This document shows positions 1 through 64,000 of a DNA stretch of 64,000 nt, in pieces. Below the pieces are notes generated by a model. That model searched no databases and was not told the DNA's origin. It worked only from the letters and a program-made list of their open reading frames with translations. The DNA is from Desulfomonilia bacterium. Its GTDB lineage: Bacteria; Desulfobacterota; Desulfomonilia; UBA1062. Numbering within the stretch: position 1 is the first letter of the stretch; every line of letters starts with the position of its first letter. Both the position numbers and the translations under genes were made by a program. The stretch is taken from positions 1-64,000 of the forward strand of contig DATCTV010000017.1 in NCBI GenBank assembly GCA_036567785.1, read 5' to 3'.

Positions 1-2
1 AA

Positions 3-143
3 GTGAAGGAATACCTGAACATATGCCCCGAATTCCTCTATATGTTCAACGGCCAGGACGCCAACAAGGACTTCCTCAGCAACGGTTACAGCAAGCTCGG
101 TTATGAGGCCATAGGCGGTTTGACCATGATTCTGACGTTCTGA
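3..143 (+). CDS. C-terminal end of a probable outer-membrane beta-barrel protein (partial)
   Basis: An open frame enters from outside the window and stops with TGA at 141-143, leaving 46 residues. The tail ends GGLTMILTF, with alternating hydrophobic residues and a terminal Phe. This is the usual beta-signal at the end of Gram-negative outer-membrane barrels recognised by the Bam machinery. The start and most of the protein lie outside the window, so the exact family (porin, receptor, efflux protein) cannot be told. A strong hairpin follows at 169-210, so transcription probably ends here. The outer-membrane reading is inferred from the last residues only. Confidence 0.5.
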   Translation: MKEYLNICPEFLYMFNGQDANKDFLSNGYSKLGYEAIGGLTMILTF

Positions 144-168
144 TTATTGAATTGAATGGATTTTCTTT

Positions 169-210
169 AAAATGTGGATGGGGCAAGTACACATATCCCA
201 TCCACATTTT
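169..210. terminator. Bidirectional terminator hairpin between convergent genes
   Basis: A perfect 14-bp inverted repeat (AAAATGTGGATGGG at 169-182 and CCCATCCACATTTT at 197-210) encloses a 14-nt loop. The T run ends the right arm, and the left side is A-rich, so it can work on either strand. It sits between the rightward partial gene ending at 143 and the leftward lipoprotein gene ending at 251. Confidence 0.8.
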
Positions 211-250
211 TATGAAAGATTACCTCGAAAAGCTGAGCTGTCGGTGAGCG

Positions 251-841
251 TCATAACGTGGAAAAAGTCTGCGCAATCTCGAGGCTCAATTTTCCAAGCG
301 CGCTGCTCATGCCGGCCACGTAATCATTGTAATCAGACCCCTTCAGATCCTCGGAGATTATCGTTTTTTTAACGAGTAAGGTTTTTTTTGTGTCATTATC
401 GATGATTATCCAGCCGGCCTTCAGCATTACGCTTTTGCCAAGTGTCCCATCAAACTGCTGGATATCGAGGATAAGCTGATATGAAGAATTGATCCTCCGG
501 CCAAGCTCGTATGGGACAACAGTCATTGATGGGAGAAGAGTCGCCATGTTATCCGTCAGGGTTCTTACGAGGTTGTCATTCAGACTGCCCGCCCACCTGT
601 CATATTCTGATATGATAACGGCGTTCTTACCTGATAATGTGGCAATCTGCGGCCTGTTAAGGACAACAGGGATGGTGATCGGGCCAACACTGATGGTTTT
701 GTTCTGAAAAGATGGATTAAGAGTCTTGAGGTCTTCCGCCGAAGAGGGGCTGAGCCTGTAGAATCTTGACGGCTGTGAAAAACTGCAACCTTCAATGCTG
801 TACAGAAAAATCATCAAAAGGATAAAAGAGAATTTCTTCAT
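251..841 (-). CDS. PqiC/ABC_trans_aux-type lipoprotein of an Mla-like transporter
   Basis: This 196-residue protein starts with a lipoprotein signal peptide: MKKF, a hydrophobic stretch, then the lipobox SIEGC with the lipidated Cys near residue 19. The mature part begins with the 'RFYRLSP' stretch typical of ABC-transport auxiliary lipoproteins (PqiC family) and contains the 'SEYDRWAGSLNDNL' region that is well conserved there. Such lipoproteins sit in the outer membrane and accept or hand over lipids carried by the MCE protein. It is the last gene of a four-gene leftward operon; its ATG overlaps the TGA of the MCE gene (ATGA), which suggests translational coupling. The family call is firm; the transported lipid is not known. 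Confidence 0.85.
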   Translation of the reverse strand: MKKFSFILLMIFLYSIEGCSFSQPSRFYRLSPSSAEDLKTLNPSFQNKTISVGPITIPVVLNRPQIATLSGKNAVIISEYDRWAGSLNDNLVRTLTDNMATLLPSMTVVPYELGRRINSSYQLILDIQQFDGTLGKSVMLKAGWIIIDNDTKKTLLVKKTIISEDLKGSDYNDYVAGMSSALGKLSLEIAQTFSTL

Positions 842-1851
842 TTGCCTTCTCCTTTTATTTTCTCCTTACCTCTAAGGAGCGATTCAGGGTGACGCTCAAG
901 ATAATCAGCCAGGGATCTCATGGATGCGGCTATTTCACTGAATTCTCTTAAAGTGTCTTCGGCCTGATAGGACACCTCTGTATTTTCGGACATGAAACGG
1001 TTTATGGCGGCAAGGCTGTCGTCCACTTTTTTCAGTGTATCCTGGGCCTTTTCTATAGTCTGTCTTGCGTCCGATGCTATCTGACCGGGAGTTCCCTCCT
1101 CCATGGCAAGCGTCTTCTGGGCCTGGATCATTGTCTGCCTGGCTGCATCCGAAGTTTCTTTTACATTCTGAAGAAGCGGGATAATCTGCGAATCCATTTT
1201 CTGCAGAAGTTCATGCGCCGACTTGCCGGCAGCCATATATGAATGAAGTCCTTCTTTGGTTTCCGGAGAATTTATGAAATTTTCGATTCCTTCTATTGTT
1301 TTTATGAGCTTTTTCGCAGTCTCCTTCAGATTGAGGTCCTGGATCGCCTGGGTAAACAATTCAAGCTGTGTCGGTATTGTCGGGATCTCTTCGTAATCCT
1401 TGAGATACCTGTGATATACGGGTTTTATTTCAGGGAAGAAATCCAGAATGATTATTAGCTGAGATGTGACGATACTCTGGATTGTAAGCTGTGCCTTCAG
1501 GCCCTTTTTGATGAAAAATGAAATCTCATCAGGGGTTCCCATGATTGCCTTCATGGTGTCAAGACTCGTGATTGAATCCGGTTCCAGTTCGACAATAACG
1601 ACACTGTGGAGCGCCTGATCATTTTTTGTATAAAAGAGTTTTATGTTTTTAACTGAACCCACCTGAACACCCTTGTAGTATACACCTGCTCCGGGGTTGA
1701 GCCCTCTGATTGACTCATCGAAATAGAGCGCATACGGATAAGTGCGTTTGAAAAATCTTCCCCCTGACAATATAATAACTGTTATAAGCATCAGGCTTAT
1801 CGCACCCACAACAAAAAGTCCGATCAGTTTAAAGTTTGCCCGTTTGCTCAT
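838..1851 (-). CDS. mlaD: MlaD-family MCE-domain substrate-binding protein
   Basis: The 337-residue protein has one N-terminal transmembrane helix (about residues 8-28), then an MCE domain (about 35-115, with 'YYKGVQVGSVKNIKL'), then a long helical tail. The C-terminus holds YLERHPESLLRGK, a motif common in MlaD/PqiB proteins. MCE proteins are anchored in the inner membrane and form hexameric rings that bind phospholipid in the periplasm. I chose the ATG at 1851 because AGGAG lies about 8 nt upstream; an upstream ATG at 1878 lacks this. The gene lies 27 nt after the ATPase gene and overlaps the lipoprotein gene by 4 nt. Confidence 0.88.
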   Translation of the reverse strand: MSKRANFKLIGLFVVGAISLMLITVIILSGGRFFKRTYPYALYFDESIRGLNPGAGVYYKGVQVGSVKNIKLFYTKNDQALHSVVIVELEPDSITSLDTMKAIMGTPDEISFFIKKGLKAQLTIQSIVTSQLIIILDFFPEIKPVYHRYLKDYEEIPTIPTQLELFTQAIQDLNLKETAKKLIKTIEGIENFINSPETKEGLHSYMAAGKSAHELLQKMDSQIIPLLQNVKETSDAARQTMIQAQKTLAMEEGTPGQIASDARQTIEKAQDTLKKVDDSLAAINRFMSENTEVSYQAEDTLREFSEIAASMRSLADYLERHPESLLRGKEKIKGEGK

Positions 1852-1878
1852 GATAATTCTCCTTTTATAAAGTGGCAT

Positions 1879-2682
1879 TCATTGTATGTCTTCACACATC
1901 ACCTCTGAAATGGACATGCTTTCGGCCCTGGTGAGGAAACTCCTCACGGTGAGATTTTTCGATTCCTTGAGCAGCTGTTTGGGGTCTCCCCTGGCAATCA
2001 TGGTTTTCGTTGCCGCATCAAGAAATATCGAATTGGTTCCAATGGTGAAAATGCTCGATAGCTCATGCGTCACTACAACAATTGTCGTACCGAGGCTGTC
2101 TCTTATCTGCAGGATCAGTTCATCCAGCAGCCTTGAACTTATCGGGTCCAGTCCGGCGGAAGGTTCATCAAAGAACAGGATCTTCGGGTCGAGTGCCATT
2201 GCCCGGGCAAGTCCTGCGCGTTTTTTCATGCCGCCGCTGATTTCACTTGGATAATAATCTCCAAATCCCTTGAGCCCTACCATTGCAAGTTTGAGTGCGG
2301 CAATCTCGTATATTTCTCTTTTTGTAAGCCGCGTGAATTCCTCAAGCGGCAGTGCGATGTTTTCCGCAAGTGTCATTGAACTCCATAGCGCACTGCTCTG
2401 ATAAAGAATTCCAAAGGATCTCATTATGCTTTCCTGTACATCAGGATCGCATTTATAAAAATCGATACCATCATAGTAGATATTTCCTATTTCAGGTTTC
2501 CTGAGGCCAATCATATATTTCAACAGAGTGCTTTTCCCGCATCCGCTGCCCCCCATTATGATAAATATATCGCCCCTGTTGATGGTAAAGTTCAGATTGC
2601 TTTGAAGTACATAATCTCCATATGCCATTGTGAGGTTTTCAACTCTTATATGTTCCGTTGAATTTTCAGTCTTCATTCTCAT
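1879..2682 (-). CDS. mlaF: MlaF-type ABC transporter ATPase
   Basis: This is a 267-residue ABC ATPase with Walker A GGSGCGKST, the signature SGGMKKRAGLARA and Walker B ILFFDEPSAGLDP, followed by the switch His in VVVTHEL. The MKKR form of the signature is typical of MlaF/Ttg2A ATPases, which power retrograde or anterograde phospholipid transport between the membranes. The start at 2682 is the ATG that overlaps the permease stop codon (ATGA); the longer open frame up to 2817 would run inside the permease gene and shows no family resemblance. It is the second gene of the mlaE-mlaF-mlaD-pqiC unit. Confidence 0.9.
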   Translation of the reverse strand: MRMKTENSTEHIRVENLTMAYGDYVLQSNLNFTINRGDIFIIMGGSGCGKSTLLKYMIGLRKPEIGNIYYDGIDFYKCDPDVQESIMRSFGILYQSSALWSSMTLAENIALPLEEFTRLTKREIYEIAALKLAMVGLKGFGDYYPSEISGGMKKRAGLARAMALDPKILFFDEPSAGLDPISSRLLDELILQIRDSLGTTIVVVTHELSSIFTIGTNSIFLDAATKTMIARGDPKQLLKESKNLTVRSFLTRAESMSISEVMCEDIQ

Positions 2683-3812
2683 ATCCCCAGAACCGCACAT
2701 ATATAAGTAATGAATGCGGTTGCAACGACTATACTCACAATACCGGTTACGACAGCCGAGGTTGTAGATTTGCCGACTGAGGCGGCACTCCTTTCGCAAT
2801 GCAGACCCTTGTAGCACCCTGTTGTGGAAATAAGGAATCCGAACACGGTACTCATGATCAGTCCAATCCAGAGATCTTTGAACCGGATGGCGTTAACGGT
2901 CTGGTGGTAATATGATGCAAAACTGATATCAAACATCGTGGTTCCGACAATGAACCCGCCGAATATTCCGATGATATTAGCATAAAGTGATAAAAGCGGA
3001 ATTGCTATCGTGAGCGCGATTACCCTCGGCAGAACAAGAAATTCAACAGGAGATATTCCCAGTGTTCTTAAGGCATCGATCTCCTCATTGGTCTCCATCG
3101 TACCCAGATGCGCTGCATATGACGCGCCTGTCCTGCCGGCCATTATTATGCCGGTCATTATTGCACCCATTGAACGGACAATCCCAATGCCTACCAGATT
3201 TGCAATGTATATCTGAGCCCCGAACAACTGCAGCTGAATTGATCCCACGAATGCAAGGATAAGGCCTATGAGCAGGCTTATGAGAGATACGATAGGCAGG
3301 GCATCTATGCTGCATTCCTGTATAATAACAAAAAAATCCCTTGCCCTGAAACGTGCCATGCCTGCAAAGAATCTGCCGAACGAAACGATCAGTTCCCCTG
3401 TGAAGATGAAGAAATCCCCGATAGAGCTCCAGAATCCATAGGACTTGTTTCCCAGCAATTCCAGAAAGGGAATCTTGATGCTGTCATGCCTTACGCCTGT
3501 TTTCTCGGGGACAGCCAATGCAAGCTTGATCAGACCTGCAATCTCAGGCGGCAGGTCGTTCTGATTGGATTTGATTCCCAGTTTGCGGGTATATTCAAGA
3601 ATATCTATTATAAAGACTATCAGGGCGCTGTCCCAGTCTGTAATTCCTGACAATTCCAGTTTAATACCCGATACGGGTTTGTTCTCGTCGAAGAGTGTTT
3701 TGACAGCGGAGAAATCAGGGATCCCTGAAGCGCTCTTCCATTCACCAGATAGAGTCAGAATCAGAGTATTGTCAGCAAGCTTATTAATTTCATAATTGTT
3801 CTTCATATTCAT
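2679..3812 (-). CDS. mlaE: MlaE-family ABC permease with an N-terminal STAS (MlaB-like) domain
   Basis: This 377-residue protein combines two parts. Residues 1 to about 110 look like a STAS domain ('LTLSGEWKSASGIPDF', 'GITDWDSALIVFIIDI'), the role MlaB plays as a separate subunit in E. coli. The rest is the MlaE permease with several membrane helices and the conserved stretches GAQIYIANLVGIGIVRSMG and 'ALRTLGISPVEFLVLPRV'. It forms the inner-membrane channel for lipid transport. It heads a leftward operon and shares 4 nt with the ATPase gene. The Shine-Dalgarno sequence is weak (AAAGG well upstream), so the exact start (first or third codon) is uncertain. Confidence 0.88.
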   Translation of the reverse strand: MNMKNNYEINKLADNTLILTLSGEWKSASGIPDFSAVKTLFDENKPVSGIKLELSGITDWDSALIVFIIDILEYTRKLGIKSNQNDLPPEIAGLIKLALAVPEKTGVRHDSIKIPFLELLGNKSYGFWSSIGDFFIFTGELIVSFGRFFAGMARFRARDFFVIIQECSIDALPIVSLISLLIGLILAFVGSIQLQLFGAQIYIANLVGIGIVRSMGAIMTGIIMAGRTGASYAAHLGTMETNEEIDALRTLGISPVEFLVLPRVIALTIAIPLLSLYANIIGIFGGFIVGTTMFDISFASYYHQTVNAIRFKDLWIGLIMSTVFGFLISTTGCYKGLHCERSAASVGKSTTSAVVTGIVSIVVATAFITYICAVLGI

Positions 3813-4113
3813 TATAAACTAACATCGACCTTTTATTTCCGGAATATTAGTATCATTTCATGTCGATGACATAAGGTTTGGAAAACCGGCAGCAAACGAG
3901 CTTGAAGCATGTCAATCAGGAGTCGGCGAGAAGGGTTCATGGGACTTGTTTCAGGCTGTTTGAAATTATCTTCTGAAGTGTCACCTGCTTATAAACAGAC
4001 GGCAATTTATTTTTAATTTTTCTTTGATAATGTCCGATTATAGCTACTATGAACTCAGTTTTTTGCTGACAGATGAACCAAGGACAAAGAGTCTCTCTGC
4101 CGGAGGTTTTTAG
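3813..4113. other. Divergent intergenic region between the mla and ech operons
   Basis: This 301-nt stretch separates two operons pointing away from each other, so it should hold both promoters. A rightward candidate promoter is listed separately. Small open frames (for example a 24-codon frame starting near 3939) have no ribosome-binding site or recognisable product. I see no RNA gene or repeat here. Confidence 0.5.
4024..4052 (+). promoter_or_regulatory. Candidate promoter of the ech operon
   Basis: TTGATA at 4024-4029 and CTATGA at 4047-4052 are spaced by 17 nt and lie about 60 nt before the ech start. The -35 matches well, the -10 only partly. The gene itself has a clear GGAGG about 8 nt before its ATG. 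Confidence 0.3.
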
Positions 4114-6018
4114 ATGGAGCTGGTTTTACTTCTGATAGCTGTTCCATTGATATCGGCTATCCTTGCAGCTGTTGTCCGACTCCACTCAATAAGGAATATC
4201 ATCATCAGGGCGTCCTTTGTTTTAATGAGTTTAATTTCCATATATTTACTAGTAACAATGCTTAAAAGTGATACGGTTTATTTTACTTTCAATTCGGATC
4301 TTATAAGCAAAACCATGTTTGTAATCGAGGCGGCAATCGCAGTTTTCATAATCTGTCTGGGGATTAAATACAGGAAATTTCTAGCCATTGTTTTTGTAAC
4401 CATCCAGTTTTCTCTGTTGTCCTGGTATGAATATAAATTTTCTGGTCATTCGGATGACCTGCCGAGTTTTTTTATTGATAAGTTTTCAATCATAATGGCG
4501 CTTATAATAGGTATAATAGGCGGCCTGATATGTATCTATGCAATCGGATACATGAAAGATTATCATGCCCGTCATGCTGAAATCAAAGACAGACAGCCGG
4601 TATTCTTCTTCATCGTATACGTATTCCTTGCGGCAATGTTCGGAATAGTGTTTTTAAACAAACTGCCATGGCTCTTCTTCTGCTGGGAAATTACAACATT
4701 ATGCTCATTCCTGCTTATCGGATACAGCAGGACCAGGGAGGCAACCGATAATGCATTCCTTGCGCTCACTATGAATCTTGCAGGAGGTGTTGCTTTTGCC
4801 CTTGCGATAATATGGCTGGCATCATCAGGAGTTGAGCCATGCCTCAGCGAGCTGATCAAATCTCCCAAAGGCACAGTAATGATACCGGTTGCGCTCATAT
4901 GTTTTGCGGGCATGACGAAATCAGCCCAGCTGCCGTTTTCATCATGGCTTCTTGGAGCGATGGTTGCTCCAACCCCCACATCAGCGCTGCTCCATTCGAG
5001 TACAATGGTAAAGGCCGGTGTTTATATAATTATCAGACTGTGCCCTCAGTTAAACCATACCCTGACTGGCAGCATGCTGTCTTTGATAGGGGCTGTTACA
5101 TTCCTTTTCGGGGCATTTATCGCCGTTTCGCAATCAAATGCCAAAAAGATACTGGCATGGTCAACGGTTTCAAACCTGGGGCTCATCGTGGCATGCGCCG
5201 GAATCGGCACATGGGAAACCGTATGGGCTGCTATTTTTCTAATAATATTCCATGCCGTTGCAAAGTCGCTCATGTTCCTTTGTGTCGGCACTGTTGAAAA
5301 CCGGATCGGCAGCCGCGACCTTGAGGATATGGATAACATAATAGTCAGACTGCCGAAGCTCGCCGTGATGATGATAATCGGCATAAGCGGGATGTTCGTA
5401 GCCCCCTTCGGGATGCTTATCAGCAAGTGGGCGGCAATCAGAGCTTTTGTTGATGCTAACCGTATATTGAGTCCGATTCTTCTCATCATACTGGCATACG
5501 GAAGTGCCGTAACCGTTCTGTTCTGGTCAAAGTGGATCGGTAAAATGACATCTGCATATACTCACAGGACGGCAAGAGACCCGATGGAAGATGAGATTTC
5601 AGCAGATGAAAACTTCTCCCAGATGGTTCATGCCGTATTGACTGTATGCGTATGCATAATGTTTCCCCTCATCTCAACGGCTCTTGTCGAACCGTATATC
5701 ATAAGCATATACGGACATTCATTTGACATAAACCGAAGCAATTTTGTCATAACCGGTATTATGGTCGCGCTAGTGATACTTCTGCCTGCCATCTCCGTTC
5801 CAAGACATAAGAGCCATTTCCGGTATGCAGCCCCTTATATGTCAGGACGGAATGAATATACGGGCAGAATATTTGACGGATCGATGGAGACGAAAAAACA
5901 GCTCGAACTCAGGAATTATTACCTCGGCAGGGTCTTCGGCGGGAAAAAAACAGAGAAGATAGGGACTGTTCTGGCGGCATGCCTGACAATCCTTCTGTTT
6001 GGAGTGAGCCTTATATGA
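4114..6018 (+). CDS. echA: Ech-type hydrogenase antiporter-like membrane subunit (NuoL-like)
   Basis: This 634-residue polytopic protein belongs to the NuoL/MrpA-like proton-conducting family. Typical family stretches are seen: 'FFCWEITTLCSFLLIGYSR', 'GMTKSAQLPFSSWLLGAM' and 'APTPTSALLHSSTMVKAGVY'. In Ech hydrogenases this subunit translocates H+ or Na+ while electrons from reduced ferredoxin reduce protons to H2. It is the first of six adjacent genes in the order echABCDEF, as known from Methanosarcina and some Desulfovibrio. The start ATG has a GGAGG upstream, and its TGA overlaps the next ATG. NuoL-like proteins also occur in complex I and Mrp systems, but the neighbours fix the call. Confidence 0.9.
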   Translation: MELVLLLIAVPLISAILAAVVRLHSIRNIIIRASFVLMSLISIYLLVTMLKSDTVYFTFNSDLISKTMFVIEAAIAVFIICLGIKYRKFLAIVFVTIQFSLLSWYEYKFSGHSDDLPSFFIDKFSIIMALIIGIIGGLICIYAIGYMKDYHARHAEIKDRQPVFFFIVYVFLAAMFGIVFLNKLPWLFFCWEITTLCSFLLIGYSRTREATDNAFLALTMNLAGGVAFALAIIWLASSGVEPCLSELIKSPKGTVMIPVALICFAGMTKSAQLPFSSWLLGAMVAPTPTSALLHSSTMVKAGVYIIIRLCPQLNHTLTGSMLSLIGAVTFLFGAFIAVSQSNAKKILAWSTVSNLGLIVACAGIGTWETVWAAIFLIIFHAVAKSLMFLCVGTVENRIGSRDLEDMDNIIVRLPKLAVMMIIGISGMFVAPFGMLISKWAAIRAFVDANRILSPILLIILAYGSAVTVLFWSKWIGKMTSAYTHRTARDPMEDEISADENFSQMVHAVLTVCVCIMFPLISTALVEPYIISIYGHSFDINRSNFVITGIMVALVILLPAISVPRHKSHFRYAAPYMSGRNEYTGRIFDGSMETKKQLELRNYYLGRVFGGKKTEKIGTVLAACLTILLFGVSLI

Positions 6019-6872
6019 AGCACTTCATTATAGCTGTTGCGTATGTCATTCTGGCTCCATTTATAGGAGGAATTCTGTTCGGGATTGACAGAAAGATAAC
6101 GGCCAGGATGCAGAGACGGGTAGGGCCGCCGCTGCTACAGCCCTTTTATGATGTCCTCAAGCTCCTTATGAAAGACGTACAGGTTGTAAACAGGCTTCAG
6201 ATCCCTGCCATCTTGTGCCACCTGGTATTTACGATTATAACCGGTTTCCTCTTTTTTGAAGGGAGCGATATCCTTCTGACAATGTTTGTTCTGACGCTCT
6301 CGGCAGTCTTTCTGATAATTGGCGCCTATTCTTCAAGCTCCCCTTTCAGCTTCCTGGGGGCAGAAAGGGAGCTGGTTTTAATGACTGCATATGAACCTAT
6401 GGTACTGCTCACGCTTATCGGGATCTATAAGGTCGTGGGCAGTTTCAGCCTCTATGGCATCATCAGTACCGGCATTCCACTGATCATTTATCTTCCCGGA
6501 ATTTTTATCGGTTTCGTATATATTTTCACGATGAAGCTGAGAAAATCGCCGTTTGACATATCAGCATCACACCATGCACATCAGGAAATTGTAAGGGGTC
6601 TTACCTCTGATTTCTCAGGACTGACTCTTGCCATGATTGAAATGGCCCACTGGTATGAAACGGTTTTCCTGCTTGGCCTCATATATGTATTTTTTGCATT
6701 CAATCCGTTAGCCGGGGTACTGATTGTAATCGCGTCTTATTTTCTGGAGATACTTGTTGACAACACATTTGCCCGGTTCAAATGGGACAAGATTCTTAAT
6801 GAGGCGTGGTTGGTAGCCCTGATTCTGGGTGGCGGCAATATTGTCGCACTTTATGTAATTACAAGAGGTTAA
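6015..6872 (+). CDS. echB: Ech-type hydrogenase membrane subunit (NuoH-like)
   Basis: The 285-residue protein is a NuoH-like membrane anchor. It has the N-terminal 'RKITARMQRRVGPPLLQPFYD' type motif at about residues 24-44, the loop 'KLRKSPFDISASHHAHQEI', which is conserved in group 4 hydrogenases, and several hydrophobic helices. It links the peripheral hydrogenase arm to the ion-pumping subunit. The start at 6015 is the ATG that overlaps the echA stop (ATGA); an in-frame start further upstream would lie inside echA. The echC gene begins one base after its stop. Confidence 0.9.
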   Translation: MKHFIIAVAYVILAPFIGGILFGIDRKITARMQRRVGPPLLQPFYDVLKLLMKDVQVVNRLQIPAILCHLVFTIITGFLFFEGSDILLTMFVLTLSAVFLIIGAYSSSSPFSFLGAERELVLMTAYEPMVLLTLIGIYKVVGSFSLYGIISTGIPLIIYLPGIFIGFVYIFTMKLRKSPFDISASHHAHQEIVRGLTSDFSGLTLAMIEMAHWYETVFLLGLIYVFFAFNPLAGVLIVIASYFLEILVDNTFARFKWDKILNEAWLVALILGGGNIVALYVITRG

Positions 6873-6873
6873 G

Positions 6874-7317
6874 ATGTCTTTTTTAACAAAATCACCATGG
6901 CTGCTTCATTATGACGGATCAAGCTGCAATGGATGCGATATAGAGGTTCTTGCCTGCCTTACGCCGTTATACGACATTGAAAGATTCGGCATCATCAACA
7001 CCGGAAACCCTAAGCATGCAGATATTTTTCTTTTAACAGGATCGGTTAACTTTCAGAACATGGATATAATCAGAAACCTGTATTCTCAGATTCCCGACCC
7101 CAAGGTTGTTGTCGCTGTCGGCATATGTGCCTGTTCAGGCGGCATCTTTGCCGAGTGCTATAATGTTCTGGGAGGTGCCGACAAGGTGATACCGGTGGAT
7201 GTGTATGTGCAGGGATGCGCGGCCAGACCTGAAGCGATAATAGATGGTGTGGTAAAGGCACTTGGCATCCTGGACAGGCGTTATAAGGATCTTAAAAAGA
7301 TCAAGGTGGCTTCATGA
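6874..7317 (+). CDS. echC: Ech-type hydrogenase small subunit (NuoB-like)
   Basis: This 147-residue protein is the small [4Fe-4S] subunit next to the active site. It contains SCNGCDIEVLACL near the N-terminus, VGICACSGGIF in the middle and VYVQGCAARPEAI near the end. Together these supply the four Cys ligands of the proximal cluster in NuoB-like small subunits. It is as short as other Ech small subunits and lacks the extra clusters of uptake hydrogenases. It overlaps echD by 4 nt (ATGA). Confidence 0.92.
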   Translation: MSFLTKSPWLLHYDGSSCNGCDIEVLACLTPLYDIERFGIINTGNPKHADIFLLTGSVNFQNMDIIRNLYSQIPDPKVVVAVGICACSGGIFAECYNVLGGADKVIPVDVYVQGCAARPEAIIDGVVKALGILDRRYKDLKKIKVAS

Positions 7318-7724
7318 GAGCTGATAAGAAAATCATCGAGATAGAAATCGGGAACTTGATTGGCAAGATCTGCAACATGAAAGAAGCAGATGCGCGTCTG
7401 GTGCAGATATGCTGCGTGAAGGAACCTTCAGGTCAGGGTCATTTCGAATTGCATTATACGTTTGACATCAGATATCAGCTGACGAGCTACAAGGTAACAA
7501 TAGAAACGGAAACAGAAATCCCAAGCATAACAGGTATATATCCCTGCGCCTTTCTTTATGAAAATGAGATGCACGATCTTTACGGCATCAGAATAAAGGA
7601 CATCAATATCGATTATAAAGGTACATTTTACAAACTGGCCAAGCCGAGACCTTTCAATCCGGAACCCGATAAACATAATGAAGCTACAGGTAAAACGGAG
7701 CGAGCAGATGGAAAACAAAGCTGA
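7314..7724 (+). CDS. echD: Ech-type hydrogenase subunit (NuoC-like)
   Basis: A 136-residue NuoC-like protein. The conserved end of the family is seen in 'PSITGIYPCAFLYENEMHDLYGI', where NuoC proteins have W..E.E..D.fGi. It docks onto the large subunit in the soluble arm and has no cofactor of its own. It starts within the echC stop (ATGA), and its own 3' end overlaps the echE start by 17 nt. Confidence 0.85.
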   Translation: MRADKKIIEIEIGNLIGKICNMKEADARLVQICCVKEPSGQGHFELHYTFDIRYQLTSYKVTIETETEIPSITGIYPCAFLYENEMHDLYGIRIKDINIDYKGTFYKLAKPRPFNPEPDKHNEATGKTERADGKQS

Positions 7725-8802
7725 TATAAAACGAACAACCATTCCATTCGGTCCGCAGCATCCTGTTCTGCCCGAGCCGATTCATTTCGATTTTGTTCTA
7801 GATGACGAGACGGTAATCGATATTGTTCCTTCTATCGGCTATATACATCGCGGTTTGGAGATGCTGGTTCAGAAAAGGGAATATACGGAATTTGTATATG
7901 TGGCGGAACGCATATGCGGGATTTGCAGCTTTATTCACGGGATGGGATATTGTGAGGCTATAGAAGAAATTATGAAAGTGGAAATTCCTCCCAGGGCAAA
8001 ATATCTGAGGGTGATCTGGGGTGAACTTTCAAGGATTCACAGTCATCTGCTTTGGTTAGGGCTTGCAGCGGATGCATTCGGTTTTGAAAACCTTTTCATG
8101 CAGGCATGGCGCGCTCGTGAAACAATACTCGATATTGTTGAAGAGACGACAGGAGGACGCGTTATCTTCGGGGCATGCAAAATAGGCGGAGTGAGAAGGG
8201 ATATTGATCCTGAAATGCTGAAAAGGATTGTCAACACTCTTGCCGGATTTGAAAAGGATATCAGGGGAATCTCGGATATCTTCCTTAATGACAGTTCCGT
8301 CAAACACAGGCTTTGCGGAATAGGTGTCCTCTCGAAGGAAGATGCCTGCTCAGCCGGAGCGGTCGGTCCCATGCTCCGTGCAAGCGGCGTTGAATTTGAC
8401 TGCAGAAGGCTTGGTTATGATGCATACCCGGATATAGATTTTGAAATAATTACAGCCAGTGAAGGCGATTGCTATGCAAGATGCAAGGTTCGTATCGGTG
8501 AGATATTCCAGTCGTTAGGGATAATCAGGCAAGCAGCAGGAAAGATTCCTGCAGGGGAAATTTCGGTACAGGTAAAAGGCTCTCCTGATGGGGAGGCGTT
8601 TGTCAGATTCGAGCAGCCAAGGGGTGAAGTAGTCTATTTCGCAAAGGGAAACGGGACAAAATTTCTAAGCCGGTTCAGGGCGAGGACACCCACATTTGCA
8701 AATATACCTGCAATGATTAAGGTCATGAAAGGATGCAATTTTGCAGATGTTCCCAGCATCATACTAACGATAGACCCTTGCATCAGCTGTACAGAGAGGT
8801 AG
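7708..8802 (+). CDS. echE: Ech-type [NiFe] hydrogenase large subunit (NuoD-like), with intact active-site cysteines
   Basis: The 364-residue protein has both [NiFe]-binding pairs: RICGIC (Cys 70 and 73) and DPCISC six residues or fewer from the C-terminus (Cys 358 and 361). It therefore looks like a catalytic hydrogenase and not a NuoD that lost the metal site. The fold-defining start 'FGPQHPVLPEPIHFDFVLD' is also present. I use the ATG at 7708, because GGAG lies about 9 nt upstream; an ATG at 7678 would give ten more residues. The tail past the second Cys pair is very short, so little or no cleavable extension is present, as in other Ech large subunits. No maturation (hyp) genes lie in the window. 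Confidence 0.92.
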   Translation: MENKADIKRTTIPFGPQHPVLPEPIHFDFVLDDETVIDIVPSIGYIHRGLEMLVQKREYTEFVYVAERICGICSFIHGMGYCEAIEEIMKVEIPPRAKYLRVIWGELSRIHSHLLWLGLAADAFGFENLFMQAWRARETILDIVEETTGGRVIFGACKIGGVRRDIDPEMLKRIVNTLAGFEKDIRGISDIFLNDSSVKHRLCGIGVLSKEDACSAGAVGPMLRASGVEFDCRRLGYDAYPDIDFEIITASEGDCYARCKVRIGEIFQSLGIIRQAAGKIPAGEISVQVKGSPDGEAFVRFEQPRGEVVYFAKGNGTKFLSRFRARTPTFANIPAMIKVMKGCNFADVPSIILTIDPCISCTER

Positions 8803-8805
8803 AAG

Positions 8806-9195
8806 ATGCCCTATTTCATAATGGCCGGCAGGACAATGAAGAACCTGTTCATGAAACCTTCGACAAGGCTCTATCCTTCCCGGAAGAGGCAGAGCTTTTC
8901 TGCAACGAGGGGCCATATTGATATTGACGGTGAAAAATGTATTTTCTGCGGGATATGCCAGAAGAAATGCCCTACAGGGGCCATATCTGTTGCACGCAAG
9001 GAAAAAACATGGGAAATCGAAAGGCTCAGGTGCATCGCCTGCGGCTGTTGTGTCGATGCTTGCCCGAAGAGCTGCCTTTCAATGAAGGGTTTATATTCAT
9101 TACCTGTAACAGAGGCCGAGGTGGCCCAGACAAGATATGAAATAAATGGAGTTGAAACAGAAAAGACTGTTGAACCTGAAGCAGAAAAGAGTTGA
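8806..9195 (+). CDS. echF: Ech-type hydrogenase 2[4Fe-4S] ferredoxin subunit
   Basis: This 129-residue protein has two ferredoxin-type cluster motifs, CIFCGICQKKCP (around residue 45) and CIACGCCVDACP (around residue 75). It carries electrons from soluble ferredoxin to the small subunit. It starts three nucleotides after the echE stop and closes the operon; a perfect palindrome acting as terminator follows. The glutamate-rich tail after residue 105 is poorly conserved in such proteins. Confidence 0.9.
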   Translation: MPYFIMAGRTMKNLFMKPSTRLYPSRKRQSFSATRGHIDIDGEKCIFCGICQKKCPTGAISVARKEKTWEIERLRCIACGCCVDACPKSCLSMKGLYSLPVTEAEVAQTRYEINGVETEKTVEPEAEKS

Positions 9196-9234
9196 TGCTG
9201 TAAGGGAAGTATTCTTATGCGCATTAAATAAGAA

Positions 9235-9268
9235 AAAGGAAATTCCTTTTATAAAAGGAATTTCCTTT
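9235..9268. terminator. Perfect 34-nt palindrome, bidirectional terminator
   Basis: The arms AAAGGAAATTCCTTTTA (9235-9251) and TAAAAGGAATTTCCTTT (9252-9268) form one uninterrupted palindrome. It sits between echF (stop 9195) and the convergent PEP-CTERM gene (stop 9295), with T- and A-rich flanks on both sides. Each arm is itself partly self-complementary, so a cruciform or two alternative hairpins are possible. Confidence 0.7.
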
Positions 9269-9294
9269 ATTTCATTATCAATTCAAATTCGAAT

Positions 9295-9900
9295 TTATTC
9301 AGCGGAGGTTGATTTCCTGCTTCTTTTTTTTGCAACAATGCCAGCGGCCAACATTCCAACTCCGATGAGTGTCATCGTGGCCGGCTCGGGAACCGGAGCC
9401 GGAGCTGGAGCCGGAGCAGCAGGATTGTATGTCAATTCGGCGTCTGCACCGTTAACGTAGAAGTCTGAAGCCAGAAGTCCGGTATTTTCAACCCTGACAA
9501 CTATCTGGCCATTGATAAACCTTGCTGTAAATAATAAATCCATATCATCGATTTCCCTGCTCATAACTTCCTGGCCATTGATAAAGGCCCTTCCGTATTC
9601 AAGCCATATATCTCCATCATCTCTGAATTTGATTGTAAGTTTTCCGGTTAAAGGTGAGTCATCAGCAGGCGGATCAAATGTAAAAGTATGTGACCATTCG
9701 ATAAAGTCGCCGCTGTTTTCAAGGTGATGAACATGGCCGCTGCCGTATGAAATCAGCTTGCCTGTTCCATTGCCCGTGGATATTGTATCGCCTGGATTAT
9801 CTCCGAAACTGATACTGTTTTTGAGTGTGATTGGAGCTGCTAGAGCAGAACCGGCCATAATGAAAATCATTGCTGTCAATGCTGCAAACACTTTTTTCAT
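9295..9900 (-). CDS. PEP-CTERM sorted exported protein
   Basis: The 201-residue protein has a Sec signal peptide (MKKVFAALTAMIFIMAGSALA, cut after ALA) and a PEP-CTERM tail: VPEPATM, a hydrophobic helix (LIGVGMLAAGIVA) and a basic KKRSRK end. A proline/alanine spacer (PAAPAPAPAPVP) precedes it. In bacteria with an exosortase (EpsH/XrtA), such tails direct processing and export, usually in species that make exopolysaccharide. The mature part has the look of a beta-sandwich ('GKLTIKFRDDGDIWLEYGRAF') of unknown function. The start has GGAGG about 9 nt upstream. No exosortase gene is in the window. Confidence 0.85.
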   Translation of the reverse strand: MKKVFAALTAMIFIMAGSALAAPITLKNSISFGDNPGDTISTGNGTGKLISYGSGHVHHLENSGDFIEWSHTFTFDPPADDSPLTGKLTIKFRDDGDIWLEYGRAFINGQEVMSREIDDMDLLFTARFINGQIVVRVENTGLLASDFYVNGADAELTYNPAAPAPAPAPVPEPATMTLIGVGMLAAGIVAKKRSRKSTSAE

Positions 9901-10192
9901 TTAAAAAACCTCCGTTGTTTTTCGTATGATGAATTTAATCTAATAACTTACTAGCAACAGGCATGCCTGAATTTGAAAGATGATGGATTAAAAAAAATAA
10001 TAGCATGTAACTATCGGTTATTGCTGAATTAGATGATTATGAAAAACAGCTTGAAGATCCGGATAGGAAGAATTTAATGAAAAAATATCAGATAAAATAT
10101 GATGATTGCAGTGAAATATTTCACATTGATAGAAAAACATTCTCCACTTTATCTGTACTTTCTTTGTGTATGACACTGCTGATATTTAAAAA
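9901..10192. other. Intergenic region without a supported gene
   Basis: This AT-rich 292-nt stretch lies upstream of the leftward PEP-CTERM gene and downstream of the leftward glycoside hydrolase. It should hold the PEP-CTERM promoter. From about 10020 a rightward frame reads in a coding-like, charged manner (ELDDYEKQLEDPDRKN...), but it has no start with a ribosome-binding site and runs on antisense to the next gene. It may be a gene relic or chance. Confidence 0.4.
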
Positions 10193-12535
10193 TCACCTTA
10201 CAATGAACATATATTCAATCTTGAAATCACCTTGCGGCAGACCTTCCATGCTGGATGTTATTGAGAGTACAATCTCTTTAGAATCAGTGGAATCCGGTGT
10301 CTTAAATTCAATCGGGTATGTCATGTTAAAGCCATGCCTGACTTTTAATGTGAACGTGTTTCCGGCAATCACATCACCTGTTGTTTTATCCGTGACAGAC
10401 CATGTGATTGTCTGGGGTGTGTCAGCAATGAAAGAATCATTCGTGATCACAAGATTACGTTTAATTTTTTTTGAGGCAGGTAGAACAACCGGGCCGAATG
10501 TCCCGTCAGGGTTGGATTTTGTCCTGGTATAGTCATAATCGAAGACAGCAACAGGGTGGCATGATTCTTTAATGTTTTTTACCAGCATGTCTTTCTGTTC
10601 CTGAGTGTACAGCATATGGTAATAAAGTTCTGTCGGGTGCTCTTTTCCCTGCGGGTCAAAGAAGTGCCAGGCCCAGTTCATCTTATATGGCCGCATATCG
10701 GAAAAACCCAGTATTCTCATTGCGCGGATAGCCATGCCCTGCATTGCCTTTGCCTGGTCCGGCGTTTGTTTTGTCCAGTCACGGTGGCGTACAACCATTG
10801 TTTCGCCCACCCCGCATGGCACATCTTTAACCAGGAAAGGCCTGAAGTTGCATATCGCATCATCATACCACTCAATGTTGGGATCATCAGTAAACAGCAG
10901 CCCTGTGAGCGACGGGTAATGCCAGTTGACGGTCTCGGGTTTGAATCCGGAAAGCCTTAAAAGTCCGGAATCTCCATCCCAGTTGACCGGACGCGGTTCA
11001 GTGAATGTGCTGTCGGGTTTTTTTATGGTATCAGACTCTTTTGCCGGGTATTGCAGCTTGTATATCTGGCACAGTGTTAGATCGAGAATGTATAAAAACA
11101 TCTCGTTTTCCAGAGACCACATAACAATCGAAGGATGATTTCTTTCAGCCCTGACCCATGCGTCAATCCAGGTGGCGCTGTTTTTCAAATATTCAAAATT
11201 AAACCAGGATAAAGGCGGTATGATATCAATGCGTGCATATACGGCAGTTTCTGATATGACGAGGATTCCAAGCTCGTCGCATAAATCATAGACAGATTCT
11301 TCAGGGGGCGCCTGATGAAAACGGATTGTATTGATATTCAGATCCTTTATTCTTCCAAGAGTATCCCGTGCGGTGTCGGCCGAGAAATATTTCAAAGCCC
11401 AGTACCTCGGACGTGATGCCTGATCATCGACATTATCGCCGATCAGATTCATGCGCATTCCATTGAGCATGAAATTGCCGTTTTCTATCCAGACCTCTCT
11501 GAAGCCGAAGCGGTCTTCCCTTAAATCGACAGGAATTCCTGTTTCGTCAATCAGAAGAGTGCGAAGCGTATAGAGATATGGATTAACCGGAGACCAGCAT
11601 ATCGGATCATTCCACTTTTCCACAACTGCAGTTTTTATGCTTGAGCGGGCAGGAACGATCACTTTTTGAGCTTTTGTCTCTATTGAGGTATCACCGTTGC
11701 GGTTTATCGCCCGGCTTATTACCCAGACGATCTTGTCAGTATCGAGTGTATTGGTTATCGTGTGTTCAAGGACAAGCTCTTTCTGCCTGGTGGAAGTGAC
11801 TATAAACGTATCATCAATATAAACCGATGGCATGGTCTTAATAGCCACGGGTCTGTAAAGCCCTGTAATATCCGTATGGCTGTAGTATCCTGAAGGCCAG
11901 TTTGGGTGAGTCGTGCCGCCTTTCATCAATGCGGAACCGTCGGTCAGTTCAACCCTTAATCTGTTGATGCCCCTTTTTACAGCCCCGGAAACATCGAAAG
12001 AAACCTTCATATACGGACCAGTATGAGTTCCGCAATATATATCATTAAGATAAACATCGGCCTTGTGATGAATAGATTCGAATTCAATCTTTGTTACCGC
12101 TCCCGGCTCGGGAATATCGATATCTCTAAGATATGTACCTTTATGGATTTTTCTTTTTTCCCAGTTTACTCCTTCAATTATATCAAGCTGGTAATCAGGC
12201 GTACCGTCAAGATAACCCGGAAAGCTTTTGTATCCTTCCCATTTGGGATATGCCTCCCAGAATCCGGGCACGGTCACTTCACGCGGTTCATATCCTTCAG
12301 GGATGAATGTCCACGTGCCATTCAGACTGTTTTCCGATCTCAAAGCTTTACCGGGTTCCTGCCATTGGGGAGTGATGTAAGTTTTGGCATTGTTCAATCC
12401 GGAGTCAGTTTCATTCATTTCATCGGCAACCAAAGGGTCATAGCTGTTGCTGGAACAGGAGGCAAGGATAAGAACCGAAACTAGAAAACACAAAGATATT
12501 ATATGGTATATTCTTGAAAAAATTACGTTCTTCAT
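10193..12535 (-). CDS. Lipoprotein glycoside hydrolase family 2 (beta-galactosidase/glucuronidase-like)
   Basis: This 780-residue protein starts with a lipoprotein signal peptide (lipobox LASCSS, Cys near residue 27). An N-terminal sugar-binding sandwich follows ('NSLNGTWTFIPEGYEPREVTVPGFWEAYP'), then an immunoglobulin-like domain and a TIM barrel. The barrel holds the family-2 signature NHPSIVMWSLENEM, where the last Glu of 'NE' is the general acid/base; the nucleophile may be Glu in CGVGETM. It probably acts on beta-linked sugars in the periplasm or at the surface. GAGGAG lies before the ATG. It stands alone, back to back with the Fe-S protein gene. The substrate cannot be told. Confidence 0.8.
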   Translation of the reverse strand: MKNVIFSRIYHIISLCFLVSVLILASCSSNSYDPLVADEMNETDSGLNNAKTYITPQWQEPGKALRSENSLNGTWTFIPEGYEPREVTVPGFWEAYPKWEGYKSFPGYLDGTPDYQLDIIEGVNWEKRKIHKGTYLRDIDIPEPGAVTKIEFESIHHKADVYLNDIYCGTHTGPYMKVSFDVSGAVKRGINRLRVELTDGSALMKGGTTHPNWPSGYYSHTDITGLYRPVAIKTMPSVYIDDTFIVTSTRQKELVLEHTITNTLDTDKIVWVISRAINRNGDTSIETKAQKVIVPARSSIKTAVVEKWNDPICWSPVNPYLYTLRTLLIDETGIPVDLREDRFGFREVWIENGNFMLNGMRMNLIGDNVDDQASRPRYWALKYFSADTARDTLGRIKDLNINTIRFHQAPPEESVYDLCDELGILVISETAVYARIDIIPPLSWFNFEYLKNSATWIDAWVRAERNHPSIVMWSLENEMFLYILDLTLCQIYKLQYPAKESDTIKKPDSTFTEPRPVNWDGDSGLLRLSGFKPETVNWHYPSLTGLLFTDDPNIEWYDDAICNFRPFLVKDVPCGVGETMVVRHRDWTKQTPDQAKAMQGMAIRAMRILGFSDMRPYKMNWAWHFFDPQGKEHPTELYYHMLYTQEQKDMLVKNIKESCHPVAVFDYDYTRTKSNPDGTFGPVVLPASKKIKRNLVITNDSFIADTPQTITWSVTDKTTGDVIAGNTFTLKVRHGFNMTYPIEFKTPDSTDSKEIVLSITSSMEGLPQGDFKIEYMFIVR

Positions 12536-12553
12536 TTCTTCATTCTCCTCAAA

Positions 12554-12583
12554 TTGTCATGGCATGTATGAATCTGATAAAAT
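12554..12583 (+). promoter_or_regulatory. Predicted promoter of the Fe-S protein gene
   Basis: TTGTCA at 12554-12559 and TAAAAT at 12578-12583 are spaced by 18 nt. Transcription from here would give a leader of about 80 nt before the ATG at 12669, and it is one reason to prefer that start over one at 12564. Confidence 0.45.
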
Positions 12584-12611
12584 AAATAATAATATTTATT
12601 TAAAAATTGTC

Positions 12612-12662
12612 CACCTTGCAGTTGCAAATTTGATTGAATCCCTGCATACACCTTGCAGGGAG
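12612..12662 (+). promoter_or_regulatory. Leader with two exclusive hairpins, one covering the ribosome-binding site
   Basis: CCCTGCA (12640-12646) pairs perfectly with TGCAGGG (12654-12660), and the right arm includes part of the GGGAG ribosome-binding site (12658-12662). The same left arm (CTGCA) can also pair with TGCAG at 12617-12621. This is possible because the 10-mer CACCTTGCAG occurs twice, at 12612 and 12649. The two folds exclude each other, as expected for translational control. If translation in fact starts upstream, the region would be coding. Confidence 0.35.
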
Positions 12663-12668
12663 TTATAT

Positions 12669-13487
12669 ATGAAGGGTTTTCCTAAGTGGCTCGTAAAGAC
12701 AAATTTTTTCCTGGCAGTGCCGATTGTAAATTTTGGCAAAAAAGCCGGAAGTATTCCTTTAATTGAAAAAATTGTTAACCTGTTTTTTATAAAACCTTTC
12801 AATCAGGTAACAGCCGTTCCTATAAAGCATGTAGATATAAATGAAAGTATAGCTGCGGGAAGCTCTGCGTTGCCGCTTGCCGTAATTGAAAGGCTTATTG
12901 AATATGCCTCGCATGTCATGGTTCTCGATGAATGCGTATGCAGATCATATTACAAGAGAGATCTTAATGATATCGGCTGTATGGTCCTTGGAAAGGCGGC
13001 CCTTGATATCCATCCTTCAAACGGTCGTATTGTAAGTGTGGCTGAGGCAAAGGCTCATATAAGAAAAGCAGCGGATGCAGGTCTTGTGGCAAATGTAGCA
13101 CATGTGTGGATTGATCCTGTGGGTTTTGGCGTTACAAGCTTTAAAAATATGCTTTTCATATGTTTCTGCGGACATGATTCATGCCTTTATACGGATAATC
13201 TTGATAAAAGATGTTCGAACCTTGACAAGGCTTATAAAAGACTGGACGGTATTTTTGTTTCTATTGACGAATCGCTGTGCTCGGGTTGCGGAATATGCGC
13301 TGAAAAATGTTTTGTTTCCGCAATCCGGATGAAAAACTATAAAGCTGTCATAAGTGATGTATGCAAAGGATGCGGAAGGTGCATCGATGAATGCCCTGAA
13401 AAAGCGATACGTCTTGAAACGGGAGATTTCGACAATGTTTTCAATCAGCTATTAAAACGGGTATCGAGCCTTGCAAATATAAGATAG
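12669..13487 (+). CDS. 4Fe-4S ferredoxin-domain protein of unknown role
   Basis: The 272-residue protein ends in two ferredoxin motifs, CSGCGICAEKC and CKGCGRCIDECP (about residues 205-250). Before these lies a Cys-rich part with DECVCRSYY and FICFCGHDSCL, which could bind another metal centre. It is probably a cytoplasmic or membrane-edge electron-transfer or redox-sensing protein; I do not recognise a named family. I chose the ATG at 12669 (GGGAG 6 nt upstream). A start at 12564 would add 35 residues that look protein-like (VHLAVANLIESLHTPC), but it has no ribosome-binding site and would leave only 28 nt to the divergent gene. Confidence 0.65.
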   Translation: MKGFPKWLVKTNFFLAVPIVNFGKKAGSIPLIEKIVNLFFIKPFNQVTAVPIKHVDINESIAAGSSALPLAVIERLIEYASHVMVLDECVCRSYYKRDLNDIGCMVLGKAALDIHPSNGRIVSVAEAKAHIRKAADAGLVANVAHVWIDPVGFGVTSFKNMLFICFCGHDSCLYTDNLDKRCSNLDKAYKRLDGIFVSIDESLCSGCGICAEKCFVSAIRMKNYKAVISDVCKGCGRCIDECPEKAIRLETGDFDNVFNQLLKRVSSLANIR

Positions 13488-13499
13488 GGTTCATTAAAG

Positions 13500-14279
13500 C
13501 TATTTCTTCTCTGCGGTTTTTACCTTATTAAAGATGACTGACGATATCTCATTAAAATTTCGGGATACCATGTATCTACGAAGTTCAAAGGGGTCGGGGT
13601 TTGAACTCAACGGCAATTCCACAGGGCCCCAGACTATTGTGAACGCGTATTTATAGCCTGCTTCCTTGAGTATCTTTTTCGCAGAATCGTTTCTTACACC
13701 GTTCGGATATATGAAGACTTCAATATTACGGTCTAACTTTTCCTGGAGCATTTTCTTTGGCTTGTAGATTTCATTTGTGAATGCTTTCTTGTCGGTGTTG
13801 AAAAGCTTTTCATTTAATGGAAGATGGTAATAGCCGTGAGATGCAATATCATAACCTTGATCGGATAGCCTTTTCAGTTCTTCCCAGTTTAATGCATAAT
13901 CCTTTTTGCCGATGAGGTTGGGATAGATGCCTAGCAGAGGTTTGATCCCCATCGGTTTGAAAACCTTTTCATCAGCCTCGATGATGCTGCGGTTCCCGTC
14001 ATCGATAGTGATAAGGATATTTTTCTGTCCTTTTACAAGCCCTTTTTCGATCTGCGAGAATGTAACGAACCGGTAGCCGTTGTTTTTGAGGTGGACCAGC
14101 TGATTTCTGAGCTCGCTGGTGGATACATCCGTTGGGATTTTATCTTTTCCATGAAATGAATGGTAGCATAGAACAAAGACACTTCCGCTTTCTGCATTTT
14201 GAGCCCCATGGAGAATAGGGTTATTCAGTGATAAAAATAAGAATACAGTTAAAATAAACAGAGATATTTTGATTTTCAT
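13500..14279 (-). CDS. Exported polysaccharide deacetylase (NodB-like)
   Basis: The 259-residue protein has a signal peptide (MKIKISLFILTVFLFLSL...) and a carbohydrate esterase family 4 domain. It shows 'CYHSFHG' near the start, the metal/base motif TIDDG (about residue 95), the His pair in SHGYYH, and the 'FIYPNG' strand. Such enzymes remove acetyl groups from N-acetylated sugars of peptidoglycan or exopolysaccharide in the periplasm or outside. Its stop lies 12 nt from the convergent Fe-S gene without a clear terminator. The substrate is unknown; the PgaB-like start 'VFVLCYHSF' fits polysaccharide modification. Confidence 0.82.
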   Translation of the reverse strand: MKIKISLFILTVFLFLSLNNPILHGAQNAESGSVFVLCYHSFHGKDKIPTDVSTSELRNQLVHLKNNGYRFVTFSQIEKGLVKGQKNILITIDDGNRSIIEADEKVFKPMGIKPLLGIYPNLIGKKDYALNWEELKRLSDQGYDIASHGYYHLPLNEKLFNTDKKAFTNEIYKPKKMLQEKLDRNIEVFIYPNGVRNDSAKKILKEAGYKYAFTIVWGPVELPLSSNPDPFELRRYMVSRNFNEISSVIFNKVKTAEKK

Positions 14280-14374
14280 TACTGTGATAAATCATGGAAT
14301 AGAAGTCCATGCAACAGGGATTATGTTAATATTTTCATTGTGTTTTATATTACCGGACATGTCAAAAAACATGC

Positions 14375-14403
14375 TTGCAATATGAATCATGATTCATTAG
14401 TAT
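14375..14403 (+). promoter_or_regulatory. Promoter of the atp locus with a palindrome in its spacer
   Basis: TTGCAA at 14375-14380 and TAGTAT at 14398-14403 have a 17-nt spacer. Nearly all of that spacer (14382-14397) is the perfect 16-bp palindrome ATGAATCATGATTCAT. A dimeric regulator bound there would block RNA polymerase, so this is a candidate operator. Confidence 0.5.
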
Positions 14404-14432
14404 TACCGCTTATTATTGGGGAGTGGGCATTG

Positions 14433-14693
14433 ATGGAAAATCCAAAGAAAGATAAATCGATTCTGCAGATGGCTGACCTTGTAACAATGGGTATGGCCAT
14501 GGTGCTGTGTATTGTAATGGGGCTTGTTGTAGGAATATATCTTGACAAATGGATGCAGACCGAACCGATATTTACCTTGGTGTTCATATTCGGGGGAATT
14601 CTTGCAGGTTTCAGGATCATGTACAAGACTTATATGAAGTTTTTTGCCCAGGAAAAATCAAGGGAATCCCAAAATGATACAGACAATGACTAA
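14433..14693 (+). CDS. AtpZ/AtpI-family small membrane protein of the ATPase locus
   Basis: This 86-residue protein has two membrane helices (about residues 15-35 and 48-68) and the stretch 'MGLVVGIYLDKWMQTEPIF' typical of the AtpZ/F0F1-ATPase subunit I-related family. These small proteins sit at the start of atp operons and have been linked to Mg2+/Ca2+ transport or to assembly of the ATPase. The ATG at 14433 has GGGGAG upstream; an earlier ATG at 14340 would lie before the predicted promoter. It overlaps atpI by 20 nt. Confidence 0.75.
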   Translation: MENPKKDKSILQMADLVTMGMAMVLCIVMGLVVGIYLDKWMQTEPIFTLVFIFGGILAGFRIMYKTYMKFFAQEKSRESQNDTDND

Positions 14694-15060
14694 GGAACCA
14701 TCAATAAACAATGTTATATATCTTACCATTGCCGTTTGGCTTGGGATGTGTCTGTTGAGCCTTCCCATCGGCGGATGGGATTATGCTCTCGGTATATTTG
14801 TAGGCGGTGCAGTAGTATTTGTAAATTTCAACTGGATGCACTCCCAGGCCGTAGCCGCGGTTACCATGAGCAGGAAGAAAGCCAGTATATACATGGTAAT
14901 CAAATATTTCTTAAGGCTCGGCGTGACGGCAGTAATCATATACGCATTGATGGTTTATACGAGAGTCAAGATTCCGGCTCTGCTTATTGGCATATCAACA
15001 GTCGTTATAAGCATATTTGCTTATATGGGCTTCTCGATAATATTCAACAGAGGGGAGTAG
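14674..15060 (+). CDS. atpI: ATP synthase subunit I (AtpI), c-ring assembly factor
   Basis: The 128-residue protein has four hydrophobic helices and fits the AtpI family (ATP-synthase I chain), which helps assemble the c-ring. It lies between the AtpZ-like gene and the a-subunit gene, the normal place. The start at 14674 has AGGGA about 8 nt upstream; a second ATG twelve bases on is possible. Its stop is 4 nt before atpB. Confidence 0.72.
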   Translation: MIQTMTKEPSINNVIYLTIAVWLGMCLLSLPIGGWDYALGIFVGGAVVFVNFNWMHSQAVAAVTMSRKKASIYMVIKYFLRLGVTAVIIYALMVYTRVKIPALLIGISTVVISIFAYMGFSIIFNRGE

Positions 15061-15064
15061 TATT

Positions 15065-15799
15065 ATGGAACATGGTTTTCTATGGCTTAATTTTATCACC
15101 GGTCCTTTAACCGAGTTTTTCAACCATCTCTTCAATACCGCTGATCCGGCAACTTCCAGTTTCTTCAGGGACAGCAATAATTATAATCAGGTTGTTTATA
15201 TGTGGCTCTACATGCTGTTTCTTACCCTGATGGGATTTCTTGCTACCAGAGCGATAAAAATGGTTCCCGGTGCGCTTCAGAATTTCATGGAAGTTGTTGT
15301 TGACGGCCTCAGAGGACTTCTAATTGATAATATGGGTCCTCATGGAATGATATTCTTCCCTCTTATTGCAACAATTGCAGTTTTCATATTCACTGCAAAC
15401 ATGGCGGGTATCATCCCCGGGTTCTTTTCTCCTACAGCTAATATGAATACGAATGCCGCAATGGCGCTTACGGTTTTTGTGCTGACGCATATTGTCGGGG
15501 TCCGTATACATGGCTTCAAGTACCTGAAACAGTTCATGGGGCCGGTATGGTGGATGGCGCCGATTATGATACCTATCGAACTTATCGGACACCTGGCGCG
15601 CCCTCTGTCCCTTACAATGCGTCTTTTCGGTAATATTGCAGGAGAGGACCTTGTCCTCGGCGTTCTTCTTCTGCTTGTACCATATGTCGTACCGTTGCCA
15701 TTCCTTGCACTTATGATCTTTACTTCGGTGCTGCAGGCATTTGTATTTTCACTTCTTGCAATGATGTACATTAGCGGTGCAATGGAAGAAGCACATTAA
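15065..15799 (+). CDS. atpB: F-type ATP synthase subunit a
   Basis: The 244-residue membrane protein carries the a-subunit core [20 protein letters not shown], with the essential Arg of helix 5 in 'TMRLFGN' (about residue 187). It forms the ion half-channels beside the c-ring. Only the membrane a and c subunits (with AtpZ/AtpI) are encoded here; b, delta, alpha, gamma, beta and epsilon are not in the window. Such a split ATPase is common in Desulfobacterota and relatives. Confidence 0.95.
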
Positions 15800-15836
15800 T
15801 TCTAAAATTGAAAAATATATCTGGGAGGAAAGGTTT

Positions 15837-16193
15837 ATGAAAAAAGTTTTTCGTGTTGCAGGGTTGGTAGGGTTGTTTGTCTTGGCCGGAACATCAGTGG
15901 TTATGGCTGCTGGAACTGCAGCAAGCCCTGAAGCGATCAGCTTTTTCAGCTGGTGTGCAGTGGCCGCAAGTATCGGAATGGGAATAGCTTCTTTTGGAAC
16001 CGGTATTGGCCAGGGGCTTGGCGTACGCGGTGCATGCGAAGGCGTGTCAAGAAATCCAGAAGCATCCGGCAGGATCATCACGGCGCTTGTTCTCGGTCTG
16101 GCCATGATGGAATCACTGGCTATTTATGCCCTTGTTATCGAGCTTATCCTTCTCTATGCTAACCCGTTCCTTAAGTATGTGATTGCTGCCTAA
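15837..16193 (+). CDS. atpE: F-type ATP synthase subunit c with an N-terminal extension and Na+-type ligands
   Basis: The 118-residue protein is longer than the usual 75-90 because of a signal-peptide-like start ([18 protein letters not shown]...). Two helices follow. The ion-carrying Glu is E92 in MMESLAIY. Around it are Q59 in helix 1 (GIGQG), S93 and Y97. These match the Na+-ring ligands Q32, E65, S66 and Y70 of Ilyobacter tartaricus; the T67 position is Leu here. A second Glu, E102, lies deeper in helix 2 (VIELIL), where the Ilyobacter protein has Ala. Ribosome binding is by GGGAGGAAAGG. Ion specificity is an inference. Confidence 0.93.
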
Positions 16194-16219
16194 GATTAAG
16201 AAAAAGATTCAGAAACCAT

Positions 16220-16254
16220 AAGGCATGCCGTCCTCTAGACGGCATGCCTTTTTT
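16220..16254. terminator. Strong intrinsic terminator after atpE
   Basis: AAGGCATGCCGTC (16220-16232) pairs perfectly with GACGGCATGCCTT (16238-16250) around a 5-nt loop, followed by a T run. It separates atpE from the convergent rtcB and may serve both. Confidence 0.9.
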
Positions 16255-16261
16255 ATTTCAA

Positions 16262-17704
16262 TTATCCTTTGATTATCCCCATCGGTTTTAATTTTGCAAT
16301 CTTTATGGCAACATCTGCACCGGTCATTGTATCCACAACCTTTGACACATCCTTGTAAGCATCAGGCATTTCCTCGACAACCGTGGCGCGAGATGCCGCG
16401 ATAATGTGAACTCCTCTTAGTTTCAAGCCATCGACTACGGCCCTTTCATTTGCGTGTCTTTTTGCTTCGCTTCTTGACATCAGCCTGCCGGCTCCATGGC
16501 ATGCGCTGAAGTAGGTATCTTCCGCTTTTTCAGATCCAACCAGTATATATGATTCTCTTCCCATATCGCCCGGTACAAGAACCGGTTGTCCTGTATTGAT
16601 ATATTTATACGGGAGCCTTCTGTCGCCGGGCAGCAAGGCCCTGGTTGCTCCTTTCCTGTGTATGCACACTTCGATCTCCCGCCCCCCGGATTTCACTTTT
16701 TCAATTTTAGCTATATTGTGGCAGCAGTCATAGAGCAGGTCCATGCCGAGTTTTTCAAAGCTTTTTGAGAAGATATTTTCGAAGCATTCTCTAATAAGAA
16801 ATGTGATGATTTCTCTGTTTGCAAAGGCGAAGTTCGCCGCGGAGGCCATGGCGCCAAGATATTTTTTTGCCTCTGTTGAAAAAAGGGGAGCACATGCGAG
16901 CTGCCTGTCAGGAAGGGATATGCCTTCTCTTGCCGCAACGGCTATCATCTGATGTATGTAGTCGTCACATATCTGATGCCCGAGTCCCCTTGAGCCTGTA
17001 TGAACCTGAACAACAACCTGTTTTTCAAAAAGTCCGAAAGCCCGGGCGACATCCTTGTCGAATATCTCATCAACGGTGTCGATTTCAATGAAATGATTGC
17101 CGGAACCCAGTGTCCCAAGTTCAGGAAGTCCTCTTTCAACTGCTTTTTTTGATACTGAATCCGGATCTGCACCTTTAATGCAGCCGTAATCTTCATGGCA
17201 TTCGATGTCCTTTTCAGGAGCCATGCCCTGCCTGATCACCCAGGAAGAACCACTGACAAGGATTTGATTAAAATCCTGCAGGTTTATTTTTATTGCCTTG
17301 TTTTGTGATCCCACACCTGATGGCACGGTGATGAACAGTGAGGCAACAAGGCGTTCAATTACAGGGGAGACTTGTTCATGTGTCAGGTTTGTCTTTAAGC
17401 AGCGTATGCCGCAGTTAATGTCATATCCCACGCCTCCGGGAGATACGATTCCGTCATTCATTGAAAATGCCGCTACCCCTCCGATGGGGAAACCGTATCC
17501 CCAGTGAATGTCTGGCATTGCCATGGAAGGCCCCACAATACCCGGAAGGCATGCTACATTTGCGACCTGGTTTACGGCCTGATCGTTCAGCAGATAATTT
17601 TCAATATCACTGTTTGCATATATTATCCCATGGGTATGCATTTTCCCGTGCCTTTCAATTTTAAGCCGGAAAGGGTCGATGCGTGTGGTTCTTACGTCTT
17701 TCAT
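16262..17704 (-). CDS. rtcB: RNA-splicing ligase RtcB
   Basis: This 480-residue protein shows the RtcB metal and active-site motifs: GVGYDINCGIRC (Asp and Cys ligands), GSGNHFIEI, VHTGSRGLGHQI, and near the end the guanylylated His in CHGAGRLMSRSEAKR. RtcB joins RNA 2',3'-cyclic phosphate (or 3'-phosphate) ends to 5'-OH ends with GTP and Mn2+, in tRNA splicing or RNA repair. It is the last gene of a leftward operon; 8 nt separate it from archease, its activator. The length fits the archaeal-type RtcB better than the E. coli one. Confidence 0.95.
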   Translation of the reverse strand: MKDVRTTRIDPFRLKIERHGKMHTHGIIYANSDIENYLLNDQAVNQVANVACLPGIVGPSMAMPDIHWGYGFPIGGVAAFSMNDGIVSPGGVGYDINCGIRCLKTNLTHEQVSPVIERLVASLFITVPSGVGSQNKAIKINLQDFNQILVSGSSWVIRQGMAPEKDIECHEDYGCIKGADPDSVSKKAVERGLPELGTLGSGNHFIEIDTVDEIFDKDVARAFGLFEKQVVVQVHTGSRGLGHQICDDYIHQMIAVAAREGISLPDRQLACAPLFSTEAKKYLGAMASAANFAFANREIITFLIRECFENIFSKSFEKLGMDLLYDCCHNIAKIEKVKSGGREIEVCIHRKGATRALLPGDRRLPYKYINTGQPVLVPGDMGRESYILVGSEKAEDTYFSACHGAGRLMSRSEAKRHANERAVVDGLKLRGVHIIAASRATVVEEMPDAYKDVSKVVDTMTGADVAIKIAKLKPMGIIKG

Positions 17705-17712
17705 GTCAGCTG

Positions 17713-18114
17713 TTATACATCAAAAATGATGGTTGTTTCGTAAACATCGGGGTTTTTGATTATGTTGAGGTTATGATACGTGGCCGCCTTGATGTTCTCT
17801 TTGAGCGGTTTGCCGCCGTGAGCGCCCCTCACGGATACCCTGATACCGGTCTTTGAAAGACTTGTTATTTCAAATCCTGAAACACGGAAATCCCTTGTCT
17901 GAATTTCAAAGATAAGTGCGTTGAGAAATAATACGAGCAGGTCTTCGTAATCATATCCATCAACATTTATCCTGACGGTCTTTTCTGATAAAGCCGTGTC
18001 TGCACCGATCTCGATTACAAGCGCCCTGGCTGCTTCAAGAAAAAGATCTGGCATATTCGTTCCGGTTATCTTCAAACCGATGTCAGCGGTATGGTCTATT
18101 ACTGAATAGGGCAT
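17713..18114 (-). CDS. Archease, RtcB activator
   Basis: The 133-residue protein has the archease start 'VIDHTADIGLKITG' and end 'KAATYHNLNI', with Asp residues placed to bind a metal as in known archeases. Archease speeds guanylylation of RtcB and widens its NTP use. It lies directly upstream of rtcB in the same transcript, a pairing well known from archaea and many bacteria. Confidence 0.92.
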   Translation of the reverse strand: MPYSVIDHTADIGLKITGTNMPDLFLEAARALVIEIGADTALSEKTVRINVDGYDYEDLLVLFLNALIFEIQTRDFRVSGFEITSLSKTGIRVSVRGAHGGKPLKENIKAATYHNLNIIKNPDVYETTIIFDV

Positions 18115-18146
18115 GAAACATTAATCGGTATTATATCAGATAAGTA

Positions 18147-18728
18147 TTAAAGTTCTTTGATTATGATCCTCAATTCCTCAAGGGCTCTTCTCCTGTGGCT
18201 GATCCTGTTTTTTTCATCTTGAGGCATCTCGGCAAATGTCAGCCCGGATGAGGGTTCCAGAAAAACAGGGTCGTAACCGAAACCTCCTGTTCCTGAAGGA
18301 GAGTCTGTTATAATGCCATGGCACTCGCCGCTTGCGGTTATGATTCGCCCGTCTGTCAGGGCAAGTGCGAGGACACAGACAAATTTCGCCTTTCTGTCCT
18401 TTTTCCCTTCCATGAGACCAAGGAGCTTCATGATGTTTTTTGCATCTGTTGCACCGGCACCGGAAAACCTGGCCGAGATTACCCCCGGCATACCGCCTAG
18501 CGCGTCAACACACAGGCCTGAGTCGTCAGCAAGGACATTCATTCCGGATATGTCCCTTATGGCTGTGGCTTTTTTTATGGCGTTTTCTTCAAAGGTAAGG
18601 CCGTCTTCCAGGACATCTGATTTTATCCCTATCTCATCGGGGGAGACGATTGTCAGGTCATCATTCTCAAGGATTTCACGGATTTCTCTCAGCTTTCCTT
18701 TGTTGCCTGTTGCTGCAAGAATTTTCAT
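18147..18728 (-). CDS. rdgB: XTP/dITP diphosphatase (RdgB/HAM1 family)
   Basis: The 193-residue protein begins MKILAATGNKGKLREI, the substrate-binding (T/S)xxxxK motif of the family. It also has 'LADDSGLCVDALGGMPGV', with the metal Asp residues, and 'GTGGFGYDPVF' and 'SHRRRAL' further on. It removes non-canonical purine triphosphates such as dITP and XTP from the nucleotide pool. It follows rph by 18 nt, a common pairing. Confidence 0.95.
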   Translation of the reverse strand: MKILAATGNKGKLREIREILENDDLTIVSPDEIGIKSDVLEDGLTFEENAIKKATAIRDISGMNVLADDSGLCVDALGGMPGVISARFSGAGATDAKNIMKLLGLMEGKKDRKAKFVCVLALALTDGRIITASGECHGIITDSPSGTGGFGYDPVFLEPSSGLTFAEMPQDEKNRISHRRRALEELRIIIKEL

Positions 18729-18746
18729 TTGATAAGGATCAGTCCC

Positions 18747-19517
18747 TTACCTGAAGGCAGCGACCTGCTTTTCCATGAGTTCACGGATACCTTTTTCAGC
18801 GAGGTCGAGCATTTCGAGAAGGTCTTCTTTTGAAAAGGGCTGGCCTTCGGCTGTACCCTGTACCTCGATTAGCCTGCCTTTTCCTGTCATTATGACGTTC
18901 ATATCAACTTCCGCCTTTGAGTCCTCATTATAATTGAGGTCCAGCATAGGTGTTCCTTCGAAAATTCCGACAGAAATGGCTGCCACCTGGTCGATCATGG
19001 GATTTCGCGATATCAGGCCCTGCTTCATCAAAGCCCTTACTGCATCATCAAGCGCAACCCATGCGCCGGTAATGGAGGCTGTCCTTGTCCCCCCGTCCGC
19101 CTGGAGGACGTCGCAGTCTATCCATATGGTCTTTTCACCGAGAAGTCTTGTATCTATGGCCGCCCTTAAGGACCTTCCGATTAGCCTCTGGATTTCATGA
19201 GTCCTTCCGCCTACTTTTCCCCGGGAAGATTCCCTTGTGCTTCTGGGGTTTGTTGAAGATGGAAGCATTCCATATTCGGCGGTAACCCATCCGGTTCCTG
19301 TATTTTTTATGTGAGGCGGGACCTTTTCTTCCATATTTGCGGCACAGATTACCTTCGTATCGCCCATCTCGATAAGGCATGAGCCCAGGGCATGCTTGCT
19401 GTAACCTCTTGTAATACTTACCTGTCTTATCTGATCGGGTTCCCTGCCATCATATCTTTTGGAGACCTTTGGAGTGGTTACGCCTTTGTTTTTAAGTATT
19501 TCTTCAATGGACGCCAT
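18747..19517 (-). CDS. rph: RNase PH with an N-terminal extension
   Basis: This 256-residue phosphorolytic 3'-exonuclease has [13 protein letters not shown], '[16 protein letters not shown]', '[15 protein letters not shown]' and '[16 protein letters not shown]', all RNase PH hallmarks. It trims tRNA 3' ends using phosphate. Most RNase PH proteins start within a few residues of the DGR motif; here about 20 residues ([13 protein letters not shown]...) precede it. The only ATG with a fitting ribosome-binding site (AGGAA) gives this longer form. It heads the rph-rdgB-archease-rtcB operon. Confidence 0.93.
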
Positions 19518-19639
19518 ATGCTTCCTGCCCCTTCGTTTGGTCTAAAGGTCATACTGTATAGATGCATGATGTGTCAACGGCAGATAGATTCTTGACACTT
19601 ACAGGGTGCGCATGTAAACCCTTTATTCTGGAGGCTCGA

Positions 19640-21160
19640 TTGAGATTTCTGAAATATTTATTATCCTTCATATTTGTTCTTGTCCTTTCGATACTGGCAT
19701 TTTCTTCATTTCTTATATTTAATACCGCACTGCCCGATGAGGCCTGGCTGGTTAGCTCGGCAAGAGAAATGAGTCAGGGCTTCAGCCTTATTCCAAGGCT
19801 TGGCGGATACATACTCGGAAACCAGAACCCCCTTGTGATTATGATCTATTCTGTGGCAGGGGGAGATTTGTTTGTTTCCAGACTGGGGACGGCTGCGCTT
19901 GGAATTCTAATGGGCCTTACAGTCATGTTTTTTGCCGGATACATGTGGAACCTGAAAACCGGAGTAATCTCATCAATTTTGACCGTTACAAGCCTCGGCA
20001 TTATCTCGATATTCGGAAAGGCAGACCCTTCAGCCCTGCCGGTTATGACATCCGTCATATCTTTCATGATTTTTTCGGTGGTTTATCTGAGAAATCTAAG
20101 CAGGATCATATACATACCCGCATATATACTGGCAGTTGTTTCAATAATAACAGGCGGGCCTGTTTATCTGTTTTTCTTTCTTGTATCGGGTGTCCTTCTC
20201 ATCCTTCTCGACCTTTCACCCAAAGAGCTTCTGAAAACAAAACCCATCGCCGCAGGTATTCTCTTTGCCGGTGGTTTAATTGCCGTATGTGCAGTCTACT
20301 GGTTGGGAGGCGGATGGAATTATATGAAAGGTGCGCTCTCACAGGGAACAAACCTGGGTTTCTTCAATTCACTCTGGCTGGTTTTCAAGAACTGTCTTCC
20401 GTGGATATTTCTTCTTGTACCTGCCTGGATATATTCAGCAAGGCCGGCAGAATTCATTATGTGGAGAGACCTTCTGCCTGCAAAGATTGCATTTTCAGCA
20501 TGCCTCGTCATTCTATGGCTGTCAGGCAGATGCCCGGAGAGCTTTTCCGTTCTTGCCGCACCTTTTGTATCAATTATGATTGGAAACTGGGTGTCCGGCG
20601 GTGGTAAGGCCTTCGAGAAGTCAGGTAAAACCGGTCTGGTTTCATTTGCTGCCACTGCAATCATGGTCTTATTAATCCCGGCCACTTACATCATGAAGTT
20701 TCCATTTGGATCGCTTCATCCCGGAATGTTCGATGCCGGAATCATGCTGGCTCTGGCGGTCTGCAGTTCGGTAATTTTTTATGCGGCTTTGAAAAAACGT
20801 TACAGTGTTGCCATTGTTCTTGTCGTTATCGCTGTTTCAGCCATGACATGGCTCAGCCCTTATTATGAAACAAGGCTGAACAACCCGTCGGTTATCCTGT
20901 CATATTGTGCGAATCATAAGCCACTTATGGTCTTTGATGACGACCTTGTAATGAGAGGAAATCTTTCGGCCGTCCGCCCCGGTGTGGTTGGAAGGTGCTT
21001 TGTCCCGGTAGGTGGTGAAGCCTACATAGCTGCATCGACAAAAGACGCGGAAAAACTCCTGAAGGATATCAGGAAAAGCATGTCGGCTGAACTCAAGGCG
21101 AGACTTGATCTTGACAGGGCATATCTTCTTATAAGGGTCTGGCCAAAAAGGCTCAGTTAG
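19640..21160 (+). CDS. ArnT/PMT-like polytopic membrane glycosyltransferase (GT-C fold), TTG start
   Basis: The 506-residue protein has about a dozen hydrophobic helices and a soluble C-terminal part. The first periplasmic loop has 'ALPDEAWLVSSAREM', matching the Asp-Glu of GT39/ArnT-type enzymes, which transfer sugars from polyprenyl-phosphate carriers. I place the start at TTG 19640, because GGAGG lies 5 nt upstream (19630-19634); an ATG at 19562 has no such site and would lie next to the divergent rph start. It converges with and overlaps the next gene by 8 nt. Donor and acceptor are unknown. Confidence 0.6.
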   Translation: MRFLKYLLSFIFVLVLSILAFSSFLIFNTALPDEAWLVSSAREMSQGFSLIPRLGGYILGNQNPLVIMIYSVAGGDLFVSRLGTAALGILMGLTVMFFAGYMWNLKTGVISSILTVTSLGIISIFGKADPSALPVMTSVISFMIFSVVYLRNLSRIIYIPAYILAVVSIITGGPVYLFFFLVSGVLLILLDLSPKELLKTKPIAAGILFAGGLIAVCAVYWLGGGWNYMKGALSQGTNLGFFNSLWLVFKNCLPWIFLLVPAWIYSARPAEFIMWRDLLPAKIAFSACLVILWLSGRCPESFSVLAAPFVSIMIGNWVSGGGKAFEKSGKTGLVSFAATAIMVLLIPATYIMKFPFGSLHPGMFDAGIMLALAVCSSVIFYAALKKRYSVAIVLVVIAVSAMTWLSPYYETRLNNPSVILSYCANHKPLMVFDDDLVMRGNLSAVRPGVVGRCFVPVGGEAYIAASTKDAEKLLKDIRKSMSAELKARLDLDRAYLLIRVWPKRLS

Positions 21161-23024
21161 AATTCAGACTGTCAAGCCTTGATTTGATCCTGGCTCTGGC
21201 TTCTGGTTTTTTAAGCATGGGCAAAACGGAATTGTAGGCTCTGGCGGCAATATCTTTCCTTCCCAGGCTCGTTGCTATCTCGGCAATCGAAACCAGAAAT
21301 TCCGGGCGGCCTCTGGAAACTGCATAACCCCTTTCAAGCAGCCTGTCTGATTCGGTTTTATTTCCCATCTTGTTTGCGGCAAAGGAAAGCCTGGCAAGAA
21401 CAAGTCCTTCATGGCCGGAACTCTTGATATTATAGCCGGACTCGATAAGCGTCAGATAGATGTTGCATGAGGTCTTCCAGTCGCCTTTCTGCCAGAAGCA
21501 GTTGGCAAGACCCATTTTCGCCCTGTCCATATCAGGACTCAGCTTGAGTGCCTCTTTGTAGTTATGTATCGCGTTGTCGTACTGGCCCATAAGCATCTGT
21601 GCAAGCGCCAGATTGGAGATGGCAAGATAGTCGTAAGGCAGGTTCCTGATCGCATTGACGCAAAGCTGCTGGGCTGCCTCATATCTGCCCTGTCCTATAT
21701 ATATTACAGAAAGATTAACACTGGCCGAGTTGGAGTTGGGAAACCTGACAACCGTGTTTTCCCACAGCGTCTGTGAATTCCGCCATATGAAGGTCTGCCT
21801 GCAGGTCATATAAGAATATGCGGAAACTATCATGGCGAATATGACAAAGGCGGCAAGTGCGGGAAGGTTCGGTGATAGTTTTTTGAAGTTTAAACGCTTA
21901 AACCGAAGGGAGGCAAGAAGATATCCCAGCAGGACACACCAGCTGAGCGAGGACAGGAATGCGTACCTGTCGGCAAGGGTCTGTGAAATCGGGAATATAT
22001 GTGATACCGGCAGGATGAAGATGTAGTACCAAGCGATGAATATGAAGGCGACAAATCCTTTTTTTATGAGAAAGAAGATGGCCGATGAAACAAGCACAAG
22101 GTTGAGAAAAACGAACATCCAGGCATGCCAGTCCCTGACAGACGTATGGAGCTTGATCGGATAATCCGCCACGAAATCAATGTTGAATGCGATGAGCCTT
22201 ATATACTCGATGCATATCTGGGATACGGCCAGCATGTTTTTTGCGAACGTTCCGCCATGATATGGCTTTACACCGCCCGCAGAGTAAATCATCTTCATGA
22301 ACCAGAAGGTGAACGGCAGTATGAACAGAAGGATGAGCGCAAAGAAAATGGCCCTTCTTTTCCAGAAGCCCCTTTCCGGGTTGTACATTTGAATGGCAAT
22401 ATCGACTGCGAGCATGGCTGCTGGCAGTGCGATGGCGGTCGGTTTTGAAAGGACTGCCAGTATTAGCGCAACGGCGCTTGCTGTAAAATATGCCGGATGG
22501 CCCCTTCTCGCCTTTACGAAAGCCCACATGCTTAGCATGGTAAATAATCCGAGCAGCGGCTCTTTCCTTGCATATAGCCATGCAACAGTTTCCACATGCA
22601 CCGGATGAACAGCAAATAATATTGTTGAAAGGGCTGAGGCGAGGAAGGCCGTTTTATCATCCTTTCCCAACGCCGAAAGCAGTTCATATAAGAACATGAA
22701 AACAGCAAGACACATAAAAAAATAGAGCAGAATGCTGTGGATATGCATTGCCAGGACAGGGTCTGAAGGAAGGATCGAATAGTCGATTACATACGACAGG
22801 TCGCGTACGGGCTGCCATGTGCCTGTGTCTGTAATAGTGAAAATTCTTCTGATATTGTCCATGGAGGGCGCATAATTCTGCGGATTTTCGATCAGGACCG
22901 GGTCATCCCAGTTCGTAGGCTTATTGTAGATAATATTGAAATAGAGCCCGAAAACAAGAATGCCAAGCAGAATCATAAAAGAGGTTCTTCTATGCTTTAT
23001 CCCCATTCTTTTTAACTTTAGCAT
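21153..23024 (-). CDS. TMTC-like membrane protein with C-terminal TPR repeats
   Basis: This 623-residue protein has about ten membrane helices in the first 400 residues and TPR repeats from about 420 to 600 ('YDYLAISNLALAQMLMGQYDNAIHNYKEAL'-type units). The first loop has NWDDPVLIENP, and a later stretch reads HPVHVETVAWLYARKEPLLG. Both are typical of the TMTC/GT-C family, whose eukaryotic members are O-mannosyltransferases. Its bacterial role is not established; glycan transfer at the periplasmic face is likely. The ribosome-binding site is weak, and Met 7 is an alternative start. Its 3' end overlaps the convergent gene by 8 nt. Confidence 0.7.
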   Translation of the reverse strand: MLKLKRMGIKHRRTSFMILLGILVFGLYFNIIYNKPTNWDDPVLIENPQNYAPSMDNIRRIFTITDTGTWQPVRDLSYVIDYSILPSDPVLAMHIHSILLYFFMCLAVFMFLYELLSALGKDDKTAFLASALSTILFAVHPVHVETVAWLYARKEPLLGLFTMLSMWAFVKARRGHPAYFTASAVALILAVLSKPTAIALPAAMLAVDIAIQMYNPERGFWKRRAIFFALILLFILPFTFWFMKMIYSAGGVKPYHGGTFAKNMLAVSQICIEYIRLIAFNIDFVADYPIKLHTSVRDWHAWMFVFLNLVLVSSAIFFLIKKGFVAFIFIAWYYIFILPVSHIFPISQTLADRYAFLSSLSWCVLLGYLLASLRFKRLNFKKLSPNLPALAAFVIFAMIVSAYSYMTCRQTFIWRNSQTLWENTVVRFPNSNSASVNLSVIYIGQGRYEAAQQLCVNAIRNLPYDYLAISNLALAQMLMGQYDNAIHNYKEALKLSPDMDRAKMGLANCFWQKGDWKTSCNIYLTLIESGYNIKSSGHEGLVLARLSFAANKMGNKTESDRLLERGYAVSRGRPEFLVSIAEIATSLGRKDIAARAYNSVLPMLKKPEARARIKSRLDSLNSN

Positions 23025-23076
23025 GCTGTACAGCCGTAAACAACCCTGATATACTCGATAACCATTCGGAGGAATT

Positions 23077-24237
23077 ATGTTCGTATCACTGCAGATGAAA
23101 GGCTATGCGGAAAAATCGTCATGGATCAGGAAGATGTTCGAAGAGGGCGTAAGGCTTAAGCAGGAATTCGGGACGAACAACGTCTTTGACTTCAGCCTCG
23201 GAAATCCTGACGTACCGCCCAGGGAAGAGGTGCTGGCCGTAATAGAGCGGCTTGCCAGAGAGATGAACCATGGCTACATGCACAACGCGGGATACCCTCA
23301 GGTGAGGCACTGTATTGCGGAATTCGTCCGCCGCGAATATGGGGTTAATGTTTCCGGCGACGATATTATCATGACCTGCGGCGCGGGCGGGGCGATGAAT
23401 GTCGTGCTGCGTTCGATACTCAATCCCGGCGATGAGGTCATAACACTTGCCCCTTATTTCGTAGAATATGGTTTTTATGTGGAGAACTTCGGCGGCAGAC
23501 TCGTCGTTGTAAAGTGCAGTGAAGATTTCATGCCGGATATAACAAATATAAGAAAGGCAATAACAGAAAAAACAAAGGCGATAATAATCAACTCCCCCAA
23601 CAATCCTTCAGGAAGGGTGTATCCCCAGTCCGTACTCGACGGGTTCAAGGGCCTGCTTGATGGATTTCCCGGCATACTGCTCATATCGGACGAGCCCTAC
23701 AGGCGCATTGTCTTTGATAACATAAAGCTTCCATCCGTGCTGGCTACCGTGCCTAATTCGGTGGTGGTGACCTCCGCTTCGAAAGACCTTTCCCTTCCCG
23801 GCCAGCGCATAGGTTATATAGCGGTCAATCCGGGAATTCCCGAAAGGAAGGAACTGATCGATACGTTCATCATGGCGAACAGGATCCTTGGTTTCGTGAA
23901 TGCCCCGGCAATCATGCAGATGGTTATGGCGGAATGCATCGACATGAACATTCATGTGGAAAACTACCAGAAGAGAAGAGACCTTATTACCGGTGTAATG
24001 GATGATGCAGGCCTGACCTATGCAAGACCCGAAGGCGCATTCTACCTTTTCGTGAAGTCGCCCATAGAGGACGATGTGGAGTTCTGCAGGGCGCTTGCCG
24101 GTGAAAAGATACTGGCAGTCCCGGGCACGGGCTTCGGCTGGCCCGGGTATGTGCGCTTTGCTTACTGCACTTCCGAGAGCGCAATAACAGGCATGGCGCC
24201 TGGACTTTTGAATGTTGTCGACAGGCTGAGGGGTTAG
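23077..24237 (+). CDS. PLP-dependent aminotransferase, class I/II
   Basis: The 386-residue protein is a fold-type I aminotransferase: 'CGAGGAMNVVLRSIL' (cofactor phosphate loop), 'NSPNNPSGRVY', 'LISDEPYRRIVF', and the Schiff-base Lys in SASKDLSLPGQRIGY. It resembles aspartate/aromatic aminotransferases of subgroup I. GGAGG precedes the ATG. It is divergent from the TPR protein gene by 52 nt. The substrate cannot be fixed by reading; nearby genes give no pathway. Confidence 0.88.
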   Translation: MFVSLQMKGYAEKSSWIRKMFEEGVRLKQEFGTNNVFDFSLGNPDVPPREEVLAVIERLAREMNHGYMHNAGYPQVRHCIAEFVRREYGVNVSGDDIIMTCGAGGAMNVVLRSILNPGDEVITLAPYFVEYGFYVENFGGRLVVVKCSEDFMPDITNIRKAITEKTKAIIINSPNNPSGRVYPQSVLDGFKGLLDGFPGILLISDEPYRRIVFDNIKLPSVLATVPNSVVVTSASKDLSLPGQRIGYIAVNPGIPERKELIDTFIMANRILGFVNAPAIMQMVMAECIDMNIHVENYQKRRDLITGVMDDAGLTYARPEGAFYLFVKSPIEDDVEFCRALAGEKILAVPGTGFGWPGYVRFAYCTSESAITGMAPGLLNVVDRLRG

Positions 24238-24305
24238 GCTGAGAAATCGGTTCCAGACGCTTGTATCGTTATCCGGAACGGATTCATCCGTCTTCACAAA
24301 TAATC

Positions 24306-25538
24306 ATGGCTAAAGACATATCCAGTATTAAATTTCTGCTGAGGGCATTCAGTCACAGGAATTACCGTCTTTTCTTTGCCGGTCAGGGGCTTTCGCTCAT
24401 AGGCACATGGATGCAGCAGATTGCCATGGGATGGCTTGTTTACCGCATAACGGATTCGACCTTTTATCTGGGGCTTATTGGTTTCACCGGACAGGTGCCG
24501 ATATTTGTTTTTGCATCGCTGGCCGGGGTATATGCCGACAGGCATAACCGCCGCAATATCCTTATGATTACTCAGATCGTTTCCATGCTGCAATCTCTTG
24601 CACTTACAATACTGACTTTTACCGGTATGGTGGGTGTCTGGCATCTGATTGTGTTGAGTTCGGTACTGGGAATTGCAAACGCCTTCGACATGCCTGCAAG
24701 ACAGTCGTTTGTAATCGACATAGTCGAGGAGAAGGAAGACCTTGGCAATGCCATTGCCTTTAATTCATTCATGTTCAACGGCGCCCGCCTGGTAGGACCT
24801 TCGATTGCCGGGATTGTCATTGCGTATGCAGGGGAGGGCATGTGCTTTCTTGTCAATACATTAAGCTTCATGACAATAATATTCGCACTTCTTGCCATGA
24901 AGCTGTCGTTCAAGGAGAAAACAGCCGGAGACAAAAGCATATTGAAAGGGCTTGTTGAAGGATATACCTACTCATTCAGGCATATACCGATCAGGAATAT
25001 ACTTCTTCATCTCTGTATTATGAGTTTCATCGGCATGCCCGCCACGGTTCTGATGCCTTATTTTGCACGTGACCAGCTTCACGGCGGGCCGGGCACGCTG
25101 GGTCTTCTCTCATCTTTTTCAGGCCTCGGCGCGCTTATCGGCGTTTTATACCTTGCATCAAGGAAGGACACCTCCGGATTGACCAGGCTTATAGCAATAA
25201 CTTCGGCAATATTCGGGATAGGTCTGGTGGGGTTTTCCTTTTCTGCATCATATATTCTATCAATGACTCTGGTTTTTTTCATGGGCTTCGGGATGATAGT
25301 ACAGATGGCCTCCTGCAACACCATCCTTCAGACGGTTGTTCAGGAGGAGATGAGGGGAAGGGTAATGAGTCTTTATGCAATGGCCATAGCAGGCATGGTG
25401 CCTTTCGGGAGTCTTATCGTGGGCATGCTCTCATCAAAGCTCGGTTCGCCGTATACGGTTCTTATCTGCGGTTTATCCTGTGTCGCTGCGTCTATCCTTT
25501 TTTCAATCAGGTCCGGGCGCAAAGAAATTCATCGATGA
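24306..25538 (+). CDS. MFS transporter (EntS/MFS_3-like)
   Basis: The 410-residue protein has about twelve membrane helices and the MFS loop motif 'GVYADRHNRRNIL' between helices 2 and 3. Other stretches, such as 'GTWMQQIAMGWLVYRITDS' and 'ANAFDMPARQSFVIDIV', are typical of the EntS/MFS_3 branch of proton-driven exporters. The ATG at 24306 fits the family start (FLLRAFSHRNYRLFFAGQ), though no good ribosome-binding site is seen. It may be cotranscribed with the aminotransferase gene (68 nt apart). The cargo is unknown. Confidence 0.82.
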   Translation: MAKDISSIKFLLRAFSHRNYRLFFAGQGLSLIGTWMQQIAMGWLVYRITDSTFYLGLIGFTGQVPIFVFASLAGVYADRHNRRNILMITQIVSMLQSLALTILTFTGMVGVWHLIVLSSVLGIANAFDMPARQSFVIDIVEEKEDLGNAIAFNSFMFNGARLVGPSIAGIVIAYAGEGMCFLVNTLSFMTIIFALLAMKLSFKEKTAGDKSILKGLVEGYTYSFRHIPIRNILLHLCIMSFIGMPATVLMPYFARDQLHGGPGTLGLLSSFSGLGALIGVLYLASRKDTSGLTRLIAITSAIFGIGLVGFSFSASYILSMTLVFFMGFGMIVQMASCNTILQTVVQEEMRGRVMSLYAMAIAGMVPFGSLIVGMLSSKLGSPYTVLICGLSCVAASILFSIRSGRKEIHR

Positions 25539-25543
25539 AGGAC

Positions 25544-27415
25544 TCATTTCTTTTGCATCACCTTGACCGTAACCGTATCCCCTTTTGCATCATGGATAAG
25601 GAGAGTCTGATTTTCAGTGTTCCGTTCTACCCTTCCTGATGACGTATCAACCAGGTACCCGTATGGATACTGGAAGCGCGGGACATATATCTCGGTCGGA
25701 GCCTTTATTTTATCATCTGGCCTGAAAGTGAAGGTGAACATTTTTTTCTTCAGATTGAAATTCATTGATAAGGGCGTGCCGCCTGTCCTGACTGCATAAG
25801 GCCTGCAGAACCCGGCAATTGCCCTGCCTCCTGAATCTATGTCAGATGGGTTATCCTGCTGATCGCGAGAGAATATCGAATTGTCCTCCTCGTTCCAGTT
25901 GTCGCCGTGAAGGTTGTTGTTGTCAGCGGTATATGTCCAGATTGTAGCGCTTGTGAGGTTTTGATCCATGGCCTGATAATATGAATCAAGCGCCTGTATG
26001 TGTTTTTTGTAGTTGCCCGTCCTGTATGCCTTTCCGTCGTAGAGCTTGTACATCAACCCGAATTCGCCGATGAGCGTGGGAGCGCCTCTCAGATTCTTTC
26101 TGCTGAATCCCTTGATATGAGCTATCTGGTTGGCCATGGATCTGAGGGCTCTCTTTCTGCCGATTACCAGTTTCTCCGTGTAAACATCTCCGGTGTACCA
26201 CGGACTGAACTTGTTGCGGTAGACCATGAGCACATCATACCAGTGGCTTGCATTCACAATATTTCCGGCGTCATCAGGTCCCATGTCAGGGAAATCCTTG
26301 CCGGGAACCGCCTCAATGAATATGAATGCTTCAGGGCTCACGCTCCTTATTTCACGGGCGAACCTGTTTACGAAAGGCTTGATGCAGTCGTTTACGAAGC
26401 TTACCTTCCTGCCTTTTATCGTGTTGAAATAATCAGGCTTCAGGATTTTAGGTTTGCCGTCAACAATATCCCAGACGCCGTGCTCTTTCCATACGCATTC
26501 AAAGCCGTCCTTCCAGAGCCGCTCACCATAAGGATTGACCATGACTCTGCCTATTTTCTTCGAGCCGGTTATGTGCATCCTGTACCTGTCAACCTCTTGA
26601 GGGATGCCGTAAGCAGCTGCCATGGACTGAAGCGGATTGGGTGCAGCCTCGCCGATAAAGCGCATGTCGCCAAGGCCTGAGAGGTCCTTGAACTCGATAT
26701 ATCCGCATTGCGGTTCGTTGAGGCTTCCGTATCCCACTATATTCGGCAGGTCTTTCAGCCTTTCAGCCAGATGTTTGATCGCATTTATATAATGGCTCTG
26801 GAGGAATTCCTGCACGTTGACGCCTTCCACCATACGTTTCGGCGCAAATGCTTTCCCGCCGAAAAAAAGCGTGAACATGGTGCATGTGCCGAACTTGTAG
26901 TTGTTTGTGTCCCATATCATGTGAGGGATAGGGTTGCCGTGGATGTTGTGAACGAAGGCGGCACCCGTCTCATGCATTTTCGTTATGTCCATGCCAAGCA
27001 TTTCCATTGTCCATGCGGGCGCTCCGTCACCACCCGTCCAGCGGCTCCAAACATCCTGGTGGGGGTCGATGAAAACGTTTATCCCGTACCCCGCCGCCTT
27101 TTCGAGGACGGCCCTTACATAGTCGATGTATGCCTCGTCATATATTCCGGGCCCTGCATGCTCGATGGCCTCCCAGGTGACGATGAAACGCTCGAACGTG
27201 AGACCCCAGTGTTTCAATCGCGCGAAATGCTCATCCGCCTTGCTCAGAGGGAAAGGCCTTCCCACGAATGATACGTCCCTGTAGTCGTAAAAGCCTTCCT
27301 TCATCCACGTCCCGCCGGGCTTTACCGGGATCTTGCTGCTGCCGCCGAGATTCACTCCTCTAAGCAGGAGTGTGCGTCCTTCGTCGTCCTTGAACCATTC
27401 ACCGTCAATCTTCAA
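25544..27415 (-). CDS. Glycoside hydrolase family 5, endoglycoceramidase-like, no signal peptide, TTG start
   Basis: The 623-residue enzyme has a GH5 TIM barrel: LRGVNLGGSSK at the start, 'INVFIDPHQDVWSRW', the acid/base Glu in YGSLNEPQCG (about residue 220) and the nucleophile in LIGEFGL (about 450). A beta-sandwich tail follows. The layout recalls endoglycoceramidase and cytosolic steryl-glucosidase relatives. There is no signal peptide, so it should act in the cytoplasm. It starts at TTG, four bases inside the upstream gene's stop (TTGA), with GGAG 9 nt before; translation is probably coupled to the isomerase-like gene. Confidence 0.75.
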   Translation of the reverse strand: MKIDGEWFKDDEGRTLLLRGVNLGGSSKIPVKPGGTWMKEGFYDYRDVSFVGRPFPLSKADEHFARLKHWGLTFERFIVTWEAIEHAGPGIYDEAYIDYVRAVLEKAAGYGINVFIDPHQDVWSRWTGGDGAPAWTMEMLGMDITKMHETGAAFVHNIHGNPIPHMIWDTNNYKFGTCTMFTLFFGGKAFAPKRMVEGVNVQEFLQSHYINAIKHLAERLKDLPNIVGYGSLNEPQCGYIEFKDLSGLGDMRFIGEAAPNPLQSMAAAYGIPQEVDRYRMHITGSKKIGRVMVNPYGERLWKDGFECVWKEHGVWDIVDGKPKILKPDYFNTIKGRKVSFVNDCIKPFVNRFAREIRSVSPEAFIFIEAVPGKDFPDMGPDDAGNIVNASHWYDVLMVYRNKFSPWYTGDVYTEKLVIGRKRALRSMANQIAHIKGFSRKNLRGAPTLIGEFGLMYKLYDGKAYRTGNYKKHIQALDSYYQAMDQNLTSATIWTYTADNNNLHGDNWNEEDNSIFSRDQQDNPSDIDSGGRAIAGFCRPYAVRTGGTPLSMNFNLKKKMFTFTFRPDDKIKAPTEIYVPRFQYPYGYLVDTSSGRVERNTENQTLLIHDAKGDTVTVKVMQKK

Positions 27416-28878
27416 AATGGATTCTCCGTAGGATATAAAACATCTTCCGGTAAATTATAGAAGATATCTTTGATGCCCAGCATCTTGAGCGCTTCAAATA
27501 TGGCCTTGCCTGCTGGCGCCTGTACGACTGCGGTGTGGTGCGGGAAGCGTTTTTCGATGAGCACATGGCGGTAGAACCGGGCCATTTCCTTTATGGCTAT
27601 AACTGCAATTGAACCGAAGGAAGGGGTGTCGTGATCTATTATCTTGCCCTGAGCGATATAGGCGTTCAACTTTGCGTCCGCGGTTCCCTGAAGTCTGAAT
27701 ATGGTGGCCTTGCCGGGCGTCATCCTGCCTTCCATCGTGCCGCGGGTGATGTCGGGTTCCTTGCCGTTTTCAATGAGGCGATGCATGATGAGCTGATATT
27801 TAAGCTCCGGGTTTACGAGGCAGACCGAGGGCGTATTGCCGCAATGGAATCCCATGAACAAGTCTGTCAATTTGTATTTTTTAAGCGCCGGGGATTTCTT
27901 GTGCATCTGTGCCGGGATGGTGTTGTTGATGTCAAGAAGAGTGGCCGGCATGAGGCCTGCACAGAGAGCGATATATTCGCTCAGGGCTCCATAGATGTCC
28001 ACCTCGCAGCTGACCGGTATGCCCTGCGCCGCTAGACGAGAGTTTATGTAGCAGGGGACAAATCCGAAGAACCTCTCGAATGCGGGCCAGCACTTGTTTG
28101 CGAATACGCCGTATGAGCTTGCGCCCAGATTCCTGTCCATGAATTCGAGCAGTGCCGCCTCATATCTTGCCAGCTTCGGCAGCAGGTCAGGGTAGGGGAA
28201 TGATGCAATTTCCTTTTTCATGGATGATTCTATTTTTTTTACCAGAGGGCTGTTCTTTGTGTCTTCGTATGCCTCAAGAAGGTCGAGTTCGCTGTTTTCC
28301 ATGACCTCTATGCCGAGGTCGTAAAGCGGTTTGATCGGTGCGTTGCAGGCAAGGAAGTCCTGAGGCCTGGGACCGAATGTGAAAATTTTCAGATATTTAA
28401 GACCGAGCATTACTCTGGCGATGGGTATGAAATCTGCAATCATCCCGCTTACTTCAGAGGGGGTTCCGACAGGATATTCCGGGATATAAGGCCTCAGTCC
28501 TCTCAGTCCGAGATTATACGACGCGTTCAGCATTCCGCAGTATGCATCACCCCTGCCTCCCATAAGATCGCCGTCTTCGGCCGCCGCTACGAACATGACC
28601 GGGCCGTCGAAGCGCTGTGCGAGAAGGGTTTCAGGGCCTTCAGGGCCAAAGTTTCCGAGATAGACTATGAGGGCATTGACGCCAGATTCAATTAATTCGT
28701 CTTCGGCCTTGACTATGTCGTTTTCGGTCTCAACTATCGTGCCGATCTTCTTTATTTTAAGGCCTGACGCAGTGCAGTACTTATGAACCTCATCCCTGCG
28801 CCTCCTTGAGAGTTCAAGTGGAAAACAGTTTCTGCTCACAGCGACGATGCCAGGTACAACAATGGGTATGTTTTTCAT
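27412..28878 (-). CDS. L-fucose/L-arabinose isomerase-like protein
   Basis: The 488-residue protein fits the FucI/AraA-like superfamily: 'NALIVYLGNFGPEGPETLLAQ', 'CWPAFERFFGFVPCYINSRL', 'GIPVSCEVDIYGALSEY' (metal-ligand region) and 'FHCGNTPSVC' are seen. Such proteins interconvert aldoses and ketoses using Mn2+, though many relatives are uncharacterised. The ATG at 28878 has GGAGG 8 nt upstream; the open frame extends further up but without signals. Followed by the GH5 gene with a 4-nt overlap, it suggests a small intracellular sugar-use operon. Confidence 0.75.
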   Translation of the reverse strand: MKNIPIVVPGIVAVSRNCFPLELSRRRRDEVHKYCTASGLKIKKIGTIVETENDIVKAEDELIESGVNALIVYLGNFGPEGPETLLAQRFDGPVMFVAAAEDGDLMGGRGDAYCGMLNASYNLGLRGLRPYIPEYPVGTPSEVSGMIADFIPIARVMLGLKYLKIFTFGPRPQDFLACNAPIKPLYDLGIEVMENSELDLLEAYEDTKNSPLVKKIESSMKKEIASFPYPDLLPKLARYEAALLEFMDRNLGASSYGVFANKCWPAFERFFGFVPCYINSRLAAQGIPVSCEVDIYGALSEYIALCAGLMPATLLDINNTIPAQMHKKSPALKKYKLTDLFMGFHCGNTPSVCLVNPELKYQLIMHRLIENGKEPDITRGTMEGRMTPGKATIFRLQGTADAKLNAYIAQGKIIDHDTPSFGSIAVIAIKEMARFYRHVLIEKRFPHHTAVVQAPAGKAIFEALKMLGIKDIFYNLPEDVLYPTENPF

Positions 28879-28893
28879 TTGAAAAACCTCCTG

Positions 28894-28940
28894 CTGAAAT
28901 TGTTTCAGACATTTATTTTCCCCATTGTCTTGGATGTCAA
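28894..28940 (-). promoter_or_regulatory. Promoter and palindromic operator candidate of the sugar operon
   Basis: On the minus strand, TTGACA (28940-28935) is followed after 17 nt by AATAAA (28917-28912). Right where transcription should start lies the palindrome CTGAAACAATTTCAG (28908-28894), followed by the GGAGG of the isomerase-like gene. The palindrome could bind a repressor or form a short hairpin. Confidence 0.4.
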
Positions 28941-29097
28941 GAGAAAGGAACCATGAGAAAGGATAAAATATATTCATAAAGTAAGGGCGACAAGTTGCAC
29001 ATGGTTTCACTCTGGCATGGCGGAATTTGATGTACACATTTCGGAACTATGTGTCTAAGCAATAGAACCCTACATATCACACAACGATTTCTCGCCA

Positions 29098-29127
29098 TTG
29101 ACAAGACCATTAACCTGCTGATATTTT
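29098..29127 (+). promoter_or_regulatory. Promoter upstream of the cobalamin riboswitch
   Basis: A consensus -35 TTGACA (29098-29103) is followed after 18 nt by TATTTT (29122-29127). Transcription would begin just before the P1 stem of the aptamer at 29141. Confidence 0.5.
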
Positions 29128-29140
29128 ACCTTTTACCCTG

Positions 29141-29446
29141 CTGCGGATTCAAGGGAACCCGGTGAGATTCCGGGACGGGGCCCGCCGCTGTAAACGGGGA
29201 CGGAAAGGCAAAATAAAACGCCACTGTTGATGTAAAACGAGTACATTTTGTTTTACAACAGGCCGTCAGAACAAAGCAGAACGCGGAGCGACGAAATCGA
29301 GGAATGAGGCGTACTTTTAGCGTACGCCGTAATGACGAGATGATGAGCGACAAAGTTATGCGCAGTTATCACGGCCTGTACTAATGGGAAGGCGATGCCT
29401 TAATGAACATTCCGGACGATCCGTAAGTCAGAAGACCTATCCGCAG
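29141..29446 (+). promoter_or_regulatory. Cobalamin (B12) riboswitch aptamer with an internal insert
   Basis: The core AAGGGAACCCGGTGAGATTC, then GGGACGG, CCGCCGCTGTAA and GCCACTG, matches the cobalamin aptamer. The B12-box-like part AAGTCAGAAGACCTATCCGC closes it at 29425-29444. The P1 stem is perfect: CTGCGGAT (29141-29148) pairs with ATCCGCAG (29439-29446). Between CCACTG (29221) and GGGAAGGC (29386) lie about 160 nt instead of a short loop, so the aptamer is about 306 nt long, against roughly 200 normally. It precedes a BtuB-like receptor, the classic target. Confidence 0.9.
29258..29379. repeat. Structured insert inside the riboswitch, bounded by an inverted repeat
   Basis: ACAGGCCGT (29258-29266) and ACGGCCTGT (29371-29379) are a perfect 9-bp inverted repeat enclosing 104 nt. 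Inside is a hairpin, GGCGTAC (29308-29314) with GTACGCC (29322-29328). A second hairpin, TGTAAAAC with GTTTTACA, lies just before (29231-29256). The shape is that of a small non-coding palindromic unit (MITE- or REP-like). No second copy was seen in this window, so the mobile origin is inference. Confidence 0.5.
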
Positions 29447-29488
29447 GAATGAAAGGCTTTATCCGTCGTGCTCAGGATGATTGACCTT

Positions 29489-29509
29489 TTGGGGAAAGAA
29501 AAACCCCAA
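29489..29509 (+). promoter_or_regulatory. Hairpin sequestering the ribosome-binding site of the TonB receptor gene
   Basis: TTGGGG (29489-29494) pairs with CCCCAA (29504-29509) and buries the GGGGAAAG ribosome-binding region and the first base of the start codon. This is a likely expression platform for translational control by the B12 riboswitch. Confidence 0.55.
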
Positions 29510-31386
29510 TGAAGAAATTTGTTTTAACCATTTTTATATTGTTTGTCATTTTCGGAGCAGGTAAGCTCCGCGCCGATACGATTTATGTCATTTCAAATCC
29601 CGATAAGGAAGATACCGATGAAATTGCCGAAGAGCCTTCAGCCTTCGGCCAGTCCATAGATACTGAAAAACTTTCAGACAGGTATTCCACGACCGAAGAT
29701 GTACTTGACCGGGCGGCAGGTGCGAATGTCCGCTCCATGGGAGGCCTCGGCAGCTATTCCAGCATTACCATGCGCGGGGCCGGGTCGAACCAGTGCCTCG
29801 TGCTGCTGGACGGACAGCGCCTCAACTCGCCTGCAGGAGGCGGGGTCGACCTTTCAAAGCTTCCCCTTTCTCAGGTCGAAAGGATAGACATAATACGGGG
29901 CAGCGATTCCGCGCTTTACGGCGAGAGCGCCATGGGCGGGATTGTTAACATCATCACAAAAGACTCTTCTGGAAAACCCCAGGCCGATGCTGCCCTGACC
30001 TACGGCTCTTATGAGACATGGGACGGCCGCGCCGGCGCCTCGGTCCCGGTTGGCGATCATCTGGGTATAAATGCAAATATCTCCGGCAGAAAATCCGACA
30101 GTGATTTCACCTACATCAACAACAACGGCACCGAATATGATGATTCCGACGATTTCGAGGATGTCAGGCGCAATAACGCCTTCAAGGAGTTTTCATGCAT
30201 GGGAAAGGTAAATGCAAAAGGCGACATCTGGAAGGCGTCATTCTCAGGCGCAGGCAGCACATCGAGCAAACAGATTCCCGGCATTATAACCAACCCCACG
30301 CCGAATGCATGGCAGGATTTCCGGTTCAACAGCTTGAACCTCCTGGGAAGTATAAAGGCAGGAAAGCTGGACCTGGACCTTAATGCAGGAAGGGTATGGC
30401 AGCATGACAAATATAATGATCCTGACGCGCCTCTTTTTGCGGACACATTGAGCACGACATATCAGGGAAATCTCAGCGCTGCTTACCCGATAGGGCCTGT
30501 AAGGGTCAAGCCCGGGATTTCATATCTATATGAAAATATGGATGACAATATGGTCGGCGATAAGAACAGGACTACCGAATCGGGAATCCTGAGCGCCGAA
30601 TACAGCCCCTGGCAGCTCGATTTGTATGCAAGTCTGCGCTATGACAACCCTTCTTCATTTTCAGGGGAATGGCTTTACCGCCTGGGCGCCGTTTGGAATG
30701 CCGCCGATTTTGTGAAACTGAAGGCCAATGCAGGGACCGGTTACAGGGTTCCCGGATTTTATGAGCTTTACTATAACCACGGTTTTATTGTGGGCAATCC
30801 CGAGCTTACGCCTGAAAAGTCATTCAGCTTCGATATCGGGCCTGTGGTCGAATTCTGGAAGCTGTCGGTTTCTCTCAACTATTTCGATCAGCGCTACACC
30901 GACCAGATCGTATACGTTCTACAGTCAGGCCTTTACTACAAACCTTACAACGACAGCCGTTCAAAGGCTCAAGGAATCGAACTTTCCGTTGTCTTCAAGG
31001 CGTTTGACTGGTGTACGCTGAGCGGAAATTATACATATAACAGGGCAATCGACACATCCGGAGAACCCAATAAGGACGGAAATCAGATACCCGGCCAGCC
31101 CAGGAACATCGCAAATATTCAGGTGGATTTCGATTATAAAATAAAGGGAATCGGTGTTGGTGCCTGGGCCTCCTACAACTATACCGAGGGGAATTTCGTT
31201 ACATGGGCGAACACCAAGAAGCTTTCCGACCGCAACATATTCAACCTCGGGATAAAGGCGGGTCCGTACAAACATGTGAGCGTAAGCGCAGAGGTAAAGA
31301 ATCTGACCGATGAACAGGCCGTGGACTTGAGGGGGTTCCCGCTTGAAGGCAGGACGTTCTATGCGACTGCAAGTATGGTGTTTTAA
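29509..31386 (+). CDS. btuB: TonB-dependent outer-membrane receptor, BtuB-like (cobalamin)
   Basis: The 625-residue protein has a signal peptide (MKKFVLTIFILFVIFGAG), a plug domain ('ITMRGAGSNQCLVLLDGQRL', 'VERIDIIRGSDSALYGESAM') and a 22-strand-type barrel ending in TASMVF with a terminal Phe. A TonB-box-like stretch lies early in the mature part. BtuB proteins import cobalamin across the outer membrane using TonB energy. The substrate call rests mainly on the B12 riboswitch directly upstream. Two lipoprotein genes follow in the same direction, 15 and 43 nt apart. Confidence 0.88.
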   Translation: MKKFVLTIFILFVIFGAGKLRADTIYVISNPDKEDTDEIAEEPSAFGQSIDTEKLSDRYSTTEDVLDRAAGANVRSMGGLGSYSSITMRGAGSNQCLVLLDGQRLNSPAGGGVDLSKLPLSQVERIDIIRGSDSALYGESAMGGIVNIITKDSSGKPQADAALTYGSYETWDGRAGASVPVGDHLGINANISGRKSDSDFTYINNNGTEYDDSDDFEDVRRNNAFKEFSCMGKVNAKGDIWKASFSGAGSTSSKQIPGIITNPTPNAWQDFRFNSLNLLGSIKAGKLDLDLNAGRVWQHDKYNDPDAPLFADTLSTTYQGNLSAAYPIGPVRVKPGISYLYENMDDNMVGDKNRTTESGILSAEYSPWQLDLYASLRYDNPSSFSGEWLYRLGAVWNAADFVKLKANAGTGYRVPGFYELYYNHGFIVGNPELTPEKSFSFDIGPVVEFWKLSVSLNYFDQRYTDQIVYVLQSGLYYKPYNDSRSKAQGIELSVVFKAFDWCTLSGNYTYNRAIDTSGEPNKDGNQIPGQPRNIANIQVDFDYKIKGIGVGAWASYNYTEGNFVTWANTKKLSDRNIFNLGIKAGPYKHVSVSAEVKNLTDEQAVDLRGFPLEGRTFYATASMVF

Positions 31387-31401
31387 GAATCTGGAGGGAT
31401 T

Positions 31402-33507
31402 ATGAAAAGACTTTGTATCGGCATATTTCTTGTGGTTCTTCTCGCATTCTCATATGGGTGCGACAAGGCGGGAACGAACGCGGAGATCGTAAGCGATTCA
31501 ATCGACAGTTCGGTGGATTTGTCCCGGAGCCTTATCATTGTGAACTCGCTTGCAGAAACACTTTCAATCCTTGATGACAACAGCCATATTCACAACAACA
31601 TTCAGCTCACAGGGGCGGCGCCCAACTCGATTCTTTACGAAAAGCCTTATGTGTACATAGTGAATTCCTTGAGCAACTCGATTCTGGTTCTGAAAGACAG
31701 CGACTTGTCGGTGGCGGCCGAGGTTTCCGTCGGCAAGAACAAAAATCCCATGTATGCGGCGTCTATCGGAAATAACCAGCTGGCAGTCAGCTGTTTTATT
31801 TCTCACTCGCTGGAGATTCTCGACATCAGTCAGAAGAAGGTTACAGCAAGCATTGACCTCTCCGGCATACCGCTGCCAAGCGATGTTGCCGGGATTACAG
31901 GCAGAAGCTATCCGGAGGGCGTGGCCGTGTCGGGAGGAAGGATATTTGTAGCGCTGTCCAATCTGACAGATTATTACGGCGGACTGACAGCTGCGGGTTC
32001 GGGAGTTGTTGCGGTTTTTGATGCAAAGACACTTGAAAGCCTTGGGACAGTTGAACTCGAAGGTGCAGACCCGGTTGACGTCAAGAATCTTGGCGGCAAG
32101 ATACTTATCGCATGCGCCGGGCACTATATGGGAGATATTACCAAACCTCAGAGCAGTGGATTCGAGGGAGACGGCACAATCGAAATAATCGATGCCCAAA
32201 CCCTTAAACTGGAAAAGTCGTATCGTCTTTCGGCTGCACCTTTTTCCTTCAGCGTGTCGGAATCGGGAATACTATATGCGACAAACGCAATAGGAGGAAA
32301 CATCCCGAGGATTGATTTGTCAAAAGGAGCCGTCGATTACCTTGCCGTTGAAAGCTCATACATATCGTCGGTACTGTGTGCAAAGGACGTGCTTTACGTC
32401 CTTGACTTCTCGAAAGACGCCCTTTTCGTGCTTGACACTTCGGGTTCAATGAAAGCCAGATACACGGCAGGTGATGGTCCCATAGCCATGCTCTCGATTG
32501 CCGGTGTGAGTGCTGAATATGTTATAATCCCTGAAATTGCCGTGTATCCCGAAATAGCCTCGCCGGGGATAGATATCTCTTTTAACGCATCGGGCAGTAT
32601 TGTCCCGGAAGGGATATATACCTATACCTGGGATTTCGGTGACGGGCAGACGGCAGCCGGGCCATCGGTATCGCATGCCTATGAGACCGCCGGCGCCTAT
32701 TCCGTGACACTAACGATTGAAGGGGATGCGGGCACCGCCATAGAAACATGTATCGTAACGATCGTTGCTTCTTCGCCGTTTGCGACCATGATGTGTGCGT
32801 ATAATCCTGCTCCAGGACAGTTTGTGAACGATCCCCAATACAACGATCCCGCCAAGGCCCTGGGACAGCCAAAAGGCGGACGGACCCCGCTTCAGCCTGA
32901 CAACTCCTCAATTGTAAGCCTGGGCGGTTTCGGCGGCTCTATTACACTGGCTTTTGATCACCGCGTTATGGACAATCCCGGCGGATACGACTTCATTGTG
33001 TTCGGAAACGCCCAGTACAGCGGAGCGCCCCTGCGCTTTGTAGAACCCGGCGTCGTTGAGATCAGCGAAGACGGTTTTACATGGTTTCTTATCCCCGGTT
33101 CACACCTGAGAGCACCCTTTGAGCGGATTACCAAGACCTATTCAAACGGACAGGTCTTTTCAGCCTATCAACTTCCCGCCGATACACAGGACGGCATTGT
33201 TAATGGCAAGTATACACTGTGGGGTTATGCCGATCTCAGTCCTGTACTTGCACTTCCTGACATGGCCGATCCCGCAAGGTATTTTACCATCCCGGACGAT
33301 CCGATCCTGACTGGCATTGATACAGGAACGTGCGGCGGCGACGCCTTTGACATCGCATGGGCTGTTGATCCCCGTACCGGGACGGCAGCAAACCTGAGCG
33401 GTTTCCGGTATATCCGTATCACGACTGGTGTTGACCGCAATCTCGGCGGCTCCCTGGGCGAACTGTCAACCGAGATCGACGCGGTGGCGGACATTGCTCT
33501 GGAGTAA
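31402..33507 (+). CDS. Surface lipoprotein with beta-propeller and PKD domains (BtuG-like candidate)
   Basis: The 701-residue protein has a lipobox (AFSYGC, Cys about 20). Residues 30 to 370 hold YncE-like propeller repeats (ILDDNSHIHNNIQL, IEIIDAQTLKLEKSY, LYVLDFSKDALFVLD). A PKD domain follows ('YTWDFGDGQTAAG', about 410-450), then a C-terminal domain with 'SLGGFGGSITLAFDH' and 'EPGVVEISEDGFTWF'. In Bacteroides, BtuG is a surface propeller lipoprotein that binds B12 tightly and hands it to BtuB. The same neighbourhood here suggests a similar role; sequence homology is not shown. GGAGG precedes the ATG. Confidence 0.7.
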   Translation: MKRLCIGIFLVVLLAFSYGCDKAGTNAEIVSDSIDSSVDLSRSLIIVNSLAETLSILDDNSHIHNNIQLTGAAPNSILYEKPYVYIVNSLSNSILVLKDSDLSVAAEVSVGKNKNPMYAASIGNNQLAVSCFISHSLEILDISQKKVTASIDLSGIPLPSDVAGITGRSYPEGVAVSGGRIFVALSNLTDYYGGLTAAGSGVVAVFDAKTLESLGTVELEGADPVDVKNLGGKILIACAGHYMGDITKPQSSGFEGDGTIEIIDAQTLKLEKSYRLSAAPFSFSVSESGILYATNAIGGNIPRIDLSKGAVDYLAVESSYISSVLCAKDVLYVLDFSKDALFVLDTSGSMKARYTAGDGPIAMLSIAGVSAEYVIIPEIAVYPEIASPGIDISFNASGSIVPEGIYTYTWDFGDGQTAAGPSVSHAYETAGAYSVTLTIEGDAGTAIETCIVTIVASSPFATMMCAYNPAPGQFVNDPQYNDPAKALGQPKGGRTPLQPDNSSIVSLGGFGGSITLAFDHRVMDNPGGYDFIVFGNAQYSGAPLRFVEPGVVEISEDGFTWFLIPGSHLRAPFERITKTYSNGQVFSAYQLPADTQDGIVNGKYTLWGYADLSPVLALPDMADPARYFTIPDDPILTGIDTGTCGGDAFDIAWAVDPRTGTAANLSGFRYIRITTGVDRNLGGSLGELSTEIDAVADIALE

Positions 33508-33550
33508 ATATGATGAAGCAGATAACTAAATCAATAGAGGAGGTTTCAGT

Positions 33551-34753
33551 ATGAAACGCATGGCAAGTATTTTTCTGGTTCTGATCATCGGGTTTGGATT
33601 AACCGCTTGCTTTCCGAAGGCAAAAGCAGGTGCGGACAAACAGATACTGAGCGATCTTTCCGTCACGCTTGACGGCTCTGGCTCCACTGTCCTGTTGGGG
33701 AAGATCAATACATACACCTGGGATTTCGGGGACGGTACACAGGCAACCGGGGCAGTGGTAACACATAAATATTCAGCAGCAGGTAATTACACGGTCACCC
33801 TTACCATTTTGGACAATACAAAGCAAAAATCAACTGACACCGCTACGGTGCAGGTTGTCACCTGGGACACCCTTGCCACGCCGTTAACCGCCGACGGGCA
33901 CATAATTGAAGCCCCGCTTATAGATTTCCTCCCGGACGGTCGTATGATCGTAGCTGAAGGCAACAGTTCCACCGAAATCGAGATCGCGGTGGAGACTGCA
34001 GCCGGAAACAAGGAATTCAAATATCTGACGAGTTTGACAACTGAGAGCGTGCCGCCTCTGGTGGAGTACATGACCTATGGCAGCTTCATCAAGGTCGTGG
34101 ATGCCGATACCGTTCTGGTAGGCGCGAGCGAGTATATCTACGAGATTAAATTAAACCCCGTGAACGTCATTCTTCTGGCCGAGATCGGCAACTGTGATGC
34201 GGTCTTGTTCGAAAACGCATTGTATGTAACGCGTTCGGAGTATAATCCGGACTGGTCGTCCACCAGCTATGTAAGCCGCATCGATCTGGATAATCCGTCT
34301 ATCCATGTTGATCTCATTACCGGTATCACCGGTGCCTCGGCTGGTGTATGTACTGACGATGAAGGGAACATCTATACCGGTAACGGATATACCAATTACG
34401 GTCTGGATGAAACAGGCCTGATCAAACGGTTTGCAATTGCCGACCTGCCGCTGTCATGGTCAGCCGGAACCGGCGTCGGCGATGTCTTGAGCGCAGGCAG
34501 CCTGATATGGGCCGGTAGCGGGATAATTCTTGTCGGCGGTGGAGATACCTTTGGCAGCAGCGGTGACTTCAACTATTTCACTGCCCTTGATACGACAACG
34601 GGCACCAAGCTCTGGGAACTTGATCCCGATCCAGCCGGAAGTTCTTACTATAAGCTTAATGCAAATGCAGGCCGTTTCGCTGCAAGCATCTGGAATTATA
34701 CACCTCACAACGGGACGATCTTCCTGCTGCCATACGCTGCGCTTGGCTTCTAA
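33551..34753 (+). CDS. Lipoprotein with PKD domain and propeller-like repeats
   Basis: The 400-residue protein has a lipobox (GLTACF, Cys about 18), then one PKD domain ('YTWDFGDGTQATGAVVTHKY', about residues 50-95) close in sequence to that of the previous protein, and a C-terminal half with repeated beta-strand motifs ('FLPDGRMIVAEGN', 'EGNIYTGNGYTNYG', 'SGIILVGGGDTFG') that look like propeller blades. GAGGAGG precedes the ATG. It is the third gene behind the B12 riboswitch, so a part in cobalamin capture at the surface is likely but unproven. Confidence 0.65.
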   Translation: MKRMASIFLVLIIGFGLTACFPKAKAGADKQILSDLSVTLDGSGSTVLLGKINTYTWDFGDGTQATGAVVTHKYSAAGNYTVTLTILDNTKQKSTDTATVQVVTWDTLATPLTADGHIIEAPLIDFLPDGRMIVAEGNSSTEIEIAVETAAGNKEFKYLTSLTTESVPPLVEYMTYGSFIKVVDADTVLVGASEYIYEIKLNPVNVILLAEIGNCDAVLFENALYVTRSEYNPDWSSTSYVSRIDLDNPSIHVDLITGITGASAGVCTDDEGNIYTGNGYTNYGLDETGLIKRFAIADLPLSWSAGTGVGDVLSAGSLIWAGSGIILVGGGDTFGSSGDFNYFTALDTTTGTKLWELDPDPAGSSYYKLNANAGRFAASIWNYTPHNGTIFLLPYAALGF

Positions 34754-34759
34754 TTTGAA

Positions 34760-35053
34760 ATGATTATTGAAGGGGGGGGTATTACTTCCCCTCTCTTTTT
34801 CGAGATGCTGCCATCGACGATATTTTTCTTTATCGCATTCAGCCTGATACTGGCCACCAAACATCTTATGCTGAGCGAATACGGCATACCATGGACGGGA
34901 TTCGGTAAGTCAGTAATCGGGGCTTTGCTGGTCGGCAAAGTGGTTCTTATCGTTGACAAGTTGCCTTTCGTGAACAGGTTCCCCGAAAAGCCTCTTATCT
35001 ATAATACTATTTTAAAAAAAGATATTGACACAAACGAGCGTTTCTATGTATAG
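34760..35053 (+). pseudogene. Truncated conserved membrane-protein gene
   Basis: The frame encodes 97 residues. The middle ('TIFFFIAFSLILATKHLML', 'KSVIGALLVGKVVLIVDKLP', 'FVNRFPEKPLIYNTI') resembles the first half of a conserved membrane-protein family that I recall as about twice this length. After IYN the likeness stops, and the frame ends with unrelated DIDTNERFYV. A run of eight G lies at its start, 20 nt after the previous stop. This run with CCCC at 34789 may also be part of a weak terminator. I take it as a 3'-truncated relic; a short functional protein is possible. Confidence 0.45.
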
Positions 35054-35063
35054 AAACATAATT

Positions 35064-35138
35064 ATGAAGAATACTCTTATTATCAGCAATGGAAACTGGT
35101 GGCCCTGGTGTCATGGGGGGGACCGGGCTATGCCCTGA
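35064..35138 (+). CDS. trpL: trp operon leader peptide
   Basis: This 24-codon frame starts ATG at 35064 and stops TGA at 35136-35138. It contains NGNWWPWCH: three Trp codons within four positions (35097-35108). Such a peptide makes ribosomes stall when charged tRNA-Trp is scarce, changing the fold of the RNA that follows. It lies just before a perfect terminator hairpin and trpE. The ribosome-binding site is weak. Confidence 0.88.
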   Translation: MKNTLIISNGNWWPWCHGGDRAMP

Positions 35139-35162
35139 GGGGGTTGCTGATGCAGCCTTGAA

Positions 35163-35204
35163 AAAGGGTGGCAGGCCTCGGTGCCTGCCACCCTTTATTT
35201 TTAT
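35163..35204 (+). terminator. trp attenuator hairpin
   Basis: AAAGGGTGGCAGGC (35163-35176) pairs perfectly with GCCTGCCACCCTTT (35183-35196) around CTCGGT, followed by a T-rich run. It lies between the leader peptide and trpE. The Trp-codon region itself contains GGTGGC, which can also pair with the GCCACC of the terminator arm, so alternative folds exist. Confidence 0.9.
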
Positions 35205-35219
35205 AAAAAAGGAAAAGAC

Positions 35220-36602
35220 ATGAAAAAGAACATCAGAATTGCAAGGGACATCAAGGACAGGGGAGTCGTCGTCATAAAGCGGCTTACATGCGACACGCTG
35301 ACTCCGGTCGGCGCGTACACGGCTATGGTTGGTGAAGGAGACGGCTTCCTGCTGGAATCTCTGCCGGGCTCTTTCAGCTTTCTGGGCAGGTTCGCACGGG
35401 ACAGCATAGTCCCGGTGCTAGAGCATGATGATCCTTGGTCATTGGCGCCGACGCACGGAATGCTCGAGTTTGATTCGAACTGCCTCCCGCCATTCATAGG
35501 CGGATACCTTGGATATATCGGTTACGATATGGTGCGCGGAATAGAGGTTCTGCCGAGGCCCGGGATACCTTCGGGATTTCCTGACGCCATACTCGGCAAG
35601 GTCGATACGGTTCTCATATTCGACCACCTGGCTCAGGAGATGTCGCTGCTGCATACGATCCCGGAAGGTGATGTGAAGGATGAAGATGCGATAAAACGTG
35701 CCGAGGCGGAATTTGAAAGCATAGAGGAAACGCTTTATTCGGTAAAATCCAAACCCTTTGACATACCCGGGCCCTGCCGGATAGTTGAGGCCTCGATCAG
35801 CGAAACCGGCTTCATCGATGCCGTGAAAGAGGCGAGACAGCATATACTTGACGGCGATATAATTCAGGTAGTCCTTTCAAGAAGGCTCAAGCTCGATGCG
35901 AAGTGCGAAACCTTCGATACCTATCGCAGGCTAAGGCGCATCAATCCATCAACATATATGTTCTATATGAAGATGGGAGATGTCACGCTGATCGGCTCAT
36001 CTCCCGAGGTGATGGTAGAACTCAAGGGTGATTCCATAATGACCCTGCCTATTGCCGGCACGAGACCCAGGGGTATCAGCGAGGAAGATGATGAAAGGCT
36101 TGCGGCCGAGCTTCTGGCGGATGAAAAAGAACGCGCAGAACATCTGATGCTTCTGGACCTTGCAAGAAACGATGTGGGCAGGGTGGCTCGCCCCGGAACG
36201 GTCAAGGTTGATTACCAGTATAGAATCAAACACTATTCCCATGTCATGCATATCGTTTCCTGCGTCAAAGGAAAGAAACTCGGCGACATGAGCAATGTCG
36301 ATGTGCTCAAGGCGTGTTTTCCGGCGGGTACGGTATCAGGTGCGCCGAAGGTAAGGGCCATGGAGATAATTGACGAACTCGAAGGCATGTGCCGGGGACC
36401 GTATGCAGGTGCGGTTGGCTATCTTTCCTATAACGGCAACATGGATACTGGAATCACGATTCGGACGATATTTGTCAAAAACGGCGAATATTATCTTCAG
36501 GCAGGTGCAGGTATAGTCTGGGATTCGGTGCCTGAAAAAGAGCTCAGAGAGATTGAAAACAAGCTGCGCGCATTGAGCACGGCGCTAGGAGGCATATCAT
36601 GA
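35220..36602 (+). CDS. trpE: Anthranilate synthase component I
   Basis: The 460-residue protein holds the chorismate-binding core ('LPIAGTRPRGISEEDDERL', 'LLDLARNDVGRVARPG', 'FPAGTVSGAPKVRAMEII') and the N-terminal 'LLES' motif (DGFLLES) used for feedback inhibition by tryptophan. It makes anthranilate from chorismate with ammonia supplied by TrpG. The start at 35220 has GGAAAAG upstream; an in-frame GTG at 35181 lies within the attenuator stem. It overlaps trpG by 4 nt. Confidence 0.96.
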   Translation: MKKNIRIARDIKDRGVVVIKRLTCDTLTPVGAYTAMVGEGDGFLLESLPGSFSFLGRFARDSIVPVLEHDDPWSLAPTHGMLEFDSNCLPPFIGGYLGYIGYDMVRGIEVLPRPGIPSGFPDAILGKVDTVLIFDHLAQEMSLLHTIPEGDVKDEDAIKRAEAEFESIEETLYSVKSKPFDIPGPCRIVEASISETGFIDAVKEARQHILDGDIIQVVLSRRLKLDAKCETFDTYRRLRRINPSTYMFYMKMGDVTLIGSSPEVMVELKGDSIMTLPIAGTRPRGISEEDDERLAAELLADEKERAEHLMLLDLARNDVGRVARPGTVKVDYQYRIKHYSHVMHIVSCVKGKKLGDMSNVDVLKACFPAGTVSGAPKVRAMEIIDELEGMCRGPYAGAVGYLSYNGNMDTGITIRTIFVKNGEYYLQAGAGIVWDSVPEKELREIENKLRALSTALGGIS

Positions 36603-37180
36603 TATTGATGATTGACAACTTTGATTCGTTTACATTCAACATTGTACAGGCTGCGGCAACCTTTGGCGAAGAAATTGTCGTAAGGCGTAACAATGCGGTT
36701 AGCATTGCAGGTATAAGAGAGATGAATCCCCTGGGCATTATCATTTCTCCCGGCCCCGGTGCGCCGGAATCAGCCGGAATTTCACTCGATGTCATTCGCA
36801 GCTTTTACAGGGACATCCCGATTTTCGGGGTATGCCTGGGGCATCAGTGCATATATGAGGCATTCGGCGGACGAATCATTCATGCAAAAAGCGTTATGCA
36901 CGGCAAGCTCTCGACGATCATGCATGACGGTACAGGGCTTTTTGAAGGTCTGCCGCAAACATTCAGGGCGGTGAGATACCATTCTCTTGCAGGGGATACC
37001 TCGACTCTTCCATCTGAACTTCGGGTGTGCGCCCTGTCGGATGACGGCGAGATCATGGGCATTGCACACAGAAATTATCCGGTTTACGGTGTGCAGTTTC
37101 ATCCTGAATCGATTGCAACGGAAAAGGGCGTCGACATAATAAGGCGCTTTACGGAAACGACACACAGGAGGGATTCATGA
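36599..37180 (+). CDS. trpG: Anthranilate synthase component II (glutamine amidotransferase)
   Basis: The 193-residue class I amidotransferase has the catalytic Cys in FGVCLGHQ and the His-Glu pair in FHPESIAT. It hydrolyses glutamine to feed ammonia to TrpE; such proteins often also serve folate synthesis (PabA). AGGAGG precedes the ATG, which overlaps the trpE stop. Unlike in E. coli, it is not fused to trpD. Confidence 0.95.
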   Translation: MILMIDNFDSFTFNIVQAAATFGEEIVVRRNNAVSIAGIREMNPLGIIISPGPGAPESAGISLDVIRSFYRDIPIFGVCLGHQCIYEAFGGRIIHAKSVMHGKLSTIMHDGTGLFEGLPQTFRAVRYHSLAGDTSTLPSELRVCALSDDGEIMGIAHRNYPVYGVQFHPESIATEKGVDIIRRFTETTHRRDS

Positions 37181-38169
37181 AAGACTACATCGAGAAGCTG
37201 CTGTCAGGGAAAGACCTGAGTGAAGATGAGATCGAAACCGCATTCGAACAGATAATGACAGGAAAGGCCGATGATATGGAAATCGCCGCATTTCTTGTGG
37301 CCTTGCGTGCAAAGGCCGAGAGTCCCGAGGAGATAGCGGGTGCCGCCAGGGTGATGCGTTCAAAGGTCAACAGGGTCAATGTCGGAACAGATGTTATCGA
37401 TACATGCGGAACCGGCGGCGACGGCGCAAGGACTTTCAACATATCTACAGCCGTGGCTTTTGTCCTTGCGGGTGCAGGGTATAAGGTGGCCAAACACGGC
37501 AACCGTTCGGTAAGTTCGTCGTCGGGCAGTGCTGACTGTCTTGAGGCGCTTGGCGTTCCTATCAACCTGGGACCGGAAGATGCTGCAAAGGCCATAAGCG
37601 AGAAAGGTTTTGCGTTCCTGTTTGCGCCCAACTACCACCCGAGCATGAAATACGCCATGCCTGCCAGAAAAAAACTGGGCATACGGACAATATTCAACGT
37701 GCTCGGGCCGCTTACAAACCCGGCATTTGCATCGCATCAGGTTATAGGGGTGTTTTCCAAAGGGCTTGTAACGCCTATTGCCGATGTCCTTAAGATGCTC
37801 GGTTTAAAAGCAGCGATGGTGGTTAACAGCGGCATGGATGAGGTATCGATTTCAGGGCCGACCGATTATGCGCTGCTGAAGGGAGGAGAAGTCATTACAG
37901 GGACAGTCACCCCTGAAGACGCCGGGGTTGCAAGATCATCTATAGATGCCCTTGTCGTAAAAAATGCAGCCGAGTCTGCTAAAATAATTGAAGATGTGTT
38001 TGCAGGAAAAGTTGACGGGCCATGCCTCGATGCGGTTCTGATAAATTCGGCGGCGGCCTTTATCGTGCTTGATGAGGCCCGTGATTTCAGAGAAGGAGTG
38101 GACAAGGCAGGTGTTGTTATAAAAGAGGGTCTGGCATTTAAGGCTCTTAACAGGGCAAGGGGCCATTAG
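37177..38169 (+). CDS. trpD: Anthranilate phosphoribosyltransferase
   Basis: The 330-residue protein has DTCGTGGDGARTFNIST (PRPP-binding Gly loop), 'KHGNRSVSSSSGSAD' and 'RTIFNVLGPLTNPA', all TrpD hallmarks. It joins anthranilate to PRPP. It overlaps the trpG stop by 4 nt and has AGGAGG upstream. Confidence 0.96.
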   Translation: MKDYIEKLLSGKDLSEDEIETAFEQIMTGKADDMEIAAFLVALRAKAESPEEIAGAARVMRSKVNRVNVGTDVIDTCGTGGDGARTFNISTAVAFVLAGAGYKVAKHGNRSVSSSSGSADCLEALGVPINLGPEDAAKAISEKGFAFLFAPNYHPSMKYAMPARKKLGIRTIFNVLGPLTNPAFASHQVIGVFSKGLVTPIADVLKMLGLKAAMVVNSGMDEVSISGPTDYALLKGGEVITGTVTPEDAGVARSSIDALVVKNAAESAKIIEDVFAGKVDGPCLDAVLINSAAAFIVLDEARDFREGVDKAGVVIKEGLAFKALNRARGH

Positions 38170-38204
38170 TTGCGACCCATGCTTGAGAAGGGAATGGGGT
38201 TCGG

Positions 38205-38951
38205 ATGGATTTTTTAAAAAAAATGTACGGGCTTTCCAGGAAGCGGGCTGAAGCGCTTGATGATATCCTTGATATCCGGGATGTCTTTCCCATACGTCCT
38301 TTCGGGGAAGCCTTGATAAAAAAGGGCATGTCGGTGATAGCAGAAGTCAAGTATGCAACCCCGGCAGAAGGCGACCTCGGGCTTATGGAAAAGCCGGAAG
38401 AACTTGCCTTGAAATATGAAAGGGCAGGAGCCTCGGCGATATCATGCCTTACCGAACCTGAATTCTTCAAAGGCAGCCTCGATTATTTAAGACGGATCAG
38501 AATGCGCTCGACTCTGCCTCTCATGATGAAAGATTTCATAACTGACAAGCGTCAGATAATAGCCGGTAGAATGATGGGGGCGGATGCTTATCTGCTGATA
38601 TCTGAAATGCTCACGCTTGATGAACTGAAGACTCTCCATGCCTTTGGAAAAAACCTGGGGATGGAAGCTCTTGTCGAGGTGCATGGCGAAGAGGGTCTTG
38701 AAAAAGCGCTCTTTATCGATGCCGGAATCATGGGCGTCAACTGCAGGAACCTTTCCACACTGAAACTCGATTTGAATGTCCATGAAAAGATGTCCATGCT
38801 GCTTCCTGCAGGCTGCATAAAGGTGGCCGAAAGCGGCATAAGCACCTCTGCAAGAATTAAAGAACTCGGCGGCCTGGGTTATGATGCGGCGCTTATCGGC
38901 CGGGCCATGGCGAATGATTCGTCCATGAAGGAAGTGCTCCCATGTGGGTGA
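38205..38951 (+). CDS. trpC: Indole-3-glycerol phosphate synthase (divergent)
   Basis: The 248-residue TIM-barrel protein has 'SVIAEVKYATPAEGDLG', 'LPLMMKDFITDKRQI' (catalytic Lys in KDF) and 'KVAESGIS'. The second motif is usually KraSPSkG, and the later GINNRNL is GVNCRNL here, so it is a divergent member, but the catalytic Lys/Glu frame is kept. It closes the indole ring by decarboxylation. It starts 35 nt after trpD and overlaps trpF by 10 nt. Confidence 0.9.
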   Translation: MDFLKKMYGLSRKRAEALDDILDIRDVFPIRPFGEALIKKGMSVIAEVKYATPAEGDLGLMEKPEELALKYERAGASAISCLTEPEFFKGSLDYLRRIRMRSTLPLMMKDFITDKRQIIAGRMMGADAYLLISEMLTLDELKTLHAFGKNLGMEALVEVHGEEGLEKALFIDAGIMGVNCRNLSTLKLDLNVHEKMSMLLPAGCIKVAESGISTSARIKELGGLGYDAALIGRAMANDSSMKEVLPCG

Positions 38952-39571
38952 AGATATGCGGACTTACGAGAAGGGATGACGCAATGGCCGCCGTCGGAAT
39001 GGGAGCGGATGCCGTTGGATTTGTCCTGACAAAGATGAGCAGGAAGTACGCCGACCCGGCAGAAGTTTCCGGGTGGGTGGCCGAAATCAGAGGTGTCGAG
39101 AAGGTCGGAGTCTTTTATGACGAACGTCCGCAGCAGATAATGGATATTGCCGCAAAACTCGGGCTTGACACCATACAGATCCATTCAACGGTCACGGAAG
39201 AATACATATCTCTATCGAAGAAATACAGGATCATCGCGGCGATAAAGGATGCAGGTTCGCTTCATTATAAAAACGAAAGACCTGATACAGGAGAGGTTCT
39301 TATGGGACTTTCCCGTAAGGAATATGGTGCGAAAACGTACATGCCGGTGCGGATTCTGATCGACCCCAGCATGGGCTCTGGTATCAGGGCCGAATGGCGG
39401 ACATATCCTTTTCCCTTCCTGCTGGCGGGCGGCTTGTCGCCGGATAATGTCCGGGAGGCGATTTTGAAGGCCGGACCTGCCGGTGTGGATGTGAGTTCTG
39501 GAGTTGAAATTTCACCGGGGATAAAAGACGTATCTCTTATCGAAAAATTCATTCTGGAGGCAAGATCATGA
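38942..39571 (+). CDS. trpF: Phosphoribosylanthranilate isomerase
   Basis: The 209-residue protein starts [14 protein letters not shown], with the catalytic Cys in KICGLT. Near the end come '[15 protein letters not shown]' and 'GVDVSSGVE', the phosphate-binding and final strand motifs with the catalytic Asp. It carries out the Amadori step between TrpD and TrpC. Its start overlaps trpC, and its end overlaps trpB (ATGA). Confidence 0.95.
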
Positions 39572-40719
39572 AAGGCTATTATGGAGAATTCGGGGGCCAG
39601 TATGTACCGGAAACTTTGATACCGGCGCTGGTTGAGCTTGAGGATGCGGTTGAGAAGAATTTTTCGGACATGAGCTTCTGGGCCGAATTCGACGATCTCA
39701 TGAGGAATTATGTCGGCAGGCCGTCGCCGCTTACTTTTGCAGGAAGACTTTCTGCACATTACGGCATCGATGTGTGGCTCAAGAGAGAAGACCTCAACCA
39801 CACCGGTTCGCATAAGATAAATAATGCAATTGGTCAGATACTGCTGGCCGGGAGAATGGGAAAGAGGCGCGTAATAGCCGAGACCGGGGCAGGGCAGCAT
39901 GGCGTTGCTACGGCCACGGTATGCGCGCTGTTCGGGCTCGAATGCGCTGTCTATATGGGCACAGAAGACATAAAGCGCCAGAAGATGAATGTAGAGCGCA
40001 TGAGGCTTCTGGGTACCGAGGTTGTGCCAGTCAGCGCCGGAACCGCGACCCTCAAGGATGCGACAAGCGAGGCCATACGCGACTGGGTGACGAATGTTGA
40101 CGATACCTATTATCTGATAGGTTCGGTCATAGGCCCGCATCCGTATCCGATGATGGTGAGAAGATTCCAGGCAATCATAGGCGACGAGGCGAGGGCGCAG
40201 ATTCTTGAAAAAACGGGAAAACTGCCCGATGCAGTCATTGCATGCGTCGGAGGCGGCAGCAATGCAATAGGAATATTTGCAGGCTTTGTTGATGATCCGG
40301 TGGAGCTGATAGGCGTTGAAGCCTACGGCGATGGCGATAGGAAGCACGGGGCAAGCATAAACTTCGGCACGCCTGGGGTGCTTCACGGCGCCAGGTTTTT
40401 TCTCCTGCAGGATGATGACGGACAGGTTCTGGATACGCATTCGATTGCAGCGGGCCTTGATTATCCGGGCGCAGGGCCTGAGCATTGCTTTCTTTCGGAG
40501 AGCAAAAGGGCCAATTATATGCTTGTCACGGATAAGGAGGCGCTTGAAGGCTTCAGCATACTTGGGAGGCTCGAAGGCATCCTGCCCGCGCTGGAAAGTT
40601 CGCATGCAATAGCTTATCTTCAGAAATACGCGGCAGACAACAAGGGAAAGACGGTGATAGTCAACCTCTCGGGCAGGGGCGACAAGGACCTGCATACGGT
40701 TCTGGAGGCAGGTATATGA
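39568..40719 (+). CDS. trpB: Tryptophan synthase beta chain
   Basis: The 383-residue PLP enzyme has [13 protein letters not shown] at the start, the cofactor Lys in [12 protein letters not shown], '[10 protein letters not shown]' and the phosphate loop [10 protein letters not shown]. It condenses indole with serine to give tryptophan. The length and motifs fit the standard TrpB1 type that pairs with TrpA. GGAGG precedes the ATG. Confidence 0.97.
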
Positions 40720-41474
40720 ATATAACTGATGCGATAAGAAACACGAAAAGGGCGGTCATACCTTATGTAACGGCAGGGCTTCCGGATATGGAGACAACCG
40801 GAAAAATAGTAAGGGCGCTTTCGGATGCCGGAGCGGCCGCAATCGAAATAGGCATACCGTTTTCAGACCCGATGGCCGACGGGCCTGTTCTGCAGAAGGC
40901 GTCAAAGACCTCACTCGATGCAGGCTTTAAAATGGATGCGCTTTTTGAACACCTGCCTGCGTGGAGTGCGGAAGTGAAGTGTCCGCTTATAGTAATGAGC
41001 TATATTAATCCATTGATGCACAGGGGGCTTGAGCCTACACTTAAAAGACTCAAGACCTCAGGCATTTCAGGTGTGATAATCCCTGACGAGCCGTCCGACG
41101 CAGCAGATTTGTTCAACATGACCCGGTCAGCCGGGCTTGACCTCATACGCCTGGTTGCACCGACAACAGCCCTTGAACGCAAAAAGGAAGTTATATCCCA
41201 GTGCAGCGGGTTTATATACGCAGTCTCGGTCAAGGGTGTTACGGGCGCGCGCAAGGCTCTGCCGGATGAGGTGAAAAGTCAGGTCGGGGAAATCAGAAAA
41301 ATTACAGACCTTCCGGTATGCGTAGGCTTCGGCGTGTCGTCGAAGGAGCAGGTGGATGAAATTCTCGGTTTTGCAGACGGGGTGATTATAGGAAGTTATC
41401 TGATGGAAAGGATCATGACCGCATCAAATCCGCCGGATGAGGCGGCAAGGTTGATAAGCAACCTGATTGGCTGA
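40716..41474 (+). CDS. trpA: Tryptophan synthase alpha chain
   Basis: The 252-residue TIM-barrel protein has the catalytic Glu in [17 protein letters not shown] and the Asp in [10 protein letters not shown]. The phosphate loop is near '[13 protein letters not shown]'. It splits indole-glycerol phosphate and passes indole to TrpB. It ends the trpEGDCFBA operon; its stop codon lies inside a long hairpin. Confidence 0.96.
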
Positions 41475-41506
41475 TTGAGAATTGAATTGACAATCAGCCA
41501 ATCAGG
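41462..41506 (+). terminator. 16-bp perfect hairpin overlapping the trpA stop codon
   Basis: CCTGATTGGCTGATTG (41462-41477) pairs perfectly with CAATCAGCCAATCAGG (41491-41506) around 13 nt. The trpA stop (41472-41474) is inside the left arm. There is no T run after it, and the next ATG is 16 nt away. It may end transcription weakly, stabilise the trp mRNA 3' end, or limit translation of the next gene. Confidence 0.5.
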
Positions 41507-41521
41507 CTATAAACATTTGTC

Positions 41522-42694
41522 ATGATAAAGCGTGAGGCGGAAGATTTTTTAAAGAGTGTTTCAAAATCTTTTCCTGTGGTTGCAATTACAGGGCCGAGAC
41601 AATCAGGAAAAACGACACTGGCAAGATTCGTATTCGGCGACAAGCCGTATGTCAATCTTGAAAACCTTGATTTAAGGGATGCTGCCGAGAACGATCCCAG
41701 GGGTTTCCTTTCGCAATACAGTAAAGGAGCTGTCCTTGACGAAATTCAGCGCTGTCCAAAGCTTTTTTCTTATCTTCAGGAATTTATTGATACACTGAAT
41801 ATCCCTGGGCTTTTTGTTCTAACTGGTTCACAGCAATTTGGACTATTGTCCAGCATCACGCAGTCGCTTGCGGGAAGGGTAGCCCTGCTGCAGCTTTTGC
41901 CTTTCAATCTCAGTGAATGCAGTTTGATAAAATCCTTTACAGAAAAAACGAGTATTGATGAACTTCTTCTCAAAGGGTTTTATCCACCTGTTCATGATAA
42001 AAAACCAGAACCGGCGGTTTGGTATTCAAACTATGTGCAAACCTATATTGAGCGTGATGTAAGGCAAATGGTAAACATCAAGGATTTGAGCCTTTTCAGG
42101 CGGTTTGTAAGAATGTGTGCGTCCAGGACAGGACAGCTGCTCAACCTTTCTTCATTGTCTGCCGACTGCGGGATTACTCATAATACGGCAAGAGAGTGGA
42201 TATCTATCCTTGAGGCAAGCTACATAATATTTCTTTTGAGACCGCATTATTCGAATTTCAGCAAAAGGCTTATAAAGACGCCTAAAATCTATTTCTATGA
42301 TACAGGCCTTGCGTCATGGCTCCTTTCTATTCAGGACAAAGTTCAGATGAGCCATCATCCCATGCGGGGCGCATTGTTCGAAACTTTTGTAATAAGTGAA
42401 TTCATGAAGTCAAGATATAACAGAGGGCTTGAATCAAACCTGTACTTCTGGAGAGACCGAACTGGGACGGAAGTTGACCTTGTTGTTGAGAAAGGTGACA
42501 AGCTTGAGCCTGTGGAGATTAAATCAGGCCAGACGCTTAATAAGGATTATTTTGCGGGAATTAATAAATGGAGTGAAATTGCCGGAGATGTTTCAATAAA
42601 CCCGGTATTGATATATGGAGGCAGTGCAACTATTGAAAAACATGGAATAAAAGTGGTTTCATGGAAAAGTATATCTGAGGTTTCATATCAATAA
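41522..42694 (+). CDS. AAA ATPase with DUF4143 domain
   Basis: The 390-residue protein has Walker A TGPRQSGKTT, Walker B 'GAVLDEIQRCP', the sensor stretch 'FVLTGSQQFGLL', then a DUF4143 C-terminal half with the restriction-like 'FWRDRTGTEVDLVVEKGD' and 'PVEIKSGQT'. Such proteins are common in anaerobes, often near strain-variable DNA, and their job is unknown. No ribosome-binding site is visible. It ends 12 nt from the convergent asnB and marks the border of the polysaccharide cluster. Confidence 0.85.
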   Translation: MIKREAEDFLKSVSKSFPVVAITGPRQSGKTTLARFVFGDKPYVNLENLDLRDAAENDPRGFLSQYSKGAVLDEIQRCPKLFSYLQEFIDTLNIPGLFVLTGSQQFGLLSSITQSLAGRVALLQLLPFNLSECSLIKSFTEKTSIDELLLKGFYPPVHDKKPEPAVWYSNYVQTYIERDVRQMVNIKDLSLFRRFVRMCASRTGQLLNLSSLSADCGITHNTAREWISILEASYIIFLLRPHYSNFSKRLIKTPKIYFYDTGLASWLLSIQDKVQMSHHPMRGALFETFVISEFMKSRYNRGLESNLYFWRDRTGTEVDLVVEKGDKLEPVEIKSGQTLNKDYFAGINKWSEIAGDVSINPVLIYGGSATIEKHGIKVVSWKSISEVSYQ

Positions 42695-42706
42695 CAAGTG
42701 AAGTTA

Positions 42707-44614
42707 TCACGCCCTGAAATATCTGGAATACCACATCATGAATACGAGCAGAAGCCAGATTCGATCAACAGCGATTGAGCCTTTTTTCTGCCTGAATTCC
42801 TGAACCGTCCTCAATGCAATTTCAGGGTCGATATATTGCTGAGTTTTTAATGCGTCAGGATTTAAATGCTCATCAATAAGACTTTGAAGGTCATCGTGAA
42901 GCCATGAATAAACCGGTACGGCAAATCCCTGCTTGGGCCTGTTGAAAAGTTCGTCAGGGATATATCTGGCGAGAAGCTTTTTAAGAATGTATTTGGTCTG
43001 GCCGTTTCTGAACTTATACTGCATGGGCAGCTTAAGGGCGAATTCGACTATTCTGTGGTCGAGCATGGGCTCGCGGCCTTCAAGACTTGTAAACATGGTC
43101 GCCCGGTCAACCTTTGTAAGGATGTCATCGGGCAGGTAATACTTCATGTCCCAAAGCATCATGGCGCTCAGCAAGTCCCTTTTGAAAGAATCAAGGCAGA
43201 TCCTGCTGTCTGAATATGATCCGGTCATTTTTCTGATTTCATCAGGCAGCCAGTAGGCCAGCGCAAAAGAGTAGGCCGATGAAACGCCGTCCTGCCAGTT
43301 CGAGAGGACGGCCTGGAATTTTCTGAATCGGTCCTTTATTGCGGGAAGCCTCAATTGAGGAAACACCTGCGACAGATTCGATATGGTATCGATCCCAAGG
43401 ATTTCGATGATCTTTCCGGCCAGCCTTGGGATTGATACAGGCAGACCCGAGAGTGTTTTGCCGAGCCTGTTCATGACCCAGTAGTGATGATAGCCGCAGA
43501 ACAGTTCGTCACCGCCATCGGCAGAGAGGCTGACCTTGACGTTTCGCCGAGTAATCTGCGAGACGATTGTTGTGGGTATGCCTGAGATGTCCCCTGCAGG
43601 CTCGTCATAGATTTCAGGCCAAAGAGGCAGGATTTCCCTCGCATGATCAGGTGTTACGATTTCTTCGGTATGTGAAGTTCCGAGGTAATTGGCCACCATT
43701 TTTGCCCAAGAGGATTCGTCATAATTCTTTTCGTTGAATCCGATTGTGAATGTCTTTATGTCGGCCCCGCTGTGCCTTGCGAGAATTGCTGTAACGAGCG
43801 ATGAATCAACGCCGCCTGAGAGAAATACACCGACCGGCACATCTGCGATAAGCCGCTTTTTAAAGGCATCAATCATTATTTCTTCAAGCTCTTCAATATA
43901 AAACTCTTCACTGAGAGGCGAACGTGATTCCTCGAATGAATTCATATCCCAGTATCTGTGATGCTCGATTTTCATATCCCTTGATATTTTAAGGAAACAG
44001 CCCGGCTCGATTTTGAACACGTTTTTATAGATTGAGCGCGGTGCCGAGATATAACCGTAATGGAAAAACTCGCCGAGTGAATAGGTATCTATATCAAGCC
44101 TGTCCGCGAGACCTGTGTGAAGTCCCTTTAGCTCCGAGGCGAATGCGAAGGCGACCCCATTTGAATAATAAAAAAGCGGCTTTACGCCTATCCTGTCCCT
44201 GAACAGATAGAGGGTCTTTTCCAATGAATCCCAGACTGCAAAAGCGAACATGCCATTAAAGCGTTTGACACATTCAGGCCCCCATTTGATGAAGGCGTTC
44301 AGAACCACTTCGGTGTCGGATGTTCCCCTGAAACTGAAATCGGAAAGCTCTTCTTTTAGTTCACGGAAATTATAAACCTCACCATTGTAGCAGATGATAT
44401 ATCTGCAATCATTTGACACCATGGGCTGATGGCCTGTCGGGCTTAAATCAATTATTGAAAGCCTTCTGTGACCGAGAGCGAGTCCGGCTTTTTTGTCAAC
44501 ATAGAGCCCAGCATCATCCGGTCCGCCGCGATGCATGACATCGCGCATCCTGACGCAGATGTCCCCGAGGTTATCTTTATCAGATTGTATCCAGATCCCA
44601 GCTATTCGGCACAT
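42707..44614 (-). CDS. asnB: Glutamine-hydrolysing asparagine synthase-like amidotransferase
   Basis: The 635-residue protein begins MCRIAGIW, with the N-terminal nucleophile Cys2, followed by 'MHRGGPDDAG'. The synthetase half has the PP-loop FLSGGVDSSLV and 'SLSADGGDELFCGY'. It may make asparagine. In polysaccharide clusters such proteins are often thought to amidate sugar acids instead. It is the last gene of the long leftward cluster and overlaps the glycosyltransferase gene by 13 nt. Confidence 0.88.
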   Translation of the reverse strand: MCRIAGIWIQSDKDNLGDICVRMRDVMHRGGPDDAGLYVDKKAGLALGHRRLSIIDLSPTGHQPMVSNDCRYIICYNGEVYNFRELKEELSDFSFRGTSDTEVVLNAFIKWGPECVKRFNGMFAFAVWDSLEKTLYLFRDRIGVKPLFYYSNGVAFAFASELKGLHTGLADRLDIDTYSLGEFFHYGYISAPRSIYKNVFKIEPGCFLKISRDMKIEHHRYWDMNSFEESRSPLSEEFYIEELEEIMIDAFKKRLIADVPVGVFLSGGVDSSLVTAILARHSGADIKTFTIGFNEKNYDESSWAKMVANYLGTSHTEEIVTPDHAREILPLWPEIYDEPAGDISGIPTTIVSQITRRNVKVSLSADGGDELFCGYHHYWVMNRLGKTLSGLPVSIPRLAGKIIEILGIDTISNLSQVFPQLRLPAIKDRFRKFQAVLSNWQDGVSSAYSFALAYWLPDEIRKMTGSYSDSRICLDSFKRDLLSAMMLWDMKYYLPDDILTKVDRATMFTSLEGREPMLDHRIVEFALKLPMQYKFRNGQTKYILKKLLARYIPDELFNRPKQGFAVPVYSWLHDDLQSLIDEHLNPDALKTQQYIDPEIALRTVQEFRQKKGSIAVDRIWLLLVFMMWYSRYFRA

Positions 44615-45498
44615 AAAGATTTTAAGTAGGTCTTTAAAGTAAGAAAAATGTTCGCATTCCGATTGATAATCTTAAATAATGGAAGAGACAGGATACTTAA
44701 TATAAGGCTGAAAGGCATCACATAAGAAGACATATGCCTTTGTGTCAATGTGATTATATTCTTTACCGCAAACTCGTCCCTGATATTTCCTTTTCTTATG
44801 AATCCAAAAATCGGAGGCAGGTATTTTAATATTTTTTCTTTTATGAACCTGTTCCGTAAAGACTGGTGGTCGGGATGATACACAATGGCTGTCTTAACCA
44901 CATGAACCTTGAAGCCTTTTTTTGCCGCTCTCAGGCAATAATCCCAGTCCTCGAAACCGACAAAAAAAGATGGGTCGTATATTCCGATTTCTTCTATTAC
45001 CTTTCTATGAATGAGAAGGCCTGCTGTGCCTGCCGCATTAACTATGTCGGCATCTGCCGGTGCGGGATACATATATCCGAGCATCCCTTTGTTTCTTTTG
45101 AAATAATTCAAGACCCTTCCGGTTTCAGGGTCTTTTATGACAGGAGCTCTAATAAACCCTTTGCCATCTTTCAGAAGCTTTTCTAGACAGTCCTTTTCCG
45201 GGTAATCATCTTCATCATGCAGCCATATCCACTCAGCACCCTCATCAAACGCCTTTTTCATTCCAAGCGAAAATCCTCCTGCCGAGCCAAGGTTGTCTTC
45301 TGATGTATATAAATGTATTTTAAAAGGTTTTTCTGAAACTGATTTCCAGGACAATATCACTGGATCAATGCATCTGCTGTTATCGATGATTATAACATCA
45401 TTGATTGGATTGGTCTGATAATTTATGAACTTGAGACATTTTTGAAGACCGAAGATGTCTTTATAAGCAACAATTACAGGAAAGGTTCGATTGATCAT
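44602..45498 (-). CDS. Glycosyltransferase family 2 (rhamnosyltransferase-like)
   Basis: The 298-residue protein has a GT-A fold: 'PVIVAYKDIFGLQKCLKFI', 'NDVIIIDNSR', 'LGSAGGFSLGMKKAFDEGA' and the metal-binding region WLHDEDDYP. 'FVGFEDWDYCLRAAKKGF' is the acceptor-side motif typical of rhamnosyl/galactofuranosyl-transferase-like GT2 enzymes. It should add one sugar of the repeat unit. It has a hydrophobic segment near the C-terminus that may sit at the membrane. Confidence 0.82.
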   Translation of the reverse strand: MINRTFPVIVAYKDIFGLQKCLKFINYQTNPINDVIIIDNSRCIDPVILSWKSVSEKPFKIHLYTSEDNLGSAGGFSLGMKKAFDEGAEWIWLHDEDDYPEKDCLEKLLKDGKGFIRAPVIKDPETGRVLNYFKRNKGMLGYMYPAPADADIVNAAGTAGLLIHRKVIEEIGIYDPSFFVGFEDWDYCLRAAKKGFKVHVVKTAIVYHPDHQSLRNRFIKEKILKYLPPIFGFIRKGNIRDEFAVKNIITLTQRHMSSYVMPFSLILSILSLPLFKIINRNANIFLTLKTYLKSLCAE

Positions 45499-45511
45499 TC
45501 AGATAGTTCCG

Positions 45512-46375
45512 CTAATGGATTGTTTTTTTTAAGATATATAAAAGAAGCTTTGCAGGAAGAATTCCAACTGAATAATTGTATTTAGAACGCATATAAGACT
45601 TATTTATTGCATCTTTCATACAAATAAGTTGTAGCTTTTGTGCTGTCCTTATTAATGGTTTGTTCTTTGTATATTGCTGCGTGTTATTAAAAATGATTTT
45701 CATCGAATCATAGAACTCTTTGCTTTGAGTAGTCGTTATTGTTTTCTCGCTGATATCTCTTCTAAATTCAGCAGTAACTTTTTTTATATGTTTGAAATCA
45801 TAATTACGAGAGAGTCTTATCCATAAATCCCAGTCTTCATTAGCAAATAAGTTTTCATTAAAGAAGCCGGTATCCGAAAAGCAGGCTTTGTTATGCATAA
45901 AACATAGCGTTGGAGATATATTATGAACTAGTATTTTATCTTTAGAGAAATCAAATGAATATGGGAATGATTTACTGATCTTAACAGTATTTGCATTAGT
46001 ATGAACTTGGCTTATCATGCATGCATCCGAGTAGGCAACTTTGTATTCTGAGTTTTCAAGGCAATTAACAAGAGTTTCCAGATGATTCGGATAGTATATG
46101 TCGTCATCATCTAAATAAGCTATGTATTTTCCTTTAGATAATTTTATCCCGGTATTTCTTGCGGTTGATATTCCAAGATTTTTAAAATGATTAATAATTG
46201 TAATTCTATTGCTAAAACCAATGCTGTTTAGGATTTCATTAATGGGTGTGCCACCATCGTTCACCACAATAATCTCATAGTCACAAAATGTTTGAGATAG
46301 AATACTTATCAAAGCTTTTTTAAGTAGTTGAGGTCGGTTATATGTTGGTACAATAACAGATATTAACGGATTCAT
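45512..46375 (-). CDS. Glycosyltransferase family 2
   Basis: The 287-residue protein has 'SVIVPTYNRPQLLKKALISI', 'YEIIVVNDGG' and the DxD-type AYLDDDDIYYP, the standard GT2 core. 'FANEDWDLWIRLSRNY' is the catalytic-base region. The DNA is clearly more AT-rich than the flanking metabolic operons, as usual for O-antigen genes. Sugar donor and acceptor are unknown. Confidence 0.82.
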   Translation of the reverse strand: MNPLISVIVPTYNRPQLLKKALISILSQTFCDYEIIVVNDGGTPINEILNSIGFSNRITIINHFKNLGISTARNTGIKLSKGKYIAYLDDDDIYYPNHLETLVNCLENSEYKVAYSDACMISQVHTNANTVKISKSFPYSFDFSKDKILVHNISPTLCFMHNKACFSDTGFFNENLFANEDWDLWIRLSRNYDFKHIKKVTAEFRRDISEKTITTTQSKEFYDSMKIIFNNTQQYTKNKPLIRTAQKLQLICMKDAINKSYMRSKYNYSVGILPAKLLLYILKKTIH

Positions 46376-46378
46376 TAT

Positions 46379-47905
46379 TTAATCAGTATGTGAAATGCGT
46401 CTAGCAATTAAAAAGATATTTTTTAATACGAGCTTCTCAGCTTCTCCAAATATGTTGATTTTGAAACTAATCACTAAATATATAATATCAAACAAACCAA
46501 TTGCTATTATTAAGCCAACCCATGAACATGATATAGGGCGAATAAAGAAGGAAACTATCGCAAGTATTATACCTAATACCAATGGAGGACAATATGCAGA
46601 CAGAAATAATGCATAAGGTGATAATTTTAAAAAGCGTTTCAACACGATTATTAGGAAAACCAAATCAACCGCATTTGTAAGAATCAGTGCAAAACCGGCA
46701 CCATTAAGGCCGAACGGTTTAATAAATACCAGGCATGACAATCCCAGCACAACGGCCCTGAACATACAGTAAACAGTAAACTGCCTTATCCTACCTGTTC
46801 CGACTGCAATATTATTGGGAAGAGCTACAAATAAAGTGCTTAGAAAAAATGAAGCTGTAAGCAGCATTAGAACTGTATTAGTCTGGCTGCTTACTGTTTT
46901 GCCCACCCATATCAGCATAAAACTGTTGCCGAAAACAAACATGGGTATAAATATCATGCAGGATAGCACGGTAATAAATCTTGTTGAACGAATGTATATG
47001 TCTTTTAATTTTTCATGCTGGTCTGTTGAATGAAGTTCACTTGCCATGGGAAAAGTAAATCCGAGCATATAGGCAATCATATAAGAAAGTGAATTAACTA
47101 TCATGAATGGAATTGAATATATTCCTGCTGCCGCAACCCCAAGCCAGATCCCGATCAATGTCTGGTCCAATCTGCTAACAATTGCGCTTAAGCCTCTATT
47201 AATTGCGCCATAACCAATATAGGAACGCAAACGCCTTATGGTAGGAAAGTCAAAACCAGGCTTAAACCGGTAGGCAGGCAGCAGAATCCTTGCAATCATC
47301 CAATATGCTATTCCGGCGCATACTGTTGACAAAACCCTCATCAAAACAAACCCGACAACACCATACCCTAGATAAACCAGTAATAAGCCGAAACCGATGC
47401 CTGCAAGATTGGTAATAATAGCAACGCCATATGTTATTTCAAATCTCTGCAGCCCCATGGAAACAGCTCTGCCCCATGACATGCCCACACTGCCCAGAAA
47501 ACCTATGCCTGCAAGCTGGAAAACAATAACTGCCTGAGATGACATATCCGCTGGAACTTTAAAAACATTCTCACTTAGAATTTTCGCAAACAGGATTATG
47601 ACGGTCATGCCGATAAAGCCGATTATCAGGTATAACTGAAGGGTATTGTTCAACATTTTATTGGCAGAAGCAGTGTCGTTCCGGGCATGATCTTCTGCAA
47701 GATATTTGGTTATCGGCAAATCCAGGCCCATATCCATGACCGTCAGGTATCCGATTATTACAGCCACAAGACTTTGCAGTCCAAAGGCGGTTTCTCCAAC
47801 TGCATCAAGCAGGAGGGGAGTTGATACAAGGTTTATCACCATAGGGATGGCATATCCCAGCAGGCTGGAAAACATATTGATGGATGTTCTGTTTAATCTG
47901 TCCAT
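46379..47905 (-). CDS. Wzx-type O-antigen/polysaccharide flippase
   Basis: The 508-residue protein has about fourteen membrane helices and the family start 'RTSINMFSSLLGYAIPMVINLVSTPLLL'-like layout of polysaccharide flippases in the MOP superfamily. It moves lipid-linked repeat units across the inner membrane. No Wzy-type polymerase was recognised in the window, so the unit may be a short glycan, or the polymerase may lie elsewhere. Confidence 0.82.
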   Translation of the reverse strand: MDRLNRTSINMFSSLLGYAIPMVINLVSTPLLLDAVGETAFGLQSLVAVIIGYLTVMDMGLDLPITKYLAEDHARNDTASANKMLNNTLQLYLIIGFIGMTVIILFAKILSENVFKVPADMSSQAVIVFQLAGIGFLGSVGMSWGRAVSMGLQRFEITYGVAIITNLAGIGFGLLLVYLGYGVVGFVLMRVLSTVCAGIAYWMIARILLPAYRFKPGFDFPTIRRLRSYIGYGAINRGLSAIVSRLDQTLIGIWLGVAAAGIYSIPFMIVNSLSYMIAYMLGFTFPMASELHSTDQHEKLKDIYIRSTRFITVLSCMIFIPMFVFGNSFMLIWVGKTVSSQTNTVLMLLTASFFLSTLFVALPNNIAVGTGRIRQFTVYCMFRAVVLGLSCLVFIKPFGLNGAGFALILTNAVDLVFLIIVLKRFLKLSPYALFLSAYCPPLVLGIILAIVSFFIRPISCSWVGLIIAIGLFDIIYLVISFKINIFGEAEKLVLKNIFLIARRISHTD

Positions 47906-47963
47906 ATTTTTGAAAATAAGAAATTGTCAGCTAGATAATTAGAAAAGAAAAATGAGATCAGAT

Positions 47964-49013
47964 TTATAATTTTAAGGTGTTGTTTATTGTATTTGCAAAA
48001 CTTTCCGGCAGGAAATTTTTAAAGCGTTCTCCTGCCAGATAGTCCTTAATAGCATCCTGATATTTTTTATATTCCTGCTCATCAATATTAATAATAAAAT
48101 CTTCAAGATCTTTATTGGTCTTGAATATTCTGCGGTCTACAAACGCATTACTGTCTACATAGTCTGTAATATTTGGAGCGCCAAGGTAAATTGGCACACA
48201 ACCGCAGCGCATACTGTCAAATATTTTTTCAGTTATATAGCCAGGCTCACCCTCAAGATTTTCATAACACAGGCTGAAACGATAGAAGGGCAGGACGTCC
48301 CATTTGTTTTTTACTGTTCCCCTGTAAGAAGAGTATACTTGTTTTTTAAACGGCAATATTTTTTCAACAAGATTTGCAGGATTATTCCAGCCGTAACCAT
48401 ACAGATCAAAGTTTTCAGGAAGAGCTGTTTCGAAGTGACGGATTGATTTTATGCGCTCTGAATATAACTCCCGTTTGTGATTTGAATATTTATTCATCGA
48501 AATGTTTACAAGCAGCTTCTTTTTACCAAAAGGAATCTTGGGAATTATCGAAAACTTACCTGTCTGAGGCCAGCATATCTTGAAATATTTTATGCTATCC
48601 ACAATGGAATCATTCCATGTAAATATAATATTAAAAGCCTCGTGATTTTCTCTTTTCCAGTTGTCAGGGCTCACTGCGGGAGCCTCCCACAGGAATAAAA
48701 CCATTTTGTCTTTGAGATGGCTGTTTAAGCATTCCGAATAAAGATCACGGACTATAGAGATTCCCCTGGCTTTATTTATTGTCCGCTTTAATCTAGCCTT
48801 AAAATTTGAATACGGGAACACGCTTGCAATATCAAAAAAGAAAACCCATTCACAATCATGCAATGAATTGTCATCTGCAGTGGTCAGAAGATAATTTTTT
48901 TCTAACAGGCGATCTCTGAGAAATATATATGGATCATTATAAGAATCCCGCTCGTTCGGATCGAACATCCTGTTATTGCCGCCTGAGAGCGTATGAATAA
49001 GTATCTTTTTCAA
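47964..49013 (-). CDS. Glycosyltransferase family 10 (alpha-1,3/4-fucosyltransferase-like)
   Basis: The 349-residue protein has the GT10 donor motif 'YRFSLCYENLEGEPGYITEKIFD' (read in two parts: FSLCYEN and GYITEKIFDSMRCGCVPIY) followed by LGAPNI. GT10 enzymes transfer fucose from GDP-fucose. The cluster can make a GDP-6-deoxysugar (gmd and a reductase), so a donor is at hand; GDP-colitose is an alternative donor here because of the ColD-like gene. Confidence 0.82.
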   Translation of the reverse strand: MKKILIHTLSGGNNRMFDPNERDSYNDPYIFLRDRLLEKNYLLTTADDNSLHDCEWVFFFDIASVFPYSNFKARLKRTINKARGISIVRDLYSECLNSHLKDKMVLFLWEAPAVSPDNWKRENHEAFNIIFTWNDSIVDSIKYFKICWPQTGKFSIIPKIPFGKKKLLVNISMNKYSNHKRELYSERIKSIRHFETALPENFDLYGYGWNNPANLVEKILPFKKQVYSSYRGTVKNKWDVLPFYRFSLCYENLEGEPGYITEKIFDSMRCGCVPIYLGAPNITDYVDSNAFVDRRIFKTNKDLEDFIINIDEQEYKKYQDAIKDYLAGERFKNFLPESFANTINNTLKL

Positions 49014-49034
49014 ATTTAACGTTTCAACATTATA

Positions 49035-50060
49035 CTATTGCGTAGAATCAAGTTTTATCGCATCGAATATTTCTATGAATCTTTGTTTCATGTCATGGTC
49101 TCTCAATGTACGTTGATATCCCCTGAAGGCAATTTCTTCGCGTTCATCCTCATGCTTCAAGTAATAATGTATTTTTTCAATCATCTTATCTGTTGAATCA
49201 TAAATGGCAATTTCATTGCTGATGTCATAGAGTTTTTCCAAGCCTTCAACATAATAGGATAACTGGAACCCTCCGCACGAACTTATTTCAAAATGTCTGC
49301 CCTTGACCTGCTCATGAATTTTATGATCATTTTTTATAAATACATAAGCTGTATTGCGCCATGCCTTGAGCGTTTCTGTAACAGGCCTGTTTATGCCCAT
49401 TAGGTAACGGATATCCCAGGACACTGAATTGGAAAGGTTCAGATTGATTTTGCTTTTGTTGAAAATATCAATCATCTCTATATATTCAACTGGGCCGTTG
49501 TTCCAGCCCGCACCCCGAATCATGACATTTATGCCGGATTTTTCAATTTGCCTCAGGCACCATGCCCTGAAAGGATGAAACTGTCCGACAAAACTGACAT
49601 CAATTGTTTTTGGCAGGTCTTTCTTTGTAAAAAATCCGGTGTTGCAGGCAAAAGGAGAGAAGATTGCATTTTTGTGTCCTGCATCCCTGAACCTTTTAAC
49701 CCCGTGAACATCTGAAGTTGTTACAAAATTAAAATGTTCAGCCCAGAAATTTGAGTATTTCCGTCTCCAGATATCGTCAAAAAAATAACCAAGCGTTTTT
49801 GAATACTTATTTATTTCATCAACAATTTCAGGAATGAACTGATTGGTGTGTGGAACAAAAATAACAATATCAGGGCGGTATTCTTTTACTTTGTCAAGCA
49901 GGGCATTGTTCATTTTAAACCTGCCTGATTCATTGAATATTTTTAAAAAATCAAATTTCTCTACACTCTCAGTTATGCTCTTGAGCGTCAGATAGAAGTT
50001 GTAATATTCATAGGACTCGGCTTCATTCCTGCCAAAAGCTGCTACCAGCAAAATTTTCAT
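49035..50060 (-). CDS. CgeB-like glycosyltransferase
   Basis: The 341-residue protein resembles CgeB/GT4-type proteins. Its C-terminal part has 'KGRHFEISSCGGFQLSYYVE' and then 'YDSTDKMIEKIHYYL', typical of this group, and the middle has 'IDVSFVGQFHPFRAW'. The N-terminal Rossmann-like start is MKILLVAAFGRN. It is probably a sugar transferase of the cluster. It overlaps the ColD-like gene by 4 nt. Confidence 0.68.
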   Translation of the reverse strand: MKILLVAAFGRNEAESYEYYNFYLTLKSITESVEKFDFLKIFNESGRFKMNNALLDKVKEYRPDIVIFVPHTNQFIPEIVDEINKYSKTLGYFFDDIWRRKYSNFWAEHFNFVTTSDVHGVKRFRDAGHKNAIFSPFACNTGFFTKKDLPKTIDVSFVGQFHPFRAWCLRQIEKSGINVMIRGAGWNNGPVEYIEMIDIFNKSKINLNLSNSVSWDIRYLMGINRPVTETLKAWRNTAYVFIKNDHKIHEQVKGRHFEISSCGGFQLSYYVEGLEKLYDISNEIAIYDSTDKMIEKIHYYLKHEDEREEIAFRGYQRTLRDHDMKQRFIEIFDAIKLDSTQ

Positions 50061-51340
50061 TTTATATAATCTTTCAGATAGCTATCGAAGATTTCAAACA
50101 GGCGGTCCATCTGCTCTGTTGAATCAAAAGGATACAGTCCCAGATAGAAACCGGATTTATGAATCATGTTCGCCCCGTGAAGATTATCGTCTTTCAGGCT
50201 TGGGAACATGTTTACTACCGGCTGCAATGCAATATTGCCAGTGACAATAGGCCTTGTTTCAACTCCCATCTTTTCAAGGTATTTTAAAAAGTTCTCTTTA
50301 GAAAAAGGGCACTCGGGAGTGAGCATGACAGGCAGGGCGAACCATGAGCACTCGGCATTATCTGACACCTGCATCAGCCTCATAATGTCTTTGTATTTTA
50401 AAAGATAACTGCCGAAGTATTCAGCATTTTTTTTACGCTGTTTATGAAATTCAGGCTGGCGTCCAAGCTGCACCAGACCAAACCCGGCCTGAAGTTCGGT
50501 GGGCCTGAGATTAAATCCCCAGTTTATGAAAGTATATCTTTCATCAATTCCGTTGGCAGGTTTTATATAGGTATGTTTCATGTTCCTGGCCCAGCCATGA
50601 GCACGCAGCAACCTGAACAGGTCGGATAAGCCCTTATCCCTGCAGCCGACCATCCCGCCTTCCATTGTCGTTATGTGGTGAGAAAAGAAAAATGAATAGC
50701 TGCCGGCAATTCCGAAAGTTCCGACTGACTGACCTTTGTATTTTGCCCCAAGGGATTCGCAGCAGTCTTCAACTAACACAAGATCATGCTTTTGGCAGAT
50801 TTCTGTTATTTTATCCATTTCGCAGGGATTGCCCATCAGGTGTACCAGGGAGATGGCCCTTGTCCTCGGGCCTATCTTTATTTCAAGGTCTTTAATGTCC
50901 ATGTTAAGGGTAAAGGGGTCAGTATCTACGAGCCTGACCTTAAGGCCAGCCATCATTGGTGACCATATCTGCGTAGGCCATGTAACGGATGGCGCCAGTA
51001 TTTCATCACCTGGTTCAAGCAGGTTGGCAGCCGGGTTAACAAGAGCAAAGGCAATCAGAAGGTCAGCAGATGAACCGCTGTTTACAAAAATAGATTCAGA
51101 GTGATTGAATTTCTCGCTGAAGGTTTTTTCAAACCTGAGAGTTTTGTCACCCATTGTCGTTACGAACATACACAACGACTCCACAGCTTCCATAATCTCT
51201 TCAATCTCGTAAGTTGCACAACTCAGGGGATACCAGTATTTTTGAGGTCTGGATTTTTTAGCCAGCAATCCTTCATCAATAAATGCCTGCAGGTTCTTTT
51301 TCAGATCGTCCTTGGATTTGTATTTCATGATATTCAGCAT
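50057..51340 (-). CDS. colD: ColD-like GDP-4-keto-6-deoxymannose 3-dehydratase (His-type DegT family)
   Basis: The 427-residue protein is a DegT/AHBA-type PLP enzyme. In place of the usual cofactor Lys it has His in FFSHHITTMEGGM. As I recall the E. coli ColD, its motif is YSHHIATMEGG, and the stretches LMGNPCEMDKI, LLRAHGWARN and ETRPIVTGN also line up with it. Such His enzymes remove the 3-hydroxyl instead of transaminating. About 40 extra N-terminal residues precede the family start. With gmd and the adjacent reductase it could make GDP-colitose. The start codon (first or fifth Met) is uncertain; the gene overlaps the next by 7 nt. Confidence 0.68.
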   Translation of the reverse strand: MLNIMKYKSKDDLKKNLQAFIDEGLLAKKSRPQKYWYPLSCATYEIEEIMEAVESLCMFVTTMGDKTLRFEKTFSEKFNHSESIFVNSGSSADLLIAFALVNPAANLLEPGDEILAPSVTWPTQIWSPMMAGLKVRLVDTDPFTLNMDIKDLEIKIGPRTRAISLVHLMGNPCEMDKITEICQKHDLVLVEDCCESLGAKYKGQSVGTFGIAGSYSFFFSHHITTMEGGMVGCRDKGLSDLFRLLRAHGWARNMKHTYIKPANGIDERYTFINWGFNLRPTELQAGFGLVQLGRQPEFHKQRKKNAEYFGSYLLKYKDIMRLMQVSDNAECSWFALPVMLTPECPFSKENFLKYLEKMGVETRPIVTGNIALQPVVNMFPSLKDDNLHGANMIHKSGFYLGLYPFDSTEQMDRLFEIFDSYLKDYIK

Positions 51341-52317
51341 TTATTTGAATCTTGCCATTTATAAAAATCTTCCAAGACCATTTTCAATCCTGTTTCAAGA
51401 TCAATTGAATGTTTCCAGCCCAAAGCTGATAACCTTGTTACATCAAGCAGTTTTCGCGGCATTCCATCAGGTTTTGATGTATCCCAGATGATCCGGCCCT
51501 TATAATCCACAAGTATTGCAATCAGCTCGGCCAGTTCTTTTATTGTGAAATCAATTCCCGAACCAACATTTATAATTTCAGGAGAATCATAATTTTCCAG
51601 CAGAAAAACACAGGCTTCAGCGCAATCATCTACGTGAAGAAATTCCCTGCGGGCACTGCCTGTTCCCCACAATGTCACAGACTTGGCGCCGGCTTGTTTT
51701 GCCTCAGCAAAGCGCCTTACCAGCGCAGAAATAACATGAGAGCGTTCAAATTCAAAATGATCGCCGGGCCCATATAAATTGCACGGCATGGGAGAAATTA
51801 TATTAAGCCCATACTGTCTGTTCATTGCCTGAGCCAGGCGAATGCCTGCTATTTTTGCAATTGCGTAGGATTCATTTGTTGGCTCGACTGGCCCGTGCAT
51901 AAAGTATTCTTCTTTCATTGGCTGCAAAGATTCTCTTGGGTATATGCATGAACTTCCCAAAAAAAGTGTTTTTTGAACTTTATACACAAGGCAGGCTTCC
52001 ATGAGATTATTCTGGATTTTGAGATTGTCCAGCAGAAATTCCGTGGGTTCAGCCATGTTTGCTGCAATGCCGCCAACCTTTGCTGCCGCTATGATTACAA
52101 TCTCGGGTTTGGTCTCATTAAAATGTGAAAAGACGCTTTTAGCGTCTTTCAGATCAAGTTCGCTGCGTGTTCTGATAATTAAATTTAAAAAACCTTTCTT
52201 TTTTAAACTTCTTAAAATTGCTGAACCAGCCAGGCCTTCGTGTCCTGCTACATAGATTCTTGAATTCTTATTTAGCCTCACATCCAAAATCCATTTTAAA
52301 TTTTTTACACTGATCAA
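51334..52317 (-). CDS. fcl: GDP-L-fucose synthase / ColC-like epimerase-reductase
   Basis: The 327-residue short-chain dehydrogenase has the NAD(P) loop GHEGLAGSAI and the catalytic SSCIYP and YAIAK of GMER. 'EPTNESYAIAKIAGIRLAQ' and 'MPCNLYGPGDHFEFERSHVI' are close to fucose synthase. It turns GDP-4-keto-6-deoxymannose into GDP-fucose, or after ColD the dideoxy form into GDP-colitose; the ColC enzyme is a homologue, so both are open. About twelve residues precede the usual start; a GTG near residue 13 is an alternative. Confidence 0.82.
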   Translation of the reverse strand: MISVKNLKWILDVRLNKNSRIYVAGHEGLAGSAILRSLKKKGFLNLIIRTRSELDLKDAKSVFSHFNETKPEIVIIAAAKVGGIAANMAEPTEFLLDNLKIQNNLMEACLVYKVQKTLFLGSSCIYPRESLQPMKEEYFMHGPVEPTNESYAIAKIAGIRLAQAMNRQYGLNIISPMPCNLYGPGDHFEFERSHVISALVRRFAEAKQAGAKSVTLWGTGSARREFLHVDDCAEACVFLLENYDSPEIINVGSGIDFTIKELAELIAILVDYKGRIIWDTSKPDGMPRKLLDVTRLSALGWKHSIDLETGLKMVLEDFYKWQDSNKC

Positions 52318-52335
52318 ACATGATATGCATTAAAA

Positions 52336-53391
52336 TTATATTGGCTTTCTGAGCCATGATTTTCTCAAGGAAAGAATTCTATTTATCATTTTAACAGTTA
52401 AATGACCTGCTCCGAGAGACGCTGTTATAAATAATGAAAGTCCTATCAGCAATTTGATAAAATACATCGGTCGTTTTATTGCAGTGTTGAAATTTTGAAC
52501 CGTCAGGGCTTTTTTCATTAACTTAAGTGCTTCATCTGTCTTATCCTGTTCAATCAGATTGAAGGCACATGTCAATAAATCAATCGATTTATACATTTCA
52601 TAAAAAGAAATAGATTTAGGCTTGGCAATTTTTCTTTCTTCCTCATCATTCAAATGAGAGTCAATTACCCTGAAATAATCAGCTAACACAGTCCGGCCTT
52701 TTGCAATTATTTCAGTACCCTGAGTGCTGGAAATCCGGTATTGATGCAGGGGTTCGTCTATGATACCAATCGGCCCCCATTTTTTTGCCATTCGTAGATA
52801 CAAATCAATGTCCGATGCTGAATGATATATGTGCCAGTTGAAATTACCAACTTCATTAAGAACATTTTTACGGGTCATCATAGTGGGAACAGGAGTAAAT
52901 GTGCAATATTTTAAAACAGCATTAAAAAATTCATCAAAATTAAGGAAGGTTATCCCTTTCAATTCGCTAGGGAGCAATCTCTTGCCCATACGGATTGGCC
53001 GGTCAAGTTCATCAATTGTCTGCATCATAGTAAATACTGCACTGACATCAGGATGCGTCTTTAGAAATTCAACCTGTTTGCGAACCATTGTCTGCGTGTA
53101 AATATCATCTGCGTGATATAAGGCGACAAGGGGACCATCGCATAGAGTTAAGGCATAATTCCAGTTGCCTTCAGCTCCGCCAGATATGACAGGATTGAAG
53201 TAATACTTTACTCCCCTGCTTTCATATTTTTTTGCAATTTCAGCAGTGTTGTCTGTTGAAGCATTGTCACAAACAAAAACATCGATATCCGGATAATCCT
53301 GTACAAGGATTGACTCTAAGGTACGTTCAATTGACCATCCGGCATTATGGGCCGGAATGCATATAGTTACATGATCACTGCTATTACTCAT
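52336..53391 (-). CDS. Glycosyltransferase family 2 with C-terminal membrane segment
   Basis: The 351-residue protein has 'VTICIPAHNAGWSIERTLES', 'DIDVFVCDNASTDNTAEIA' and the metal motif ALYHADDIY. The last 60 residues include a hydrophobic helix (YFIKLLIGLSLFITAS) that probably anchors it to the inner membrane. It adds one sugar of the repeat unit. It overlaps the epimerase gene start by 4 nt. Confidence 0.82.
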   Translation of the reverse strand: MSNSSDHVTICIPAHNAGWSIERTLESILVQDYPDIDVFVCDNASTDNTAEIAKKYESRGVKYYFNPVISGGAEGNWNYALTLCDGPLVALYHADDIYTQTMVRKQVEFLKTHPDVSAVFTMMQTIDELDRPIRMGKRLLPSELKGITFLNFDEFFNAVLKYCTFTPVPTMMTRKNVLNEVGNFNWHIYHSASDIDLYLRMAKKWGPIGIIDEPLHQYRISSTQGTEIIAKGRTVLADYFRVIDSHLNDEEERKIAKPKSISFYEMYKSIDLLTCAFNLIEQDKTDEALKLMKKALTVQNFNTAIKRPMYFIKLLIGLSLFITASLGAGHLTVKMINRILSLRKSWLRKPI

Positions 53392-54428
53392 AAATTATTT
53401 TCCATGAGCCAGTCTATGGATCTTTTTACAGCAGAAAGAGAATCATACTGCAGTTTAAAATCAAAGGTTTCTTTGAGTTTTGATATATCAGGCAGGTATC
53501 GGGCAGGCAACTTTTCAGGCAATGCAGGTTCTTTGATCATTACAGGAACTTTCTTATTGAAGCATGAGCTGACAAATTCAGCCAGCTCAGATATTGAAAT
53601 ACCATCATCAGAACCGACATTAAAAGTACTGATGTCAGTTTCACCAAGTAAAATCTCCCATAATGCCACAGCCACATCTGTGCTATAACAATACGACCGA
53701 ACAAGTGTGCCATCGCTGTTTATTATTATGGGTTCCTGTTTTTGACATTTCTTGATGAAATCAGTCACTGCATACTGTGCATTAAGATCGATATAGGGAC
53801 CCACAAAGGTAAAGAGCCGGGCGACCTTTACCTGCATGCAATATCTTTCACGGTATATGGAGCTAAGAACTTCCGCATATCTTTTACCTTCGGCATAACC
53901 GGAAGTCGAGGTGGTGATGTCAGGCCCCTGAAGAAAATCTTCAGGAATTTGTTTAAGTCGGACTGGCTGTGTTCCATACACGGCGCCTGAGCTCAGATAA
54001 AGAAAGGATTTAACCTTATTTGTTTCAGCAAGCTTTAAAACATTCAAAGTTCCACTAGTTATAGTTTCCATGGATCCTAATGGATCATTGTTTGTAACAA
54101 ATGGATCGGCAGTGGTCGCAGCGTGAATGATATAATCACATTTTATTTGGTCAAAAGTAAACTCACTTACATTACCTTTAACAGTAATGAAGTCATCCCT
54201 AGAGGCTATATCTGGCATTTTAGCAAAAAAAGCATACGGATTCCTGGTCAGGATAAAAGTTCTGCAGGGTTTTATAAGAATTGTGTCATTTAAATAAGCG
54301 AGAGTTTTTAAAAGATAACTGCCGATAAAACCAGTACCTCCGGTAATAAATAAATTTTGCCCTGAAAGAGCATAAAATTTATCTCCAACCCGGCTGATTA
54401 TTGATGAAATATCTTCAGAAACCAACAT
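53388..54428 (-). CDS. NAD-dependent epimerase/reductase of the CDP-sugar branch
   Basis: The 346-residue extended short-chain dehydrogenase has FITGGTGFIGSYLL, 'HAATTADPF' and the catalytic Ser-Tyr-Lys in LSSGAVYG and YAEGKRYAE. It lies directly after the transketolase pair and the rfbFGH genes. It may reduce the 4-keto group of a CDP-dideoxy or branched sugar, as abequose and paratose synthases do; this is inferred from context. About 25 residues precede the Rossmann fold. Confidence 0.72.
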   Translation of the reverse strand: MLVSEDISSIISRVGDKFYALSGQNLFITGGTGFIGSYLLKTLAYLNDTILIKPCRTFILTRNPYAFFAKMPDIASRDDFITVKGNVSEFTFDQIKCDYIIHAATTADPFVTNNDPLGSMETITSGTLNVLKLAETNKVKSFLYLSSGAVYGTQPVRLKQIPEDFLQGPDITTSTSGYAEGKRYAEVLSSIYRERYCMQVKVARLFTFVGPYIDLNAQYAVTDFIKKCQKQEPIIINSDGTLVRSYCYSTDVAVALWEILLGETDISTFNVGSDDGISISELAEFVSSCFNKKVPVMIKEPALPEKLPARYLPDISKLKETFDFKLQYDSLSAVKRSIDWLMENNL

Positions 54429-54443
54429 ACAAAAACTCGATAC

Positions 54444-55361
54444 TTATTTAAGTACCTCAAGTATTTTTTTGCAGATGAATTCTGCATCAATACCATGATA
54501 TTTGTGGAGGTAAGACTGAGTTCCAGTTATGCTGATATACTCATCTGTCAAACAGATTTGTGTAAGCTTGCAGTTGAATCCAGACATTGCCATTGCTTTA
54601 GAGACTGATCCGGTAAATCCTCCATATGATGTGTGCTCATCAACAGTAAAAATATTCGTAACCTTTGATGCGATCTGTTTAACAGTTTCATCGTCAAAAG
54701 GCTTTAATGTCGGAAAATTTATTACATATGGATTGACATTATTTTTTTTTAGATAAACTAATGCCTTTAGCACTTCAGAGATAATTGGTCCTGTAGAAAA
54801 AATAGCAATCTCAGTACCTTCATTTAAGCATGTTGCTTTACCGATCTCAAAAGGGGACAGATTTCCGTATATGTTAGGTTCTCCACCACGACCCAACCTG
54901 AGATAGCAGGGGCCATTTTTAGAGATAATTGCATGCATTACCTGTTTTGTTTCAAAAGGATCAGTAGGAGTAATAACCGTCATATTAGGCATGGATTGCA
55001 TCAATGCAATATCCTCTATCCCGTGATGTGAATATCCAGCTGTTCCATAGGTAACACCACCACCAACAGCAACAATCTTGACGTTCAGATTATGATAACA
55101 AACATCGTTTCTTATTTGTTCAAGGCACCTGATAACAGGGAAATTAGCAATTGAGTATGTGAAAACAGTCTTTCCGGTTAATGCCAGACCAGCTGCAACA
55201 CCAGTCATGTTTTGCTCAGCAACACCCATATTCACAAAGCGCTCAGGAAAGTAGTTGCCGAACCTTTCCAATACTGAAAAGCCAAGGTCCCCGGTTAAAA
55301 GCCATATACGTTCATCTGTTTGGGCTAATTCACAAAGAGTTTCGATAAATGCTGTTCTCAT
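54444..55361 (-). CDS. Transketolase-like, C-terminal subunit
   Basis: The 305-residue protein corresponds to the pyrimidine-binding and C-terminal domains of transketolase or the 1-deoxyxylulose-phosphate synthase family: 'IWLLTGDLGFSVLERFGNYF', 'ERFVNMGVAEQNMTGVAAGLA' (catalytic Glu) and 'GGVTYGTAGYSHHGIEDIAL'. The ATG at 55361 begins one base after the partner's stop; the longer frame to 55388 lies inside the partner gene. It would act with the next protein as a two-part ThDP enzyme moving a two-carbon unit. Its place behind rfbFGH suggests a role in sugar branching. Confidence 0.82.
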   Translation of the reverse strand: MRTAFIETLCELAQTDERIWLLTGDLGFSVLERFGNYFPERFVNMGVAEQNMTGVAAGLALTGKTVFTYSIANFPVIRCLEQIRNDVCYHNLNVKIVAVGGGVTYGTAGYSHHGIEDIALMQSMPNMTVITPTDPFETKQVMHAIISKNGPCYLRLGRGGEPNIYGNLSPFEIGKATCLNEGTEIAIFSTGPIISEVLKALVYLKKNNVNPYVINFPTLKPFDDETVKQIASKVTNIFTVDEHTSYGGFTGSVSKAMAMSGFNCKLTQICLTDEYISITGTQSYLHKYHGIDAEFICKKILEVLK

Positions 55362-55362
55362 A

Positions 55363-56172
55363 TCAATCAGAAAGTTCCTCAAGTGCAAGTTTTAATTGTT
55401 CTGAATTTGGTGATTTATAATGCCAGGCAAGGGTATTTTCCATGTATGATACACCCTTGCCTTTTATTGTATGAGCAATAATGATACTGGGTTTATCCTT
55501 TTCAAAGGGGACAGCTTTAAGTGTTTTTTCAATTTCACAATGATCATGCCCATTGATTTCACGAACCGACCAGTTAAATGTCTTCCATTTATCAACTATC
55601 GGATCTAGGTCGATGACATCTTTTACTGCACCAAAACCCTGCAATTTGTTATAATCGACAATTGCCACGAGGTTATCCAGTTTATGCTGAGGTGCAAAGA
55701 GGATGGCTTCCCAGTTCGATCCTTCATTAAGCTCTCCGTCACTCATTAAAACAAAAGACCTGAAAGTTGAGTTTTGTCTTTTTCCTGCTAATGCAATTCC
55801 ACAGGCAACAGGTAGTCCATGCCCTAGTGATCCAGTCGACAGTTCGACTCCAGGAACATGATGGCTTGCATGCCCGGCAAACATACTCCCATTACTGCAG
55901 TAATCGTTTAATTGTTGAATCGGGAAAAAACCTTTTTCGGCAAGGACAGCATAAAGAACCGCTGCAGCATGACCTTTACTGAGGATGAACCTGTCTCTGT
56001 CTAAATACTGGGGATTGTCAGCTTTGTATTGTAATGTGGTTTCGTATAATACAGCCAGCAGATCTGCAATGCTCAGGCATGAACCAATATGTGATGCATT
56101 GGCTCTGTGCACCATTTTAAGAGCATGAATCCTTATCTTTCTGGCAAGCTCTCTAGTATGGATATCAGCCAT
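55363..56172 (-). CDS. Transketolase-like, N-terminal (ThDP-binding) subunit
   Basis: The 269-residue protein is the N-terminal transketolase half: 'ANASHIGSCLSIADLLAVLY', 'SKGHAAAVLYAVLAEKGF', 'STGSLGHGLPVACGIAL' and the ThDP-Mg motif SDGELNEGSNWEAI...NK. Split transketolases of this size are common in archaea and some anaerobes for pentose supply. Here the pair is placed inside a nucleotide-sugar operon, so a specialised role is more likely. It follows rfbF by 37 nt. Confidence 0.85.
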   Translation of the reverse strand: MADIHTRELARKIRIHALKMVHRANASHIGSCLSIADLLAVLYETTLQYKADNPQYLDRDRFILSKGHAAAVLYAVLAEKGFFPIQQLNDYCSNGSMFAGHASHHVPGVELSTGSLGHGLPVACGIALAGKRQNSTFRSFVLMSDGELNEGSNWEAILFAPQHKLDNLVAIVDYNKLQGFGAVKDVIDLDPIVDKWKTFNWSVREINGHDHCEIEKTLKAVPFEKDKPSIIIAHTIKGKGVSYMENTLAWHYKSPNSEQLKLALEELSD

Positions 56173-56209
56173 ATTGTATCCAGTCTAATGTGAAAAAATA
56201 TATCAGAAT

Positions 56210-56989
56210 CTACCAGACCTTCCAGGGGGCTTTGTCATTGTCCCACATCTGATTGAGCATTTCATATTCGCGGTAAGTATCCATGCCAATCCAGAAACCT
56301 TTATGCTGGAAGGCCATCATCTGGCCGTCCTCGGCAAGTTTTTCCATGGGTTTTCGTTCCAGAATACAGTCAGGATCAAGGTAATCGAACGTTTTTTTAT
56401 TAAAAACAAAGAAGCCACCGTTAATCCATTCCGTCTCGACTTTTTCCCTGAAACTGTTTACATGGCCGTCTGGCGACATGTCCAGTATTCCATATCGGGA
56501 AGGTGCCCGTGTAGCTGTAAGAGTAGCTGTTTTTCCATGCGATTTATGGAACTGAAGAAGTTTTGAAATATTTATATCAGCAAGCCCGTCACCGTATGTG
56601 ACCATGAAAGTGTCAGATTTTATATAGGGTTCGATGCGTTTAATCCTTCCGCCTGTCATGGTGTGAAGCCCGGTATCAACAAGGGTGATTTTAAAATCCT
56701 GTTCCTGATGGTCATTCTGGAATATGATTTTATTTTTCTTGCCAAGTTGAACTGTGCAGTCATTGCTCATTATTTCATAGTTGATAAAATAATCTTTGAT
56801 GACATTGCCTTTATATCCAAGGCAGAGAATAAAATCTGTAAATCCATAATGGGCATAAATTTTCATGATGTGCCATAAGACAGGCCTTCCGCCTATTTCG
56901 ACCATGGGTTTGGGTTTATACTCTGTTTCTTCCCTCAATCTAGTGCCCAGGCCACCGCAAAGGATTACAACCGGTATATTCTGAGTCAT
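56210..56989 (-). CDS. rfbF: Glucose-1-phosphate cytidylyltransferase
   Basis: The 259-residue nucleotidyltransferase has VVILCGGLGTRLREETEYKP at the start, 'PMVEIGGRPVLWHIMKIY' and 'TYGDGLADINI'. The RfbF-type end 'FWIGMDTYREYEMLNQMW' fixes the family. It makes CDP-glucose, the entry point for 3,6-dideoxyhexoses. It abuts rfbG, sharing the junction base. Confidence 0.95.
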   Translation of the reverse strand: MTQNIPVVILCGGLGTRLREETEYKPKPMVEIGGRPVLWHIMKIYAHYGFTDFILCLGYKGNVIKDYFINYEIMSNDCTVQLGKKNKIIFQNDHQEQDFKITLVDTGLHTMTGGRIKRIEPYIKSDTFMVTYGDGLADINISKLLQFHKSHGKTATLTATRAPSRYGILDMSPDGHVNSFREKVETEWINGGFFVFNKKTFDYLDPDCILERKPMEKLAEDGQMMAFQHKGFWIGMDTYREYEMLNQMWDNDKAPWKVW

Positions 56990-58071
56990 CAGAACCCTTC
57001 CTTGCTGATTAAATTTTGAATCTGTCTTATTTGTTTCAGCGATATATCACGCATATTCATTTTATTTTCATGCCACGCCTTATACCATTCAACTGTCCAT
57101 TCAATAGCAGCTCTGCTATCTAAAAGAGGTTTCCATCCAAGCTCATAAACAGCTTTATCAATGCACAGCTTTAACAAATGGGCCTCGTGAAGGTTTTTTG
57201 TCTGTACTTCAGGCGTAACAATACTTCCATTTCCCCATGCAGATACAAACTTTTCTGCAAGTTCCATAACGCGTATCTGAGAGTTCTGAGCAGGACCGAA
57301 GTTCCATGATCCGGAAAACCTCGCAGGATCATTATAAATTTTCATTGCCAGAAGCAGGTATCCGGATAATGAGTCAAGCACATGCTGCCAGGGCCTTATT
57401 GCATCAGGTTTACGCACAAGGATAGGTTTTCCCATGGAAAGCGCCCTTATGCAGTCAGGAATAATCCTGTCTTTTGCCCAGTCTCCTCCACCGATGACAT
57501 TTCCGGCGCGGGCTGTTGCAAAACCTCTGAGATTATCCTCTTTATCAAAGAATGAGCGTTGATATGCGGAGCATACTATTTCAGCTGCTCCCTTACTGGC
57601 ACTGTATGGGTCATGACCTCCCATGGGGTCATTTTCTCGATAGCCCCAGACGCATTCTCTGTTTTCATAGCACTTGTCCGAGGTAACAATGACAGCTGCC
57701 CTGACACAAGGACTGAGACGAACCGCTTCAAGAACATTTATGGTACCTCCAATATTCGTATCAAAAGTCCCTTTGGGATCCATATATGAATCTCTGACAA
57801 GCGCTTGGGCAGCCAGGTGAAAAATAATCTCGGGTTCGACTTCCTTAAAAGCTTTACTTACTACATTGCTGTCTCTGATATCACCTTCGATAGATGTAAT
57901 ATTATTATCAAGACCGATCAGGCTAAAATGTGACGGTTCTGTATTAGGATTCAAGGCCAGGCCTGTCACTCTGGCTCCCAGTTCATTAAGCCAAAGAGCA
58001 AGCCAGGAACCTTTAAATCCGGTATGACCGGTTATAAGAACGGATTTGTTATTAAAGAAATCATTGAACAT
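56989..58071 (-). CDS. rfbG: CDP-glucose 4,6-dehydratase
   Basis: The 360-residue short-chain dehydrogenase has VLITGHTGFKGSWLALWL (NAD loop and RfbG-specific stretch), 'FHLAAQALVRDSY', the catalytic Tyr-Lys in DPYSASKGAAEI, and 'ARAGNVIGGGDWAKDRIIPD'. It makes CDP-4-keto-6-deoxyglucose. It overlaps the rfbH gene end by 11 nt. Confidence 0.95.
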   Translation of the reverse strand: MFNDFFNNKSVLITGHTGFKGSWLALWLNELGARVTGLALNPNTEPSHFSLIGLDNNITSIEGDIRDSNVVSKAFKEVEPEIIFHLAAQALVRDSYMDPKGTFDTNIGGTINVLEAVRLSPCVRAAVIVTSDKCYENRECVWGYRENDPMGGHDPYSASKGAAEIVCSAYQRSFFDKEDNLRGFATARAGNVIGGGDWAKDRIIPDCIRALSMGKPILVRKPDAIRPWQHVLDSLSGYLLLAMKIYNDPARFSGSWNFGPAQNSQIRVMELAEKFVSAWGNGSIVTPEVQTKNLHEAHLLKLCIDKAVYELGWKPLLDSRAAIEWTVEWYKAWHENKMNMRDISLKQIRQIQNLISKEGF

Positions 58072-59407
58072 TTGTTTGCCTGGATTGTATAAATTTATCG
58101 ATTATGCTCATCGTATAATCGATCTGCTCTTTTCCAATACCCGGAAATGTCCCAAGGAAGAACGTATTATTCATGATACTGTCCGTATTTGGAAGTTCTC
58201 CGATCTTTCGGTGTTTAATATCCAGATAAGCGGGCTGCCTTAATAGATTGCCACCGAAAAGGTTTCTGGTTTCTATCAGATGTTCGCTTAGATAATTTGT
58301 CAGTTCTGTCCTGGAAAAACCTGCAGATTTTTTTACAGAAACAGGGTATGCAAACCATGCAGGATCACTTTTGGGAGTGGCTTCAGGAAGAATGAAATAT
58401 TCTTTGAACATCTCAAAACCTGCAGTCCATAGATTAAAATTGTTTCGTCTGGCATCGCAAAATTTATCAAGCTTTTTCAGTTGCTCTATACCAATTGCCG
58501 CCTGAATGTCTGTTGCTTTTAGATTGTACCCTATATGTGAGTAAACATATTTGTGGTCATATCCTTCAGGAAGCTCGCCGAACTTTTTTATGTACCGGTT
58601 ACCGCATCTGTTATTTTGTCCTGGACCACAATAGCAGTCACGTCCCCAGTCTTTAAGGGAGCGGACTATTCTTGCCAGTGTACTATCAGAAGTAATAACT
58701 GCCCCGCCTTCACCCAAGGTAATGTGATGCGCCGGATAAAAGCTGTATGTGGCGATATGACCGAATGTTCCTACATAAGCGGTCTTTGGAGACGGATTTT
58801 TCAGAGAGTAGCTTGAACACAGGGCATCACAGCAATCCTCAATCAGAAAGAGGTCATGTTTTTTCACTATTTTCATGATATTTTCTATGTCGAACGGGTT
58901 ACCCAGTGTATGGGCAATAAATATGGCACGTGAACTTGAGCTTACTGCCTGTTCTATCTGTTCCGGTATTGCATTATAAGTGGGAATTTCAACATCAACA
59001 AATACTGGTATCAGCCCATTTTGAAGAATCGGATTCAGAGTTGTGGGAAAACCTGCAGAAACTGTAATAACCTCATCACCTGGTTTGAGCCGTCGGTCTT
59101 TTAAAAGGGGGGATGTCAATGCCGACAATGCCAGCAGATTGGCGGAAGAACCTGAATTGACAAGAATAGCGTGCTTTGTACCAATCTTTTCTGCAAGCTG
59201 ATTCTGGAATATTTCAGTAAAGCGACCTTCTGTCAGCCAGAAATCAAGGGAAGCTTCAACAGCAGCCTGTATCTCCTTTTCATCATAAACACGGCCGGCA
59301 TAGCGTACTGGTGTGACGCCTGGAATAAATGCTGTTTGCGTTTTCTTTATATTATGTAAGTTGGCTACTAATGCTGATATCTGTTTTCTAAGCGTTTCCG
59401 GGGTCAT
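58061..59407 (-). CDS. rfbH: CDP-4-keto-6-deoxyglucose 3-dehydrase (RfbH/DdhC, His-type)
   Basis: The 448-residue protein is the E1-type PLP/[2Fe-2S] dehydrase. The cofactor Lys is replaced by His in FYPAHHITLGEGGAV, the hallmark of this enzyme. Cys residues in 'DWGRDCYCGPGQNNRCG' fit the iron-sulfur site of E1. It removes the 3-hydroxyl together with a reductase partner (E3/DdhD), which is not in the window. It lies between gmd and rfbG. Confidence 0.93.
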   Translation of the reverse strand: MTPETLRKQISALVANLHNIKKTQTAFIPGVTPVRYAGRVYDEKEIQAAVEASLDFWLTEGRFTEIFQNQLAEKIGTKHAILVNSGSSANLLALSALTSPLLKDRRLKPGDEVITVSAGFPTTLNPILQNGLIPVFVDVEIPTYNAIPEQIEQAVSSSSRAIFIAHTLGNPFDIENIMKIVKKHDLFLIEDCCDALCSSYSLKNPSPKTAYVGTFGHIATYSFYPAHHITLGEGGAVITSDSTLARIVRSLKDWGRDCYCGPGQNNRCGNRYIKKFGELPEGYDHKYVYSHIGYNLKATDIQAAIGIEQLKKLDKFCDARRNNFNLWTAGFEMFKEYFILPEATPKSDPAWFAYPVSVKKSAGFSRTELTNYLSEHLIETRNLFGGNLLRQPAYLDIKHRKIGELPNTDSIMNNTFFLGTFPGIGKEQIDYTMSIIDKFIQSRQTNVQ

Positions 59408-59423
59408 TGTAAACTATCCTGTA

Positions 59424-60455
59424 TTAAATCTGTCTACCTTCAATCTTGCAGTCAAATCCTGCATCATTTAGAGTTTTTTCTTTTTTTGCTGTTTCCATGT
59501 CGGCATCCAGCATCATATCAATCAGTTGATCGAATGTTACTTTTGGCTCCCAGCCAAGGATATTCCTTGCTTTAGTTGCATCACCGAGTAAAACATCAAC
59601 CTCAGACGGTCTGAAATACCTGGGATCGATGACAACATATTTTTCATATTCAAGATCGAGTTTTTCAAATGCTTTTTGAACAAATTCCTTTACCGAATGT
59701 GTTTCTCCAGTTGCTACAGCAAAATCATCAGGTTTGTCCTGCTGGAGCATCAACCACATAGCTTCGACAAAATCACCTGCAAATCCCCAGTCGCGTTTTG
59801 CATCGAGATTGCCTAAAAATAGTTTATCCTGAAGGCCCAACTTGATTCTTGCCGCCGCGCGCGTCACCTTGCGTGTGACAAACGTTTCACCGCGTCTTGG
59901 AGATTCATGATTAAAGAGGATGCCGTTACAAGCAAAAATATTATAAGCTTCACGATAATTTTTGCTTATATAATATGAATACACCTTGGCAGCTGCATAA
60001 GGGCTTCGCGGATGAAAAGGAGTTGTTTCGTTCTGTGGTGGCAATGCGGCCCCGAACATCTCACTTGAAGAAGCCTGATAAAATCTGGTGCTAATTCCGG
60101 TTTTTCTTATTGCTTCAAGTATTCTTAATGTTCCAAGTCCAGTTATATCTCCTGTGTATTCGGGCATGTCAAAACTCACCCGCACATGGCTCTGAGCTGC
60201 AAGGTTATATATTTCGTCAGGTTTAATGCTATGCAGCATATCCATTAACTGGCCTGATACTGAAAGATCACCGAAATGAAGAAACAATCTAGTATCTGGG
60301 TCATGCAGATCCCTAAAAAGATGATCGATTCTATCGGTGTTAAATGTACTTGCTCTTCTGATAAGGCCATGAACTTCATAACCTTTCTCAAGCAGTAATT
60401 CTGCAAGATAGGAACCATCCTGTCCTGTTATTCCTGTAATCAAAGCCTTTTTCAT
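59424..60455 (-). CDS. gmd: GDP-mannose 4,6-dehydratase
   Basis: The 343-residue short-chain dehydrogenase has [19 protein letters not shown], '[19 protein letters not shown]', the catalytic '[10 protein letters not shown]' and [10 protein letters not shown], and '[16 protein letters not shown]'. It makes GDP-4-keto-6-deoxymannose, the shared precursor of GDP-fucose, GDP-colitose and others. It heads the long leftward cluster and has AGGTG before the ATG. Confidence 0.95.
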
Positions 60456-60589
60456 ATATTCACCTGTCTTTTATTTTTACAGCTCCGCCAATCCCGGTGA
60501 GGGGGGTTATTTTAGAAATGTACTATAATTGTTTTTCATCATTTAATTTTGCTATTCAAATCTCGAGTAAGAATCGATTGAATAAGCGT

Positions 60590-61714
60590 CTAAAGAGTTT
60601 TATCGGCCAACTGATTATATAAATGAAGATATTTTTGCGCAATTGCAGGCCATGAAACATTTTTATTAATTTTCTCTTCCGAGTCAAGTGTGCTGGTATC
60701 ATTCAATGCTGTTAATATGGCACAGGAAAGCTCGTTGAAATCGCCTTTTTTAAACAGGCCTTTTTCGTTGACGAACGGTCTGTTTGCTTCGATATCGGTA
60801 ACAGCAGGAACAAGTCCGGCAGCAAGCGCTTCTAGCAGCGAAACCGATGTGCCGTCTGCAAGAGATGTCGAGACATAGACCTTTGCCTTTTCCATATATT
60901 TCGGGATTTCGCTGTTGTCGATTTGTCCGGTGAAAGTGATGCGCTCTGAAACGCCGAGTTCGGCAGCCAGATTCTGTAATTGATCGCTAAGAGACCCTTC
61001 GCCGATGATTATGAATTTTGCCTCGGATTCTCTGGCGAGAACAAGTGGGATGGCTCTGATAAGTGTTTCTACATCATAAATAGGCTCCAGGCTCCTTGTC
61101 GATATAATGGTTTTCGAATCGGATGAGGAAGTTACTTCAAAGAATCTGTCGTCAACGCCTGAAGAAACGATTTCTGCGCAAGCGAGCGCCCTGTTGGATT
61201 TCATGTTTTCGGAAACAACGGTTATTCTGTCTGACAGCAATGCTGCGAGCTTGAATAATGGCTTAATCAGGCGATTTTCCGCTATCCTGTAATCCATCCC
61301 TCTGACCGAATTGATAACCGGCTTTCCTGTCAGTTTCCCTGAAATGGCTGCAATCAAGCCTGTCGGGACTATCCAGTTTCCATGAATGATATCCGGTTTT
61401 TCCCTGATGATGAGCTTAAGCGCGGCAAAAAAACCCGAAATCATATAAGCAACCATTCTGAATTTCGGAACCCTGCCGCTCTGGCCGAGAGGCTTTTCTC
61501 CGCTCGGATACCAGAAGCGGTGCACCGGTATGCCTTCATCCAATTCAAAGAAAGGGCTTCTTTTGAAAACCCTGGGGCAGAGTACGACAATATCCAACCC
61601 TTCTTTCTTAAGCGCGAGGCATAGCTTTTTGATGAATATGCCTCGATATGAGCCCGGATAATCGGGATAACCATTGGTCACCATGAGGATTTTCACAGTA
61701 ATGCTATGCCACAT
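60590..61714 (-). CDS. Glycosyltransferase family 4
   Basis: The 374-residue protein has the GT4 start 'KILMVTNGYPDYPGSYRGIF' and the donor-site end 'SLADGTSVSLLEALAAGLVP' with the conserved Glu residues. 'PDIIHGNWIVPTGLIA' lies in the N-terminal domain. I use the ATG at 61714 because it lies just after a predicted promoter; a longer frame up to 61813 begins before that promoter, and GTG 61696 is an alternative. It is separated from gmd by 134 nt, so it may be its own unit upstream of the cluster. Confidence 0.8.
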   Translation of the reverse strand: MWHSITVKILMVTNGYPDYPGSYRGIFIKKLCLALKKEGLDIVVLCPRVFKRSPFFELDEGIPVHRFWYPSGEKPLGQSGRVPKFRMVAYMISGFFAALKLIIREKPDIIHGNWIVPTGLIAAISGKLTGKPVINSVRGMDYRIAENRLIKPLFKLAALLSDRITVVSENMKSNRALACAEIVSSGVDDRFFEVTSSSDSKTIISTRSLEPIYDVETLIRAIPLVLARESEAKFIIIGEGSLSDQLQNLAAELGVSERITFTGQIDNSEIPKYMEKAKVYVSTSLADGTSVSLLEALAAGLVPAVTDIEANRPFVNEKGLFKKGDFNELSCAILTALNDTSTLDSEEKINKNVSWPAIAQKYLHLYNQLADKTL

Positions 61715-61751
61715 GAATGAACCGTGTGCAAGCGGCAGGGAAATATTGTAA

Positions 61752-61779
61752 ATTGTAATTCTGTATGATTGTATTACAA
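61752..61779 (-). promoter_or_regulatory. Predicted leftward promoter of the GT4 gene
   Basis: On the minus strand TTGTAA (61779-61774) and TACAAT (61757-61752) have a 16-nt spacer. Transcription would start near 61745, just before the ATG at 61714. Confidence 0.4.
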
Positions 61780-61784
61780 AGTTA

Positions 61785-61813
61785 TTGACAAGAGATTCAT
61801 CATTTATTAGCAT
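61785..61813 (+). promoter_or_regulatory. Predicted rightward promoter of the acyl-CoA dehydrogenase gene
   Basis: TTGACA (61785-61790) and TAGCAT (61808-61813) have a 17-nt spacer. It lies back to back with the leftward promoter, only 5 nt apart. GGGGAGG precedes the ATG at 61863. Confidence 0.45.
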
Positions 61814-61862
61814 TTTTTTATCAGGGTCAAATCGTTACTTAATTCAGGATGGGGAGGATTAA

Positions 61863-63014
61863 ATGTCTTTACTTGATGCTCTATATACCGATGAACACAG
61901 ATTGTTTCGTGATGCAGTCAGGAAATATTATGAAAAAGAGGTTACGCCTCATGCAGATGAATGGGAAAAGAACGGGATCGTCCCGAAAAAGGCCTGGAAG
62001 GACTTAGGGGCCCAGGGATTTTTGTGCCCGTGGCTTCCTGAAGAATACGGCGGGACAGGTGCCGATTTCCTGTATTCATTCATTCTTATCGAGGAGATGG
62101 CCAGGACGCACTGCGGCGGGTTTTTCTTTCCTCTTCATTCAGACATAATCGTCCCTTACATTTATACCTTTGGAAACGATGAGCAGAAAGCGAAATGGCT
62201 TCCGGGATGTGCTTCGGGTGACATCATAACGGCAATAGCCATGACCGAGCCTAATGCCGGCTCGGACCTTGCAAACATAAAGACAACAGCAATCAAGGAC
62301 GGCGACAGCTATATCATCAACGGCCAGAAGACGTTCATCTCAAACGGCATCAACTGCGACCTTGTCATTGTCGCCGCAAAGACCGATCCCAAGGCTAATC
62401 CGCCTTATGCCGGGGTTTCGCTTATCGTTGTTGAAGACGGCACCCCCGGGTTCGAACGCGGAAGAAAGCTTGATAAGATCGGGCTTCATTCGCAGGATAC
62501 GGTGGAGATGTCATTTTCCGATTGCAAAGTTCCGGTTTCAAACCTGCTTGGACAGGAAGGCCAGGGGTTTTATTTTCTTATGCAGAAGCTCCAGCAGGAG
62601 CGTCTTGTATGCGCAATGGGCGCGCAGATAGGCGCAGAGGAATCCCTCAGGCTCACAATAGATTTCTGCAAATCCCGCGAGGCGTTCGGCCGTCCGATAA
62701 GCCGATTCCAGTATATTTCATTCGAGCTTGCAAAGCTTGCGACCGAGGTCGAAATCGGCAGGACATTTCTGGAAAGCCTTATTATCGATCACATGGCCAA
62801 GAAGGATGTCGTAATGAAGGCCTCCATGGCGAAATACTGGATATGCGAAATGCTTAACCGCGTCGTGGGCCAGTGCGTTCAGTTCCACGGGGGGTACGGC
62901 TACATGGAGGAATATCCCATCGCCCGCGCCTTCAGGGACGCGCGCGTCCAGACCATATATGCTGGAACATCCGAAATAATGCTGCTCATCATCAGCAGAC
63001 AGATGGGTTTGTAA
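61863..63014 (+). CDS. Acyl-CoA dehydrogenase
   Basis: The 383-residue flavoenzyme has 'IAMTEPNAGSDLANIKTTA' (FAD-binding stretch), 'INGQKTFISNG', 'FHGGYGYMEEYPIARAFRDA' and the C-terminal 'YAGTSEIMLLIISRQMG'. The Glu in the end motif 'YAGTSEI' region and the Glu of 'YMEEYP' are placed as in the family. It oxidises the alpha-beta bond of an acyl-CoA and passes electrons to ETF. Chain length is not known. It is followed 4 nt later by a CoA-transferase/racemase gene, so a branched-chain or fatty-acid route is likely. Confidence 0.92.
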   Translation: MSLLDALYTDEHRLFRDAVRKYYEKEVTPHADEWEKNGIVPKKAWKDLGAQGFLCPWLPEEYGGTGADFLYSFILIEEMARTHCGGFFFPLHSDIIVPYIYTFGNDEQKAKWLPGCASGDIITAIAMTEPNAGSDLANIKTTAIKDGDSYIINGQKTFISNGINCDLVIVAAKTDPKANPPYAGVSLIVVEDGTPGFERGRKLDKIGLHSQDTVEMSFSDCKVPVSNLLGQEGQGFYFLMQKLQQERLVCAMGAQIGAEESLRLTIDFCKSREAFGRPISRFQYISFELAKLATEVEIGRTFLESLIIDHMAKKDVVMKASMAKYWICEMLNRVVGQCVQFHGGYGYMEEYPIARAFRDARVQTIYAGTSEIMLLIISRQMGL

Positions 63015-63018
63015 GACC

Positions 63019-64000
63019 ATGCTCAAGGGTCTTAAAGTCCTTGATTTCAGCTATCTGCTGCCCGGTCCGCTGGCGACGGTTATGCTTGCCGATATGGGCG
63101 CAGACGTCCTGAAGGTCGAATCGCCCGTAAAGATAGATATTGTAAGACTGACGCCGCCGTTCGTGGATAAAAACAGCACTGTTTCATATCTGCATGCCTA
63201 TCTGAACAGGAACAAGAGATCGCTATCACTCGATCTCAAAAAACCGACAGCATTGACGATCATTCATAAGCTGATTATCGAGCAGGGTTTCGATGTCATT
63301 GTCGAGCAGTTCAGACCGGGCGTAATGGCAAAGCTCGGACTCGGATATGAAGACCTTAAAAAAATAAGGCCTGACATTATTTACTGTTCCATTACAGGCT
63401 ACGGACAGTCTGGACCATTCAAAAACAGGGCAGGGCACGATATTAATTATCTGAGCCTTTCTGGTGTGATGGGTTATTCGGGAAATAAGAAGACAGGTCC
63501 CGCGCTCATGGGTGTTCAGGTTGCCGATGTCACGGGTTCACATGCCGCTGTCATAGGCATTCTGTCCGCAATCATCGACAGGAGGAATTCAGGCAAGGGC
63601 CGCCATGTCGATATTTCCATGACAGACTGCATGTTCCCGTTTCATGCCGTCACCGGCCTTAAGGGCTTATATGAAGATAAGGAGCCGTGCTTCGGCACCG
63701 ACATATTAAACGGCGGCTCTTTATACGGTTTTTATGAAACATCAGACGGGCGCTACCTTTCATTCGGCGGCATCGAACCGCAATTCTTGGCGGCTTTTTT
63801 AAAAGAACTCGGACTTGACGGTTTAATTACCGGCGGAATCATGACCGAAAGCGAAGTGGAAGAAATCCGCAAAAAGGTAGCCGATGAAATCAGAAAAGAA
63901 CCATTAGCCTGCTGGAAAGAGCGCTTTGAAAAGATTGACGCATGCGTCGAACCTGTTTTGACGGTAAGTGAAGCGTTCAGCAATCCTCATGCGAAAGAAA
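63019..64000 (+). CDS. CaiB/BaiF family protein, alpha-methylacyl-CoA racemase-like (partial, runs off the window)
   Basis: The frame is open for 327 codons to the window end. It begins MLKGLKVLDFSYLLPGP, then 'ATVMLADMGADVLKVESP', 'NRNKRSLSLDLK' and 'AGHDINYLSLSGVMGYSG', and contains the catalytic-type Asp in QVADVTGSH. The GHDINYLSLSG stretch with its His is typical of alpha-methylacyl-CoA racemases; a class III CoA-transferase is the alternative. It follows the acyl-CoA dehydrogenase by 4 nt and is probably cotranscribed, for example to fix the stereochemistry of 2-methyl-branched acyl-CoA. The 3' end is missing. Confidence 0.88.
   Translation, partial: MLKGLKVLDFSYLLPGPLATVMLADMGADVLKVESPVKIDIVRLTPPFVDKNSTVSYLHAYLNRNKRSLSLDLKKPTALTIIHKLIIEQGFDVIVEQFRPGVMAKLGLGYEDLKKIRPDIIYCSITGYGQSGPFKNRAGHDINYLSLSGVMGYSGNKKTGPALMGVQVADVTGSHAAVIGILSAIIDRRNSGKGRHVDISMTDCMFPFHAVTGLKGLYEDKEPCFGTDILNGGSLYGFYETSDGRYLSFGGIEPQFLAAFLKELGLDGLITGGIMTESEVEEIRKKVADEIRKEPLACWKERFEKIDACVEPVLTVSEAFSNPHAKE

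Follow-up and report, generated by a model that had tools for sequence, protein, structure and literature searches.

The window, a stretch of 64,000 nucleotides from a Desulfomonilia bacterium, contains a cobalamin riboswitch aptamer at 29128-29458 (+), which cmscan matched to RF00174 at 69.9 bits (E 3.4e-15) against a curated threshold of 31.5, with all 189 model positions (1-189) aligned. This is the sole RF00174 match in the 3.96-Mb genome. The P1 strands CTGCGGAT at 29141-29148 (+) and ATCCGCAG at 29439-29446 (+) are perfectly complementary over 8 bp, and the core GGGAACCCGGUG...CCGGG and a B12-box-like part AGUCAGAAGACC are both present. These findings confirm an earlier note on this DNA, which had described a cobalamin riboswitch that carries a structured insert and is otherwise complete. 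In its full-length match, its P1, core and B12-box-like part and the receptor gene downstream, the aptamer resembles other members of RF00174; the difference lies in a single hairpin loop, where 151 nt remain unaligned and the model counts only 5 positions.

The next gene after the riboswitch is an open frame at 29509-31386 (+) that encodes a 625-aa BtuB-like TonB-dependent receptor with Pfam Plug and TonB beta-barrel domains, whose top NCBIfam match, TIGR01779 (TonB-B12), scored 176.8 bits and thus under the cut-off of 599.7. Directly upstream of the riboswitch, a consensus scan revealed a promoter-like site at 29098-29127 (+; TTGACA, 18 nt, TATTTT) with 10 of 12 consensus matches and a TG preceding the second hexamer. 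With three such sites found against 1.4 expected in shuffles, its role as the promoter of the riboswitch leader is suggestive only. Downstream of the receptor region, we also observed a nearly complete trp cluster (trpE, trpG, trpD, trpC, trpF and a trpB-like gene) at 35181-40719.

The insert lies in the loop of the peripheral CCACUG...GGGAAGG hairpin, whose arms at 29220-29229 (+; GCC-A-CUGUUG) and 29382-29393 (+; UAAUGG-GAA-GGC) pair in the Rfam alignment and which is interrupted by 29258-29379. The segment 29219-29396 folded at -61 kcal/mol, compared with -42.1 +/- 3.7 for shuffles (z -5.2), and the predicted fold consists of a first hairpin at 29231-29257 (+) with an 11-bp stem (UGUAAAACGAG/UUUGUUUUACA), followed by a long imperfect hairpin at 29258-29379 (+). 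The latter is 122 bp long and is framed, exactly as had been noted before, by a 9-bp inverted repeat, ACAGGCCGT at 29258-29266 (+) and ACGGCCTGT at 29371-29379 (+). Both of the hairpins previously placed in the insert do fold, but the first adjoins the repeat on its left and lies outside it. Only 3 of the 24 own-genome copies compared have such a hairpin next to their left end, and we therefore rejected 29231-29257 as a part of the repeat; it belongs to the riboswitch, and the repeat comprises 29258-29379 only. An Rfam scan of the insert for a known RNA family returned only chance-level matches.

A family of dispersed palindromes

A BLAST-type search of the source genome with 29258-29379 detected 31 further matches at E < 1e-4, and a consensus query built from the copies detected approximately 34 in this 97% complete assembly (G000), from which copies were collected region by region. 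The relative G008 contained another eight matches. Copies start with ACAGGGCGT and finish with ACGCCCTGT, the family forms of the two terminal repeats, within unrelated flanks, and complete copies that lack a nested module (described below) nearly all measure 118-124 bp. Own-genome copies were mostly 70-85% identical to the window copy, and the copies aligned ranged from 66% to 85%. Since the window copy is at most 85% identical to any other aligned copy, its insertion was probably not recent. Beyond the source genome, we detected no match in 22 other same-family genomes besides G008, copies with up to 83% identity in G057 of another family, and related copies on about 100 contigs of other, mostly deltaproteobacterial, subsurface genomes, indicating a patchy distribution.

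Placement of the copies was largely intergenic, with 1 of 111 copies inside a long ORF by simple ORF calls. Copies between tandem genes lay in sense (31) and antisense (40) orientation without bias, so that a role at the mRNA level is not indicated. In approximately half of the own-genome copies, an opposite-strand gene has its stop codon within about 12 nt of the repeat's right end, whereas the left end was that near the stop of a same-strand gene in 0 of 20; this polar placement was noted at L008-L011, L013, L014 and L017-L021. The genes that end beside copies are ordinary, including purH and genes for a kup-type transporter, a class II tRNA synthetase and an enoyl-CoA hydratase. The riboswitch copy departs from this stop-codon-adjacent placement, and at the other loci scanned no copy overlapped an Rfam family. 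One other genome has copies as neighbors of riboswitches: one precedes a cobalamin riboswitch by about 26 nt (L136, 3613-3793 and 3820-3941), and another follows a SAM riboswitch at a distance of about 48 nt (L174, 4944-5059 and 5108-5229).

An alignment of 29 complete copies (125 columns) yielded a consensus of one 33-bp hairpin. Standard pairs occupied 97.4% of cells, compared with 85.6% after shuffling, and both-side changes occurred in 23 of the 33 pairs and in 124 cells, compared with 31.2 in shuffles (0 of 500 reached 124). Kinship of the copies inflates this shuffle control; sliding the partner by one to three columns, a control that retains relatedness, lowered pairing to only 23-44%. 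Internal loops are mostly tandem G-A/G-A pairs. On the strand shown, G-U outnumbered A-C 30 to 9, which suggests that folding takes place on one strand, either in RNA or in single-stranded DNA. Only 1 of 33 positions is unpaired in the window copy, and two of its compensated pairs, 29263/29374 (C-G) and 29281/29356 (A-U), are shared with no other copy. Private compensated pairs also occur in several intergenic copies, so those of the window copy alone are no proof of selection on the riboswitch.

Shared flanks longer than 3 nt, as expected of a target duplication, were absent among 35 copies, and flank matches of at least 2 nt occurred in 8 of these 35, compared with 5.3 in shuffles. The edges are biased toward T on the left (24 of 35) and A on the right (22 of 35). 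TA duplications are made by IS630/Tc1-type enzymes, and a possible TA target duplication of this kind is compatible with the edge bias. Among 33 matches to the repeat's ends, we detected no full-length insertion sequence; 32 lay in short palindromic units, the exception lay in DNA that reads as coding, and no transposase gene was seen with such a match at its border. The Y1_Tnp (RAYT/IS200) genes found in G000, among them RAYT genes at C2 and C55, were rejected as carriers, as the stretches read around them showed no flanking repeat. With neither a long target duplication nor an autonomous parent or flanked transposase, we infer from dispersal that the repeat is mobile or once-mobile. The palindromic ends, the missing long target duplications and the signs that one strand is the folded one weakly point to mobilization in trans by an enzyme that works on the hairpin formed by a single DNA strand, for example a Y1/HuH transposase, although the lack of flanking repeats at the Y1 genes of G000 counts against it.

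Riboswitches of relatives and predicted effect on the aptamer

Riboswitches of the same family were much shorter than that in the window. The 20 full-length RF00174 matches from 19 other family genomes span 161-191 nt, compared with 331 nt in the window, and are too short (at most 191 nt) to hold a 122-bp repeat; in those whose CCACTG...GGGAAGG hairpin was read, it spans about 22-34 nt. Because the source genus is represented by one genome in our comparison set, these data place the absence of the insert at the family level. Over 120 full-length RF00174 matches, the median length was 187 nt and the 95th percentile 220 nt. The riboswitch of G057 (L119) has a plain loop, even though this genome carries the repeat elsewhere.

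Long loops of about 100 nt occur in the same peripheral hairpin in G033 (L112), G045 (L113) and G054 (L114). We considered the G033 and G054 inserts as further dispersed repeats and rejected both, as a search of their own genomes found no second copy of either. These single-copy extensions suggest that the loop is generally tolerant. The G045 riboswitch contains TTAGGG-like repeats in two loops. Among the long-loop riboswitches compared, only that in the window holds a dispersed repeat.

To describe the effect of the insert on the aptamer, we scored 32 aptamer pairs, leaving out 12 of 44 Rfam-alignment pairs that were non-standard and mostly in the variable part. Mean pair probability, a thermodynamic prediction that leaves aside ligand and tertiary contacts, was 0.71 with the insert removed in silico and 0.54 with the native insert. 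Shuffled inserts lowered it to 0.39 +/- 0.07 and random window pieces to 0.35, and 0 of 200 in either set reached the native value; other members of the repeat family gave 0.52. These predictions suggest that the repeat interferes with its surroundings less than most sequences of 122 nt would. The decrease from 0.71 to 0.54 makes some loss of riboswitch function possible.

Origin of the insert

The insert is a copy of a dispersed family with fixed ends, the riboswitches of relatives lack it, and its single hairpin has been kept by compensatory changes. In agreement with the earlier note, which had offered as one explanation a mobile palindrome that entered a loop able to tolerate it, the dispersed copies and the 20 family riboswitches without the insert favor this origin, and the contrary outcome that it had named, an insert in all relatives with no copies elsewhere, did not occur. 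We therefore consider it very likely that a dispersed, REP/MITE-like 122-bp palindrome inserted into the peripheral hairpin of the genome's sole cobalamin riboswitch, at its apical loop, and was tolerated there. The existing CCACUG...GGGAAGG hairpin loop, which may have read ...TTTTACA|ACTAATGG when uninterrupted, would have received the copy, and in the leader RNA the repeat would fold back on itself and form a three-way junction with the adjoining hairpin. From the fold predictions, we infer that the ligand-binding core and P1 are left free and that the riboswitch still controls the BtuB-like receptor. Autonomous folding may be why the repeat was tolerated in this variable loop.

Growth of the insert in place, as an ancestral or lineage-specific peripheral domain, would parallel what is seen in G033 and G054, where this hairpin has long single-copy extensions, and the long loops in G045. 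Such an origin is nevertheless highly improbable, since the source genome holds about 34 dispersed relatives of the insert and the 20 same-family riboswitches lack it. It is also doubtful that the insertion killed the riboswitch and left a decaying relic in a constitutive leader. Its 69.9 bits are the lowest among the family's full-length matches (others, 76.1-115.4), and the predicted aptamer pair probability is reduced; however, the aptamer exceeds the Rfam threshold with a margin, the receptor gene is open, and the core, P1 and B12-box-like part are conserved despite a repeat copy that has diverged.

The earlier note had offered an added regulatory domain as its other option. In this alternative the repeat was co-opted, its hairpin adding a second input to B12 control in the form of protein binding, an RNase site or a transcriptional pause. 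The strongly conserved hairpin with tandem G-A loops, the window copy's two private compensated pairs and the genome with copies beside cobalamin and SAM riboswitches are all consistent with such a role. We nevertheless regard it as unlikely, considering that private compensated pairs are found in intergenic copies too, that gene orientation shows no bias elsewhere and that no other copy overlapped an Rfam family among the loci scanned. It is quite unlikely that the hairpin, in which short helices alternate regularly with tandem G-A pairs, is bound by a cellular protein or by the repeat's own transposase and was recruited in this leader so that the B12 switch also responds to that factor. A tolerated insertion, as we prefer, would constitute a natural domain-insertion experiment showing which loop of a cobalamin aptamer accommodates foreign sequence of this size. 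It suggests that structured RNAs can take up mobile palindromes capable of folding on their own, which is one possible route to peripheral RNA domains.

Comparison with known repeats

Integron attC sites carry R''/R' boxes of the forms RYYYAAC and GTTRRRY and occur in cassette arrays. We rejected the repeat as an attC site, as only AAC/GTT is in common and single copies lie behind ordinary genes (purH, a kup-type transporter gene). REP elements are 20-40 bp long and lie close (<20 bp) to gene 3' ends (PMC3733652), and REP elements and REPINs with RAYT transposases include GTAG and CGTC families (PMC2817692, PMC3733652). The repeat resembles them as a dispersed extragenic palindrome with many copies per genome, compensatory changes and no long target duplication, and it likewise lies near gene 3' ends. 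It differs in its size of 122 bp with 9-bp ends and in having ACAGGGCGT/ACGCCCTGT at its ends rather than an unpaired GTAG or CGTC tag. GACG, the reverse of CGTC, occurs in the core of most but not all copies, internal to the hairpin. REPs nested in longer palindromes have been reported, as for GTAG-15 of A. variabilis (PMC2817692, PMC3733652). A further difference is that no RAYT flanked by the repeat was found in the stretches read of the 97% complete G000; for CGTC REPs, no such gene is known either.

Like bacterial MITEs (reviewed in PMC10969869), the repeat is small, non-coding and dispersed in many copies (about 34 other places), with 9-bp TIRs, and it shares a length of 100-150 bp and a stable RNA fold with MITEs and with Rickettsia palindromic elements (RPEs). 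It differs in that we found no target duplication beyond the TA-like edge bias and no parental insertion sequence; unlike RPEs, which often lie in frame inside genes, it was inside a long ORF in a single copy of the 111. As the REP rules on size and tag do not fit and, of the MITE traits, a TA duplication is only possible and no parent was detected, we filed the repeat, by placement and architecture, as a REP/MITE-like palindrome.

The nearest case to a repeat inside a riboswitch is the pneumococcal trp operon, upstream of which a BOX element lies between two T-box riboswitches (PMC3049150). Both loci have a dispersed repeat in a riboswitch-controlled leader that forms a composite RNA, but BOX lies between two complete T-boxes and the window repeat within the peripheral loop of one aptamer. 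Palindromic repeats in leaders are already known, and our search of the open literature for repeats inside aptamers, which was not exhaustive, returned only this case and MITE reviews and no report of one inside an aptamer. We likewise found no Rfam match to, or description of, a repeat family with a tandem G-A loop hairpin and an end next to stop codons.

In some copies (L007, L012, L077, L078 and L084), one arm or the other holds a nested module, CAAATTTTTGC...GCCCGAATCAAAG, approximately 70 nt long, and one locus, L122 (C61:4627), retains the outer ends and the module with the core missing, so that these repeats look modular. A second type of palindrome, with CCGGTTTATATTCAAGA...CTTGAATAGAAACCGG-like outer arms, occurs at L121, at L124 and to the right of the L007 copy, and has the central hairpin GCATACTTTAACGTATG in common with the repeat. 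Other families of the phylum (G049, G050, G051 and G058; L054-L057, L060-L062, L065 and L068) contain palindromes with the same 40-nt center, GAGGAATGAGGCGTAC...GTACGCCGCAATGACGA, and different outer arms, for example GTAAAAAGT...ACTTTTTACGAAGCC.
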